Shown piece by piece: positions 1 to 64,000 of a stretch of 64,000 bases of DNA. The DNA comes from Miscanthus floridulus (lineage: Eukaryota > Streptophyta > Magnoliopsida > Poales > Poaceae). The position numbers and the translations under genes were made by a program. The notes under the pieces were generated by a model, which had not been told where the DNA came from, ran no database searches, and saw only the letters and a list, made by a program, of their open reading frames with translations. Position 1 is the stretch's first letter. Each line of letters starts with the position of its first letter. The DNA lies in NCBI RefSeq assembly GCF_019320115.1, contig NC_089598.1, forward strand, positions 81,054,059 to 81,118,058. The letters run 5' to 3'.

Positions 1-422
1 TGAATATCAAAGTTGTTCATAAAGATACTCTAAACATGTTTAAGCAATTTGCAAGGTCATTCAATCATTTCATGTAGTAGTCACTCATAGGGCTAGTTAG
101 TGTAATCACAAGAAAGCTTAAGTGTTGGTTCATGAAATGCAACCATGAACAAGGTCCTATTTGCTACCCTAGGTGTTGCTACATGTTTGTGTGACTCACA
201 TCCACCAAGTACATGTGTCCACTCATGAACATATGCATAGACACATGGAGACATGAAATAACGAGAAAAGTTGCATATGTTTAAGAAACATGCGATAATA
301 AGCAAACGTTGCAGATGTTTCAATCCAATGTTTCAAGTGTCAAAGCTTATATATGAATGCTTTATGATCATGCTCATGCTATGCAAGTCAAGTTATGCAA
401 GGCTAACACCCGAGGTGTTACA
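1..422 (-). mobile_element. Right end of a gypsy-like LTR (partial)
   Basis: The AT-rich block ends in AGGTGTTACA, the same terminus as the right end of the gypsy LTR at 11130 (AGAGGTGTTACA), and a few short stretches just inside are also similar. It abuts CTAAA, part of the GGGACTAAAGG repeat of the neighbouring CACTA element, so the LTR probably inserted into that subterminal repeat. The rest lies off the left edge, so the family and target duplication cannot be confirmed. The short open frame inside it has no protein character. Confidence 0.55.
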
Positions 423-429
423 CTAAAGG

Positions 430-560
430 TCACACCTTTAGTCCCAGCTGGTGGTGGCGCCCGGGACTAAAGGTTTTTTTAGTCCCGGCTGGTGGTGGCG
501 CCCGGGACTAAAGGTTTTTGGCGGGCGGCCAAACTGCAGTTTCGCTGCCCGCCAATTCAT
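430..560. repeat. CACTA subterminal palindromic repeats (left)
   Basis: There are two copies of a self-complementary unit of the form TTTAGTCCCGGCTGGTGG...GCGCCCGGGACTAAAGG. They are followed by GGCGGGC...CTGCAGTTTCG...CCCGCC, a motif that also occurs at 59400-59500 in the second CACTA. Such arrays are the usual transposase-binding ends of CACTA elements. Confidence 0.75.
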
Positions 561-654
561 TAGGATTTTAATATATTTCTTTTTACACAACTGATAAAAG
601 GATAGTTAATTGCACAGAAAATTAAATAAAAGACATAAAAATATTTTAAAAAAA

Positions 655-1699
655 GGGTAAAGTATAATTTACACCCTCCAACTATCGTCAAAGTATAGAT
701 TTTAACCTCGAACTTCAAAACCGGATAACTTTGGTCCTCTAACTCTTGAAAAAGTTCAACTTTCATCCTTCTGAGCGGTTTTGCGTATGAACAGTACTTT
801 TGATATTTCCAGGAGGCGTCGAAATTTTATATTATTTTTTAAGCATCGTAACGTCCTCAAATGAAAAAACTCAAAACTACAAAGTTGTAGATCTCATTGA
901 GAGCTACAACTTTGGTATAAAAAGTATTTTCATTTAACTCCATACAAATAATATATTAGTGCTCTAATGCGGGAAGCGCTAGTTGGCGATTATTATGGTG
1001 CTGAAATTTTATATTATTTTTTCGAGCATCTTACTGTCCTCAAATGAAAAAACTCAAAACTACAAATTATAGATCTCATCGAGGTCTACAATTTACATAT
1101 AAAAATTATCTTCATCTGCCATCGTATTGAAGGGTTTTCTATTTTTTGAAATTAGAGTCTCATCACGCGACAATATATTTTGCCACGTGATGAGACTCTA
1201 ATTTCAAAAAATAGAAAACCCTTCAATACGATAGAGGATGAAGATAATTTTTATATGTAAATTGTATACCTCGATGAGATCTACAACTTTGTAGTTTTGA
1301 GTTTTTTCATTTGAGGATAGTAAGATGCTCGAAAAAATAATATAAAATTTTAGCACCATAATAATCGCCAACTAGCGCTTGCCGCATTAGAGCACTAATA
1401 TATTATTTGTATGGAGTTAAATGAAAATACTTTTTATACCAAAGTTGTAGCTCTCAATGAGATCTACAACTTTGTAGTTTTGAGTTTTTTCATTTGGGGA
1501 CGTTACCATGCTTAAAAAATAATATAAAATTCTGGCGCCTCCTGAAAATATCAAAAGTACTGTTCATACACAAAACCGCCCAGAAGGATGAAAGTTGAAC
1601 TTTTTCAAGAGTTGGAGGACCAAAGTTATCCGATTTTGAAGTTCGGGGTTGAAATCTATACTTTGACGATAGTTGGAGGGCGTAAATTATACTTTACCC
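655..1699. mobile_element. Foldback Mutator-like MITE with 9-bp target duplication
   Basis: This is a 1045-bp near-perfect inverted repeat. Two arms of about 510 bp meet at a short loop near 1165-1190. The ends read GGGTAAAGTATAATTTAC and its inverse. The flanks are TTAAAAAAA at 646-654 and TTAAAAAAA at 1700-1708, a 9-bp duplication as expected for Mutator-like elements. There is no coding capacity; the ORFs within are palindrome artefacts. It sits in the 3' region of the CACTA: the flanking sequence continues across it when compared with the uninterrupted relative at 59540-59720. Confidence 0.85.
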
Positions 1700-1879
1700 T
1701 TAAAAAAATATAGATTCTATTTTGCTTTATTGCACATAGGAAAATTATGTGACCTAAAGTTTTAATTTTTTTAACAAGTTTTAAAACACAATATAGTGTT
1801 TAAATTACTATTTCGATAATGCAAAAATATAGTGTTTAAATAAATTCAGAAAAACTCTTGTGTTTCGACTGGAATTTTA

Positions 1880-2028
1880 TTTTCACATCATTTGAATGTG
1901 ACATAATCCCACCATCAAACATAAATTTGTTTTCACATCATTTCAACGTGACATAATCCCAACATCAAACATAAATTTGTTTTCACATCATTTCAACGTG
2001 ACATAATTCAACATCAAACATAAATTCA
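1880..2028. repeat. Three tandem copies of a 50-bp repeat
   Basis: The unit begins TTTTCACATCATTTCAACG and restarts at 1880, 1930 and 1980, with a few substitutions between copies. The second CACTA has only a single related unit (about 59767), so the amplification is specific to this copy. It lies just downstream of the transposase stop. Confidence 0.8.
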
Positions 2029-2079
2029 CAATTATTACATAATATCTCTAATACACACTATTGAACATCAATATATATA

Positions 2080-3423
2080 TCAAGCGGGCATAGTAATGAA
2101 CTTCTTCTTGACGTATGTCCCTTGGTTATGATCGCACCGTAACCATGGAGTGTCCTCATCGTTTAGCTGGATGCTAGGGTCTTTGTTCACTGTGAAGGGT
2201 GAAATTCGGTCATCCTTTTCATAATCTTCTGACATGTCTGACTTGTCTTTGATTCCAACGATGTTTCTTTTTCCTAAAAGAACTATGTGGCGCTTTGGCT
2301 CATCATTGATTGGGTGGTTGTCGTTTTTCCCTCTCTTCGGTTTTGTAGACATGTCCTTGACATAGAACACCTGAGTCACATCCTTCGCAAGGACAAACGG
2401 TTCGCCTTTGTACCCAATATTGTTGAGGTCCACTGTTGTCATTCCATACTAGTTGTCGACTGCTACGCCGCCTCCAGTCGTCTTTACCCACTGGCACTTG
2501 AACAAAGGTACCTTAAAATGAGATGCATAGTCTAGTTCCCATATCTCCTCTATACGGCCATAGTATGTTTGCTTGTTCCCACTAGGGTCGGTGGCATCTA
2601 TGCGGACACCACTGTTCTAGTTGGTGCTCCTTTTATCTTGTGCTACTGTGTAAAATGTATTCCCATTTATCTAGTACCCTTTGTATGTGAGGATATGCCA
2701 CGACGGCTGCCTAGCCAACAAATATAGCTCCTCATCAATACTCTCATCACCTTGACATTCTTTTCGCAACCAGTCGCTAAAAGTTTCCATGTGCTGACGC
2801 GTAATCCATGCTTCAGACTTCCCTGAGAACTCAGATCGGAGGAGGTTATTGTGTGTCTCGATATACGGATCTACCAAGGAGGAGTTCTGTGGAACTGTGT
2901 AGTATGCTTTATTGAAATAATCATCACCCTTACCAATATATGTTTTCTTCCCTAGTGTCCCCTTTCCACTTAGTCTCCCCTCGTGTCGCGATTCAGGAAC
3001 ACCAATCGGGTTAATATCGGGAATGAAGTCAATATAGAACTCAATGACCTCCTTTGTTCCGTAGCCCTTAGCGATGCTTCCTTTTGGCCGAGCACGGTTG
3101 TGAACATATTTTTTCAGGACTCCCATAAACCTCTCAAAGGGGAACATATTGTTTAGGAACATAGGACCAAGAATAGTAATCTCCTTTACCAGATGAACTA
3201 GGAGGTGTGTCATGATATCAAAGAAGGAAGGAGGGAACACCAACTTAAAGCTGACAAGACATTGAACCACATTATTCTATAGTTTCGCTAGATCCGTTGG
3301 ATCGATTGCCTTCTAAGAAATTGCATTGAGGAATGCACATAGCTTCATGGTGGCTAGACGTACATTTGGCGGTAGAATTCCTCTTAATGCAACTGGAAGC
3401 AATTGAGTCATGAGCACGTGGCA
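2080..3423 (-). pseudogene. CACTA transposase, C-terminal half
   Basis: Minus-strand translation matches the C-terminal part of grass Tnp2-type CACTA transposases. It has a DUF4218-like segment (FPPSFFDIMTHLLVHLVKEI, then ERFMGVLKKYVHNRARP and GVPESRHEGRLSGKGTLGKK) followed by a DUF4216-like segment (VDLNNIGYKGEPFVLA) and a terminal stop at 2080. In-frame stops interrupt it, for example TAG after VVQ-distal sequence near 3275-3315 and another just before the MTTVDLNN segment, so no intact protein is made. The frame continues from the N-terminal half at 11136 across the gypsy insertion. The enzyme would have excised and inserted CACTA copies in the nucleus; this copy cannot. Confidence 0.82.
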
Positions 3424-3428
3424 GTCAT

Positions 3429-4715
3429 TGTGGCAGAACCTCCTAAGGAATCAGGCCCACATGCACCTATCGTCGTCTTAACAGACCTCGGATAGCGTAC
3501 ACGAGTTCCCAACAACTCAACAGGTCTGTCGGGTGTCCTCGGGAAACCCGAATCATCCACGATTCTCTTTTCAAACAGGATCCCAATCACAGTCATTGCA
3601 GATTACAACAGTTTATTCAAATATATACCAGAGTAAAAGATAGCAGAAGTCTTAAGATAACATAATTACAAACCAGTTGTTTTCAAACTTACAATACCAT
3701 AAGTGTCATACAACCATAGTAGCGGGATAATATTACATTAACTTTATTTATCATACAAACTAGCGCCTTGTCCAAAGGCCATTCATTATTCCTCATCATC
3801 GTTGACATCAAACACCGACATGTAGCAGGGACCAAAACAAGCCTGCGCATGCGACTCACCTGCAACAAGGGTTAACAAACCCTGAGTACAAAAGTACTCA
3901 ACAAGACTAACCCGACGTAACGGGGTTTAAGACTTTGGAGATGCAGGGGTTTGGGGCAAGGTAAGGATGTAGCAAGATTCAAAAGTTCTTTGCCAAAAGC
4001 TTACTATTCTTCATTCTATTTTCAAGTTTTACCACTAAGTACCTTTTGTTCATTAACTCAAACTAAATGTACATTTCTTGTATTCCATTCATTCTCATTC
4101 CATTCTTTTCTCATATTTTAGTAATTCACCAGTACTATATTGCTTCTGTAATGAATCAAGTCTAAATAACCGCGGAGCACCAGCAATTCGAATTGATTCA
4201 AGTCCCAGCTGAGGATTCCTTATCACACGACATATGTAGAACTCAATCTTGCATATATCAACCTTGCTACCGGATCCTCCTATACTAAGCTGTCTCCACG
4301 CCACCCGAGAGTACAGCACACCTCAAATCTAGCCACATTCCAGCCACGAGGGTACACGCTACTCCCGCCATCTCTCCACTCCCAGTGCGCGGGCATTCGT
4401 CTTAGTATCAGATTAGCCGAAGTAGGCTTACCGGAGTATGTGACCAGTACTACAAAGTGTCTCGTTCAGAAGATCCACAATGAGTAGCCTTTAAGCGACA
4501 TAACCGGCAACATTAGCCAACATTCAAGATAAGTTATCCGACTAGTCTCTAGTTCATTCTACATTCTTTATTTCTTTGGCCAGTATGCCATCTTTGATTG
4601 TATCGAAACTTTTACTTTGAAAGCCTACCATAAAGCATACTAAGCATTCTACGCCTTTGTAAATGAAAACATCTTCAAGGATGGAAACAATTATCAAGGT
4701 AGATAATGCATCAAG
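3429..4715 (-). repeat. Truncated 3' LTR of the gypsy element
   Basis: It is collinear with the right LTR from 7367 to 8912, apart from the 260-bp duplication present only on the right. Similarity stops abruptly after GATAATGCATCAAG at 4715, where protease-region sequence begins. This edge is the deletion junction. Confidence 0.85.
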
Positions 4716-6283
4716 ACTATTTCCACTGTACTCTTAGGAAAGGGAAGTTGGATGAGAAGTTGGGTTTTACTGTTAGGTGCATTTACCCTTATGGTTCTAC
4801 GCAGGACATCGATGATAGCCCCGTGTTGAGTTAACCAGTTCATACCAAGGATCACATCTATATCTTGATCCTTTAATATCAGCATATTGGTAGGGAACTC
4901 ATAACCTCCCAAATCAATAGGTACATGTTGAACTACCTCCCTTATACAGATTCGTCCCCCAGGCGACTGTATATGATAGGGTTCTTTTGTTTCCCCAATA
5001 GCTATCCCATGCTTCACAACAAATGTACGATTGATGAATGTATGGGATGCACCAGAATCAAATAAGGTAATTGCAGGATGCTTAGCAATGGGAAACATAC
5101 CCATCATAACAGGTTCTCCATCTGGAATAGATTCCACTTGCGTATAGAATACCCTTCCAGTTTGCTTCTCAGCCGGGCCCTTTTGATGGTTCTGAACATT
5201 GCCCTTGTACTGATTCTGAGATTGATTAACAGGGGCTTTGGGTGCATCAGGATTGTTCTTCCTAGGATACGGACATTCTCGAGAAAAATGTCTGGGTTTA
5301 CCACAATTATAGCATGGAAAGTTGTGATTCTAGGGAGTAGCATTGTGGTTTGCATTATTTGTATTGCTCTGCTGCTGCGGTGCCTGATGAGTGTAAGGCG
5401 TATTAGTTGCAGGGCGAATGAAGATTTGCTGCCTGCTTTGGCCTTGCTATGGGCGGAATGGCGTACGGCCATGATTCTGAGGATGGTATACTATCTTCTG
5501 ACGCTTGCCACTTGATGATCCAGAAGCAAATATTTTCTTCTTCTTCGCCTCTTTGTGTCGGCGGTAATTCTCTTCCGAAGCGATAGCAATGTTGATTGTC
5601 TCATGGTAAGTTGCATTACCATAGGCTGCCATCATTGTCTGAAGTTTAGTGTTCAAGCCTCTAAGAAAATGATTATTTTTCTTCCTGTCAGTATTCACAT
5701 ACTCAATAGCATACTGCGACAGGTGGTTGAAACGCCCAACATAATGCATCACCGGATGCTCCCCTTGCTTAAGAGCCAAGAACTCTTCTAACTTCATGGT
5801 CATCACACTGTCTGGAATATAGTGTGCCCTGAAGGCATCCTTGAACTCCCTCCAGTTGATTTGGTGACCAGTGGGCTGTACTGCTACCAAATTTGCCCAC
5901 CAGGCACCAGCAGCTCCTCAGAGTTGCTGTGCCGCAAACCTTGGTTTTTGAACCTCAGTACAGTGGATCAGCTCGAACTTTTGCTCTATTGTCCTAAGCC
6001 AACCATCAGCTTCTAAAGGTTCGTCTGCCTTAGAGAACACAAGCGGATGTGTGTCAGTAAAATCCACATAAGTTGACTCGTCATTTCCATTACGACGGCC
6101 ACAATGAGGGTATGGTGCCTGCTGGTTCTGTGCCAACTCCCTTAACAGCCTGGCATTCTCTGCCATTACATTGATGAGTGCAGCTATGGCATCTGCCATA
6201 GTCGAGGGCATTGGTGGAGGATTTGGGCACTCATCATCGTCATGCGAGCCACTAGCACCAGTTCGGGTGATAGGACGAGGCAT
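4716..6283 (-). pseudogene. Gypsy gag-protease, truncated
   Basis: One minus-strand frame runs from ATG at 6283 to the deletion junction. It begins with a basic MPRPITRT segment and a Pro-rich linker (MADAIAALINVMAENARLLREL). A capsid-type region follows (INWREFKDAFRAHYIP, then FLALKQGEHPVMHYVGRFN). Next come a CCHC knuckle CYNCGKPRHFSREC near 5275-5316 and an aspartic protease with intact catalytic LFDSGASHTF and the flap/ILGMNW region. Three in-frame stops break it: TGA at 5918-5920, TAG at 5447-5449 and TAG near 5330. The frame ends in LTR sequence. A 3' splice site (TTTCTCTAACAG) lies immediately before the ATG. Gag would package element RNA; this copy is non-functional. Confidence 0.85.
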
Positions 6284-7061
6284 CTGTTAGAGAAACACAT
6301 TTACTTACATTATTCTTTATTCAAAGCTTTTTAAAAGGTTTCATGCTACAAAGGGTTCTTATTTAAATTATATGTCTTGTATCCCACAAGACAACCCTGG
6401 TTTTCTAGGAAAGCAGTAAAGGAACTACTACTACTCCCAGCTTTTAGTCTTCGGCATCCGTGCCCGTATCGGACGAAACCTCATCTTCATCTGAGAAATA
6501 CACTAACTCCTCAGGATCCTCCTCCTCTTCTTCATTCTCGACTTCTCCTGGATCTACAATCATTTCTTCATCGGTAACTTCACCATCCCCATGAGGAGGA
6601 TGAAGTTGAGCATACAGCATATGGACATTCTCATGCAGAATGGCATTGTCCATCTCCAGGTCCTCTACGTAGAACTCCAACTCATTGACGCGTTCATTGG
6701 CCGCATCTTCTCGTGTCCAGGCTTCATTCCACAGCTCCATAGTCATGGTGATACCCCTTTGCATTTCCGCCAGCTCTTCTTGGTCTTTGGCATGAGGTCG
6801 ACAAAGAGTGTTGAGCTCCTTGTTAAGGTTCTCGATGTTGGCGGGGTTGCTCGAAGATCCTTCCTCTCCTAGGTTCTTGGAACTTCCTTCACCAAGCTCG
6901 TGATTTCTTGGTGCCAATTGGTGACGCGGGACTCCATGAGGTCCGGTGGACTTGCGTGCGGTTTTCTTGGTCTTTGCCATAGCCTGTAGAATTTAGGGTA
7001 GGACTATAAGAATAGCTTGAGGATAACGGAGGTTAGCAAGAATGGGATGGACATTACTTAC
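6284..7061 (-). other. Predicted leader intron of the gypsy element
   Basis: On the minus strand a consensus donor GG|GTAAGT (exon ends at 7062) and a pyrimidine-rich acceptor TTTCTCTAACAG|ATG (exon starts at 6283) frame a 778-bp interval. It contains the complete H3-tail-like ORF. Splicing would place the LTR leader directly on the gag ATG; unspliced RNA would present the leader ORF first. This is predicted from splice-site consensus only. Confidence 0.5.
6444..6980 (-). CDS. Leader ORF with histone H3 tail-like N-terminus
   Basis: This is an uninterrupted 178-codon ORF between the primer-binding site and gag, in a different frame from gag. After the initiator Met the protein begins AKTKKTARKSTG and, four residues on, PRHQLAP. 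Histone H3 begins ARTKQTARKSTG and, three residues on, PRKQLAT. Ten of the first 12 positions match, including K4, T6, A7, R8, K9 and S10. The middle (about residues 45-125) is heptad-like and helical (LNKELN, ELAEMQ, VNELEFYVEDLEMDNAILHENVHML). The C-terminus (about 130-178) is strongly acidic with Glu/Asp runs. No histone fold, zinc finger or catalytic motif is seen. The ORF lies wholly within a predicted intron (donor GTAAGT at 7061-7056, acceptor AG at 6285-6284). Function is unknown; mimicry of H3 is an inference. Confidence 0.7.
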   Translation of the reverse strand: MAKTKKTARKSTGPHGVPRHQLAPRNHELGEGSSKNLGEEGSSSNPANIENLNKELNTLCRPHAKDQEELAEMQRGITMTMELWNEAWTREDAANERVNELEFYVEDLEMDNAILHENVHMLYAQLHPPHGDGEVTDEEMIVDPGEVENEEEEEDPEELVYFSDEDEVSSDTGTDAED

Positions 7062-7352
7062 CCAACCACTATTAAGGGGAATTATTATGCAATGTGCTCA
7101 AGCATGATGCATGAATCGATCTTACGAATCTAAGTACAAAAGATTAATATAATCATAAGTACTAGATTTTTAATACATAGGACAAACCTAATCATATTAT
7201 CCACCACAAACTTTTCAAATAAGTCCGGATCGAGTCTAGATCAAAGGAAAGAAGAAAGAAATTTAAACTTTAAAATATCAAGTTTACTTTCTTTGATCCA
7301 AATCATTTTGAAGGTTTTCCAAAGTAACCTACAATGATCTTAGATGGGAACT

Positions 7353-7364
7353 GCTCTGATACCA
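7353..7364 (-). promoter_or_regulatory. Primer-binding site (tRNA-Met type), gypsy element
   Basis: Plus-strand GCTCTGATACCA is the inverse of TGGTATCAGAGC, complementary to the 3' end of initiator tRNA-Met. It lies two bases inside the right LTR and fixes the minus-strand orientation of the element. Confidence 0.9.
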
Positions 7365-7366
7365 GC

Positions 7367-10300
7367 TGTGGTAGAACCTCCTAAGGAATCAGGCCCACAT
7401 GCACCTATCATCGTCTTAACAGACCTCGGATAGCGTACACGAGTTCCCAACAACTCAATAGGTCTATCGGGTGTCCTTGGGAAACCCAAATCATCCACGA
7501 TTCTCTTTTCAAATAGGATCCCAATCACAGTCATTGTAGATTATAATAGTTTATTCAAATATATACCAGAGTAAAAGATAGTGGAAGTCTTAAGATAACA
7601 TAATTACAAACCAGTTGTTTTCAAACTTATAATACCATAAGTGTCTTACAACCATAGTAGCGGGATAATTCGTCTTAACAGACCTCGGATAGCGTACACG
7701 AGTTCCCAACAACTCAACAGGTCTGTCGGGTGTCCTCGGGAAACCCGAATCATCCACGATTCTCTTTTCAAACAGGATCCCAATCACAGTCATTGCAGAT
7801 TACAACAGTTTATTCAAATATATACCAGAGTAAAAGATAGCGGAAGTCTTAAGATAACATAATTATAAACCAGTTGTTTTCAAACTTACAATACCATAAG
7901 TGTCATACAACCATAGTAGCAGGATAATATTACATTAACTTTATTTATCATACAAACTAGCACCTTGTCCAAAGGCCATTCATTATTCCTCATCATCGTT
8001 GACATCAAACACCGACATGCAACAGGGACCAAAACAAGCCTGCGCATGTGACTCACCTGCAACAAGGGTTAACAAACCCTGAGTACAAAAGTACTCAACA
8101 AGACTAACCCGACGTAACGGGGTTTAAGACTTTGGAGATGTAGGGGTTTGGGGCAAGGTAAGGATGTAGCAAGATTCAAAAGTTCTTTGCCAAAAGCTTA
8201 CTATTCTTCATTCTATTTTCAAGTTTTACCACTAAGTACCTTTTGTTCATTAACTCAAACTAAATGTACATTTCTTGTATTCCATTCATTCTCATTCCAT
8301 TCTTTTCTCATATTTTAGTAATTCACCAGTACTACATTGCTTCTATAATGAATCGAGTCTCCATAACCGCAGAGCACTGGCAATTCGAATTGATTCAAGT
8401 CCCAGCTGGGGATTCCTTATCACACGACATATGTAGAACTCAATCTTGCATATATCAACCTTGCTACCGGATCCTCCTATACTAAGCCGTCTCCACGCCA
8501 CCCGAGAGTACAGCACACCTCAAATCCAGCCACATTCCAGCCACGAGGGTACACGCTACTCCCGCCATCTCTCCACTCCTAGTGCGCGGGCATTCGTCTT
8601 AGTATCGGATTAGCCGAAGTAGGCTTACCGGAGTATGTGACCAGTACTACAAAGTGTCTCGTTCAGAAGATCCACAATGAGTAGCCTTTAAGCGACATAA
8701 CCGGCAACATTACCCAACATTCAAGATAAGTTATCCGACTAGTCTCTAGTTCATTCTACATTCTTTATTTCTTTGGCCAGTATGCCATCTTTGATTGTAT
8801 TGAAACTTTTACTTTGAAAGCCTACCATAAAGCATACTAAGCATTCTACGCCTTTGTAAATGAAAACATCTTCAAGGATGGAAACAATTATCAAGGTAGA
8901 TAATGCATCAAGTAGGTAACATTTGAATTAAACAACTTAATGCAATAAGTAACATAGGTGATAAACTTTTCAAAGTAAACAAGGTAAGGGCTTAATGCAT
9001 AAACCGGGGCTTGCCTTCGTTGACGATCTCAGGTTCCGGGTCAGTACCACAGTTATCGAATCCCGTGACAACCGGGGATTCTTCCAGAACTTGCTCAACT
9101 AGAATCGTTTCGTTCTCGGGTTCTACACAAAATGATAACATATGCTTTAACATGATGATAATGTAAACATGATGCTTTCACGGTACATGAAATGTAAAAA
9201 CACCCGCAAATGATTTTATTTCACGGTACAGTTGCAAGCCAACAAAACCAACTTGCAATCCTACCATTAAGAACCACACATGTGACTTGACCAAATGGAT
9301 CTTGAAACCCTACTAGTCACAAAACATGACCAAAACAAGATCCAACACTAATCAAACACTTAGGGTTTGCTTTTATTTATTTTTGAATTAATTTGGAATT
9401 AAGCCCAAAAATGAACTTGTTCCAAATGACCTGAAAATTTTATGTAAGATTCCTCATGACAAATTAGTGTACCAAAACAAATTTCATAATTTTTGGAATT
9501 ATACAGTGACCTACAAAAATCATGGAAATTACATTTTTCAATTAATGGACTGAATATTTGAACATTAAAAATTTATTCAAATTTCAAGTTTCAAATTTTT
9601 AAATCGTACTAGAACATGTACAGAAGCTACACACAAAATTTCAGAATTTTTGGAGCTATCATGAATTTCCTACAAATTCCCAAATTTTCAGCACTATTCA
9701 CAAATTCAGAAAATAAAAATCAACACTGTTCTTCTTCCTCACTCGCACTGACAGCCAGGCCCCACTGTCAGTGACTCAAAGCTAACACACGGCGGCGTGG
9801 TCAGTTCCGATCGGCAAAATGCGCCGGCGGTGCTTCTCCGGTGAGATGGACTGCACCAACGTGACCTACACCATGTCGCGAATCTAACCCAACCCTTAGA
9901 TCAGCAACAGGCACACCAGATAGAACCCTACGCCGGCCATGGCGGCTCAGACCCGACGGCGGTCGATGTAGCTATGGCTACGGTGCAGTAGAGTCAAAAG
10001 AAAGGCGAGCATCACGCTCCGGAGCTCACCGTGATCACGAGGGTGTACTTGGTGTAGACAGAGGCGTACTGAATCGCCCTGGCCACGGTGAGGTGGGTCG
10101 CGGCGGAGCTTCGGCCGGACTCGGGGAAGACAACGTCACACGGTGGCGCTAGACGTCCAGGAGCAACACGACCAGGCTTGGGAGGAGCAGGAAGACGAGA
10201 CAGAGCTTCTGGCGGACGCTACTGACTCCAGACGCTATGACGGCGGTGAATTTTGCGAGCGCAGCGAGGTCGTCGGCGGCGAGCAGAGGCAGGAAAAGAG

Positions 10301-11130
10301 GAGAGGGACGACGACGGTACAGCTATTTATAGCTAGAAGGAGCTCGTCTGGCTTCAACAGTGCACGACGAAGATGCCACGGCGATGAAGACGTGCTAGGG
10401 CGCGAGGAAGCGGCGCAAAACGCTCGGCGGCGGCAGAGGCGTGGCGCCGGCGGTAAGCGGTGATGTAAATCCAAATTTTTGAATTATTTACAGAACTGCC
10501 ACTGAGTCTATCTTTCAAATTACTCCCTAATTTTCTAAAGAAGTTGAAAATCTCCAAAAATGAAAGTTGTTCAATTTTTCAAACTCTACAACTTTGCTTC
10601 TAGAAACATTTTCAAATTCTGCCTCCATTTTAAAATTTGAATTTGGGGTGTATTTGAGCATTTGAATCATTTCAAAATTACTCCAAATTTTATATGTAAA
10701 CTTGAAAAACTTTGAATACCAAAGTTGATCTACATAAAATAATCTCCAACTTTGCTTTTTGCCTCAACCCCAAATTCCTCATGGATTTTGAATTAGTCAA
10801 AAGGGGCAAAAAGGACTTTTATAATTTGAAAATGAATTCAAATTTGATTTGTCTTCCTTTTACTTAGATTTTGATTTTTGACCAGTAACATGGCCCATTA
10901 GGGTTATTTGAGTCAAATGACATATGGCCTCACATGATCACATGAAATTTGACCCTTGTGGTCATGATCTGTATTTAGGGTTTTTGAAATACATCACATA
11001 AAATAACAACATTATGAAATAAACCTTATTTAGTGAATGCATTCAAAACTTTATACTATATGAATGCTTTGCAATGCACATGATGATATGTCAAATTTTA
11101 GTATTAGGTCAAAACACCAGAGGTGTTACA
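7367..11130 (-). repeat. 5' LTR of the gypsy element (3.76 kb)
   Basis: It starts TGTGGTAGAACC next to the primer-binding site and ends GAGGTGTTACA at the GTCAT duplication. Its first 1.5 kb is shared with the left LTR fragment. It holds no protein of recognisable type. The GC-rich part (about 9780-10460) contains several short frames on both strands that look like noise. Most of the remainder is AT-rich. Confidence 0.85.
7411..7929. repeat. 260-bp tandem duplication inside the right LTR
   Basis: The segment TCGTCTTAACAGACC...AGCGGGATAAT occurs at 7411-7669 and again at 7670-7929. It is present once at 3473-3732 in the other LTR. The two copies differ by a scatter of transitions. Confidence 0.85.
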
Positions 11131-11135
11131 GTCAT

Positions 11136-13154
11136 GGGACTTTAAGTGTCCAAATTTCTTCTCTGGCACATTTATTATACCCTTTATATTCGAGGAGAAT
11201 CTAGATGGTACCTTAATGCTATCTAGGCATTCAAACAAGCTGTCCTTCTCTTCTTTGCTAAGAGTGTAGCTAGCAGGACTTAAGTACTGGCGTCCATCAT
11301 CTGTCTTCTCTGGATGCAGGTTGTCTCATTCTTTCAAACACCGTAGGTCCTATCGTGCTTCAATTGTGTCCTTAGGCTTCCCATACACGCCCATGAAGCC
11401 TATCAGGTTCACACAAAGATTCTTTGTCAGGTGCATTATGTCGATCGCACTGTGGACCTCTAGGACTTGCCAATAGGGTAGCTCCCAAAATATGGACTTC
11501 TTCTTCCACATGGGTGCGTGACCATTAGCGTCCTTTGAAACAAGTTGGCTGCCAGGTCCCTTTCCAAATATTACTTTCACATCATTGACCATATCGAGGA
11601 CGTCCTCACCAGTTCGGTTGCGAGGCTTGGTCTGGTGGTCTGCCTTACCTTTAAAATGCTTGCCTTTCTTTCTTATGGGGTGATTTGCAGGAAGAAATCA
11701 TCGATGCCCAAGGTACACGACCTTGCGACACTTTTTCAAGAATATACCTTTCATGTCACCGAAACAGTGTGTGCATGCATTATATCCCTTGTTTGATTGT
11801 CTTGAAAGATTACTTAGAGCTGGCCAATCATTGATTGTTACGAACAACAATGCTCGCAAGTCAAAGTGCTCCTGCTTGTGCTCATCCCACATGCGTACAC
11901 CTAGCTTGTTCCACAAAAGTAGAAGTTCTTCAACTAGTGGCCTCAGGTACACATCGATGTCGTTACCAGGTTGCTTTGGGCCTTGGATGAGCACCGGCAT
12001 CATAATAAACTTACGCTTCATGCATAACCAGGGAGGAAGGTTGTAGATACATAGAGTAACAAGCTAAGTGTTGTGACTACTGCTCTATTCCTCGAAAGGA
12101 TTCATACCATCCGTACTTAAAGCAAACCTTAAGTTTCTTGCGTCACTTGCAAACTCAGGGAATTCTCTATCGATTGCTCTCCACTGGGACCCATCAGCAG
12201 GGTGTCTCAACATATTGTCTACCTTACAGTCTTCTTTATGCCATCGCAACAACTTTGCATGGTCTCTGTTTCTAAAAAGATGTTTCAAGCGTGGTATTAT
12301 AGGAGCATACCACATAACCTTGGCAGGGATTTTCTTCTTGGGACGTTCGCCCTCAACATCACCAGGGTCATCTCACCTGATCTTATACCGCAATGCATGA
12401 CATACAGGGCATGCATCCAACTTCTCATACTCCGTGCCACGGTAGAGGATGCAGTCATTAGGACATGCATGTATCTTCTGGATTTCAAATCCTAAAGGGC
12501 AGACTACCTGTTTTGCTTCATACGTAGTGTTGGGCAATTCGTTATCCTTCGGAAGCATCTTCTTTTGGATTTTTAGTAACTCCGCGAATCCCTTGTCAGA
12601 TACACCATTCTTTGCCTTCCATTGTAGCAATTCCAATGTGGTACCTAACTTTTTCTGCCCCGCATCACAAGTTGGGTATAACAATTTCTTATGATCCTCT
12701 AGCATGCGGTCGAACTTGATCTTCTCCTTTTCACTTTCGCATTCTCTTTGTGCATCACGAATGGCCTGACCAAGATCGTCAGTGGGCTCCTCCTCTGCCC
12801 CTACCTCTTCTTCAGCGGGCTTCTCCTCTGCCTCCTCTTCTTCAGCGGGCTTCTCCTTTGCCCCCACCTCTTCTTCAGCTTCCCCCATTGCAGTATCATT
12901 GAAGGCACCATATTCAACAAAATGTCATCATCGCCCTATTGTTCTTCTTCACCTTCTTCCATTACAACTCCGGTTTCTCCGTGCTTCGTCCAACAAATAT
13001 AGTTTGGCATGAAACCCGACTTGAACAAGTGTGAATGAAGAGTCTTTGAGTTAGCATATTCCATCGTATTCTTACATACGGCACATGGGCAGCACATGAA
13101 ACCATCGCGTTTGTTTGCCTTGGCCGCACATAACAAAGAATGCACGCCGTCCAT
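11136..13154 (-). pseudogene. CACTA transposase, N-terminal half (Tnp2 core)
   Basis: The minus strand gives, in order, a transposase-associated domain (MDGVHSLL..., cysteines of CCPCAVCKN, then GFMPNYICWTKHGE), a Glu/Ala/Pro-rich low-complexity linker, and the zinc-containing start of the Tnp2 core (HACPNDCILYRGTEYEKL, DACPVCHALRYKIR). The core follows (WYAPIIPRLKHLFRN, ADGSQWRAIDREFPEF, FALSTDGMNPF, MMPVLIQGPKQPGNDIDVYL, GYNACTHCFGD, IMHLTKNLCVNLIGFMGVYG). In-frame stops occur, for example TGA after ALRYKIR and a stop after GMNPFEE. The reading then enters the gypsy insertion and resumes at 3423. This is a typical grass CACTA transposase, now dead. Confidence 0.88.
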
Positions 13155-13473
13155 GAACTCTTGGGAGCGACGATTAGCATTTTACATCCAATGCCAACTC
13201 ATCTGCATTACATGACATAAATACCATATTAAAACCTAGAACATAATTAGTTAATTATACAACATGCATACCACCACAAAAGCTATAAATTTAAGAAAGC
13301 CTCGCTACAATGTAGACAATCCCAACTACCACTAAAAATACTAAAGCTAAAATGCACTTCAGCAGCACAAGGATTTCACGACCAATCCCAACTAAAACAG
13401 ACAGATCCCCCATTTGTTCAACATCTTTGGGCTTCTTCGGCTAGATCACTGCCTCATTAGCCGCCATATCTGC

Positions 13474-13823
13474 CTATTGTGCAAGATATTTTTGCACGAG
13501 TTCAACATACTCTTCCTCCCAGTAGAAGCCTGAACATCCAGTGTCATCCCACTGAAATTAAAATAGAAAATTAGAACTTTAATCACAACCATCATGAAAA
13601 TAGGTATAAACTAACCATAGTCATTAAATATGATAAAATAACTCACATTACGATCCGGACACTTGTAGAAAATGCGACCCTTGTTGGGACCCTCCTTCTT
13701 CACTCGGTACTCCATCACAATCTTCGTCTCATCACAACACTTGCCGCATGCAATGAGTGGGAGGCCCGGCCTAAGTCGCTTTGGAAACCCATGAGAGGCC
13801 GAGGACCCGGAAGCAGTTGCCAT
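13474..13823 (-). pseudogene. GRF zinc-finger ORF of the CACTA element
   Basis: Two minus-strand exons are visible. Exon 1 begins MATASGSSASHGF at 13823 and carries CGKC, then FYKCPDRN. A GTGAGT donor follows, and after an intron ending TTTCAG exon 2 starts at 13551 with WDDTGCSGFYWEEEYV. Together they give the Cys pattern and F/Y-W ending of a GRF-type zinc finger, as found in accessory ORFs of grass CACTA elements. A TAG at 13474-13476 ends the frame early. Beyond it the conceptual translation continues into a hydrophobic, transmembrane-like tail, so the original protein was longer. Its role in the element is unknown. Confidence 0.7.
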
Positions 13824-14278
13824 CTACTCTCTATACTCATTTTTTAATACACTATAAATTTCTCATTTTATAAACAAATAAAATTAAAAAAACTCTAAAA
13901 TTCTCTATATCTCTAAACAATGAAGTGTGCTATGCATGCTACAAATGAACGGTGAATACTAGTTTTTAATAGCTACTTTAACCTTCCTTCATGTAAATAT
14001 GCAAGCTTGAAGTGATTTTAAGCTCAAATTGCTTACAAATGAAAAAAAACCACAATAAAGAACCATATATATATAGTGAACAAAATGAGATAAGACAATG
14101 GTGAAACATGAGAGTATGAAGTTGGTAACCTTTAGAACCGAAGAATCGACGGAGGAATCAAAGAAATCGATGGAGGAATCGAAGAATGGATGGAGAAAGA
14201 GCAAGAACACTGCTTAAATTTGAACTTAAGCTCTCGGGCGGGCTTGGGGAGGAAGAAGACGGCCAGCAGGATTTATAG
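13738..14278. repeat. Promoter/start block of the GRF gene, copy A
   Basis: This 541-bp segment covers the first codons and upstream region of the GRF ORF. It is repeated almost identically at 15001-15542 and, more divergently and only for the distal part, at 60345-60662. Confidence 0.85.
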
Positions 14279-15000
14279 CTCAAAAACATGTTTCAATAAA
14301 TAACCATCCGTACTAGTTGACCTTGCTTACGTGATCATCTCGGCGAGCATTTCTCCACCGGACGGCACCGTACTTGGTCAAGGAAGAGCTCCGATTCTAC
14401 GAGGAAAGGAACACGGTCTTCCACGATCATTGCCGCTCTCCCACATAGAATCAAAGCTCCTCCTTGATGTCCGTTACCGCTCGGCAGAGAACATGCTCGC
14501 CGAGCTGAACACGGTCCGCAAGTTCAACTAGTACGGATTTTCTATAATTTTCTAACTATTTTCTAAGTTTTTCATTTCATAAAAAGTTAAAATAAAATGT
14601 TTAGTCGCGGAGTCCATAGAAATGACCATATTTTGACCTAGTAACGCATTGTCAATTGTCATTGCGTTGCATTGCACCCCGGACCAGACTCCAGACAATA
14701 AAATACTATGGTCGATCGATGCCGTTCTTTGTCGTACAGTCGCACGGCGACGGCCGACGGACCCGTTCAACCACCAAATCTGTCAGGCCCGGCTGTTCGG
14801 GCGTATCATCAAAAGAGAACAGATTTGCTTCCTATTGCACGGCCTGGCATTGCATCTGTCATACCAGTCGGAGGCACTAGTCCCCGGTGTGCTTCAAACC
14901 TCTACTGGTATACCGAGACGCAGCAGGTTGACGGTGGAAGAAAGAAATGAGGAAGACGAGCGAAGTGCACAGAGACAGCAACGCAACCGCAAAACCATGA
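14279..15000. other. Segment between the duplicated blocks, partly foreign
   Basis: 14300-14530 is CACTA-family sequence: the same block occurs at 60060-60291, including GAGCTGAACACGGTCCGCAA, and a shorter piece at 59910-59950. 14590-15000 has no counterpart in the second CACTA. It is GC-richer and contains frames on both strands without recognisable domains; it may be captured host DNA. I cannot identify it. Confidence 0.5.
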
Positions 15001-15542
15001 CACTTGCCGCATGCAATGAGTGGGAGGCCCGGCCTAAGTCGCTTTGGAAACCCATGAGAGGCTGAGGACCTGGAAGCAGTTGCCATCTACTCTCTATACT
15101 CATTTTTTAATACACTATAAATTTCTCATTTTATAAACAAATAAAATTAAAAAAACTCTAAAATTCTCTATATCTCTAAACAATGAAGTGTGCTATGCAT
15201 ACTACAAATGAACGGTGAATACTAGTTTTTAATAGCTACTTTAACCTTCCTTCATGTAAATATGCAAGCTTGAAGTGATTTTGAGCTCAAATTGCTTACA
15301 AATGAAAAAAACCACAATAAAGAACCATATATATATATAGTGAACAAAATGAGATAAGACAATGGTGAAACATGAGAGTATGAAGTTGGTAACCTTTAGA
15401 ACCGAAGAATCGACGGAGGAATCGAAGAAATCGATGGAGGAATCGAAGAATGGATGGAGAAAGAGCAAGAACACTGCTTAAATTTGAACTTAAGCTCTCG
15501 GGCGGGCTTGGGGAGGAAGAAGACGGCCAGCAGGATTTATAG
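15001..15542. repeat. Promoter/start block of the GRF gene, copy B
   Basis: It is near-identical to 13738-14278, with a handful of substitutions and one extra AT dinucleotide. It re-creates the first codons of the GRF ORF (ending in ATG at 15086), but the frame runs into unrelated sequence at 15000, so copy B is an orphan promoter and start. Confidence 0.85.
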
Positions 15543-15873
15543 GGGGGACCTTTAGTCCCGGTTGGTGGATCCAACCGGGACTAAAGGTCACTTTCCAGTC
15601 CCGGGCCACGTCACTAGCCGGGACAAGAGCTTTACTCTCGGTTGGAGCCACCAACCGAGAGTAAAGGTCGACCTTTAGTCCCGGTTGGTGGCTCCAACCG
15701 GGACTAAAGGTCCCCTGCCACAACGGCCTGGCGCAGGAGCCGTTTGGCAGGGACCTTTAGTCCCGGTTGGAGCCACCAACCGGGACTAAAGGTCTCTCTA
15801 GTCCCGGACGTAATATTTCCCGGGACTAGAGCCTGGTTCGGTCCTTCGATCAAAGGTCTGTTCTCTACTAGTG
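15543..15873. repeat. CACTA right subterminal array and terminus
   Basis: There are repeated palindromes of CCTTTAGTCCCGGTTGGTGG with its inverse. The array ends GATCAAAGGTCTGTTCTC and CTACTAGTG, the inverted CACTAGTAG terminus. The same terminus recurs at 60996. Confidence 0.85.
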
Positions 15874-17950
15874 CATAGTATAAGGTGATGGGAAAAGATG
15901 AATAAATTCACATGTATTTCGGCACTCTCACTTATGTGCAGGCTTCACCAGACCTCAAATATGGAAATAAAAGTCAGCTGCAGTTTTTTCTTTTAGGATT
16001 AGTATATTTTCAGATGGATTAGTATATTTGGTTAATGGATAAATAATTACATGTATCTGACTCTATCGAAATGATAAACTAATCATAAGTAAAACTAAAC
16101 ATTAATTTCAGCGCCTTTCCAACCCTTAGATAATGGGATGGACTTCCTCAGAACGAAAATTTGATAATGAGACAAGACACGACAATTTTTTATGCTAAGC
16201 AACACAATTGAAAAAGAAATACAAGTACTAGGGGCAGTGGATCATGACACAACTGTCAATTTGGGTTTAGTTATATATGCCTGAAAAACGAAAGAACAAC
16301 CATCGATTGAGATGTGTCCATGCATTCACGCATCACCACAAATCTTAGAAAAAAAAAGAGAGCGGGGCCAGGCTCGGGATATGAAGATTAGGGCAATAGA
16401 AATAGATAAAAACTTTGCTACCAATCAGGCAATCATCACTCCCAAAATGTTGAAGTAGATATTGCTGCGGTTATTCTCCAAGTTTGCAGGTTTTTAATAC
16501 AATTTTTAATTAAAAAATATGAAAAAAGGACATGTCTACTACCTCTGTTAATAGTCGATTAATAGATGTAGGTATTCGTGATCATTTACAGATGTTGCAC
16601 TTTAAAATACCCGTCTCTATTAATTAGGGAGCATACCCCCTCAAATATTTTTTATGGTAGCTACTGTGACTAGTTTACATTTGTAATAAGTAGTTTTAAC
16701 TAGAAAAATGAGAAATCCTTAAAACACAAGGATGGGATCTATGATGGAATGTGCATGATGCACGTGTAAAAATAGTTGTACCAAAAGAATGAAAAATACC
16801 TAGCTAGGAGCTGTGCCATGTGCTGTATCAAGATTGCATCAATTGTTGACAATGTGGATATAGAAGAACGTTATCTTAAAATTAAGAAATACATATTCAA
16901 GTGTCTCGCAGCACATGCATGGCAAATCAAGATTGGATCAAATATATTGCCCGAAAGGTACGAAGATAAACATTCTATCCAAGAACGTGAAATGCGCAAA
17001 AGAGGCAGCAGTACAGCACCATGCCGTATCAAGATTCAACACTGTTGGAAGCAAAGCCATGCGCATGAGGAGGCATGAAGCATGGGCCTTTTTTTTTTTT
17101 TTTTGCCCCATGCAAGTTTGAACGGTCAGCACAGTACTTTCATGTGCAGCTAGTTCCATGTGGGGTCCCGCGTTTCAGGCCGGAGGCCGCCATGCCCAAA
17201 GACAGAGAATACCAGCACAGCAATTGCCAACCGTGAGATCTCTCAGTTTGGCGGCGTGCGGCTCAGCCAGCAACTCCAACTCATCACCTGAATGAATACA
17301 TGCATGGATCTGGGCAATTTGGCACTGTGGTTAGATCTAATCCATAGTGTCACTCCACAATGCAAAAACTTTGCTAGCTCATGCGTGCATGTTTATCTGA
17401 TGTGACCTTTTTGCACAATTAATAATGTGCCTTTCATGATCTAGCAAATCAGGCTCGAGATACCAAGGGATGGCACTGTTCTGAAATTAGGCTTAAGATA
17501 TGAAGGAAATGATGAACAGGCAGCTACGCTGCGCATTGTAGGCAAGCATCCATCAAACTGTTAGTGCAGTTGGGTAGTTGATTGGATAATTAAGCTAGAT
17601 TGGGAGAGACACATCAACTTGCTGTTTGGATTGACGACAGGTGAAGCGACAGGTCCTGGTGTACAGCATGACGAGGTCATGTGTTTAGGCAACCAAAAGT
17701 CTATGTTTCTTGCTTGAGCAAGAAGCATCGATTCATTCCCATGTCACTCATCAGCCTGCACGCTTCCGACTTAAGCCTATCCTATCACCAATCATATACA
17801 GAAATCCTTTTTTTCTCTAGAGTATATATATACAGGTAAAAATAATTACTGAAACTGCCAAAGGTAAATGAATGGAACATTTTCTCTCACTAAGAAACTA
17901 AAGTTGTAATTTCCAGAATCCAAGGCTTACCAGACCACAATCAAACCTTA
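15874..17950. other. Intergenic, no gene recognised
   Basis: AT-rich sequence with short frames only. A T-tract lies at about 17089-17104. I see no conserved protein, tRNA or clear element ends here. Confidence 0.5.
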
Positions 17951-18088
17951 GGCTTTGTTTGATGTAGTCGGATTCGTATCAATCCACCTGCGTTGAGGTG
18001 AATTGGAGTGGAACTCGAACTAAATTCCACACCAATTCACCCCAACACATGTGGATTGAGGTGAATCTGACAACATCCAAACAAGGTC
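17951..18088. mobile_element. Tourist-like MITE with TTA target duplication
   Basis: 138 bp with inverted ends GGCTTTGTTTG and GACCTTGTTTG. The interior has extended dyad symmetry around GATTGAGGTGAAT. It is flanked by TTA at 17948-17950 and 18089-18091, as expected of PIF/Harbinger-derived Tourist elements. A related partial copy lies at about 23430-23510. Confidence 0.7.
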
Positions 18089-18091
18089 TTA

Positions 18092-20749
18092 AGCATTTAA
18101 TTGCCATGTAAAGTTTGGGAAAAAAAAGTGTGTGGGCGTGTATTCAGAACTGTAACAGTGGAATAAATTGCATGGACGGGGAGCTTCTGTTGCTTGGTGG
18201 CATAACAAAGAGAATATAAGAGTGCTGAAAGGTGAAAGCACCCCCTCAACAGCACTACACCAACTCTCAACCTGGCTCTTTTTTCTTTATTTACTTATGT
18301 TTAGGCATCTTGTTATATACTGTATCTACCAAATACACTAACTAACCTCGATGACCGTGGTCGAGTCTTGACAACAACTTCTATCAATCATATCATCGTT
18401 TTGACTATATGTCTTTTGCCATCCTAATGATTAGTCAGCCATTGATAGATCTTGGTAGCTGGGGCATAACTCACATTTGACCTCCAACTACATCAGAACA
18501 TAAATCCATCAGAAAAAATTCAACCAAATGACTGTGCAAGTTTACTTGTATATCTGAAAAATAGAACTTGTAAGGCTGGTATTCATTGTCGCACGGAAGT
18601 TTCAGATTCTCCATTTTATCTTATGTTACACTGTTTCCGTACTTTATTCCTGCAAGATGCCAAATACTCAGAAAGTGACGGTGAAAAGCAGTAACCAAGA
18701 TACAGATATAAAATGTCTCCATCCATTTTGATGAAATACTGTTGTATACGCTTTCCGCTGATAAAACCTGCAGCGAATCAGCATCCTTACAACCGCAGTG
18801 ACCCAATCCAAATCTGATCCGTTTATCGTCTCTGAATCTTAAGGATAGGAAGTGTTCAGGTTCAGAACTATTCTTCATCACTGGTACCTATACATCATAT
18901 AAAAAGTTCAGACGAGCCACATTACAGATCACACATATCTCACTTAAACTATATAGCATTGCATGCTGTCATGCTGGCAAAACAAGTCCACATACACTCA
19001 ATACATTATTGACAATAGATCAGTGATCTAATCAACAGATTATGATCTGCTTTATCAGACTGCTCTGACGACAAATTTCAACGCGTAAGACGCCTTCTTA
19101 TCCCATTCTACAGGTTCTATGCCACAGGATTCAACAACTGCAGCAATTTTTAATATAGCAAGCACGCACATGCCCGAACAGAACGGGTAGGAGTAGTAGG
19201 CTAAGGCCTAATTTGGCCATCGGGATCTCGGACTTTTTTATGATAGGGTAATCCATGGGATATCATTTTAGTTATCATCTTAGTTTTTAGTGGGGGGGTT
19301 TTATATCCCTGCCTTGAGCCTAAGGATATACACGTATGGAAAGCGTGTTGGTCATGGATAAGGTCTGCATACGCTTCGCCGTGCAATGCAACTGCATCCG
19401 CCATGCATGCTAGCAGTAGCAGGTTGCCTCACGCAATTTCCTTATCCAGAGTCCTAACTCCAATTACTTCCTGATAGCTTCATCCTTATCGGTCCAGCCC
19501 GATTTTCCTAGCTATCTGAACAGTGCGTCACAATGTGACAATAAGCAGATTTTTTTTTATAAGGGAGAATCCAATAAAAAATGAACTTTAATTTTCTGAT
19601 AGAAATGGGAATCTGTAATCAACCGAGCCACTCTAAACTATTTTCAGGATTGTAGCACCTCAGTTCCAAGGCCTGCATTCTACGCCACATTTAGGTGTCA
19701 ATCGTTCTTTCCAAGACAAAAACTTTGAGAATCCTAGCAATCGGACGGCAACAATACAGGAGGTAGTTGGTCTGGCCTAATGGTTTAACGGACAAAGTCA
19801 CATCCAAAGACCCTAATACAGACATCAAAACAAGTCGAATTTCAACTTCAAACTCTGATCTGCGTGCGGATAACAGGTTGATGTCTGAGCACTGAGGGAT
19901 CCTGATGTGGGCTTGCATAACCCAGAATCATGTTCAACAGTAGTGCATGCCACTTCATGACCCACCATTTGCCACAGACCGTTGAGGGCATGCAGCATCA
20001 TTACGCGAAAACAAATTCAGCTTCAAGCCTTCATCCTTCAACGTGCACAATGCAGTAACATGGAGGGCACGGTGCTATACTTGGAAGACACTGCACATGA
20101 CCTAGGTGCGTAGCTTAATTAGCTTTACATGTGCAGATGTGCTAAAGGGCTGTGTGTCATATAAGTGCTGATCAACAAGGAGCATCTACAGAGAAGGGCA
20201 CCAGACATACAGATATTTGATGGGTGGAATGAAAGTGCAGGCCCAAGGGACCACAACCTAAAGAAAACGAGAAAGGAGGCCCGCGTAGACACCTTTCTTG
20301 AGCTGTGTAATCATGGACTGATGCTTGAGAAATCCTCAATATATGAACCTACATGTTAGAGCCTAACGTACAGCATCAAGGCTACCCATAACTACACTTG
20401 TCACTAAACATATCAAACATGCATATGGATTGGGTGTATAGGATATCATTTTCTAATCCTTTGCTTTTCTCCTTTTACTCTTTTAGGTACATATATAGGA
20501 TTATGTTGAAATATATTCAGAAAAAAAAAAGAAAACCATGGTCGAGGATGAGCTTGAGCTTGAGCTTGACACTTCAGCTACCATAGTGATATGTATACTC
20601 TGTGTGGTCCATCTCAAAGTAGTGACAATAGGGTCACCGATTGGGACAAAGTCAATGATAGTAGGACTATTTTCAGTACCTGAGGACCCATGGACGACGG
20701 CCATCGACGGTGATAAGAGAGGGTTTAATTTGCATGCGTTGCATTCTTG
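18092..20749. other. Intergenic, no gene recognised
   Basis: Contains frames of 62-86 codons on both strands (for example 18621-18881 -, 20165-20359 +) with no recognisable domain, splice structure or codon signature. I do not call them genes. Confidence 0.45.
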
Positions 20750-20880
20750 GGCTCTGTTCGGCAGGACTTATTGTTACTGCGGCTAATTTGTAGAGCTGAT
20801 TTGTTGTGAGAGAAAAACATTGTTCTATGAATGAAAAAATAGAGCTAGTTCTGGCCTATAAGCTCAAACGAACATAGCCT
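20750..20880. mobile_element. Short hAT-type MITE
   Basis: The ends GGGCTCTGTTCGGC and the inverse of CGAACATAGCCT form imperfect terminal inverted repeats. The interior GAGAGAAAAACATTGTTC also occurs inverted in the tetraspanin intron (about 45533-45552). I could not define a clean target duplication. Confidence 0.55.
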
Positions 20881-21411
20881 TGAATTCTCTCAACACACCT
20901 CTTTTCTCCTACAGCTTTGTGCATGTACAAATCAGGCATTGAAGGCATTTCTCCTCTCCTTATCCAGTCCTTGGAGAAGATATATGTAACCATACACTGA
21001 GCTTTGATTGGTGACAAGGACATATATAAAAGTGTTGTTGAAATATTGGCCTGGAAATTTTTGCTCGACCTTATCAGACAAGATGATTGCCTGTTGTTGA
21101 ACACAAACTTCGTTGTCACTCCAAGGATGTTAATAGAGGATGATTGCTGCTATCTATAGTGCTATCTGGCTCTGGCGATGAAAGAAAAGATTGGATCCAG
21201 ATCTCTGAAGACTGCGTGCCTTCAAAAGTCAAAACTACTGGCATCTCCAACCTTGACCGCGGCTAAACGATGCCGTGAAACTAGCATGAAAAGTTTTCGT
21301 TGTTGCCTTTTATGGTTGTCAATTGCCTTTTATGATTTTATCAAAATCAAAGATGCTTAGAACTGTCAGCCCAGCAAGGTTGCAAGTGCAACCTGCCTAC
21401 CTTAAAACTAT

Positions 21412-21718
21412 GGGTCTGTTTGGCACAGCTTAAAACAGTTTCATGAGATATTGTGAGCTGTTTTTTTTTTGCCAAACATTTATTTCTAAAATAGCTTCAT
21501 GCTCACAAAGATATGAGTTGGGATGAAGCTAAAAAAATAGCTTATCCTAGCTTCATCTCCCATATTATAGTTATTCTATTCATTGTTCCATCATGTGAAG
21601 CCGTTTTGCCAAACACGTATTCCAAAACAACTTAGCTTCAACATAAAAGTTGCTCATAAAGCTATTTTGCAAAAAAAATAGCTTATATGTTGAAGTTGAG
21701 CTGTGCCAAACGGAACCT
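21412..21718. mobile_element. MITE with GTTTGGCACAGCT inverted ends
   Basis: It begins GGGTCTGTTTGGCACAGCT and ends with the inverse of GGTTCCGTTTGGCACAGCT. The interior carries internal inverted copies of AATAGCTT and AGCTTCA. It has no coding capacity, and the target duplication is unclear. Confidence 0.65.
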
Positions 21719-22149
21719 ATATATATATCCACCCCATTGGAGATAACTTTGGAAACAGTCAGATATTCGGATCAACGTTATTTTACGTGAAAAATGGTCG
21801 TTGAGGGCAGTCCGTCTGGTTGGCAGCTCGAGAGGGTCGAGAAGCCGTATTCCCAGTTCCAGGCTTCCAGCGCTAGTTGCTTGGGTCTTGGCCTCTTGGG
21901 TGACAAGTGCATTGCACGGCCCTCTGTCTAATGCGAAGTCCGCCTCCTCATTCTGCGTGGAGTCGTGGACTTGAGACTTGGAACAATCATGGCCCAGTGT
22001 CCAGCCGATACAATTCAGGTCCATATGGGGGTGAGGGGACGAAGAAGGCCTGTTAAGGAAGCGGACACCAGAAATAAAAAGGCCCAAAGGTATCGTGGCT
22101 CGTGGCTCGTGGGAGAGAAGGTGCACCGGGAAGGAAAAAAATCTATTCT

Positions 22150-22985
22150 ATCTATCAACTATCATCGTCGTCTATTTTTTCTTCTCAAACCCTAATACCA
22201 AACATCTTACTTCTGAACTTTCAGAATCTTACAAATTACCTTCCTACTCTAGTTTAGAGTGGTTTTGAAGGCAGTTTTGTTTGTTTCTAGTTTAAAATAA
22301 TTTGGTAAACACTTGATAAGGTTTTTAAATTATATAAAATGTCTTTATGATTTTAAGATTTTCAAAAAAACTAGACATATATTAGGATACAAAAAAATGC
22401 AAATTAAATATTTAGAGCCCACAAAAACATCATTTAAAACTTTAAAAAGTTAGGTGTAACTCTAGGAAAATAGGAAAAATATTCAAAGAAATATAAAAAA
22501 TTCTAATTGATGCATAAACATGTTTTGAAAACTTTGCATGACAAGCGATGGTTGCTTATTATGTTATTTGTTGTGAAAAGTTTCAAAAACACATTACATA
22601 TCAATAGAATGTTTTGGGAGGGTGAGGGTTTTAAATGTTTTGGATATATTTTTTCTATTTTTTCTAGAGCTAAATCTATTTTTTTTGAAGCATCTAGAAA
22701 TATTTTCATGAGCTATAAAGATTTTATTTGAATTGGTAATATACCAATCTATCTTCATTTTTCTTTGAAATTTTTAGAAGCTAGAGAGATTTTCTATGGT
22801 TTAAAAATATCATCAAGTATTTTTTGAACTTTTTAACTAAAAAATATAAAACTGCCTTCAAAACTACTCAAAACTAGGCATGGAGATAGTTTGAATAGTT
22901 TTGAGAGTTTAGTGATAAGATGTTTGGTTAGAGTTTGAGGAGAAAAATCAAACTACGGCGATAGTTCAAAGTATGTCCAACCATA
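22150..22985. mobile_element. Inverted-repeat element of about 0.8 kb
   Basis: The left arm (about 22157-22290) contains CTCAAACC, CCAAACATCTTA and GTTTTGAAGGCAGTTTTG. The right arm (about 22850-22985) is its inverse. The interior is AT-rich and non-coding. The arms are imperfect and I found no convincing target duplication. Confidence 0.6.
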
Positions 22986-24885
22986 TTTCTTAAACTCACT
23001 CTCTAATTCTCATTTGGAGAGTCATTTGAATAAAAAATGATCTCTATATTTTTTCTACCTTCCAATAACTTCTCTATATCTTGTGCGTACTTTAGATAGT
23101 CAACTTCACTCTCTATCTTTGGTTAGCGAGAAACTAGGAATAGAGGATGACAATATTTAAAGATCCAATTGAAGAAACTAAGGATATTTTTTCACCGAAA
23201 TCTCTCTTTCTTTCAATACAAAAGGATATAAAGAGACTCCTAGAATTGCTCCCCTAAGCAACTAGTCTATACCATCAGTTTTACTCACAGATCCGCTATG
23301 TGTCTTGATGTGGTTCTCGTCCCCGTGATGTAAGAACTCACGTGCAGAGTAGATAGCAGTCGACGGGAGACAAGGGCAGAGCCCGGTTGAGACCAAGGTG
23401 GTGGGTCATGACTCATGATCCTCCTTGTTCAACTTAGGTCTTGTTTGGATGCTCATATATTCACCTCAATCCATGTATGTTGGGTGGATTGGTATTGTCA
23501 CATGCTCGGAAAGGGACCCCGTCAGGGCCCATGGTGGCTACCTGACCGCTCTAGAGATTCATCATCATTGAACCACCAACCATCAACAACAACGAAGAAT
23601 GAGGAGCAATAGTAAATGGGAAAAGTAGGGTAAAAAGTATAGTAGATTGATTTTTTTGTCAATTGGATAGATGAATCTCTCATTCAGTCATGATCCTATC
23701 ATATAAATAGAGATGGTTGGTTTTATTCTAGTAGGAAATATATTCCACACACAATTTACAAGTTTCCCACGAGATCGGAGAAGTTTGCAACAAAGAAATC
23801 ACGATTTTGACTTGGCCTGACAAAATCGGCTCGGACTGGTTTCAAAAAACGACCTGGGTTGGTTTAAATAGTGCACGATGACTTTGCTAAAGAAATCGGT
23901 CTGGGTTAGTTTTGTGTGCTGTGCGACCCAGAGCCCTAAACTAGTCTAGGTCGGTTTTCCATGTTTCTTCACAAATTTATCCAAATTCCATCTCTTTTGA
24001 GTGCACATGATTTTCTTGTTCCATCTTCAGTTTCCCGATAATATCTTGGCTGTCAACATATCTCTTCCTCCTGGTCCTGGACAAGTGGAAAAAATACTTG
24101 TCTTTCTATGTTTTTACATTTGCTACCATATGAAAGTACTGTATATCTCTATCTCTTCAGAGCAAAATAGTTGTTTTTTTGCGAAACCATTCAGCATTAA
24201 AGATGCTAGCCTTTCCTTAAGACTATGTTTTAAATCAATCTCAAGTTGACTCAAAGGTGTACTACTCAGCTTCTTTTCTTGTCTAGCACATCTACCCTCA
24301 AAATTTTATGCGCGGGGAAAGAAGGTAGGAAAGAAGAACAAAATAAGACGTGCCAATGGTGACAGCTGAGCACACACGCATAGGCAAAGCGCTATGACCA
24401 GGTCGTCGTCGCCATACGACGCATTCGCTGATCAGGCCACCACAATGGCACCCGCGCATGGCAGATTAGGCCGAGTTGGCACGACCGATGGGAAATTGGG
24501 ATGGGAAGGGAAGGGATTGGGATGAAGCTGAGGCGAGGCAAGGCCGGCGGGGCACACGGCAAGGGAAGGATGCGACATGGAATGGAACGGCCACGATCAA
24601 GGATCGGTCGAAGTCAGAGGAAGCTGCTTGCTGCCCAGTTTGTTGGGTGCGGAAGGATGCAACGCGATGCTATGGCGGCTACGTTACGTTCTTCCTGACC
24701 CCCACAATGCGCTATGCCCGGTGCCTAGCGGGCACGAGAATATCAAGGCGCTTTCTTCGTCCGTACCTTTTCCAAAATTCCTTTCCCCAATCCCCACCTG
24801 CAAGCTGGACTCGCTCTCTCGCTTTCTCTTCTCCTCAGCTGCCTCATCACTGCGTGCGACTGCAGCAACAACATTCCCACGAGTA
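22986..24885. other. Intergenic; possible displaced tetraspanin upstream region
   Basis: No recognisable gene. The last 200 bp are CT-rich (CTCGCTCTCTCGCTTTCTC), like a plant 5' leader or promoter-proximal region, and directly abut the hAT left end. Before the hAT insertion this DNA was contiguous with the sequence at 44428. Confidence 0.45.
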
Positions 24886-25086
24886 TAGTTGGCCATTCGG
24901 CACTAACACGATGGGTGAGCCCAGGCATGACATGGAAAAGCATGGCCCAGGCATGGCCCCACCCAGCTAGCATCATGCTCGTGCCTAGCATGGCCTGACC
25001 ATAGTGCCGTGCCTTGGCCACTAAGTCAGCCCATAGTGCCGACCTAGGCACGGCACGCCTAAATAGGCCGGCACGGCTGTGGCACA

Positions 25087-25559
25087 GCTCCTCCCCTTAG
25101 AGCCATCGGATTTGCCTATTGGAGGGAGAGGTATATATACCGCCTCGCCCCTGGACCCTAACCCTAATTCATTTTCATCCCCGCTCTCTCTCTCTCCTAT
25201 CTTGCTCTCTCGTCTCTCTACTGCGATGATGACACTCCACTCCTCTCTTCTTCTTCCCCTTCAGTGGCCTCTTGAGCCACTAGTGGCCAGCACGGTTGCG
25301 GCATGGCTCCTCCCCTCAGAGCCATCGGATCCCCCTCCCTTGCTCCATCCGATCATCGGATTTGCCCATTGGAGGGAGAGGTATATATATACCACCTCGC
25401 CCATGGACCCTAACCCTAATTCATTTTCATCCTTGCTCTCTCTCTCCTGTCTTGCTCTCTCGTCTCTCCATTGTGACAATGACTCTCGACTCCTCTCTTC
25501 TTCTCCCTCTCTGGTGGCCTCTTGAGGCACCGGTGGTCGGCACTAGCACACGACACGGC
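25087..25559 (+). repeat. Tandemly duplicated promoter-like block of the hAT
   Basis: Two copies start at 25087 and 25306 (GCTCCTCCCCT[TC]AGAGCCAT). Each holds a TATATATA box (25131-25139 and 25383-25391), CCTAACCCTAATTCATTTTC and a CT-rich tract. Copy 2 has an extra roughly 30 bp near its start. They lie upstream of the transposase reading and probably represent its core promoter and leader. Confidence 0.75.
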
Positions 25560-25758
25560 ATAGTACCATCCTCTTCTTGATCTCACATCATCGATGTAGC
25601 CTCGTCCTCTCCTTGTTGTCCTTGTCTTTGTCTCCGTCGACCTCACCGATGTCGGCTGCTCTAGTGCTCTGGATTCGAATCCGTTGAGGAACCAGGGGAT
25701 CAGATCTATGTTTCGTCGACGTTGCCGGCGATTCAGGTGCTCCGGCTATGAAGGTAAC

Positions 25759-27201
25759 TGAAAGGATCAAGATACCCAAGAGGGGAGGTAAATTAGGCTA
25801 ATTCTAAATTTCTTTGCAATAATAAAACTCTACGGTTAGCCCAATTAACCCCTTATGCCTAGAAAGTGTTTCTATTGATCAAATGCACAAAAGTTTAGCA
25901 CTCTAAGTTCCAATCCTACTCTACCATGGCAATTCTAGGAATGTAAATGACAAGAATTGAATTGCTCAAAGTAAATGCTCAAAGTAAAGAGAGAAGGAGG
26001 AACGCGGTGATGTTTTGCCGAGGTATCGGAGAGTCGCCACTCCCCACTAGTCCTCGTTGGAGCACCCACACAAGGGTGTAGCTCCCCCTTAATCCACGCA
26101 AGGATCAAGTGCTCTCTATGGGTTGATTCTTCGACACTCCATCGTGGTGAATCACGCACAACCGCTCACAACTCGAGTTGGGTCATCCACAAGCACTACC
26201 GGATGATCACTAAGCTCTCAATCACCACCAAGCTGTCTAGGTGATGGCGATCACCAAGAGTAACAAGCATGATCTCTCACTTGACCACGACAAGCCTAAT
26301 GAGAAGGGTGGATGCACACTTTGCTACTCTTGATCTCACTAATGAGGGCTCTCTTTGGGATTCTCAAATCTCAATCACCTCACTAGGACCTTGCTCTTCT
26401 TGGCACTCTCAAGGATGTTTCTCAGCTGTTGAAATAAGCAAAAGTACCCCCACACATGAATGGAGGACGTATTTATAACATGGGCTGAAAAACGAACCGT
26501 TACATGCCTCTGCGGGGTGACTGGATGCGCCGGTCAGTTCACCCCGAACTCTAGTGTTTAAAGTGTGACCAAACGCTGGCCAGTGTCTGGTCAGCACTGA
26601 CCGGACACGTTCAGTCATGATTTTCCCTCTCTGGAACCTTACTGGAGTCGACCAAACGCTGGCCCTTAGCGTCCGATCACTTCCAGATGACTTCACTTTG
26701 ATCAAATGAACTGACCGGACTCTGCACCAGCGTCCGATCACACCGAAGCCAGCGTCCTATCAGCATTTGACCCTCCATTCACTTCCAACTTTTGATCATT
26801 CGTGAATGAAGTTTGCTCCAATGGATCTAAGGGCTTTTTAGGAGCTACCTAGTGCTAGGTTTAGCAAGTGTGCACCACACCTAACCCACTAGACTCACCT
26901 AGGTCAAGCTACCCTTCCATACCCCCCTTAATAGTACGACCAAAGGAAAAACAAAGTCCTAAACTACTCTAAGTGTCTCTTCAACTCCAATCGACACTCA
27001 GAACTAGTCCATCCTTAACCTTGTCGGTCATCCTTTGAAAACCGAAATGATTTCCATCATAGGGGCATGACCACCATGATAGCCCAATCGATCTCCATTA
27101 CCATGACCTAACTTAATTGTCTCTACAAAACACACGTTAGTTATAGTAATCACGTATTGTTATTAATCACCGAAACCCAACTAGGGGCCTAGATGCTTTC
27201 A
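25759..27201 (-). repeat. 3' LTR of the copia element
   Basis: TG...CA ends, bounded outward by GTAAC and inward by the polypurine tract. It contains several copies of the motif GCGTCCG[GA]TCA and its inverse (26520-26760). It lacks a segment of roughly 20 bp (GACCGGACGCTCCGGTCATG type) that is present in the other LTR at about 38145-38175. Confidence 0.93.
26470..26477 (-). promoter_or_regulatory. TATA box in the copia 3' LTR
   Basis: The inverse of TATTTATA reads TATAAATA on the minus strand. It is conserved at 38099-38106 in the other LTR, so it is the likely core promoter of the element. Confidence 0.6.
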
Positions 27202-27202
27202 A

Positions 27203-27216
27203 TCTCCCCCTTTTTG
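27203..27216 (-). promoter_or_regulatory. Polypurine tract of the copia element
   Basis: Plus-strand TCTCCCCCTTTTTG reads CAAAAAGGGGGAGA on the minus strand, directly before the LTR. This is the expected plus-strand priming site. Confidence 0.85.
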
Positions 27217-27679
27217 GTGATTGATGACAATACTATCTCGAGTATGAGAAAGAGTTGAGGTTTTTGACATGCTTGGTTCATATAAGCTTTTGGCAATAAG
27301 AACAAAAGTGTTAGGCAAGCTTATATGACTCAAGCCAACATGATGTACTCAAAAGATATGAAATAAGCATGAGTACAAGTAATAAAGCTCATTCGCATCT
27401 GAGTAAAATGTGGAAGCAAAGCAAATGAGCATAGCACAAGTGATATGACATGTAAATAATTCAAAGTAGAAAGCACACATGTCATATATCACGATCACGT
27501 AGATATCACTATCACATAAATATAGTTTGATGCATAAAAGTAAACACACACATGCATAATAATGTAGCACACATAAAACTCCAAATGTAATAGATAGTCT
27601 AAGTAAACTAAGCTCCCCCTAAGTCGCTCCCCCTAAGTCTAGCATACTCGATCCCTCTCCCCCTTTGGCGTCAAACACC

Positions 27680-30152
27680 AAAACCTAAGGGTCGGTCGGC
27701 GGGGCTACAGCGGACGAGTCAGGCGCTGAGGTATGAGGAGCAAGCTGGAACTGAGTGCCGTCATCATCTGAACCAGAGCTCTGAGCTATCTAACCCTCTA
27801 TAGCTGGAAGCAACGCTGAAGCGGTCTAGGTCAGATCAACAACTGGAGCTGCTGTAGACTGTGCAGGTATGACTAGAGCAGCTAGCTCTGATGATACCAC
27901 TGATGAAGGGAGCGTCTCTATAGTCCTGGTAATAGGTGCAACTATAGAAGGACCTAGGACATGCAAATATGGCAGAGTAGGCTACCCTGTCAACTCACTA
28001 AAAGATGCACCAAGGCTCCTAGACACTGTAGTCTCTGGCACTAGCAGCGAGGAAGTCTGAGCCGGTGTGAAGCCCATTTGGAGAGGTGTGAATTGCGGAG
28101 CTAACATGGGTGAAGCAAACCACTAGGACACATGCTCTGTAGGTGAAGCAAACTATGCTAGTGACTGTCCCTGACTCTGAAGCCCACTAGGCTATAACGC
28201 TGGAGTCATAGAAGTGGTGGCAGGCTGACCAAGCAAGGGTGAAGACTGTGGCGGTGGAACCCCAATAGCTATCACTACATGCTACATAAATCCAAGGAGC
28301 TACTGCTGCATGAGGAGCTGCTGCTGATGCATGGCCTGCTACTACTGTTATATGGCCTGCTGCTACCGCTGAAACTCATCCTATTGAGCCTGGAACTATG
28401 CAAAAGTAGCGGCGGTCTCCTGAGCCTGGCGAGTCTGATCCTGCCTCATCCGCTCAAGTATGGCAAGTAGAGTGGGGTCAATCTGCGATGTAGATGGAGC
28501 TGAACTGGAGCTACCGGCCTCATGATCATGTCGTCGAGGAGGCATCTGAGGGATATCGTGGTAGTCCTCATCTGAGCTGTCACTAGGGTTGCTCTTGACC
28601 ATCCCCTCCTACTAAGCATCAAGCTGCTCCTCCTCTATAGCTGCTATGCCCCTAATAGTATCATCCTGCTGGGCTGCAGTCTCTAGAACCTCTGGACGAT
28701 GATGCGACTGGCTAGGTGCACTCGGTGTACTATGGTGGATCATCAGAGTCAGGTTATATGCAGGGAACTCTATCGTAGCACCACTATACTTAGCTAGCAT
28801 CTCAGGTGGCCTCACTTTAACTGCCTTGTGAATAAGAAATGTGATCCAGTGGGCATAGGGCAACTGTCGGTGACCTCTAAACCCCTTAGCAATAGTATCC
28901 TCCATCTCTGATAGAAGGAGATTCTAAATATCAAATATCGTCTGCTGCATCAGATAGTTCAGTGGCCACAACTGTATGCGAGTCAAGCCCTCGCGATACC
29001 CCATCCTTGGAAGCAGTGTCCTCCTCATAATGGCATCAAGCACTCTAGCAGTAGGAGTAAGATCACTAGGTGTCCTGCTAGACCCCTCGCCGAATGGCTC
29101 TATGAAGCAATGGCAGACTAGATCAGTAGGGGACACCATCCCACCATGAGGACGTCTAGGGGGCGCTGTCTGTCCATAGCAAACCTCATGTAGCTAGATG
29201 GGCTGCTCCTAAAGCCTAAGTATCTCTCTGACCCTAGTGCTCGTCAGCCTATAATCTCTACCACTGAATGCAAAGTGTATGAATCTGTGCTGTGGGTCAA
29301 TCCAGAGAGAAGCATAGAACTAGCGGACCCAAGATAGAACATATAAGCCTATCCATCCAAGTAAATCTATTGACCCTGGCAGGTAAGATAGGTAGGGACG
29401 AACATGCTCTCCAGCTGCTACAACAATAGACTCTATGTTGCACACCCTCTGAGATCTTAAAACAGCTCCACTGTTAAGATATGCATTGTAGAAATCCTCA
29501 TGCAGTGGTGTGTAGAAGTCCTCAGAAGCTCTGTCATCCCTCCTCGACGGGAACCACTGCTCAAAGTCCACAAATCTAAGCTGCTGCACCTGCTTGGCCA
29601 TGGTGACCCTCAGATCTAGATGAGTCACTAGAGGCGGACCCTGTGGTCTGGGCGATGGACAAGAACCCCCCCCCCCCGCTGTGTATCTGCCCTCGGTGTG
29701 ACTGGAGCACAGGTACGACCAGAGCGGCGAAGCTGTGGCTGAGGTGCCTGCTCTGTGTCCTCGGCCTGTTGTCCCTCCTGAGTCTGCTCTGCTGCCTATG
29801 GCTCCTGCTGTGACTCCCCCTAAGGCTGACTCTCATCCAAGACAACTCGCCATCCTGCAACTATGATAGTCCTAGCTAGACCACCATGACAGCGCTCAAC
29901 CTGCTCTAGTGCGTCCCTCGTAGATGGAGAGAGCTGATCTACAATAACAACACCACTGCGAGCACCTCCTCTCTCGGCATGCTCTATGGCCTCTGTAACT
30001 ACGGCTGCTCTAGCTGTGTCTACATCTGGATACTTCCGCTTCTTTATTGCAAGTTTCTTTATCACCTTGCCTTTTGGATTTGTAGGCAAGCGAGGCGGGT
30101 GTCTCAGATCCACATCACCGGGACCACCTCCAACATTCTTGACGTGAACCAT
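27680..30152 (-). pseudogene. Extra ORF downstream of copia pol (env-like position)
   Basis: The minus strand carries a broken frame downstream of RNase H. It starts near MVHVKNVGGGPGDVD (30152) with a Lys-rich segment (KVIKKLAIKKRKYPD). A domain follows with FVDFEQWFPSRRDDRA, EDFYNAYLNSGAV, RPYLSYLPGSIDLLG, FYASLWIDPQHRFIHFAF and LLPRMGYREGLTRIQLW, and the tail is Gln/Ser/Pro-rich. The middle domain resembles the family annotated in plants as 'putative plant transposon protein'. Position and orientation match the env-like ORF of SIRE elements, but I see no signal peptide or clear membrane span. A poly-C run (about 29668-29680), a frameshift and many stops break it. Confidence 0.65.
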
Positions 30153-31828
30153 CGGTTGGATCTAAAAAGAACAACTGCCGCTGACAAGAAACAACTGTCA
30201 ACTATCACTTCCGAGGCTTGGCCTCGATCCGTACTCATGAGCTTGACCCCGAGTTGACTGACAACTACAAAAAGGACCTCAACGGCACCGACTCGCTGCA
30301 TGATAGAATAGATAGGATATACAAGTAATTTTAATTATTCATCTAGAGATACAAAATCCTAAGAAAGCAAGCAATTAGGTGTGAAATTGAATCAAGGGCT
30401 TGCTACCTGATGAACCGGCGAAACAACGAGAAGAGGAACAGATCGGGGAACCACCGGGTCAGCAACTGGAGGTTAGGGTTGGCGACGCACTGCGATGAAT
30501 CAGCGAGGAGAGCAGTGGCTAGGGCATCGACGGCGATGAAGCTAGGGCATGACGACGCTGGAGCTAGGGCACGATGGCGTAACGGCTGATGAGCGGGAGC
30601 GCACAGACACGAGGAGGCATGGTGGAGCAGCACGGGCTTGCGGCGGCGCTGGTGCGAAGTAGGGTGGCTCGGCCATAAGAGCTCAGCGGTGGAACTTGCT
30701 GCGTGGCTAGGGTTCAGCGCCTAGGTTTGGTGGTGGAGCTTGCTACGCGGCGAGCTTACTGAGGTAGCACCTAGGGCTATTGTATGGGGGCAGTGGCCCG
30801 AAGCAAAGGCATGGGGCACTAGCGCTGGAGCGTGGGTGACGACGGGCGGGACAGCGGCGGTGGAGGCTAGCTCGGTGGCTAGGGCGCAATGGTGATGCAG
30901 CTCAGAAACGAAGGCACGGCGGCGATGATGGTGGATTAGGTAAAGACGCGCATGGTGAATAGGGTTATATGGGGGTCCCCCGCGTGTTAGAAAAGGAAAC
31001 AGGAAAAGAATCCAGAACGCGCATGTTTTCTACTGACCAGACGGCCCGGTGGCAGCGACCGGACGCGGTCGATTCCAGAGGGGTCCAAATCCCCTAGAAT
31101 CATGACCAGACACGTCCGATGGACATCGACCGGACGTAGCCAGAGTCCGGTGCAAGCTACCATCATCGTCTTTGATCGACCGGACGTTGGATCACCATCT
31201 GATCGGACGCTGGGAGAACACGGTTTTAGCGTCCGGTCACTCCTTCGTAGCAGGTTCACCTCCTGTGAACTGACCAGACACTGGACTTCAGAGTTTGGTG
31301 CAGCGTCCGGTCACTCCTTTTCTCGTGAATCTTCAAAGTCCTTTGTGCTGCCTGTTCCCAATTAAGTCCTAACTCTAATAAGATCCAAATAAACACTAAT
31401 TGGGACTGATGTGAGTGACCTCTCTCAAACCCTCATGTTTTTCAAAAATATTTTGCCTTAGGCTATTATTCTTTTTTATGAAAATAGGCAATAAGAGGGC
31501 AATTGAAGATAAACGATAAAACAACATTCATGCATTTGCAATGCAATACTTGAAGATAAATCTAGTTGCTTATCAAGTTTGATCCAAGGTTAAGCTTCTT
31601 CACACGCTTTATGGCGGTTATCTTAACCATGTTAGACAAGCCCTATATGCATTACCAAAAATTAAACATGTTGTATATTACAATGCAATGCAAGGGACAA
31701 CACAAGCTCATTTTTAGTGAAGTTACTAAAATCAAGAACATTGAGCTCATTCCGCAATCGACAAAAAGTCGCCTCATCTAGCGGTTTAGTGAAGATATCC
31801 GCTAATTGATCCTCAGACCTTACACCTT
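30153..31828 (-). other. Non-coding spacer of the copia element
   Basis: Lies between RNase H and the extra ORF. 31020-31320 contains repeated GACCGGACG / CGTCCGGTCAC motifs like those in both LTRs. 30400-30950 is GC-rich with no recognisable protein. Confidence 0.6.
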
Positions 31829-33526
31829 CTAATGATATATCATTTTAGCAACATGATCTCTAAGAAAGTGATGGCGGATATCTATGTGCTTGGTGTGAGA
31901 GTGTTGAACCAGATTATTTGCAAGTTTTACCGCACTTTCATTGTCGCACAAAAGAGGTACTTTATCTAGAACTATACCATAGTCTAGCAAAGTTTGTTTC
32001 ATGTAAAGTATTTGTGCACAACAAGCACCCACGGCAATGTATTCTGCTTCGGCGGTGGACAAAGCCACACTATTTTGCTTCTTGAAGGACCAAGACACAA
32101 GTGATCTACCAAGCAAATGGCACCCTCCGAATGTGCTTTTTCTATCAACTTTGCACCCGGCATAATCCAAATCGGAATAGCCAATTAATTCAAATATAGC
32201 TCCTTTGGGATACCAAAGGCCAATGCTTAGTGTGTGCTTAAGATACCTAAGGACTCTTTTTACGGCAATTAAATGAGTTTCCTTAGGATTAGCTTGAAAT
32301 CTTACACACATACACACACTAAACATGATGTCGGGCCTAGATGCGGTTAAATATAACAAGCTACCAATCATAGAGCGGTAGATAGTTTGATCAACCGTGT
32401 TACCTCCCTCATCTAGGTCGAGATGTCCATTAGTTGGCATTGGTGTCTTGATTGGCTTACATTCATCCATCTTGAATCTCTTGAGAAGATCATTTGTATA
32501 TTTCTCTTGAGAGATAAAAATCCCTTCTCTTATTTGTTTGATTTGAGAACCAAGAAAGAATGTAAGCTCTCCAATCATCGACATCTCGAACTCCTTCAAC
32601 ATCAATTCACCAAACTCTTTGCAAGAATCTTCATTTGATGATCCAAAGATGATATCATCAACATACACTTGACAAATGAAGATGTATCCATCAAGCTTCT
32701 TGGTGAATAGTATGGTGTCGACCTTCCCGATGGTGAAGCCCTTCTTAATGAGGAAGTCCCGTAGGCGCTCATACCAAGCTCTTGGGGCTTGCTTAAGCCC
32801 ATATAATGCTTTGGACAACCTATAAACATGATTAGGATATCTAGGGTCTTCAAACAAGAGAGGATGATCAACATAGACTAGTTCATTAATAAAGTCATTT
32901 AAAAATGCACTTTTCACATCCATTTGATATAGTTTCATTTCATGATGTGATGCATATGCAAGGAGGATACAAATGGCTTCTAGTCTTGCAACCGGTGCAA
33001 AGGTCTCTCCAAAATCCAATCATTCAACTTGAGAGAACCCCTTTGCAACTAGTCTTGCCTTGTTCCTCACAACTACGCCTTGATCATTTTGCTTGTTGCG
33101 GAACACCCACTTTGTTTCAATGACTCTTGCTCCTTTTGACCGCTCTTCAAGAGTCCAAACTTCATTGCGGGTGAAGTTGTTCAACTTCTCATGCATGGCA
33201 TTTATCCAATCCGGATCTTGAAGAGCTTCTTCTACCTTGGTAGGCTCATAGCAAGAGACAAAAGAGTGATGAGCAATAAATGAAGCAAGTTTTTGTAAGC
33301 GAGTCATTACACCCTTTGATGGACTCCCTATGATGAGATCTTGTGGATGATCTTGTAGTAGAGGTGTATTTCTTCTATTGACCACTTGAGGAGGAGGTTG
33401 TAGAGCATCAACATCTTGTGCTTGTACCACCATTTGATCATGGGAGACATGGGTGTCTTCATTTTCTACTCTCCCATCTTTATCATCATCTTGTGGCACA
33501 TTTAATGAAGAAGGTGGATCAATCAC
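31829..33526 (-). pseudogene. Copia reverse transcriptase and RNase H
   Basis: One frame runs from 33526 to 31829 except for an in-frame TGA at 33017-33019 just before LDFGETFAPVARLEA. Upstream is the linker and start of the RT domain (WTLEERSKGARVIETKWVF). Downstream are MDVKSAFLN, the catalytic YVDDIIFGS, FFLGSQIKQ and the RNase H residues in GYSDLDYAGC, STAEAEYIAVGA and LLCDNESAVKLA, ending RHHFLRDHVAKMIYH. RT copies element RNA to DNA in the particle and RNase H removes the RNA. All visible catalytic residues are present; the stop and broken neighbours disable the polyprotein. Confidence 0.93.
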
Positions 33527-34649
33527 TTGTACATCATCTTTAGGCTTGATGTCTCTAACCGGATGTTCTTCATAGCCTCCCTCAATGGTTCATCACCTAC
33601 ATCATCAAGATTCTCATGTGCTCCTTGGGAGCCATTAGATTTATCAAATTCCACATCATATGTTTCTTCAACCAAGCTGATGGCATGATTAAATACTCTA
33701 TATGCTTTGGACTTTAATGAGTAACCAATAAGAAAACCAATATCACAACGTCTTTGAAACTTCCTTAGGTGTTGTCGCTTCTTGTAGATGTAGCATTTGC
33801 AACCAAACACCCTAAAGAAGGAGACGTCCGACTTCTTCCCATTGAGCAACTCATAAGGTGTCTTGCCAAGGAACTTTTGAAGGAATAGGCGGTTGGATGC
33901 ATAGCATGCGGTGTTGATAGCTTCCGCCCATAGAGCTTCGGGGGTATTGTACTCATCAAGCATTATTCTTGCAAGGGTGATCAATGTCCGGTTCTTCCTC
34001 TTAACTACACCATTTTGTTGAGGAGTATATGTTGCAGAGACCTCATGTTTGATTCCAACTTCATCACAATAGGCTTTTATGTTTGTGTTGTCAAATTCCT
34101 TCCCATTGTCACTTCTTATCTTCTTGAGCTTCACATCAAATTCATTTTGTGCTCTCTTGGCAAACTTCTTGAAGTATGATGCAACTTCGGATTTGTCATG
34201 AAGGAAGAATACCCATATCTTGAATAGTCATCAATAATCATATGACAATAAAGATTTCCTCCCAAACTCTTGTATGTTGTTGGCCCAAATAAGTCCATAT
34301 GAAGGAGTTCTAGCACTCTTGTGATTGACATGAAAGCTTTGGTTGGATGAGTATTTGCAACTTGCTTGCCGGCTTGACATGCACTACAAAGCTTGTCCTT
34401 CTCAAACTTCACATCCTTCAACCCTCCCACCAAATCATTCTTCATTAGCTTCTTGAGTGAGCTCATCCCAACATGAGCAAGTCTTCTATGCCATAGCCAC
34501 CCAAGTGTTGTTTCGGTGAATAGACAAGTCTTCAAATTTACATCTTCGGAGGTGAAATCCACTAGATATAGGTTGTTGTATCTAAATCCTTTGAATATCA
34601 CTTGATCATCATCCTTCTTAGATACAACAACTTCCTTCTCAGTGAACAA
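33523..34649 (-). pseudogene. Copia GAG-pre-integrase and integrase
   Basis: The N-terminal HHCC zinc region is visible (LWHRRLAHVGMSSL then CSACQAGK), followed by the first two acidic active-site regions (ELLHMDLFGPT and IIDDYSRYG). A frameshift then separates this from the rest of the core at 34134-33523 (IRSDNGKEFDN, TPQQNGVVKRKNRTL). In that last motif the residue normally occupied by the third catalytic acid, Glu, is Lys (AAG). The frame also ends early through a second disruption near 33540. The protein would insert element cDNA, but with the acid lost and the frame broken it cannot. Confidence 0.9.
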
Positions 34650-34673
34650 GCATTGGAAGCCAAGATCACATAA

Positions 34674-34919
34674 TTATCCAATGGATAGCAAGTTGAAGCT
34701 CAATGAAGCAACATATAGCACATTTGAGATAGAATGAACATTTGATATTGCCACTTTGCCCAATCCTTTAACCTTGCCCTTTGAGTTATCTCCAAATGTG
34801 ATTCTTTCTTGTCCATCTACTTCTTTATCTAGTGAGGTGAACATACGAGGATCACCGGTCATATGTTGTGTGCAACCACTATGAATAACCCAATGACTTC
34901 CACCGGTCTTGTAGTTCAC
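34674..34919 (-). pseudogene. Copia aspartic protease region, active site altered
   Basis: The protease core WVIHSGCTQHMTGD is followed by ITFGDNSKGKVKGLG and NVLYVASLSFNLLSIG. The catalytic motif is normally D-S-G; here codon CAT gives H-S-G. Stop codons lie just upstream (near 34920-34950). The domain would process the polyprotein; loss of the Asp should abolish that. Confidence 0.88.
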
Positions 34920-35141
34920 CTACACACAAGAGATCAAGCTTTAGGAACCCAAACTTGTTGAGGGCCCTTCACCTTCTCAACAAGTGACTTTGCAACCCAA
35001 ATTTTCTTAGGCCTATTCTTGTTTGGAGGTCCTAAGAACATGACTTATCTTTCCACTAGAATCCTTTCTAAGCATGTAGTGAGCATTGAAGGCAAAAGGT
35101 CTAGCATGCTTGGGCAAGGGTTGTGGTGGTGGAGTTTGGCA

Positions 35142-36008
35142 CTCATGAGCAAAGTGACCTTCTTGTCCACATTCAAAACATCTCTTTGGCTTTGGCTTTA
35201 ACTTGTGTTATTGTTGAGCTTGAGCCTTCTTCTCTTGGTTTGCAAAATACCCAATGCCACTTCTATCCATCTTCATGATGGTGTTCATAAGTAGCTCACT
35301 TTGTAGATACTTGCCTCTTGTGAACTTGCTCAATCCAATCTTGAGATGCTCTTTCTCCAATTTTAGCTTTTTGTTTTCTTCCTTGAGAGCATCATTGTTT
35401 TTCTCTTCCTTGAGCTTCTTGTTCTCTTCTTTGAGCTTCTCATTCTCAAGGATCAAGTCACCATCATGATCAAGAGTTTCTTGCACAATAGTGTTGTGGC
35501 TTTTGATCTCTTTAAGATCTTTCTTGAGCTTTTCATTGTCATTCTTGAGCTTGACAAACTCATCATAATCATCAGCCTCAACCACTTGCTTGCCCTTGCT
35601 ACTAGAACTTTGCTCAATGCTCTCAATGATTAAATCATCACATGATGTAGCTATATCAATCTTAACAACATCGTTAGTAGCATCATGTGGCTCATTGGAT
35701 AAGAATTCTTGAGCAATAACAAGATTATCATGATTGATCTTTAGAGTTGTATATTCTTCTTTTAGCTTGTTATGGCTAGTGATGAGCTCATTGTGTATCC
35801 TCTCAAGTTTATCATGTTTTTCTCTAAGCTCTTTCTTAGAAGATTTGAGCTCCTTGAGTTTGGATGATATAGCATCATTTGCTTCTCTAAGCTCAATACT
35901 AGCCTTTTCCGCCATATCACATTTTGCTAAAAGCAAATCATTCTTAGCTTCTAGCTTTTCATTCTTAGCTCTAGTCTTTATAATGATCTTAGTGTATTGT
36001 TTTAGCAA
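35142..36008 (-). pseudogene. Copia gag C-terminal coiled coil and second zinc knuckle
   Basis: In the same frame as gag and protease lies about 260 residues of Lys/Glu/Leu/Asn-rich heptads (LKELKSSKKELREKHDKL, NEKLKKDLKEIKSH, LKEENKKLKEEKNN), a long predicted coiled coil. A stop follows near 35205, then a CCHC knuckle CFECGQEGHFAHEC at about 35148-35190. A long coiled coil after the first knuckle is a feature of SIRE-type Gag and probably mediates assembly. Confidence 0.8.
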
Positions 36009-37330
36009 TCTAGCAAGATCATCATAAGAAGGTGATTCATATTTATCATCATCACTATCACTATCATCATTACTAGCATGTTCATCACCACTACTATCAT
36101 CATCATTTGATACCTTGCGTTCACCCTAGGCCATGAGGCATAGGTGTGTAGAGGATGATGGTGGTGGTGGTGGTGAAGATGATGAAGAGTCAATAACAAT
36201 TACGGCCACCTTCTCGTTGTCACTATCATCATTGGATGAGCCACTAGAAGAATCAATGTCCGTGAGCCAATCACTAATGATGTATGCCTTTCCACTCTTC
36301 TTCTTCTTATAGAAGTCTTTCTTCTTGCCATCTCTCTTCTTGTATGGCTTGTTTTTCTTCTTCTCATCTTCTTCTTCTTTACTTGAGTCATCTTTCTTAC
36401 CCTTGTACTTATTCTTGAACTTATCTTTCTTGGGCTTGGTGCATTGGTGTGCTAGATGACTAAGTTCTCCACAATTGTAGCAATCCATCTCGAAGATTGG
36501 CTTTCTTCTAGAGCTAGTGAAGAACTTGTTCTTCTTGCTATCGAACTTGATGTCACTCTTGTTGAGCTTCTTTAGCATCTTGGCGGTTTTTCTCACCATG
36601 AGAGCAAGACTTGCATCATCAACTTCATCATCACTTAAGCTCTCATGCTCAAGTCTTGCTTTGCCCTTCTCTTGGCTAGCTTTGAATGCTAAGTCCTTTT
36701 CTTTCTTCTTGTTAGAGGATGAGCCATCTTGAGGTGTGATGTGCATGTACATCTCATGAGCATTGATCTTTCCCAAGATTTGTGTCGGTGTAGCGGTGGA
36801 AAGATCACCTTGATGAAGCACGGTCACAATATGCCCATATTTGTCAATGCGGAGGACACTCAAGATCTTTCTTACAACATCGAATGGTTGCATTTGAGTG
36901 AGTCCAAGCCCATTGACTTACTCTACAAGAACATTCAAACATGAATACATTTCATTAGCACATTCTTTAGAAAGCATCTCAAAAGAGTTAAGCTTTTTCA
37001 TGACAAGATGATAGCGTTCCTCACGCTCACTCTTTGTTTCCTCATGGAGCGCACAAACGTCCAACCATAGTGCATGGGTGTCTTTGTGGTTCCTCACCTA
37101 GTTGAACACATCTTTGCAAAGATCTCTAAAGATGGTGTTTCGAGCCTTTGCATTCTATTTCTTGTAATTCACCTCATTGCCTTGTAGGTTAGTAGCATTC
37201 TGAGGTTTTGGGAAGCCTTGTGAGGCGGCTCTAAGTATTCCAACACTAGAGCTTCTAAGTACGCCTCCATGCGAATTTTCCAATATGGAAAATCATCCCC
37301 TCAAAGATAAGAGGAGGTCCATCCCCGTGA
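36009..37330 (-). pseudogene. Copia gag, capsid part and first zinc knuckle
   Basis: The best frame begins around 37330 but has stops above 36893 (for example in the segment before VNGLGLTQ). From 36893 it reads MQPFDVVRKILSVL, then QILGKINAHEMYMHI. An acidic/basic linker and a CCHC knuckle CYNCGELSHLAHQC near 36460-36500 follow, then Lys-rich and Ser/Asp-rich stretches. A TAG at 36126-36128 separates it from the coiled coil. Gag would form the particle and bind RNA. Confidence 0.85.
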
Positions 37331-37374
37331 GATATCTTTCTCTAGGTAGTTAAGCCTAAATACGTGAGCACGAG

Positions 37375-37386
37375 GCTCTGATACTA
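37375..37386 (-). promoter_or_regulatory. Primer-binding site (tRNA-Met type), copia element
   Basis: Plus-strand GCTCTGATACTA is the inverse of TAGTATCAGAGC, one base off the usual TGGTATCAGAGC. It lies two bases inside the right LTR. Confidence 0.85.
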
Positions 37387-37388
37387 AT

Positions 37389-38843
37389 TGAAAGGATCAA
37401 GATGCCTAAGAGGGGGGTGAATTGGGCTAATTCTAAATTTCTTTGCAATAATAAAACTCTACGGTTAGCCCAATTAACCCCTTATGCCTAGAAAGTGTTT
37501 CTATTGATCTAACGCACAAAAGTTTAACACTCTAAGTTCTAATCCTACTCTAGCATGGTAATTCTAGAAATGTAAATGACAAGAATTGAATTGCTCAAAG
37601 TAAATGCTCAAAGTAAAGAGAGAAGGAGGAACGCATCGATGTTTTACCAAGGTATCGGAGAGTCGCCACTATCCACTAGTCCTCATTGGAGCACCCACGT
37701 AAGGGTGTAGCTCTCCCTTGATCCGCGCAAGGATCAAGTGCTCTCTACGGGTTGATTCTTCAACACTCCGTCGCGGTGAATCACCCACAACCGCTCACAA
37801 CTCGAGTTGGGTCATCCACAAGCATCGCCGGATGATCACCAAGCTCCCAATCACCACCAAGCCGTCTAGGTGATGGCGATCACCAAGAGTAACAAGCACG
37901 AACTCTCAATTGACCATGACAAGCCTGATGAGAAGGGTGAATGCACACTTTGCTACTCTTGATCTTACTAATGAGGGCTCTCTTTGGGATTCTCAAATCT
38001 CAATCACCTCACTAGGACCTTGCTCTTCTTGGCACTCTCAAGGATGTTTCTCAGCTATTGAAATGAACAAAAGTACCCCCACACACGAATCGAGGAAGTA
38101 TTTATAACATTGGCTGAAAAACGAACCATTATGTGCCTTTGCGGGGTGACCGGACGCTCCGGTCATGTTGACCGGACGCACTGGTCAGTTCACCCCGAAC
38201 TCTAGTGTTTAAAGTGTGACCGGATGTGTCCGGTCATGATTTTCCCTCTCTGGAACCTTACTGGAGTCGACCGGACGCTCGCCCTCAGCGTCCGGTCACT
38301 TCACCTCTCAGCGTTCGGTCACTTCCAGACGACTTCACTTTGATCATATGAACTAATTGGACTTTGCGCCAGCGTCCGGTCACACTAAAGCCAGCGTCCG
38401 GTCAGCATTTGACCCTTCATTCACTTTCAACTTTCGATCATACATGAATGAAGTTTGCTCCAATGGATCTAAGGGCTTTTTAGGAGCTACCTAGTGCTAG
38501 GTTCAGCAAGTGTGCACCACACCTAACCCACTAGACTCACCTAGGTCAAGCTACCCATCCATACTCCCCATAATAGTACGGCCGAAGGAAAAACAAAGTC
38601 CTAAACTACTCTAAGTGTCTCTTCAACTCCAATCGACACTCAGAACTAGTCCATTCTTAACCTTGTCGTTCATCCTTTGAAAACCAAAATGATTTCCATC
38701 GTAGGGGCATGACCACCATGATAGCCCAATCGATCTCTATTACCATGACCTAACTTAATTGCCTCTGCAAAACACACGTTAGTCATAGTAATCACGTATT
38801 CTCATTAATCACTGAAACCCAACTAGGGGCCTAGAAGCTTTCA
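37389..38843 (-). repeat. 5' LTR of the copia element
   Basis: TG...CA ends, next to the primer-binding site and the GTAAC duplication. Its minus-strand TATAAATA at 38099-38106 is the likely promoter. CCGGACG/CGTCCGG motifs cluster at 38145-38410, denser than in the other LTR. Confidence 0.93.
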
Positions 38844-38950
38844 GTAACCCTAATCCTAACCCAAACTTGCTAATCCTTGCTAACCCTAACCCTAGTTGTA
38901 CTGACGCTTCTTTCTATAGCTGTTGAGAAACCAAGGCGCCGGCGAGTGAC

Positions 38951-41248
38951 GATGTCTGGCTCCGACGATGAAATGGTTGAGGTTGTGTGGGTTGGCCGGA
39001 GATGACGATGAGGATGACCTGTGCGAGGACGTCGAGGAGTTGTTCAGCCATAGCACTTAGGCTCCCATTGATGTCGGTGATGGTCAAGAAGACGGGATAA
39101 CAAACAATGAGGAAGGTGAAGAGGACGAGCACAGCGCCAAGCGCTCTTGTCCCTCTACCTCGGTAGTGTGGCTGGATTTTAAGAAGATCTTAAAAAACAA
39201 TGGTAAGAAGGTCAGGTATGCCGCTAAGTGCATCCATTGCTCTAAGCAAGATTCTGCTCTCTCTAGTGGTGGCACTAGTCACCTCATCCGACTTAGGGAT
39301 AAATGCCCCAAGAGGCGTGAAAAAAATCACATGTCTCAGTCTCAAATCTATTTTAATCCTGATGGTAGTATGCGTAATTAGGAGTACTGTCCTATGGTTG
39401 CACATACTAAACTTGTTCGATTGCTTGCTAGGCTAGATGTTCGTATCAGTATGGGTGAAATTGATGCATTTGAAGAGTACATTAGAACTGCTTGTAATTT
39501 TAAATGTGTTCATGTCTCTCAGTAACCACCACTAGAGACATGGTTAAATTTTTCACTGATCGCAAGGCTAAACTTTTTTTAGAATCTTAGTTCTTCTGCT
39601 TTTAATTATGTGTGTTTGACCTCTGATATTTGGTCTGGTAATACCAAAGAGGACTACATTAGTGTTGTTGCTCATTACATAAACTCTGATTGGCAACTAG
39701 AGAAGAGGGTGCTTGGTCTTGTGCTTATTGATGTGTCCCACAATGGACAAAACATTACTGACTGTGTTCTATCTGTGCTTACTGATTATGGTTTGACTGA
39801 AAAGGTGTTTGTTGTTACTTTAGACAATGCATCATCTAATGTTTCTGCCATGTGTAAACTTAGACCTGTGCTATCTAAATATCTTGGTATTGAGGTTGTA
39901 GATGATCATGTTGAATCACAATCGGACAATGTATCATCCCTTACTACAGTTAATTCAATGTTCTTGCATCAATATTGTGCATGTTATATTATCAATATGA
40001 TTGTTAAGGAGGCCCTTGAGGCTTTTAAGACTTTGATTGAAACATTTAGAACTGCAATATCATTTTTAAACTCATCTAACCAAAGAATTGCTGCATATAA
40101 AAGTTACTGCATTGCCACTGGTGTTAGGCCTAGAAAATTTTAGCTAGACATGGAGGTAAGGTGGAATTCTACATATCTGATGCTTAAACATTTGTTTCCT
40201 CATAAGGTCACATTCATTACTTTCATGCATGCTCATTATCATAGGATTTAAGGTGGTCCATTGCTTTTAACCGATGAACATTGGGCTATGGTAGAAAAGT
40301 GCTTAAATTTCTTGAATTGTTTTATGATTCTACAGTTGCATTGTCTGGTGTGTACTATCCTATATCTCCACTTATGATTCATTATCTTGTTAATATTGCT
40401 ATACACCTAAAGAATTATGCTAATGACAGTCACATTAGACCTGTGGTTCAACCTATGATAAACAAATATAATAAATACTGAAGGGACATACCCTTGCTTT
40501 ATTATTTTGCATTCATCCTGGACCCTAGAGCTAAAATGAAAGGGTTTAATAGAGTGCTTAGGAGGTTGGGTAGCCTTACTGGTACAGATTATACTACTTA
40601 CCAAGTACAGATTATACTACTTACTAGCTTGGCACTAGAGCTCGACTTATTGATGTTTACAATAGGTATGAGGAGAAATATGGAGCTGTTAGGTTGAGGA
40701 GGACTGTCTCTCTTGACCTGTCTGGTAAGAAAAGGTCTGCTTGGGATGAAATTTATAATGATGATGATGATGTTGGTCATTCTTTTGGTGGTATGCATCC
40801 TCTAGCTACTACTATAAGCATGGCTAGAGATACCTCTGCAACTGTCTTGCTACAGGCTGCAACCACTTCAGCTTCTAATGCTTTTGAACTTGTTTCTTAC
40901 TTGAATTGTGACACTGTGAACCAGTTAAATGATGATTTGAATATCTTGAACTGGTGGCATTAGCACAAACTCACATATCTAGTGCTGTCAATCATGGCTA
41001 AAGACATATTAACTGTTCCTGTGTCTACCATATCTTTAGAATCTACTTTTAGTATGAGTGGCAGGATCATCAAGGAGCGGCGGAGGAGGCTGAAGGCTGA
41101 AATGGTGGAGATGCTGACCTACATCAAAGATTGGGAGCCTGCTGAAGCAAGGCTGCAACACATGATGGAGGACAAGAAATTGGAGAAGCATTTGAAGAAC
41201 TTTATCTTGATTAGTGTTTTAGTGATCATTTATGTAATGGGACTGTAA
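38951..41248 (+). pseudogene. hAT transposase, degenerate
   Basis: Pieces of one plus-strand protein are spread over several frames. They are an acidic start (MSGSDDEMVEVV at 38951), a BED-type zinc finger (VWLDFKKILKNNGKKVRYA, then KCIHC, and HLIRLRDKC), the first acidic motif in LTSDIWSGN, the second in VTLDNASSN, and an insertion-domain tail (CACYIINMIVKEAL). The hAT C-terminal dimerisation segment is DILTVPVSTISLESTFSMSG. At least five stops and frameshifts occur (for example near 39379, 39524, 40141 and 40480). The conserved His of the CAAH-type motif is Tyr. The family is the Ac/RICESLEEPER-like hAT group; this copy is dead. Confidence 0.85.
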
Positions 41249-41443
41249 TATTTAGACTTGTGAAGTTAGATGTAAGGACAATGAACTTCTATGAAGCTGG
41301 GTTGTACTCTTTTTTCTGTCTAGGGTTTCTCATAAGGGTGAGTTTTACCTAGACAAGTTTTTAATGAGGCAGCCATTGCATTAAAGCTCTAGATAAATTG
41401 TTATTTTGTTATCTTTTTCTGTGTTTGTGTGATCTTGTGAGTT

Positions 41444-44146
41444 TCTATGATCTTTTTTTTCTCGAACGTGCCGTGTAGCACGTATTTCATTAAGAGGAAG
41501 TAGACAACACTGAACCAAACAATAAACGGCTCAACACTAGGTAACCAAAGGTTTCCTAGGTGAGGAGAAGGAAGAAAAATAGAAATGAAAAAACTAAAGA
41601 AAACTACAACGAAGCCCAGCTACTACCACAAGAGGAACTAAAAGCAACAACGGGCTAAAGTACAGCGAGCTAGTAAACTAGGCCATAGCCAACTATTGGA
41701 CAACCTAGAGCGGGTACCCCAAGGTAGGCTAAACCTCGAGGTCAACCCCCTCCACTAGCTGGATGCCCTCAATCGCGCAGCCTACCAGGAAGAGCATCCT
41801 AATCGCCTCACGCTTGGACTCCGAGAGAGGCTCGCCGAATAGGGCCATGTACTTATCGAAATCACCCTCCGCATTTGCTTGCGGCGCCTGGTCCTACTGG
41901 CGGAGTCCCCATTTTGCCATTATCATGTTCTGGGCTTGCACGGTTGGGTTGGAGGCTCTGCATCTGCTCTTGGCCGCAAGCCTCTCGCTATGATGTGGCG
42001 GTGAGAATGTGCATTCAACCGCATGACGCCTCCTAGGAACACGGAGACGTGGAGGTTTGGCCAAGATCGGCTCCGTGATGGCAGAGCAAAGCTGCGACTG
42101 TAGATACTGCGAGATACCACTTGGTGACACCGAAGCTGGTGCCACAGCCACCGCCGTGCCCATGGGCGACAAGGCCATAGGCGGGGATGGAACTCTGGAC
42201 GACGTCCTTGCGTGGTCCGAGTGTTCCTCGTTCGAAGAAGGGGCCGAGCGAGATGGGCCAGCACAAAGCTGCGCCGGAAGGAGCGACCCTCCTGCTGGGA
42301 CCCCCACACCCGAAGGCTCCTCCAAGACGACCAACTGTGGGTCGATCCTGCTGGGGGCGATCGAGGCTACCAACTCCTCGAACATCGGGTCATCCATGGC
42401 GTCACGAACAGGGAGCATGTCGTGAGGCCAAACAAACAGCATCAATGGGTCAACCCAAGGAAGGCACATCCCGCTGGCTGGCACGACAAGGTCGGCCACA
42501 GCATCGGTGCCTTCCTGTGGTGTCAACGGGTCAACTCAAGGAAGGCACGTCCCGCTGGCTGGCACGAGGTCGGCCGCATCATCGGTGGAGGGGGCGTTGG
42601 TGCCTTCCTGTGGCCGTCTTGGGCGCCTCGTGCATCGGCGCCGATGGCCTTGGCCGACAGGCGTACCGGCTGACGACACATGCATAGCCCCACCCGACTC
42701 CGCCGGACCGACGTGGGCAGGTGGCTGTAGTCGACGACCAGCCTGCGCGCCCAAGCAACAACGCTGGCGGCTCCCGTCACCGACCCCTGGAGCAGGAACC
42801 GTTCGCGGACGCTTACAGGCACGGGCCAGGTGGCCCAAACCATTGCAACGTAGGCACCGGCATGGGAGGCGGCATGTCGCCATGTGGTGTGTCCAGGATA
42901 GGCAATTGAGACACCGGTCCCGGAGCTCATCGGGGAAGCACCAACCAACGACCTGCTGAACCTGACTGTGGTGCTATAAGGCTGCAACGGACAGCACCTC
43001 TTGCCACCCATCATGATCCGGCGAGGAGGCCCTTCGGAAGGGGCCAAGCCGCCTATGCACGGGAGCCCTCTGCCCTGAGGCCGCGGCGACGCCTTCGCTG
43101 GGCGGGGCGATACGAGGCCCCAAACGCCGGCGCATAGGGATGCGTCTATGGGAGGACGACTTGTCATCCTAGCGGCGTTGGGGAGGCCACCGTACTTGAC
43201 TGCGATGACACCGACGCTTGGCTGCTCCAGCGTCAGGAGCTGAGACGCGGCGGCGTGGCCCCAGCCGTTGGTGCGTAGGTACGCGCAGGCGCGCTAGGTC
43301 TGCCTGATCCGATGCCGCCTGGGCTCCTCGGCCACCCGAATGATTTTGGGCCTTGCGCCGCATCCGACTGTGGCGCTGGCATTGGCGGCACCGACGATGA
43401 CGCCGTGGGCGGCGTACCCCCGTCGCTCCACCGTCGCAATCCGTTGGGGCCACAGCAGCAGCGGCAGCGTCGATCGCGCCTGGCGCCGCGCCATCCAGCG
43501 GACCGGCCGGAGCAGTTGGGGTAGCAGCTAGCGCCCGGCGAGCGGCCTCTAGGTACGACGAAGGAGAGCAATCGCCGTCTAAGTCGTCGGAGAGGAGATC
43601 CTCATCCTCGTCGGACCACCGGCGGAGCTTTGACCTCCCCAATGAGCCGCCTCCCGGGTGGAAAGGAAGGGCGGAGGGAGAAAGCCTGCTAGCCGCGCGT
43701 GGAGATGATGAGGAGGGCATCGGCCAGCTAAGTTGGACGTCCTTCTGACCTGGGGCAGGCTGGGAGAGGGTGGGCGCCAGACCCGTAGCGGGCGCCGGCG
43801 CAGGGCGATGGTTGCCAAACCCGGAGCAGTCGCCGGCGCAGCTGCTGCCTGCGTGCAAGCCATGCTTGGACGGAGGCGCTGGTGACCCCAGCGGAGAAAG
43901 GGTAGGAGCATCGGCGGCTTCGAACTCGCCGAAACCAGGGAGAGGGCTGGAGAGTGACCTACCAAAGAATAGATCGGGCGATGGTGGTGACCGATCTGGG
44001 CGCTGATGGGGAGGAGCGGCTGGGGAAGGAGCGGATCTGGCCGGATTGGGTTCTGGCGGCTCGGGGAGGACGGAGGAGAGGGATGGTTCGGGGGTCAGGG
44101 TCGTCCATCTCCTTCCATGGTTTTCCCCTGGACTCTCTATAATCTT
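41444..44146 (-). mobile_element. LINE (L1-type) with ORF1 only
   Basis: The minus strand reads from about 44135 to a short poly(A) (plus-strand T run at 41453-41460). The 3' end CGTGCTACACGGCACGTTCGAG resembles plant LINE tails. Flanking TCTATGATCTT at 41444-41454 and TCTATAATCTT at 44136-44146 form a probable target duplication (10 of 11 match). ORF1 occupies almost the whole body; no endonuclease or reverse transcriptase is present. It interrupts the 3' untranslated part of the hAT. Confidence 0.72.
41770..44134 (-). pseudogene. LINE ORF1 (RNA-binding protein)
   Basis: A single minus-strand frame with a few stops (TAG at 43169-43171, others near 42536 and 41894) encodes a Pro/Ser/Ala-rich N-terminus (LPEPPEPNPARSAP, WSDEDEDLLSDDLDG). 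Two adjacent CCHC knuckles follow (CLNCLSWTHHMATC and CLRCNGLGHLARAC, about 42845-42925). The C-terminal segment contains ERLAAKSR, IMAKWGLRQ and LFGEPLSESKREAIRMLF, typical of the zinc-knuckle ORF1 of grass LINEs. It would bind element RNA. Confidence 0.75.
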
Positions 44147-44626
44147 AACATCCTGTGATAAGTTTCTTTGAACTTGTAAGGTTGAATCTTTGATAATATC
44201 ATATGATCTTGACATTTTGGTCATTTTGAGGTGCTAGGCACTTATAGTGTCAGTGCCGGCATGAGCACTACGGGTTGCCGTGTCCAGTGACATGGCACGG
44301 CACGCCTAAGTCGCGATAGTACCGTGCCTGAGTCGCTAAGTCGGCACAACAACACTATCAGACACGGCATGACTAACATGTCATGCCGCGTAGTGTCGTG
44401 CCGGGCGACCCGTTTAACCACCTATAGCACTGAGTACCTCACTCGTCACTGGAACCAAGAAAAAAAAAAGCTCAGTAACTCACACTCACACACACACTTC
44501 CGTTCCGTCTTCACACACTCTCACAGTCACACGGCCGCACCCACGCACTCTCCCTGTCCCCTTCCAGTTCCAGCACCTGCATCCGCCGCGCCGTCCCCCG
44601 TCCGCCCTCCCGATCCCTGCCGCAGC

Positions 44627-46317
44627 ATGGCGGTGAGCAACAACATCACGGCGTGCATCAACTTCCTAGTCCTGCTCTGCACCATCCCCATCGCGGCCAC
44701 GGGTCTCTGGCTCGCCTCGAGGCACGGCGGCGAGGACTGCTTCAGGCTGTTCCGCTGGCCCGTGGCGATCCTGGGCGCGCTGCTCCTCCTCGTCGCGCTG
44801 GCGGGCTTCGCGGGCGCGTACTGGAACCGCAGGGGCCTGCTGGCCGGCTACCTCTTCGCGATGGCGGCGCTCGTCACGCTGCTCCTGGCGCTCCTCGTCT
44901 TCGCCTTCGCCGTCGCGCACGGCGACGGCGCGTACCCGGTCCTTGGCCGGGCCTACGACGACTACCGCCTCCAGGGCTACTCCTCCTGGCTGCGAGGCTA
45001 CGTCGCCGATGATCCCCAAAGGTGGGAGCGGATCCGGGCATGCGTCGCGGCGTCTGGCACCTGCGGGAAGCTCGCCGCGGATAGCTCCTTCATCGTGCCC
45101 GAGCAGTTCTACATGTCGCACCTCTCGCCCATCGAGGTAAATCAATTAGTACTAGTACTGTACTTATTGTTTACATATCGATTGTGCTGACCAATGTTTA
45201 CTTCTAATCGAAGGTAAAAAGTAGTAGTAGTGCTAGTTCTTATTGTTTACACGCACTGTTTACTTCTAATCTAAGATGAACAGTGTGTGTGTAAAGGTGA
45301 CTGGTAGCTTCGCTTTCCACTTTGTAGCTAGTGTAAGGAGTATATATATTATATATAGTGGTTAAAAGTGAGAGGAATCAGTCCATTGCCTTGTGCCAAG
45401 TAGGTCCAGTCTGGTCCATCCGTGCTCTACTGCTCTCCTAGTATGTCTGCGCTGCAGAGTGCAGACACTTGCAGTAGCTGGGAAGATGGCAGCTTGTTAG
45501 CTTGCTCGTATACCATCGTGGATTATAAACTAGAACAATATTTTTCTCTCACACTAAACTAGCCAGCAGTATATAATTCACGATCGTTTACGGCCTGCTG
45601 AATAGGCTGATGATTGCCACCCCTCGAACACCCTATGCAATATCTCCATATAACACCCAATGTGATACCCCAAAACTTTACGCCCTGAATTTAAATTAGG
45701 CCTAAATGTGTTCATCTTCATCATGCCTAGACGTGTCCTCTGTCCTCTGTCCTCTGTCACTGAGTGTGTGAGAGAGAGCGGCGGCAGCAGCAGACATGTG
45801 CCATGTGCGCCGGTGCATAGAAGCATGTAGCCAGCTACTGATTTTTAACAGACTCTTCTGCAGCCTCTTGTCCCATACTCCAGGTCCCGTAGGATAGGAC
45901 TATAGGAAACTTCTGTGCTCTAATTGTTCTGATTAATTAATGTTAATGATGAGCCGTCGTCACTCGTCACCCCTGTGATCTGTGAACTGTGCTGTGCTGT
46001 CCGTGCAGTCCGGGTGCTGCAAGCCGCCGACGGTGTGCGGGTACGCGTACGTGAGCCCGACAGTGTGGACGAGCCCGGCGAACCCGGCGGCGGACGCGGA
46101 CTGCGCGGCGTGGAGCAACGACCCAGGCCAGCTCTGCTACGCCTGCGCCTCCTGCAAGGCCGGCGTGCTGGGCGGCCTGCGCGAGCAGTGGCGCAAGGCC
46201 ACCGTCGCCCTGCTCGTCGCCACCGTCGCGCTCATCTTCGTCTACGTCATCGGCTGCAGCGCCTTCCGCAACGCGCAGACCGAGGACCTCTTCCGGCGCT
46301 ACAAATGGGGGAATTGA
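44627..46317 (+). CDS. Tetraspanin (plant TET8-like), two exons
   Basis: Exons 44627-45136 and 46009-46317 join in phase 0 at GAG|GTAAAT...GTGCAG|TCC and encode 272 residues, the usual length for plant tetraspanins. Four membrane spans are visible at about residues 8-29, 44-66, 70-97 and 234-257. The large outer loop lies between spans 3 and 4 and has the plant signature GCCKPP (172-177) and further paired cysteines (CYACASC). The C-terminal tail is short and basic (RRYKWGN). Tetraspanins organise protein microdomains in the plasma membrane and exosome-like vesicles. The ATG at 44627 is chosen because the in-frame extension upstream lies in transposon sequence. Coding GC is very high, as in many grass genes. 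The hAT ends about 200 bp upstream and no TATA box is seen in that interval. Confidence 0.93.
45137..46008 (+). other. Tetraspanin intron
   Basis: 872 bp with GT...AG ends. It contains a MITE-like fragment (about 45530-45605) related to the one at 20750-20880, including GAACAATATTTTTCTCTCAC. Nothing else is recognised. Confidence 0.85.
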
Positions 46318-46880
46318 TTCTTGAAATTCTCGTCTTCACATTTACAAATGGGCGCGTGATGTGTGCATTATTCCACACCTAGTAGTACTAAGTAAAACCT
46401 GCACGTCGATCGGGTGACTTGTGTGTGCTTTTCTGTTACGGTGCTCTTGGTAATGTGGTTAATTAGTTTTGTAGAATGATGAGGACAACTGCTAGATGTT
46501 AATTTTGTAGGAGTATATGTATCTCTCTGTGCGATATCTGAAGCTTCGTTCAAACATTGGCTGCAATCGCAACAAGTCTTTGCGCCAGCATCTCCATGAC
46601 ATGTGCCTCCTTTTCAGGTCATGGAATTTGTGCATGCTCCGAGAATGGACTTTGTGTTACCGTACATTTGATGCAATTCGGCATTACTAGCATGATGCGA
46701 TCTGAATAGGGCAGTGCTGGCGTCCAGAGGTCCGCGCGCACTCTGTTTCCGCGCTGGGGCCAGCACGCCTCGCTCGAGCCCACATTTCGTGCGCCCACGT
46801 AGGGCCTGCGCTACCCGGACGACGACTGTGCCACCAGACCACGCGCAGGGATCGCTTGCGCCCCTCCACTTTTCATGCGT
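46318..46880. other. Tetraspanin 3' region
   Basis: The 3' untranslated region and downstream DNA. 46700-46860 is GC-rich with no recognised gene. Confidence 0.5.
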
Positions 46881-46888
46881 ATTGCAGC

Positions 46889-47367
46889 TAGGGATGGAAA
46901 TGGATCGGATACGGACGGATATCATCAATATTATATTTGTTTTCATATTTCTGTTCGGATTTGGATTCGAATACGGATAGTGTCAACTATGTCGGATAGA
47001 ATCACTGTTCGCCTAAACGGTCGTTTAGCCCGTTTAAACACCGTGTAAACGCTACACGGTGGTGCGCTATTTTCGTTTAATCACCCGTTTACCCCGTTTA
47101 ATTGGCCGTTTACCCCGTTTAATGGGACGTTTTGCCCGAATAATGGCTAAACGGTAGGTGACCGACTGTTTACCGTTTAGCGTTTAGGAAAACACTAGAT
47201 AGAATACGATTGGATATCGACATCATAAATATGCGATTTGAGTATTCGGATACGGATACGGTTTCGGATGTTGGATATCCGGACTCGGATACAGACAGAT
47301 CTCAACCCCTCTAAACGGGTTCGGTTTCGAATACGGTCGGAAAATATCCGTACCGTTTTCATCCCTA
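46889..47367. mobile_element. hAT MITE with perfect 8-bp duplication
   Basis: The ends TAGGGATGGAAATGG and the inverse of CCGTTTTCATCCCTA are inverted repeats. It is flanked by ATTGCAGC at 46881-46888 and 47368-47375. The interior is rich in GGATACGGATA-type inverted sequence. A second MITE is inserted inside (47003-47197). Confidence 0.88.
47003..47197. mobile_element. MITE nested within the hAT MITE
   Basis: 195 bp bounded by GATAGAAT at 46995-47002 and 47198-47205. Ends CACTGTTCGCCTAAACG and the inverse of CGTTTAGGAAAACACTA are imperfect inverted repeats. The inside holds multiple CCGTTTA/TAAACGG units on both strands. The 8-bp duplication suggests hAT mobilisation. Confidence 0.85.
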
Positions 47368-47375
47368 ATTGCAGC

Positions 47376-47815
47376 ATGTGCAACATCCGCTCTACTTTTG
47401 CAACATCCGGATAAAACACTTACAACGTACGTCCGAAACAGCTGGAACACTTGCAACATACGTCTGAAACACTCGTAAAATATCAGAAAAAACTTGAAAA
47501 CACGTGTGTAGCCATTGCAAGCATATGCAAACATCAACATGAAACACTTGCAATGTACGTGTGAAAACACCTGGAACACTTGCATATATATGCAAGATCC
47601 CAATCTAGTTTTGCAACATCCAAATAAAACATGTGCAACATATGTTTGAAACAGATAAAACATTTGGAACATATATTTGAAACATGTGTATAGCCCATTG
47701 TAACATGTGCAACGTCCCGATCTACTTTTGCAATATTCTTATGAAACATTTGCAACGTACCTTTAAAACATCTGAAATATTTAAAATGTACGCTTGCAAC
47801 ATGCATCGTATCTTG
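47376..47815. repeat. Degenerate tandem repeats, GAAACACTTGCAACATACGT type
   Basis: A roughly 35-45 bp unit containing TGAAACA..TTGCAACAT..ACGT recurs about ten times with drift. Minus-strand frames through it give Phe/Cys/Val-rich repeats that reflect the unit, not a gene. Confidence 0.7.
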
Positions 47816-48890
47816 GTGCGGCCTCCTCTACCATCTGCATCGGGACACTACAGCCGTAGCAGGAGGAGAGGCCAGAGAGCTTCCACACTAGGGCCCGACG
47901 CATCTCCTTGCGCAGCGGCCTCAGTGGCTAGCTGGCGGCAAAGGGAGCGGTCGCTACGCGTGGACACGACGGTGCCCGCGTCGTCAGGCAAAGCGGGCCC
48001 AAGAGCAAAAGCAGCGGGGCGGTGCGGTGGAGCATGAGAAGGAGCAGCGCGGATGACCGTCGACGGTGGATCGGGCCGTAGAGCAGGAGCAACGGGCGAC
48101 CAACGGAGCAGGTGCAGGTGGGGTGACCGTTGATGCGCAGAGCATAGCAGAACGGAGCAGATCTCCCGTGTCCTTCTCTTTTCCTTATTCCACCGGCGTA
48201 ACAAAAAAAAAATAGACGTGGATACCGTATTAAAAAACGAGCAGACGAGGTCTATTGCGCTGGTATGCATGCTCACGAGGAGGCATGCGGACCGGACGGA
48301 CGGCTTGCACGTAGCATTTCCGATCTGAATATCCCATACGCATGTTCGTGGGACAGTCTCGGCCCCTCGGTGGCATGGGCTCACCAAATTGGAGTCCGCC
48401 GTACGAGCGTTCTATGTCCTTTTTGTTGGAGAGATGGTTGCCAATTTTGTTCATTTCCGCTAAGCATTTTTGTACTGCAAAATAAACATGAAAAAGAAGC
48501 TACATAACAATTCGGCCCTACTACACAGGCTAACAAGCGGGCATGGCCCAAAACGCTTCTTGGGCCTCTCAAGCCACGTAACTTAGGTGTTTCTCAGGCC
48601 TGGGCTAAATCCCGACCGAGCCTTGCGCCCGGTACAGAACCAGCAACGCATACACAGCGAAAGCTTTCCTCACACATTCTGAATTTGTGATTTGTGATAG
48701 CGATCAGAGAGACAGAGAGCCATAGGGCCTCAACTGCGCTCGTACGCGTATCTCTTAGCTTTGGCTTTGCCACAACAAGGGTGCGTATGGATTTGCACGA
48801 GCACGCATGCAAAATATTCAAAACAATTCGAATTAGTGCAGTGGTAAATGGTCGAATCATGCAAAGGCGAGGAACGGTTTTGGCACAAAT
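47816..48890. other. GC-rich intergenic block, unidentified
   Basis: Frames exist on both strands without recognisable domains. The first half may belong to the same dispersed repeat as 47376-47815, since the boundary is not sharp. Confidence 0.4.
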
Positions 48891-49088
48891 GGCTTAATTG
48901 ATTGACTTTCAAAAATTGCCAAGCCAATGATTTAGTAATCAAAAGGTGCTAAAAGTTGGACAAAATATTTGCCACAGATTTGACAAGCTAAATGCAGGTA
49001 TTGGTAAGTAACCAACCAAATAGAGACCAAAACTTTTAGTTTGCCCAAGTTTTGACTACTAAAATTTAGCTACCAACTAATCAGGCCC
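48891..49088. mobile_element. Probable MITE
   Basis: About 198 bp with imperfect inverted ends (GGCTTAATTGATTG and the inverse of CCAACTAATCAGGCCC) and a non-coding interior. No clear target duplication. Confidence 0.5.
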
Positions 49089-50569
49089 AAAGAAACACAT
49101 CCTCATCGTCTGTCATTACTTGCTTGCAAAGTTAGCCATGCCCAATTGGAGACGGATGCTGCTATTTTAAAGACAGCACTAGTTAGCTCACATTATGATT
49201 TTGCATCTTTAGGACTCGTCCATCGGGAGCAATTAATAATGTTGTCTTTAAAATAGCATGTGATCCATCACCATCTCACTCTTTGGTTTTTTTGCTTGGT
49301 TTGTAGACTAGAATGGTTTATCTATGAACACTTTATTTTTCACAAACTAATAATTAGTACAAGTACGAGGAATGAGGTCATTCCATCAAATTTCAGGAAC
49401 GAACTTACGATGCATTACTCTATGCCTTTGAAAATTTAAACTTTGAAAAAAAGTTACGATGCATATCTCACGGAAGTGTTTTTATTTTTATTTTTGTAAA
49501 AAAAGTTAACTATGCCTTTGAAAATTTAAACTTTGAAGAAGCACGGTTTTAAGCCACGGGAAAACAAAATGTAAGCTTTAGTTCATGCACCATTACGTGC
49601 CAACAGTACATTCCAGCAACACTCTTTTCCCCGGTTTAGCTGAAAGTCATCCTGTCCGGATTCAGGGCACACAGTTTTAGACTACGTGCAACTTTTCTTC
49701 ACAGAATTTATAATGTATAATAACAAGTAAAATAAAAAAAAAAACAACGCTGAAAATGTTTGTTATTTCTGAACTGGCGTGATTTCACAATTGACCTGGA
49801 TTAAAATCCGTTCTTTTGTTTTCAACGGTTTATTTATTATTTGGTGCACGAATGTTGAATGAGCATTCCTATGTCAAATTTGTTCCTTTTTTATTAGGAC
49901 ATGAAGAAATTTTTGTGACGGCCACAACTAATACGTGGTGATTATATTTAAACATGATGTACGTTGACATATCTCGACATCTGATTTGCTCTTAAACAGG
50001 TAGGCGTTAACATCCATGCTCCCCAATCTTATATCTCTTCAGTTACTTAATATTGCCGTCTCAAATTCTCATATCCTGTTGTGCGTAAGCTGATTGGATT
50101 AACTGAATATTCTTTGCCCGGTATGTCAACAATGTTATAAAATGTACGTTTATCAACTTAAAAAAAACACATATGCTAAAAAACAAATATAATATAAATG
50201 TCGTAGGAATATCACCCCCTCTTGTCTCTTTCAGAGAGAACCGCTATTTCTTTAGAAATGAAGTGTAACTTCAAAGACAATTAGTACTATGGACCAAATA
50301 CAGCCGATGACCCGAGGTCCCTTTTTTTGCACTTTATATTTCATCCGACCGACTGGATGCAGCAACCTGTGGACCTACATAATATTTACTGTTGTAAACA
50401 AGAAATGGATATGATAATAACATACTAACATATATAGTTTTTCTAGATATTTTTTTTAAGAAAAGGGAATATGTATTACTTTTCTTGATAGGATTCCAGT
50501 TTTAATTTTCTTGAAAAAAAGAGTCACCAGTAAAAAGTTATTACAAAGTCTGATCAACTCCACACACTG
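49089..50569. other. AT-rich intergenic DNA
   Basis: No gene. A hairpin is formed by GCTATTTTAAAGACAGCA (about 49161) and GTTGTCTTTAAAATAGCA (about 49232). CTATGCCTTTGAAAATTTAA is duplicated near 49420 and 49510. Confidence 0.5.
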
Positions 50570-51300
50570 AGTTTAACACTAAGCCAATGCAAAAAATAAA
50601 TGGCCATCCATAGGAGGGGAGGTGAAGCATCGACTTGACTCTAAGAGCTGGCAAAGAGCATACTGGATTATCCTTGAGTTCTTTGGTGCACAGTGTACTG
50701 GATTATCCTGAATGAGTGAATGGTACCTGCAAAAAGGTTTTTGATTGGCAATTGTTGAACACAGAGTCATTCCTTGTAAGATAAATAGATTAACAAATAG
50801 TTGTAGCCTTGCCGACAATAAAATACTTTGTTTCTGTCATTCCAATTTTGACCATGTAAGTGGATAAATATTAAACATTAGTAGGAAGAGGGACACCGAG
50901 AAAAATACATGGACAGCACGCTATAGGAAATTGGCATAATAACAATAAAAAAATATGTTTGATTGTTTCCGGTTTGCCACAATAACAAGAAAACGTACTT
51001 CCATTCTAATCCCACCTGCTAAGTTATCTTTGGTTAGAATGATCCCCGTTTTAGGTACCGCAAGAAAATCTTAATCTTTGTTGGTAACTTCACATGCCAA
51101 ATTTTCAGTGAAACCTTAACTCCATTATTGACAAGAAAGTTGTACATTGAATTGATCAAAAAACGTCTATTGTTTTGTAAACTCCAAACGAACATGTCTA
51201 AACCTTCATTGGTATTAACATTAGACACTCTTACAACAATAATCTGTTTTGTCTCGGAGTTTATTTTGAATTAGTGCTCTTCTAAAACAAACATTTAAGG
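50570..51300 (-). pseudogene. LINE ORF2 C-terminal remnant (zf-RVT region)
   Basis: The minus-strand frame at 51034-51228 contains FVWSLQNNRRFLINSMYN, then KIWHVKLPTKIKIFLRYL, the conserved lead-in to the zf-RVT domain at the end of plant LINE reverse transcriptases. Downstream fragments are shredded by stops. The catalytic RT core is absent and no ends are recognisable. Confidence 0.65.
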
Positions 51301-51804
51301 GAACCAAAGCCAAAAATTTTGCTACCGTTGCTTACTTTTTAGATAAATGTTAATTTTAAAAACTGATAATTGTTCAAATGTGCAAAAGAGTAGTTTAATA
51401 TTCCTCGCCTGATCAAACTCATGGTCCATAAATATAATGGTATCCTCTGCAAACTATGAATTTGACAATCCATCTTGTATTATAATATAGGTCTATGAAG
51501 TAGAGGGTACAAATTTATCTGTTTAATAGTAAATCATTCTTTTCTTTTGATAGGGTAATAACTAGGAATAAAAATGAAACGCCTATAGTGTTAATAAAGT
51601 ACTCTGGCATATGATAAGAATAGCAAGATGCGACCTGGTTCATATTAGTTTGTAATATATTATTGCCATTTTTTATACATGCGTAATATTACTATGATTA
51701 GCTAAAGACTCTTTTTTGAGTCTATATGTTAATCCTCATGAGGCATGCTAAAAAAATAAATCCTAAAAATTCTATAAAAATTAGAAACATCCGGCTATTG
51801 ATTT
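51301..51804. other. AT-rich intergenic DNA
   Basis: No gene seen; it may include more decayed LINE sequence. Confidence 0.4.
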
Positions 51805-51809
51805 GGTAG

Positions 51810-52730
51810 TGTCGGTGTTTTATCACCCGACGAGTGAATTTATACGAATGTAGCGCTGCTCCAGGAAGACGATTGTAGCATCCAAAGGCACAAGGAATTA
51901 TACTGGTTCAGGCCGGAGCTCTATGTCCAGTGTTAGAGATGAACCGACTGCGTGTTCCTCGGTTGAATGCTCTGAAGTTCTTACAACGGGGTATGCAAGA
52001 AGAGTGGAAGAGGTAGGAGAGTGGAGAGGGACTGCCCGAATGAAGTCTCGAGAGTCCCTCCCCTTGGAAGGATGCCTTGGCTGCCCTTATATAGAGTCCG
52101 GGGCCAGGCCACGTACAAAGAATTAGGTTCTCCCGACCGGATGGTCGTGAGCATGAGGGAGGGGAAACTAGCTATCTTGGCTTGCAAGAAAGGCCGTCTT
52201 GTCTTGGTATCAGCATGCGTCCGAACGTGGTTGTCGTCATGGTCTTGTGCCCACGTCGCGGCATGGGGGGCATGGTGCTACAGTGCCAGCCGTGATGGCA
52301 CTGTTGACACGGTGGTATTTCGCCAGCCGTCCTTGTGCGACGTGGTCTCGCCCGTGGCTTTCGTCATTGTCTCCTGGTCTCTCGGGGGCGTCGTACAAGG
52401 ACGGCTGGCGAAACACTACCGGAAGAGGTCGAGCCCCGCCGTGGTCTTCGTCATTGTCTCCTGGTCAGAGCCGGCATACTTGGCGGGGCTCGACCTCTCC
52501 CCGTTCCTTCCGAGGTCAGGATGGAGGAGAGGTCATGCGGAGCTAGGCAGTGTGTGGTGAAGGGAGAGGGAAGAGGTTGTGGCCGACTCCCTTTCTCAGC
52601 ACTTGGCCCAAGCCTTCATAGCTTAGTTGGGCCTCGGTTGTTTAGGCTTGTACTAGCTCGTTTGTCGTGGGCCATCTGAGTGGCTAACTAATCGGTGTCT
52701 TGAGATACCCGAGGTATCATAACCCCGACA
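51810..52730. mobile_element. Solo LTR (gypsy-type) with GGTAG duplication
   Basis: 921 bp beginning TGTCGGTGTTTTATCACCCG and ending CGAGGTATCATAACCCCGACA. It is flanked by GGTAG at 51805-51809 and 52731-52735. There is no second LTR or internal region, so it is a recombination product. It contains a TTATATAG TATA-like box (about 52087). CCAGCCGTCCTTGT and its inverse (52327 and 52395) could fold as a hairpin, and TTCGTCATTGTCTCCTGGTC occurs twice (about 52361 and 52447). Confidence 0.88.
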
Positions 52731-52797
52731 GGTAGACTCTGATCATTATCAATAGCAACATCCATTAGGTCTATTCAGTTCTACCAAAAGTTACCTG

Positions 52798-53040
52798 CAC
52801 TGGTAGAGAACCGAGCTTTACTCCCGGTGGGGAACCCCCTCTAGTCCCGGTTCCCCACCCGGGAGCAAGCATCCGGGACTAAAGGGGGGTCCTTTAGTCC
52901 CGGGTCAGGAACCGGGACTAAAGGAGGACCTTTAGTCCCGGTGGGTAACACCAACCAGGACTAAAGGTGCCTCCTGACATGCCACGATGGCCGGCACCTT
53001 TAGTCCCGGTTGGTAATACGAACCGGGACTAAAGGTTTTT
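52798..53040. repeat. Left subterminal array of the second CACTA
   Basis: Repeats of CCTTTAGTCCCGGTTGGTAA and CTTTACTCCCGG with inverses follow directly on the terminus. Confidence 0.8.
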
Positions 53041-53186
53041 TTCTTTTTTCTTTTCTTTTCATTTTTTTGTTTTCTTTTCAAAATAGGTTTTCGAAGTCGT
53101 ATTGTACGCTGCTAATTATACATTTATACGCGCATATAGTATGTTTCGGTTCAAGCACAATGAACGTATTAAATCACACAATTCAA

Positions 53187-53265
53187 GCATAGAAATATAT
53201 ATATATATATATATATATGCATGCATGCATCATATATATATTTACATGCATGCATGCATATGTGT
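53187..53265. repeat. TA and CATG microsatellites
   Basis: An (AT)n run followed by (GCAT)n, then a second, shorter pair. Simple sequence only. Confidence 0.8.
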
Positions 53266-53349
53266 ATTTTACATTATATTATTTAATGTGCATATATTAC
53301 AAAAGATTGCATTATAGTTGTTGTGACATAATAAGTTTCCTCTCATCCT

Positions 53350-56300
53350 CTAGCTTGGCTTCAATGGCAGTGTTGGGTCGAAGTAGAACTCGTCCTTGGA
53401 ATCGATGACCTGCTCATTAAAAAATCCGGCTATAGACTCTTGAATTGCTTTGATTTGGTCTTGCCGTATGACCTTTTCCTCCAACCATCGAGTCTACAGG
53501 TTTGAATTAAAGGAAAATAAATTAATATATGTACATATATATATATAAAGACATAGTAACACAATCAATAATAATAATTAAATGAATATATAGTGTATTT
53601 TTAACGTACTTTGAGTCTCTCTGTAGGAGTTCTTTGGGAGAGCACCTTGATAAACTTGCAAACATAGTAACCACAGTAGTTGTTCCCCTATTCCTGCCTC
53701 AGACACCACTTTACGAGAAAAAGATTTGTCATCCAATCTGGTGATCCGGTGAAAGCTATATGTTTAATTAATAAAGATGATGCGATTCAGGGGACTTACT
53801 TTCAAAGGGATTACATTCAGTGGCGCTTTGCATTTTTCCATGTGTTGCTTCTCAATAAAGGTTTTCCAAACACTGCCCAATAAAAAATTTGCCACGTCAT
53901 CAGATATAGTTAATCATCATGTTTGTGTGTATATATAGTTGCTAGAGATCCCGAAATTACCTCTGGATAATATCTATCATATTTTGGTAGTCTTGTTGTG
54001 GTTTTCTCATCGAGTCATAGATTATCAAGTGACTTTTCACCAGATCGATGTCCATCAATATCCAGTGATTGCTGCATGTGTTTATAGGATATAACGCATA
54101 ACACTCATTAATTAACTAGAATCAACATATGAGCCATTAAGGCTATGATCGACATGATTAACACTCACTTGAAGTTATAGGGAAAGAGTATATCCTTCTT
54201 GTGGCGTTGGTTCACTAAGAAGTTCATGAGGTTACTCTCTGACTCAGACTTCCAATTAGTCTTTGGAGTAATTGGGTCTTTGAATACTATATGGGGATCA
54301 ACAAAACCAATTTCATTGCAGCCTTCCTTTCTGAGCTCTGTCATTGTAAATCTGCATATATATAGTACTTGTTAGGATAATTTATATGCATATACACACA
54401 TATGATGAGTTTAATAATAGATCGAAAGAATTATTACTTACAGGCAATAGCAGCTAATGATAACTTTGTCCAGAGAGGTCAGGTGGCATAGTTGATGAAA
54501 TTCTGCAAAGTCAACATACATAACATCATCGCCACGGAATCAATGTTCGTCTCTAATTCTGACATCAACGCAGAAGTCTCCACTGGTAGATGCCTGCATG
54601 TACCACTTGTTTAGCAGGTACATTTGCGTCCCCAGATCAGATAAGGCTTGAGGGTTGTATAGACTCTGGCCTAGTACAAATTTTTTCTTCCAAATATCAA
54701 CCTCCGCCGCACTCTCAATGTTTCCATCACCAAACATCTGGTAAAGGTCGAGACCAGTCTCATCAAGAAATTCACCAAGGTGATCCAAATCGACATCCGG
54801 AGGTATGTTTGCCTAATGCATTAATCCTAAATTCGAACCATATTCATTACCAACAACTAGCGGGGGGATTGATTGGTGCGCTTGTTGTCCGAGTTGGGCA
54901 ACTCCTTTCCCTGCCCGCTTCTTTTTCTGTGCCGCCTCAATTGACTTGGTGAGAGTGCGGTCATAGTCTGATAACGTTGATTTGGACGGCTTACGAGATT
55001 CCCGCTGTTGTTGCTGGTAAGAAGTCACCTTTTTTCTTAGAATATCTGGAGCTACGAAGAAGTACGGTTTCTCTGGGTTTCTCCTTGCTTCTTGATTCAT
55101 TTTAAGTTTGTCATAGAATCTAGACATGTCTTTTTTATATGCATCAGTTCCTTCTTCCTTCTCTTCAGATATTATTTTGGGAATAGCCCTTGGTTTCACG
55201 GTGGCTTTCTTTGCAGGCGGGGACTGGTTCTTTGTTTGAGGGGCTGGCCTCTTGCTAGGCTTCTTGGTAGGCGGGGGCGGGGGAGGCGTTGGAGACCTCC
55301 TTGGAGGTGTTGGCAGCGGCGTTGGAGACCTCCTTGGAGGTGGCGGCTGCGACGTTGGAGACCTCCTTGGAGATGGTGTGGATGCAGCCTCGTCTTCCAA
55401 CACAATGTCATCGTACAGAGCACTATGATGATCTGGCGATTGAACAATTGGATTTAGGTTGGGGGAGGATCTGCTACAAAAAAAGGAATGACATATTATT
55501 ATGAGCAGATTATTAATTATTTAAGCCAATACAAATTAATGATGTAGTGTTTTCATCCGCACGTACCTATGGTGAGGTAGTTCAGGAGGAGGTGGAGCCG
55601 ACATCCCTGGAATGATGATGTAGCGCTTGCGCCATAGAATGAATGTCTTCTCCGCTTCTCCTAGAGTCTTCTCGCCATCACCTCCAGGAATGTCAAGAGG
55701 CAAATCACTAAAACCTTTTTTAGCTTTATCTACCGAGATGGTAGCATATCCTTCTTGGATTATATTCCCATGAATCCTTGGTGTCTTGGTTCGGTCGATA
55801 GGATTAACAAGACCAATAGCCACCTTGATTGTGGAATTCTCCTTCGGAATGTGTAGCTCACACGTTGTACAAGGTTCAGTGATGTCATCCATAGGGAAGC
55901 GCAGTCCTGTGTCCCCTTGATTTGGTATCTCCGTGGAAGCGCAGCTGCTTTTCAACTGAACAGATTGGCTAATGTTGATTCCTGGCTCTGATGCCTGCTT
56001 GCTTGCACTCACTGCTATTTGCACTTGCCTTCTGATTTCCTCCTGCATTCTCACTTCAAGGTTTTTTTCCCGCTCCTGTGCTTCACGCACCGCTTCCTCC
56101 AACCTCTGGAGCCGCTGTGCCTCTTCTTCCTTCTTTCTCTGGCGACTTCTGTAGAAAGGTCTGTCCTGAGGGAATCCATGCTCCCACGAGACACTTCCTT
56201 TGCCTCTAGTTCGGCCACCATGTTCAATAGTCCCGATGGCGTATGTCAGCTCATCCTTCTCTCTGTTGGGCCTGAACGCACCACTAGCAGTAGCTCTCTG

Positions 56301-57330
56301 AGCATAAAACAATCTTTCTGCTGCTTCTTATAGTCTTGCGCCATAAACGCACTTCCCTGTCTCCTGGTCTAGTGTTCCCCCATGACCGAAAAACCAATTC
56401 TTTGCACGTTCTCCCCACTCGAGTGATTCTGGTCTGATACCCTTGGCAAGAAGGTCTGCTTCCATTTTGTTCCACTTCTTAATGGCAGTCGGGTAGCCAC
56501 CTGATCCCAAGGTATGGTGGTATGTCTTCTGTTGGGCATTACGTTGGTTCTTTATCACCCGACTCACACCCTCTTCCGAAGTCTTGTACTGTACAAACTC
56601 ATCCCAATAGGGCCTCTGCTTTGAGATCGGGCCTAGGACAGTAAAATCTGGTGCTATGTTCTTCTTGACATACGTCGTGTATAGGTGTTTCTACCAAGTC
56701 TGAAACTGGGTGGCCATCTTCTTCATTGCCCAATCCCTAACTCGCTCCTTCAATTCATCACCATCTATTATATCATCATAACCATCTGTTTGGAGCGTGA
56801 AATGTACTAAGACATCATTCCGAATTAACGCCTTGTCACGATCGGAGACAAAACTGATATGAGGAGCATTGGTCTTCTTCTTCCATTCACGGGTACTAAT
56901 CGGGAGCCGGTCCCGTACAAGGTAACCACAGTGGTGCACAAATTTCATTTTATTCGGCCCCCCGGTTCTCCTGTATCCACATTGAACTCCGAGATGATGA
57001 AGTGACCCTCCAATGGCTTTTTGGGACCTCGAACATTTTTACTCTTCGTTGTAGTTGTTGATGTCGATCCAGAGGGCTACAAAACATAAACATTATTTTT
57101 AATGTCATGAGCACACATAAGACATATGATAATATATATAGCTAATAATAAAAAATATATACTTGGCTAATATGTTGTTGCTCATTTTGTTCAAGAGCTA
57201 AGTACTGACTCCCATCATCTGCATCCTCTTGCACGTTATTTTTAGCACCATCATCGCCGGCAACTTGAGTGCTAGTGTTGATCAAATTCATCATCAACTC
57301 CTCCTCATCCATATTTCTCGGGTCGGCCAT
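53350..57330 (-). pseudogene. CACTA accessory gene: Ptta/DUF8039-like plus Ulp1-type protease
   Basis: Multi-exon minus-strand gene. Exon 1 starts MADPRNMDEEELMMN (57330) and ends ISQ|GTATAT. The large second exon has a plant-transposase-like region (ADLLAKGIRPESLEWGERAK, NWFFGHGGTLDQETGKCVYG), a coiled coil (EEEAQRLQRLEEAVREAQER) and a DUF8039-like domain (STIKVAIGLVNP, GYATISVDKAKKGFSDL, LWRKRYIIIPG). A Pro-rich repeat (RRSPTPPPPPP, about 55250-55390) follows. Downstream exons give a C48/Ulp1-like fold: LFPYNF + NHWILMDIDL (His), IIYDSMRKPQQ (Asp) and GNNYCGYYVCKFI (Cys). In-frame stops at 56691, 56328 and before GNNYCGYY, and a shift at a six-G run (56958-56963), kill it. Ulp1-type enzymes cleave SUMO-like modifiers; such genes are recurrent CACTA passengers. 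Confidence 0.82.
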
Positions 57331-57339
57331 CTAGCTTCA

Positions 57340-59229
57340 AAAAACAAAACCAATATATAGTACGTCAAATCTTTGCTTATTACATGCGTAAAATCTACGA
57401 ACAATATGCATTATTAAATCTTGCCCCTCGGTCACGGATGCAATTCGCCACACTAGGACGAACTACGTCGGTACTAGGGCGAATTAGGGCTATACATAAA
57501 CGGCCGAGGGCAAATTGCGTCGGTGACTAGGGCGAACCACGTCGGTGACATCAACAGCGCGGTTCGCCCTGGTGTGATTGTTTAGCATTAACGATAACGA
57601 TAATACGAATGTTGATCAACTAGGCCACGAGAAAGGGCGATGTGACAAGAGTGGCGGTGCTCCACTCCGCCGTATACATAGAAACGCATGGACGAAATGC
57701 ATATGAATACAAATGACGTATATATACGTGTCGACGCGGTGGCCGGTGTGCTGACGACGATGACGTAAGGCGGGCCGGCGTGCTGACGACGACGACGACG
57801 TGAGGCGGGCCGGGGCGGTGTCGGTGCGTGATGTTGTGATCCTATGTACCATGTGAACCATGTAGTCATTCATCATATGAGAAAATTCTATGTTAATAAT
57901 GTAAGTATAAGTCATTATGAAATGTAAGTATATGTGTCTTATTGCTCATATAACCATTACTATTTCCGAAATGATAAGAATTTATTTTCTTCTTCTACAG
58001 GCGATCTCTGATGCTATGATATAAAGTTTGAAGATAGTCTTCCCGGAAAAAAATATGTAATGCTCATATTACTTTAGCAACATTAATATATTATATCTGT
58101 ATATTCAAAGTTCACAAATGAAGAAACATTGAAGTTTTCCTTCATTTGTCTGTAGCCATGCATGCAAGTCCAACCAAAACTGCTAACATCATCACATGTG
58201 ATATTTTTGATAAACTAAAAAACGCTTAGTTTACAAACTGGGTATCAAAATTGAGTTCCTATTTGACCATTATATATCCTACAACAAATCCTTCAAAAAA
58301 AAGACCCTACATGAATATATTTGGATAAAATTTCGTTAACAAACATTGATCTATGAAGATAGAAAAAATTCTTCTATTGAAACTGCATCTTGGAATAATG
58401 GCATATCATATAGTGATGAATATATGGCGGTTGATGGGCTGGATCATTTTCAGCTTTAGTGACAACGACAATGGTTGCCATCCTGAGGAGTTTGTAACGA
58501 AAGTTCATTAGCGGATGGTTCGTAGCGTTGTTTCCAAATAATATATAGCGTGTTTATTATACAAGCCATGGATTTACATCGATCTAATTAATTTCTAAAG
58601 TAATTTCATTGGTGGTCCTTAATTAAACTTGTCATGAGTTCAGGTCCCAGTGATCTTAAAATGTATTTTTGTACCATAAAGTGCAGTTTTTGACACTCTA
58701 ATTAAACTTGCTAATTTATCCATATAATATCCAAATATTCAAAACTTGCGTTAAGATATGTTTTTTATTTAAAATCATTTAGAGTTCCAAATATTCATTT
58801 TTAGTTCCTAGATTTTGTGATTCAAAATTTGGAATTTTCAATCGACCTCGAGCGTTGACATGGCTTACACCAAAGTTGTAGTTTTCGACGTGATCTATAA
58901 CTCGGCAGTGGAGGGCTCGGACGAATGTACAAAGAGATCGACGAATATATCACCTCGATCGAGCTCGGCAGTGTGGAGGGCCTCGGGCGCGGTGGGGCAA
59001 CGCGCGGTGGAGGGCCTCGGGCGCGGAGGAGGGCGCGGTGGAGGGCCACGGGCACGCGCGGAGGAGGGGCACGGGCGCGCGCGGTGGAGGCCGCACGAGG
59101 AAGAAGAGGGCGGCGCCGGTGTCACGGAAGGCGAACGGACGCGGCGCGAGGAAGAAGAGGGCGGCGGTGTTCGACGAGGAAGAAGACGAGCGGATCGATC
59201 TGCGCCAGGCGCTGGAGGTTATATATCAG
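57340..59229. other. Non-coding part of the second CACTA
   Basis: Upstream region of the accessory gene. 57740-57820 has a GTGCTGACGACGA...GGCGGGCCGG duplication; 58960-59210 is Gly/Arg-codon-rich GC repeats. No protein recognised. Confidence 0.5.
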
Positions 59230-59490
59230 AGAGAATTACTCCCGGTGCCAACCACCAACCGGGAGTAAAAACCCTTTTACTCCCGGTGAGTATTACCAAC
59301 CGGGAGTAAAGATACCTTTACTCCCGGTGCGTGTTACCAACCAGGAGTAAAGGTAGGTATACCTTTACTCCCGGTTGGTAACACGCACCGGGAGTAAAGG
59401 GTTTTTTTGGCGGGCCACGAAACTGCAGCCCACCTTTACTCCCGGGTGGGCTTCCCACCCGGGAGTAAAGGTGGCCTGCAGTTTCGTTTC
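59230..59490. repeat. Internal subterminal-type palindrome array
   Basis: At least four palindromic units of TTTACTCCCGGT...ACCAACCGGGAGTAAA lie 1.5 kb inside the right terminus. They end in GGCGGG...CTGCAGTTTCG...CCCGCC as at 423-560. Such arrays normally sit at element ends, so this marks an internal former end. Confidence 0.75.
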
Positions 59491-59909
59491 CCGCCTGTTT
59501 TAAGCAATAGTCTTGTTAAATACAATAGAAATGCAATAGTTTTTGTTAAATACATAGTAAATTAAATAAAAGACATAAAATTATTTTGTTAAAAATATGA
59601 ATTTTCTTTTTGTTTATTGCACATAGGAAAAATCTATAACCTAACTTTTTTTATTTTTTGTTAGAATTATAAAACATAATGTAACTAATATTTATTATTT
59701 CGTTAATGCAAAAATGTAGTGTTTAATTAAAATTATTAAAACTATTGGTTTTGGACAGGAAATTTGTTTTCACATCATTTTAACGTTAATATTTTAATTT
59801 TTCATCACTCAGTATCCTAATTTACCTTTTTGAGAGAGAAATCCCACCAAATCAAACATTGATTTAATTTGAAACATGACATAATAAACATCTGAATTCA
59901 CAATTATTA

Positions 59910-60662
59910 CATGCTTGCCGAGCTGAACACGGTCCGCAAGTTCAACTAGTACGGATTTTCTATAATTTTCTAACTATTTTCTAAGTTTTTATTTATATAT
60001 ACTACGTTTAGGTACGGTGATTGACAGACTACTGCGACGATATCGGGACATGTGAATAAATAACCATCCGTACTAGTTGACCTTGCTTACGTGATCAGCT
60101 CGGCGAGCATTTCTCCACCGGACGGCACCGTACTTGGTCAAGAAAGAGCTCCGATTCTACGAGGAAGGGAACACGGTCTTCCACGACCGTTGTCGCTCTC
60201 CCTCGTAGAATCAAAGCTCCTCCTTGACGTCCGTTACCGCTCGGCAGAGAACATCCTCGCCGACCTGAACACGGTCCGCAAGTTCAACTAGTAAGGATTT
60301 GCTATAATTTTCTAACTATTTTCTAACTTTATATTTATATATACTTTAACCTTCTTTCATGTAAATATGCAAGCTTGAAGTGATTTTGAGCTCAAATTGC
60401 TTACAAATGAAAAAAACCACAATAAAGAACTATAAATATATATAGTGAACAAAATGGCATAAGAAAATGGTAAAAAATGAGAGTATGAGATTGGTAACCT
60501 TTACAACTGAAGAATCGACGGAGGAATCGAAAAAATCGACGGAGGAATCGAAGAATGGATGGAGGAACAATGGAGGGAGGGAGGAAGCAAGAACACTACT
60601 GCAGTGAGCTTCAAAATGTGCTGAGCTCGGGCTCGGGGAGGAAGGAGGAGACGGCCGATTTA
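59910..60662. repeat. GRF-promoter block shared with the first CACTA
   Basis: 60060-60291 matches 14300-14531 and 60340-60650 matches 14000-14270 (and 15260-15540). No GRF coding sequence accompanies it here. Confidence 0.75.
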
Positions 60663-60996
60663 TAAAGGGAGAACATTTAGTCCCGGTTGACGGATCCAAC
60701 CAGGACTAAAGGTAACTTTCCAATCCCGGGCACAGCCACGGCCCGGGAGTAGACCTTTACTCCCGGTTGGAGCCACCAACCGGGAGTAAAAGTATACCTT
60801 TAGTCCCGGTTGGTGGCTCCAACCGGGACTAAAGGTCCCTGCCACCTCTGTCTGGCGCAGTAGCCGTTGGGCAGGGACCTTTAGTCCCGGTTGGATCCAC
60901 CAACCGGGACTAAAGGTATCTCTAGTCCTGGGCGCAAAAAATCCCGGGACTAGAGCCCATTTTGGCCGAGGATCAAAGGTCTGTTCTCTACTAGTG
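60663..60996. repeat. Right subterminal array and terminus of the second CACTA
   Basis: Palindromes of CCTTTAGTCCCGGTTGGTGG and ACCTTTACTCCCGGTTGGAG precede GGTCTGTTCTCTACTAGTG, the same end as at 15873. Confidence 0.85.
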
Positions 60997-60999
60997 CTG

Positions 61000-62206
61000 C
61001 CTAAGTCATTATGAAAAATTTATTCTAAAGTATCCCTTAAACCTCCATGTAGATCCCAGCATATGCCATTGAAAATATAATAAAAAGAAATACTGTGAAC
61101 TTGTCTAACTTTATCCACGGATGGCATTATAAAAAAAACAAATCTAAAGGACATCCCAAACCCCTCCCCTTCCATAAAATGTTAATCTAAATCGCCAACC
61201 ATACTATTTTAGAAAATATTCCGAAGTAACCCTAATTTGCCTCTAACTAGTCATACCTTCCATTATTAAAAACAACATAAAGCAACCCATCTGTACCATA
61301 ATGAAAAATAATCTAATTTTCTGTATTTGCATCTAAATGATCTGTAGTTGTATTATAAAATAAATTCTAAAGTACCTATATACATACATCTAAATTATGC
61401 ACTTCTACTATTGTTAATACAGGAAAACAAACCCACAAGATATACACGTCAAGCTAAGATATTAACTAAACACATGTCAAATGCATGTGGAGGCAAGGTG
61501 CAAAGGGAAACTATGAATATGGATAGAGAAATATAAAGATCTAGTAATTGGTAACTAAATTTTATTGCAATTGGGCAAAAAATAAGGTTGTTTCTAGGTA
61601 TATGATTATTGTGTTAGAATATGAACAACTAGAGAGGAAATAATTTATTTTGATTAGCTATGGTCCCTAGATAAGTTTATCCATGAATTCCGAACACTTA
61701 TCTCTATCTTAAATTACCATCCCGTATAGAGCACCAAGCACTGGTTGATGGACTAGTTAGTAGTTACAAGTAATTTACATTTTGGAAGATTGAAACTTCT
61801 GATGAATTTTTTTTATTGTTCATACTTTTCAAACAAGTTGACTAGGATATTTGGTTTGAAACCATCAAATGGTTGATAATTACTACCATGAACCACGCTT
61901 AATGATATCCCCTGAAACTTTGCTCCCAACACCCAAACATCCATTTTCTATTTGTATCTCATGTTTCATAAAATACATTTGGGCCTTAGTGCCCTCTTAT
62001 TAATTAGTTGAAGGCCCGCAGAAGTCAAGAATGTATTATGATTTTGTATAGACCCAATCATCATCGAGGTCTCCTGAAGAGTCAAACCAGTTGGCATTGA
62101 CCAAGTTTTAGTTTCAGCATTGTTGTTTGTTTTGGACGATGTCAACCCTCTGCATTTTCAAAGCGAGAACTAATTAACTGAACTAGAACACTCTAACTCT
62201 TCAACT
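61000..62206. other. Intergenic region upstream of the CKX pseudogene
   Basis: AT-rich, no gene seen. It is likely to include the ancestral CKX promoter. Confidence 0.5.
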
Positions 62207-62213
62207 ATAAATG
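62207..62213 (+). promoter_or_regulatory. TATA box of the CKX locus
   Basis: TATAAAT lies about 100 bp upstream of the predicted start ATG at 62309, at a plausible distance for a short leader. Confidence 0.55.
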
Positions 62214-62308
62214 TGTAGGGCTCCATGACATTAGGACACACACAAGGATCTCTAATGCAATTAGCAAACTCCAGCCACCCAGCTTCCATTCCAATTCTTT
62301 GCAACAAC

Positions 62309-63390
62309 ATGTCTGAAAGGGTTTATCTAGCTTCATTTCTCATTGTCACCAGCTTCCTCTCCACCATCAGCCATTTCTATATGCTTGCCGAAGCCGGCGC
62401 CTTCCCAGATGATGACATCTTCGCCTTAGACATTGTGTAAAAAATCCGCACAGACCGCAACGACCATGAAGGCCTCTATGGACTTTGGCCACATTGTGGA
62501 AGCTATCCCAAACGGGGTACTCCATCCGACCTCACCCAACGACATTGCCGCCCTAATCCTGCTCTCACTCTCCCAGCAGCCAAAGCCCTTCACAGTGGCG
62601 CCACGCGGGCAAGGGCACTCAGCTCGAGGGCAAGCCCTCGCCCCAGGCGTCGTCGTCGTCGACATGCGCTCGCTCGGCTATGATCACCGTGTTGATGGTC
62701 GCTGCCGCATGAATGTGTCCACCCACGAGCTGTGGGTGGACGTCGGCGGCGAGCAGCTATGGTTCGACGTCCTCCACACTACGCTCGAGCACGGCCACGC
62801 GCCACGCGTCTGGACCGACTACCTCCACATCACCGTCGGCGGCACACTCTCCAATGGCGGCATCGGCGGGCAGGCGTTCCGCCATGGGCCGCAGATCTCC
62901 GACGTGCACGAACTTGACGTGGTAACAGGTACACGTCTCTTGCTGGCCATGTATGTATACATAAATCTGAGAGCTGACCAGTGCACAATATGTAATGGAT
63001 CTGTATTTTTTTGTTGACAATTAACTAACGAACAAGCTATATATGTTGGTGGTTGCAGGCACGGGCGAAATGATCAGCTGTTCGCCGGACAAGAACTCGG
63101 ACCTGTTCTTTGCAGCACTGGGTGGGTTGGGTCAGTTTGGGGTCATAACCCGGGCTCGGATCGCGTTTGAACCCGCTCCCAAACGGGTTCTTTGGGTCCG
63201 ACTCGCCTACGCAGATGTACAATCGTTCACCGGTGACCAGGAACTGCTCATCTCGAAACGGTCTGCCGGCGATTCCGGTGGTTTCGACTACATTGAGGGC
63301 CAAGTCCAGCTGAACCGGATCCTCACCGAGGGCCGGATGTCGTCTTCCTTCTTCTCAGCCCTAGAGCTCCATCAGTTTGCCAAAAATAAC
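62309..63390 (+). pseudogene. CKX: Cytokinin oxidase/dehydrogenase, truncated
   Basis: CKX enzymes are secreted flavoproteins that cleave the cytokinin side chain. The start MSERVYLASFLIVTSFLSTI is a signal peptide. Exon 1 then has the FAD domain, with HPTSPNDIAALI, the FAD-linked His in RGQGHSARGQA, VVVDMRSLGYD, DYLHITVGGTLSNGG and VHELDVVTG. A GT...AG intron (62929-63058) separates exon 2 (CSPDKNSDLFFAALGGLGQF, AFEPAPKRVLWVRL, FDYIEGQVQLN). A TAA at 62438-62440 and a 1-base shift about 20 bases later break exon 1. Similarity stops near 63360-63390, so roughly the C-terminal 40% (substrate domain) is missing; MITE-like and LINE sequence follow. Cytokinin degradation cannot be carried out by this copy. 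Confidence 0.88.
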
Positions 63391-63429
63391 CCCCTAGGCT
63401 TTCTAGTAGCTAAGAGAAAAAATTATACT

Positions 63430-63540
63430 CCATCTCAAAGGAAATGTCATTTTAGCTTCAATGTTAAATCAAATCATCTTTAGTTTAATTAAGTTTTTAT
63501 AAATATGTACTAATATTTTTTGAGGGAATCAGGAAAGGTT
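63430..63540. other. Possible Stowaway-like MITE fragment
   Basis: TACTCCATCTCAAAGGAAAT resembles the start of grass Stowaway elements (TACTCCCTCCGTCCC type). The other end is not found. It lies at the break of the CKX copy. Confidence 0.35.
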
Positions 63541-63850
63541 GCCCTTACCCTTGCTGGTTATATATTTATATAAAGAAAAGAACAAGCTCCAAAAGAGTTT
63601 TAGGAAACAAAAAAGGTAGCAAAGAAAAATAAGAAAATTACAGCATGGCTTCTAGCCATCGACTAATAAGGGGGAAGTATTTTGCTTTTGCCCGATGAAT
63701 GACCTGGGCAAACTCTTGTTTAAATATGCATGTACACCGTTTTAGAGAAGGCTGTAAACCTCCAAAGATTAAGTCGTTTCTGGATATCCAAATACTCCAG
63801 CCCATGAGACCAATAATCTCCATGAAGAAGGGCACATATGTAGTTGTCTC
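63540..63850 (-). pseudogene. LINE ORF2 3' fragment
   Basis: The minus-strand frame MGWSIWISRNDLIFGGLQ, then FAQVIHRAKAKYFPLISRW, is the extreme C-terminus that follows the zf-RVT domain in grass LINEs. It is a 5'-truncated copy; the 5' edge is near 63850. Confidence 0.65.
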
Positions 63851-64000
63851 TTAAAGATTGTAAACGCATCTTCTGTATTATACAAATATTGATGATATTA
63901 AATAAGTAGTATTATATTTATCATGGAATATGTTTTCATAATATAAATATTTAGAATCACAATCATTAATACTATATCTATAAATTTTGTTGAATTTAAA

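Follow-up and report, generated by a model that had tools for sequence, protein, structure and literature searches.

A histone H3-like N-terminal tail on the leader protein of Tekay/Del-like retrotransposons in Miscanthus floridulus

A stretch of 64,000 nucleotides from Miscanthus floridulus, here called the window, contains an LTR retrotransposon whose leader protein begins like histone H3. The locus raises the question of whether this resemblance exceeds chance, where the H3-like start came from and what it may do for the element that carries it.

The retrotransposon (Table 1) is bounded by a 5-base target duplication, GTCAT, at 3424-3428 and 11131-11135, and its LTR identity of 98.2% corresponds to an age of roughly 0.7 million years if a rate of 1.3e-8 per site per year is applied. 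A tandem duplication of 259 bases inside the 5' LTR (7411-7669 and 7670-7928, 95% alike) adjoins the primer-binding site, which we take to be of the initiator tRNA-Met type. The gag piece gave no Pfam match, and an integrase/chromodomain query returned zero matches in the window, this copy being without both. The leader ORF is a separate sense-strand ORF between the primer-binding site and gag, an arrangement also seen in locus L009; the sequence-only reading had given its coordinates correctly, and its strand is minus.

Table 1. Features of the retrotransposon in the window (window positions; element on the minus strand).
Feature	Position	Strand	Basis or remark
Ty3/gypsy LTR retrotransposon, Tekay/Del-like	3429..11130	-	reverse transcriptase, RNase H and integrase missing
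5' LTR (element's orientation), ~3.8 kb	7367..11130	-	self-comparison of the window
Primer-binding site, TGGTATCAGAGC	7353..7364	-	2 bases off the LTR
Leader ORF (ORF0 / 5' additional ORF), 178 aa	6444..6980	-	start 6980, stop 6444
Histone H3-like tail, Met + 24 residues matching H3 1-23 with one insertion	6906..6980	-	sequence comparison, shuffles, profile
Long helix, residues 46-126, predicted coiled coil	6603..6845	-	AlphaFold2, residue 51-120 blocks at pLDDT 93-98
Acidic C-terminus, residues 127-178	6447..6602	-	low-confidence/disordered in the model
Gag N-terminal part	5918..6283	-	frame open to 5918; by eye like gag of related copies
Aspartic protease part	4694..5107	-	PF08284, E 8.3e-30
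3' LTR, truncated	3429..4715	-	98.2% identity across 1243 bases with 7670-8912

Several other features were observed in the window. Minus-strand ORFs at 2080-3213 and 12373-12888 flank the retrotransposon and presumably correspond to parts of a CACTA-type DNA transposon that hosts the insertion. A large inverted repeat at 655-1710, whose arms by eye begin with gggtaaagtataatttac and its complement, is perhaps a foldback element. By eye, the ORFs at 31829-36893, one kind gag-like and another reverse-transcriptase-like, suggest a Ty1/copia element, and those at 62466-63483 look similar to a plant cytokinin oxidase.

After the initial Met, the leader protein reads AKTKKTARKSTG, identical to H3 residues 1-12 at 10 of 12 positions; one inserted residue separates this match from PRHQLA, which agrees with H3 PRKQLA at 5 of 6. 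Both matches, already pointed out from the sequence, were borne out by the statistics. With residues 2-25 shuffled 200,000 times, 10 N-anchored identities in 12 were never reached; the window tail had a local score of 67 where shuffles averaged 25.5 (z 8.7), and the four tails tested by shuffling gave z values of 8.7-10.7. In searches of the PDB, the window protein alone reached E 0.096 at best, the best 60 of its 80 matches being all H3-type. A profile of 24 chosen relatives reached E 9.9e-6 with a Cse4-labelled chain that, as printed, begins with an H3-type tail, and E 1.6e-4 with the best H3-labelled chain; the best 60 of its 156 matches were all H3 or centromeric H3. On the shuffles and the profile search we reject chance as the source of the resemblance, and sequence comparison supports well that the similarity of these 24 residues behind the initial Met to H3 1-23 goes beyond it.

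The remainder of the protein agrees with the earlier description of a coil with an acidic C-terminus and no histone fold. AlphaFold2 predicted one long helix (46-126), with the tail and C-terminus at low confidence; no Pfam histone match and no Foldseek match in the PDB were obtained, and Pfam and NCBIfam searches of the leader proteins returned just coiled-coil-type or sub-threshold matches.

The genome that contains the window (2.68 Gb, 19 large contigs) was searched for leader copies. The window protein returned 8550 first-look candidates, of which 150 were scored; these were 93-100% identical to it, all 150 aligned from residue 1 and 136 had no internal stop. Besides the window's own family (A), a second family (B) has the tail MARxKMTPRKSTGPKGVPRHQLAPRND, found upstream of gag in locus L021. 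With the family B protein P0083 as query, 149 of 150 scored genome matches aligned from residue 1, and the queries P0079 and P0228 returned mainly family B type copies. Protein searches gave 418 matches with the leader and 2282 with a profile (the best 120 listed in each case), and relatives at 33-46% identity retained the tail start, the homology search being biased to relatives with shared 5-residue words. It is well supported by these alignments that families about 40% identical overall still have the tail, which is common to several families with diverged or different bodies. The possibility that an H3 tail was captured in the window copy alone is ruled out by the 150 scored copies and the related families that carry it, and the absence or loss of the N-terminal match in relatives, which the sequence-only reading had named as fatal to its proposal, was not what we found. 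Amongst the matches are many metagenome proteins with names that sound bacterial (SlyX, glutamine synthetase type III, RmuC); they seem to be leader ORFs of plant retrotransposons to which automatic annotation gave wrong names.

In eight 9.6-kb stretches around leader copies, an integrase/chromodomain piece was present downstream in seven, and in L009 one open frame encodes gag, zinc knuckle, protease, reverse transcriptase, RNase H, integrase and chromodomain domains. The L009 chromodomain, C-terminal in the integrase, matched PF00385 at E 1.9e-5 and 24.9 bits, slightly under the Pfam cut-off of 25.1, and the integrase core was also slightly under its own cut-off. Judged by the domains of its relatives, the element is a Tekay/Del-like chromovirus, and the expectation of a chromodomain holds for the relatives, the window copy itself being without one.

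Conservation within the tail is uneven. Among 24 chosen rows (tail numbering without Met), G12, P13, G15, V16, P17, H19, Q20, L21, A22 and R24 were invariant and T6, R8, K9, T11, R18 and P23 were kept in at least 90%; ten of the 17 invariant columns of the alignment fell within the 24 tail positions (hypergeometric p 3e-6). In 179 complete tails from 225 proteins, K9 was kept in 178, T6 in 174, R8 in 168 and S10 in 155, and P17 (179), Q20 (177), L21 (178) and A22 (179) were kept at counts that lean high because the selecting regex itself demands VP..QLA. Not included in these counts are three proteins whose start was too short and 40 that lacked the regex motif, most of them fragments or starting late. 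In a set of 76 family A and B copies from the genome, picked without the motif demand, K9, S10, P17, Q20 and A22 were kept in all 76. The positions R2, K4, Q5 and A7 differ among families: R replaces K4 in 132 of the 179 tails, Q5 is mostly K, and family B has P in place of A7. Only 11 of the 179 tails retain K14, and the K23 position is R. Of the H3 contexts pointed out in the window protein, those of K9 and S10 are largely kept among its relatives, and that of K4 is not, nor is A7 in family B.

Between families A and B, pN was 0.175 in the tail against 0.58 in the linker, 0.37 in the coil and 0.41 in the C-terminus, the values outside the tail being inflated by alignment error; synonymous change was also lower in the tail (pS 0.62-0.63 against about 0.85 elsewhere). 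The stronger purifying selection predicted for residues 1-25 was seen only in this comparison. Within family A, pN/pS was 0.17 for the tail, 0.16 for the coil, 0.21 for the linker and 0.27 for the C-terminus; within family B the corresponding values were 0.37, 0.21, 0.12 and 0.24, the tail being the least constrained part. The samples comprised 65 of 76 loci (61 distinct) obtained with a regex that included part of the tail, and all 76 loci without the regex left the tail picture unchanged. Tighter purifying selection on the tail than on the body was not found within families by these ratios. The tail is old and retained, and recent copies do not show constraint on it above that on the body.

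Tails nearer to H3 were also found. P0228 starts with MARTKQTARKKTG, closer to H3 than the window's tail, and P0247 starts with MARTKQTARKSTG (more fully, MARTKQTARKSTGRVPRHQLAPR), followed by a body different from the helical one. Against the genome, P0247 gave 9744 first-look candidates; 149 of 150 scored copies aligned from residue 1 at 85-91% identity, with open frames of up to 363 aa among them. P0247 alone matched H3 tails in the PDB at E 7.5e-4, and against the loci extracted here it matched both leader tails and host H3 genes. The single P0247-type genome copy read, L111, starts with MARTKQTARKSTGGRAPSRQLAPR and shares 18 of 23 H3 residues without a gap. By analogy with the description of grass 5' additional ORFs (aORFs) in sections of PMC11728184, P0247-type ORFs likely lie in Tekay elements. 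The P0247 body, under an almost exact H3 start, appears alpha-beta in character, and such ORFs are abundant. When its single-sequence model (mean pLDDT 64) was run through Foldseek, no match reached E 0.001; a plant DRB7.2:DRB4 chain ranked 44 at E 0.4, which does not establish a double-stranded-RNA-binding fold for this body.

The end of the tail coincides with a gene boundary. In all four intron-containing H3 genes read, which we take to be H3.3-type, coding exon 1 encodes Met and residues 1-23, with the intron directly behind the K23 codon; at least three further listed genome loci match H3 residues 1-24. The leader tail ends where this exon ends, its R24 corresponding to H3 K23. The codons were compared with p-values that are uncorrected, use codon usage from families A and B, and come from copies that share ancestry and are not independent. 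On that footing, family B shared 11.5 of 15.1 codons at shared residues with the intron-containing H3 gene L108 (median p 1.5e-4) and gave p 1.2e-3 with L109, against 0.46-0.52 with four intronless H3 genes. The single copy L111 shared 12 of 18 codons with L107 (p 7.8e-4) and gave p 0.0037 with L110 and 0.059 with L108 and L109; with intronless genes its p was as low as 0.0039. L111 and L110 have 56 of 72 bases in common, a number that random synonymous recoding attained in 197 of 20,000 draws. Family A, the window's own, gave no significant codon agreement with the four intron-containing genes (p 0.08, 0.51, 0.51 and 0.23). The codon data lend moderate support to an H3 gene as the ancestor, and more so to one with an intron. 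Since the profile match, the exon end at K23 and the codon lean in two families point the same way, the tail most likely derives from an old H3 first exon: an ancestral element likely captured it long ago, and selection probably kept it. Exon capture, first raised as a way in which the mimicry idea could fail, is in this sense the probable origin, in an old event shared by several families and not in this copy alone.

The function that we favour, and judge evenly poised, is that the leader protein is a histone-tail mimic made from a captured H3 exon and acts as a decoy or by docking. The helical body, probably coiled-coil and oligomeric, would display at least two free, disordered H3-like tails. 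In the nucleus these would occupy a host protein whose contacts with H3 lie around residues 8-12 and 16-23; as a decoy, the element would blunt H3K9-directed silencing, and by docking, its particle or integration complex would be tied to chromatin machinery. Going by the residues kept, a common ligand would have to use R8-K9-(S10-T11)-G12 together with P16-R17 / Q19-L20-A21 (H3 positions) and tolerate changes at R2, K4, Q5 and A7. Readers that need K4 or A7 could not be that ligand because K4 is so often R and A7 is P in family B, and K4 is ruled out as the point of mimicry. An H3K9 enzyme or reader is in keeping with the retention of K9 in nearly all tails.

Docking on the element's own chromodomain, one of the uses first suggested, fares less well. 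In the relatives' chromodomain the cage tryptophan is retained, the third cage residue is replaced (by alignment to MPP8) and the first is missing (by eye), the pattern of group II chromodomains, in which the first and usually the third cage residue are lost. Parts of PMC3350952 and PMC6317226 describe group II chromodomains without these residues and state their partner as unidentified. Because the cage residues are absent, docking of methyl-K9 on the element's own chromodomain is doubtful, and its simple form is rejected.

Alternatively, the captured tail may have been kept as a nuclear import signal, with an H3 importin bringing in ORF0 and any bound particle and chromatin left unaffected. 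We consider this unlikely, though it has real grounds: according to the relevant section of PMC5677370, H3 1-28 is an import signal and the transportin-type Kap-beta2 binds H3 11-27, a site that spans the best-kept block of the leader tail, and nuclear localisation has been predicted by others for Tekay 5' ORFs in the corresponding part of PMC11728184. The same section of PMC5677370 has Kap123 requiring K14 and K23, which the tails seldom keep or replace by R, so that Kap123-type import as it stands is ruled out; the second block would fit a Kap-beta2-like importin better. A charge-type signal, moreover, needs no near-invariant T6, G12, P16, Q19, L20 and A21. Decoy or docking is ranked above import because conservation in the two blocks extends to individual residues, neutral ones as well as basic.

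An H3-derived tail could also have an unrelated present job, such as RNA packaging or aiding translation of the downstream gag, for which the leader position in the genomic RNA and the pairing of a basic tail with an acidic C-terminus would be apt. This seems to us improbable: since tail amino acids are retained between families A and B (pN 0.175) while synonymous sites differ (pS 0.62-0.63), the peptide rather than the RNA appears to be under selection, and neutral residues are retained as strictly as basic ones. Convergence or chance, with no descent from an H3 gene, would suit the family A codons and the weak PDB match of the lone protein, yet is very improbable given the shuffles, the profile search, the gap-free match and shared bases of L111, the family B codons and the coincidence of tail end with exon end.

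If the mimic reading is extended, a plant chromovirus line may have captured H3 exon 1 as a swappable tail module on varied ORF0 bodies, host histone enzymes may modify the tail, H3K9 silencing factors may be drawn from the element's chromatin, and the cage-less group II chromodomain may have its missing partner in the tail. We offer this extension tentatively, as possible but rather doubtful.

ORF0 itself is already known, and the H3-like tail on it is absent from the literature searched. Gao et al. (2012, PMC3485330) described ORF0 in Retrosat2, RIRE3, RIRE8, FRetro3, ZMsat2, Sorsat2 and Brasat2. In the portions of that paper on ORF0, it is, like the leader here, an extra ORF before gag-pol in Tekay/Del-type elements with LTRs of more than 3 kb, and it diverges faster than gag-pol and has an unknown function; unlike here, its proposed origin is a frameshift or capture of unrelated DNA, its annotation is hydrolase-like, and the word histone does not occur in the text. 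The 5' aORF proteins of sunflower and grass Tekay elements share the element position and a nuclear prediction in the passages of PMC11728184 that treat them. There, the grass proteins (maize Tekay, sorghum Sb7) have an alpha-beta part weakly like double-stranded-RNA-binding proteins, to be compared with P0247, the sunflower protein is 402 aa, proline-rich and unlike the grass ones in sequence, and histone is likewise absent. The passages on additional ORFs in PMC7264820 do not mention an H3-like tail. In a search that covered few subscription journals, no paper named such a tail in an ORF0 or paired the H3 start sequence with a retrotransposon.

ORF0 has so far been called functionless or of unknown function. 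If the mimic reading is true, a transposon protein that bears an H3 tail and has thousands of candidate copies in one genome would provide a concrete and quickly testable link between transposon and silencing machinery in plants, and histone mimicry would have arisen via exon capture instead of convergence. Compared with the intron-containing H3 genes, the leader shares residues 1-23 and the exon end, and differs in its helical body and acidic C-terminus in place of a histone fold. Viral and host histone mimics carry ARKS/ARTK motifs, short and H3-like with a K9 context, and to our knowledge such mimics are short motifs. Mimics with motifs of this kind are listed in part of PMC10611923. The leader tail is likewise H3-like and shares the K9 context with them; it differs in being a whole N-terminal tail, as long as exon 1, that a plant retrotransposon carries and that probably descends from an H3 gene.
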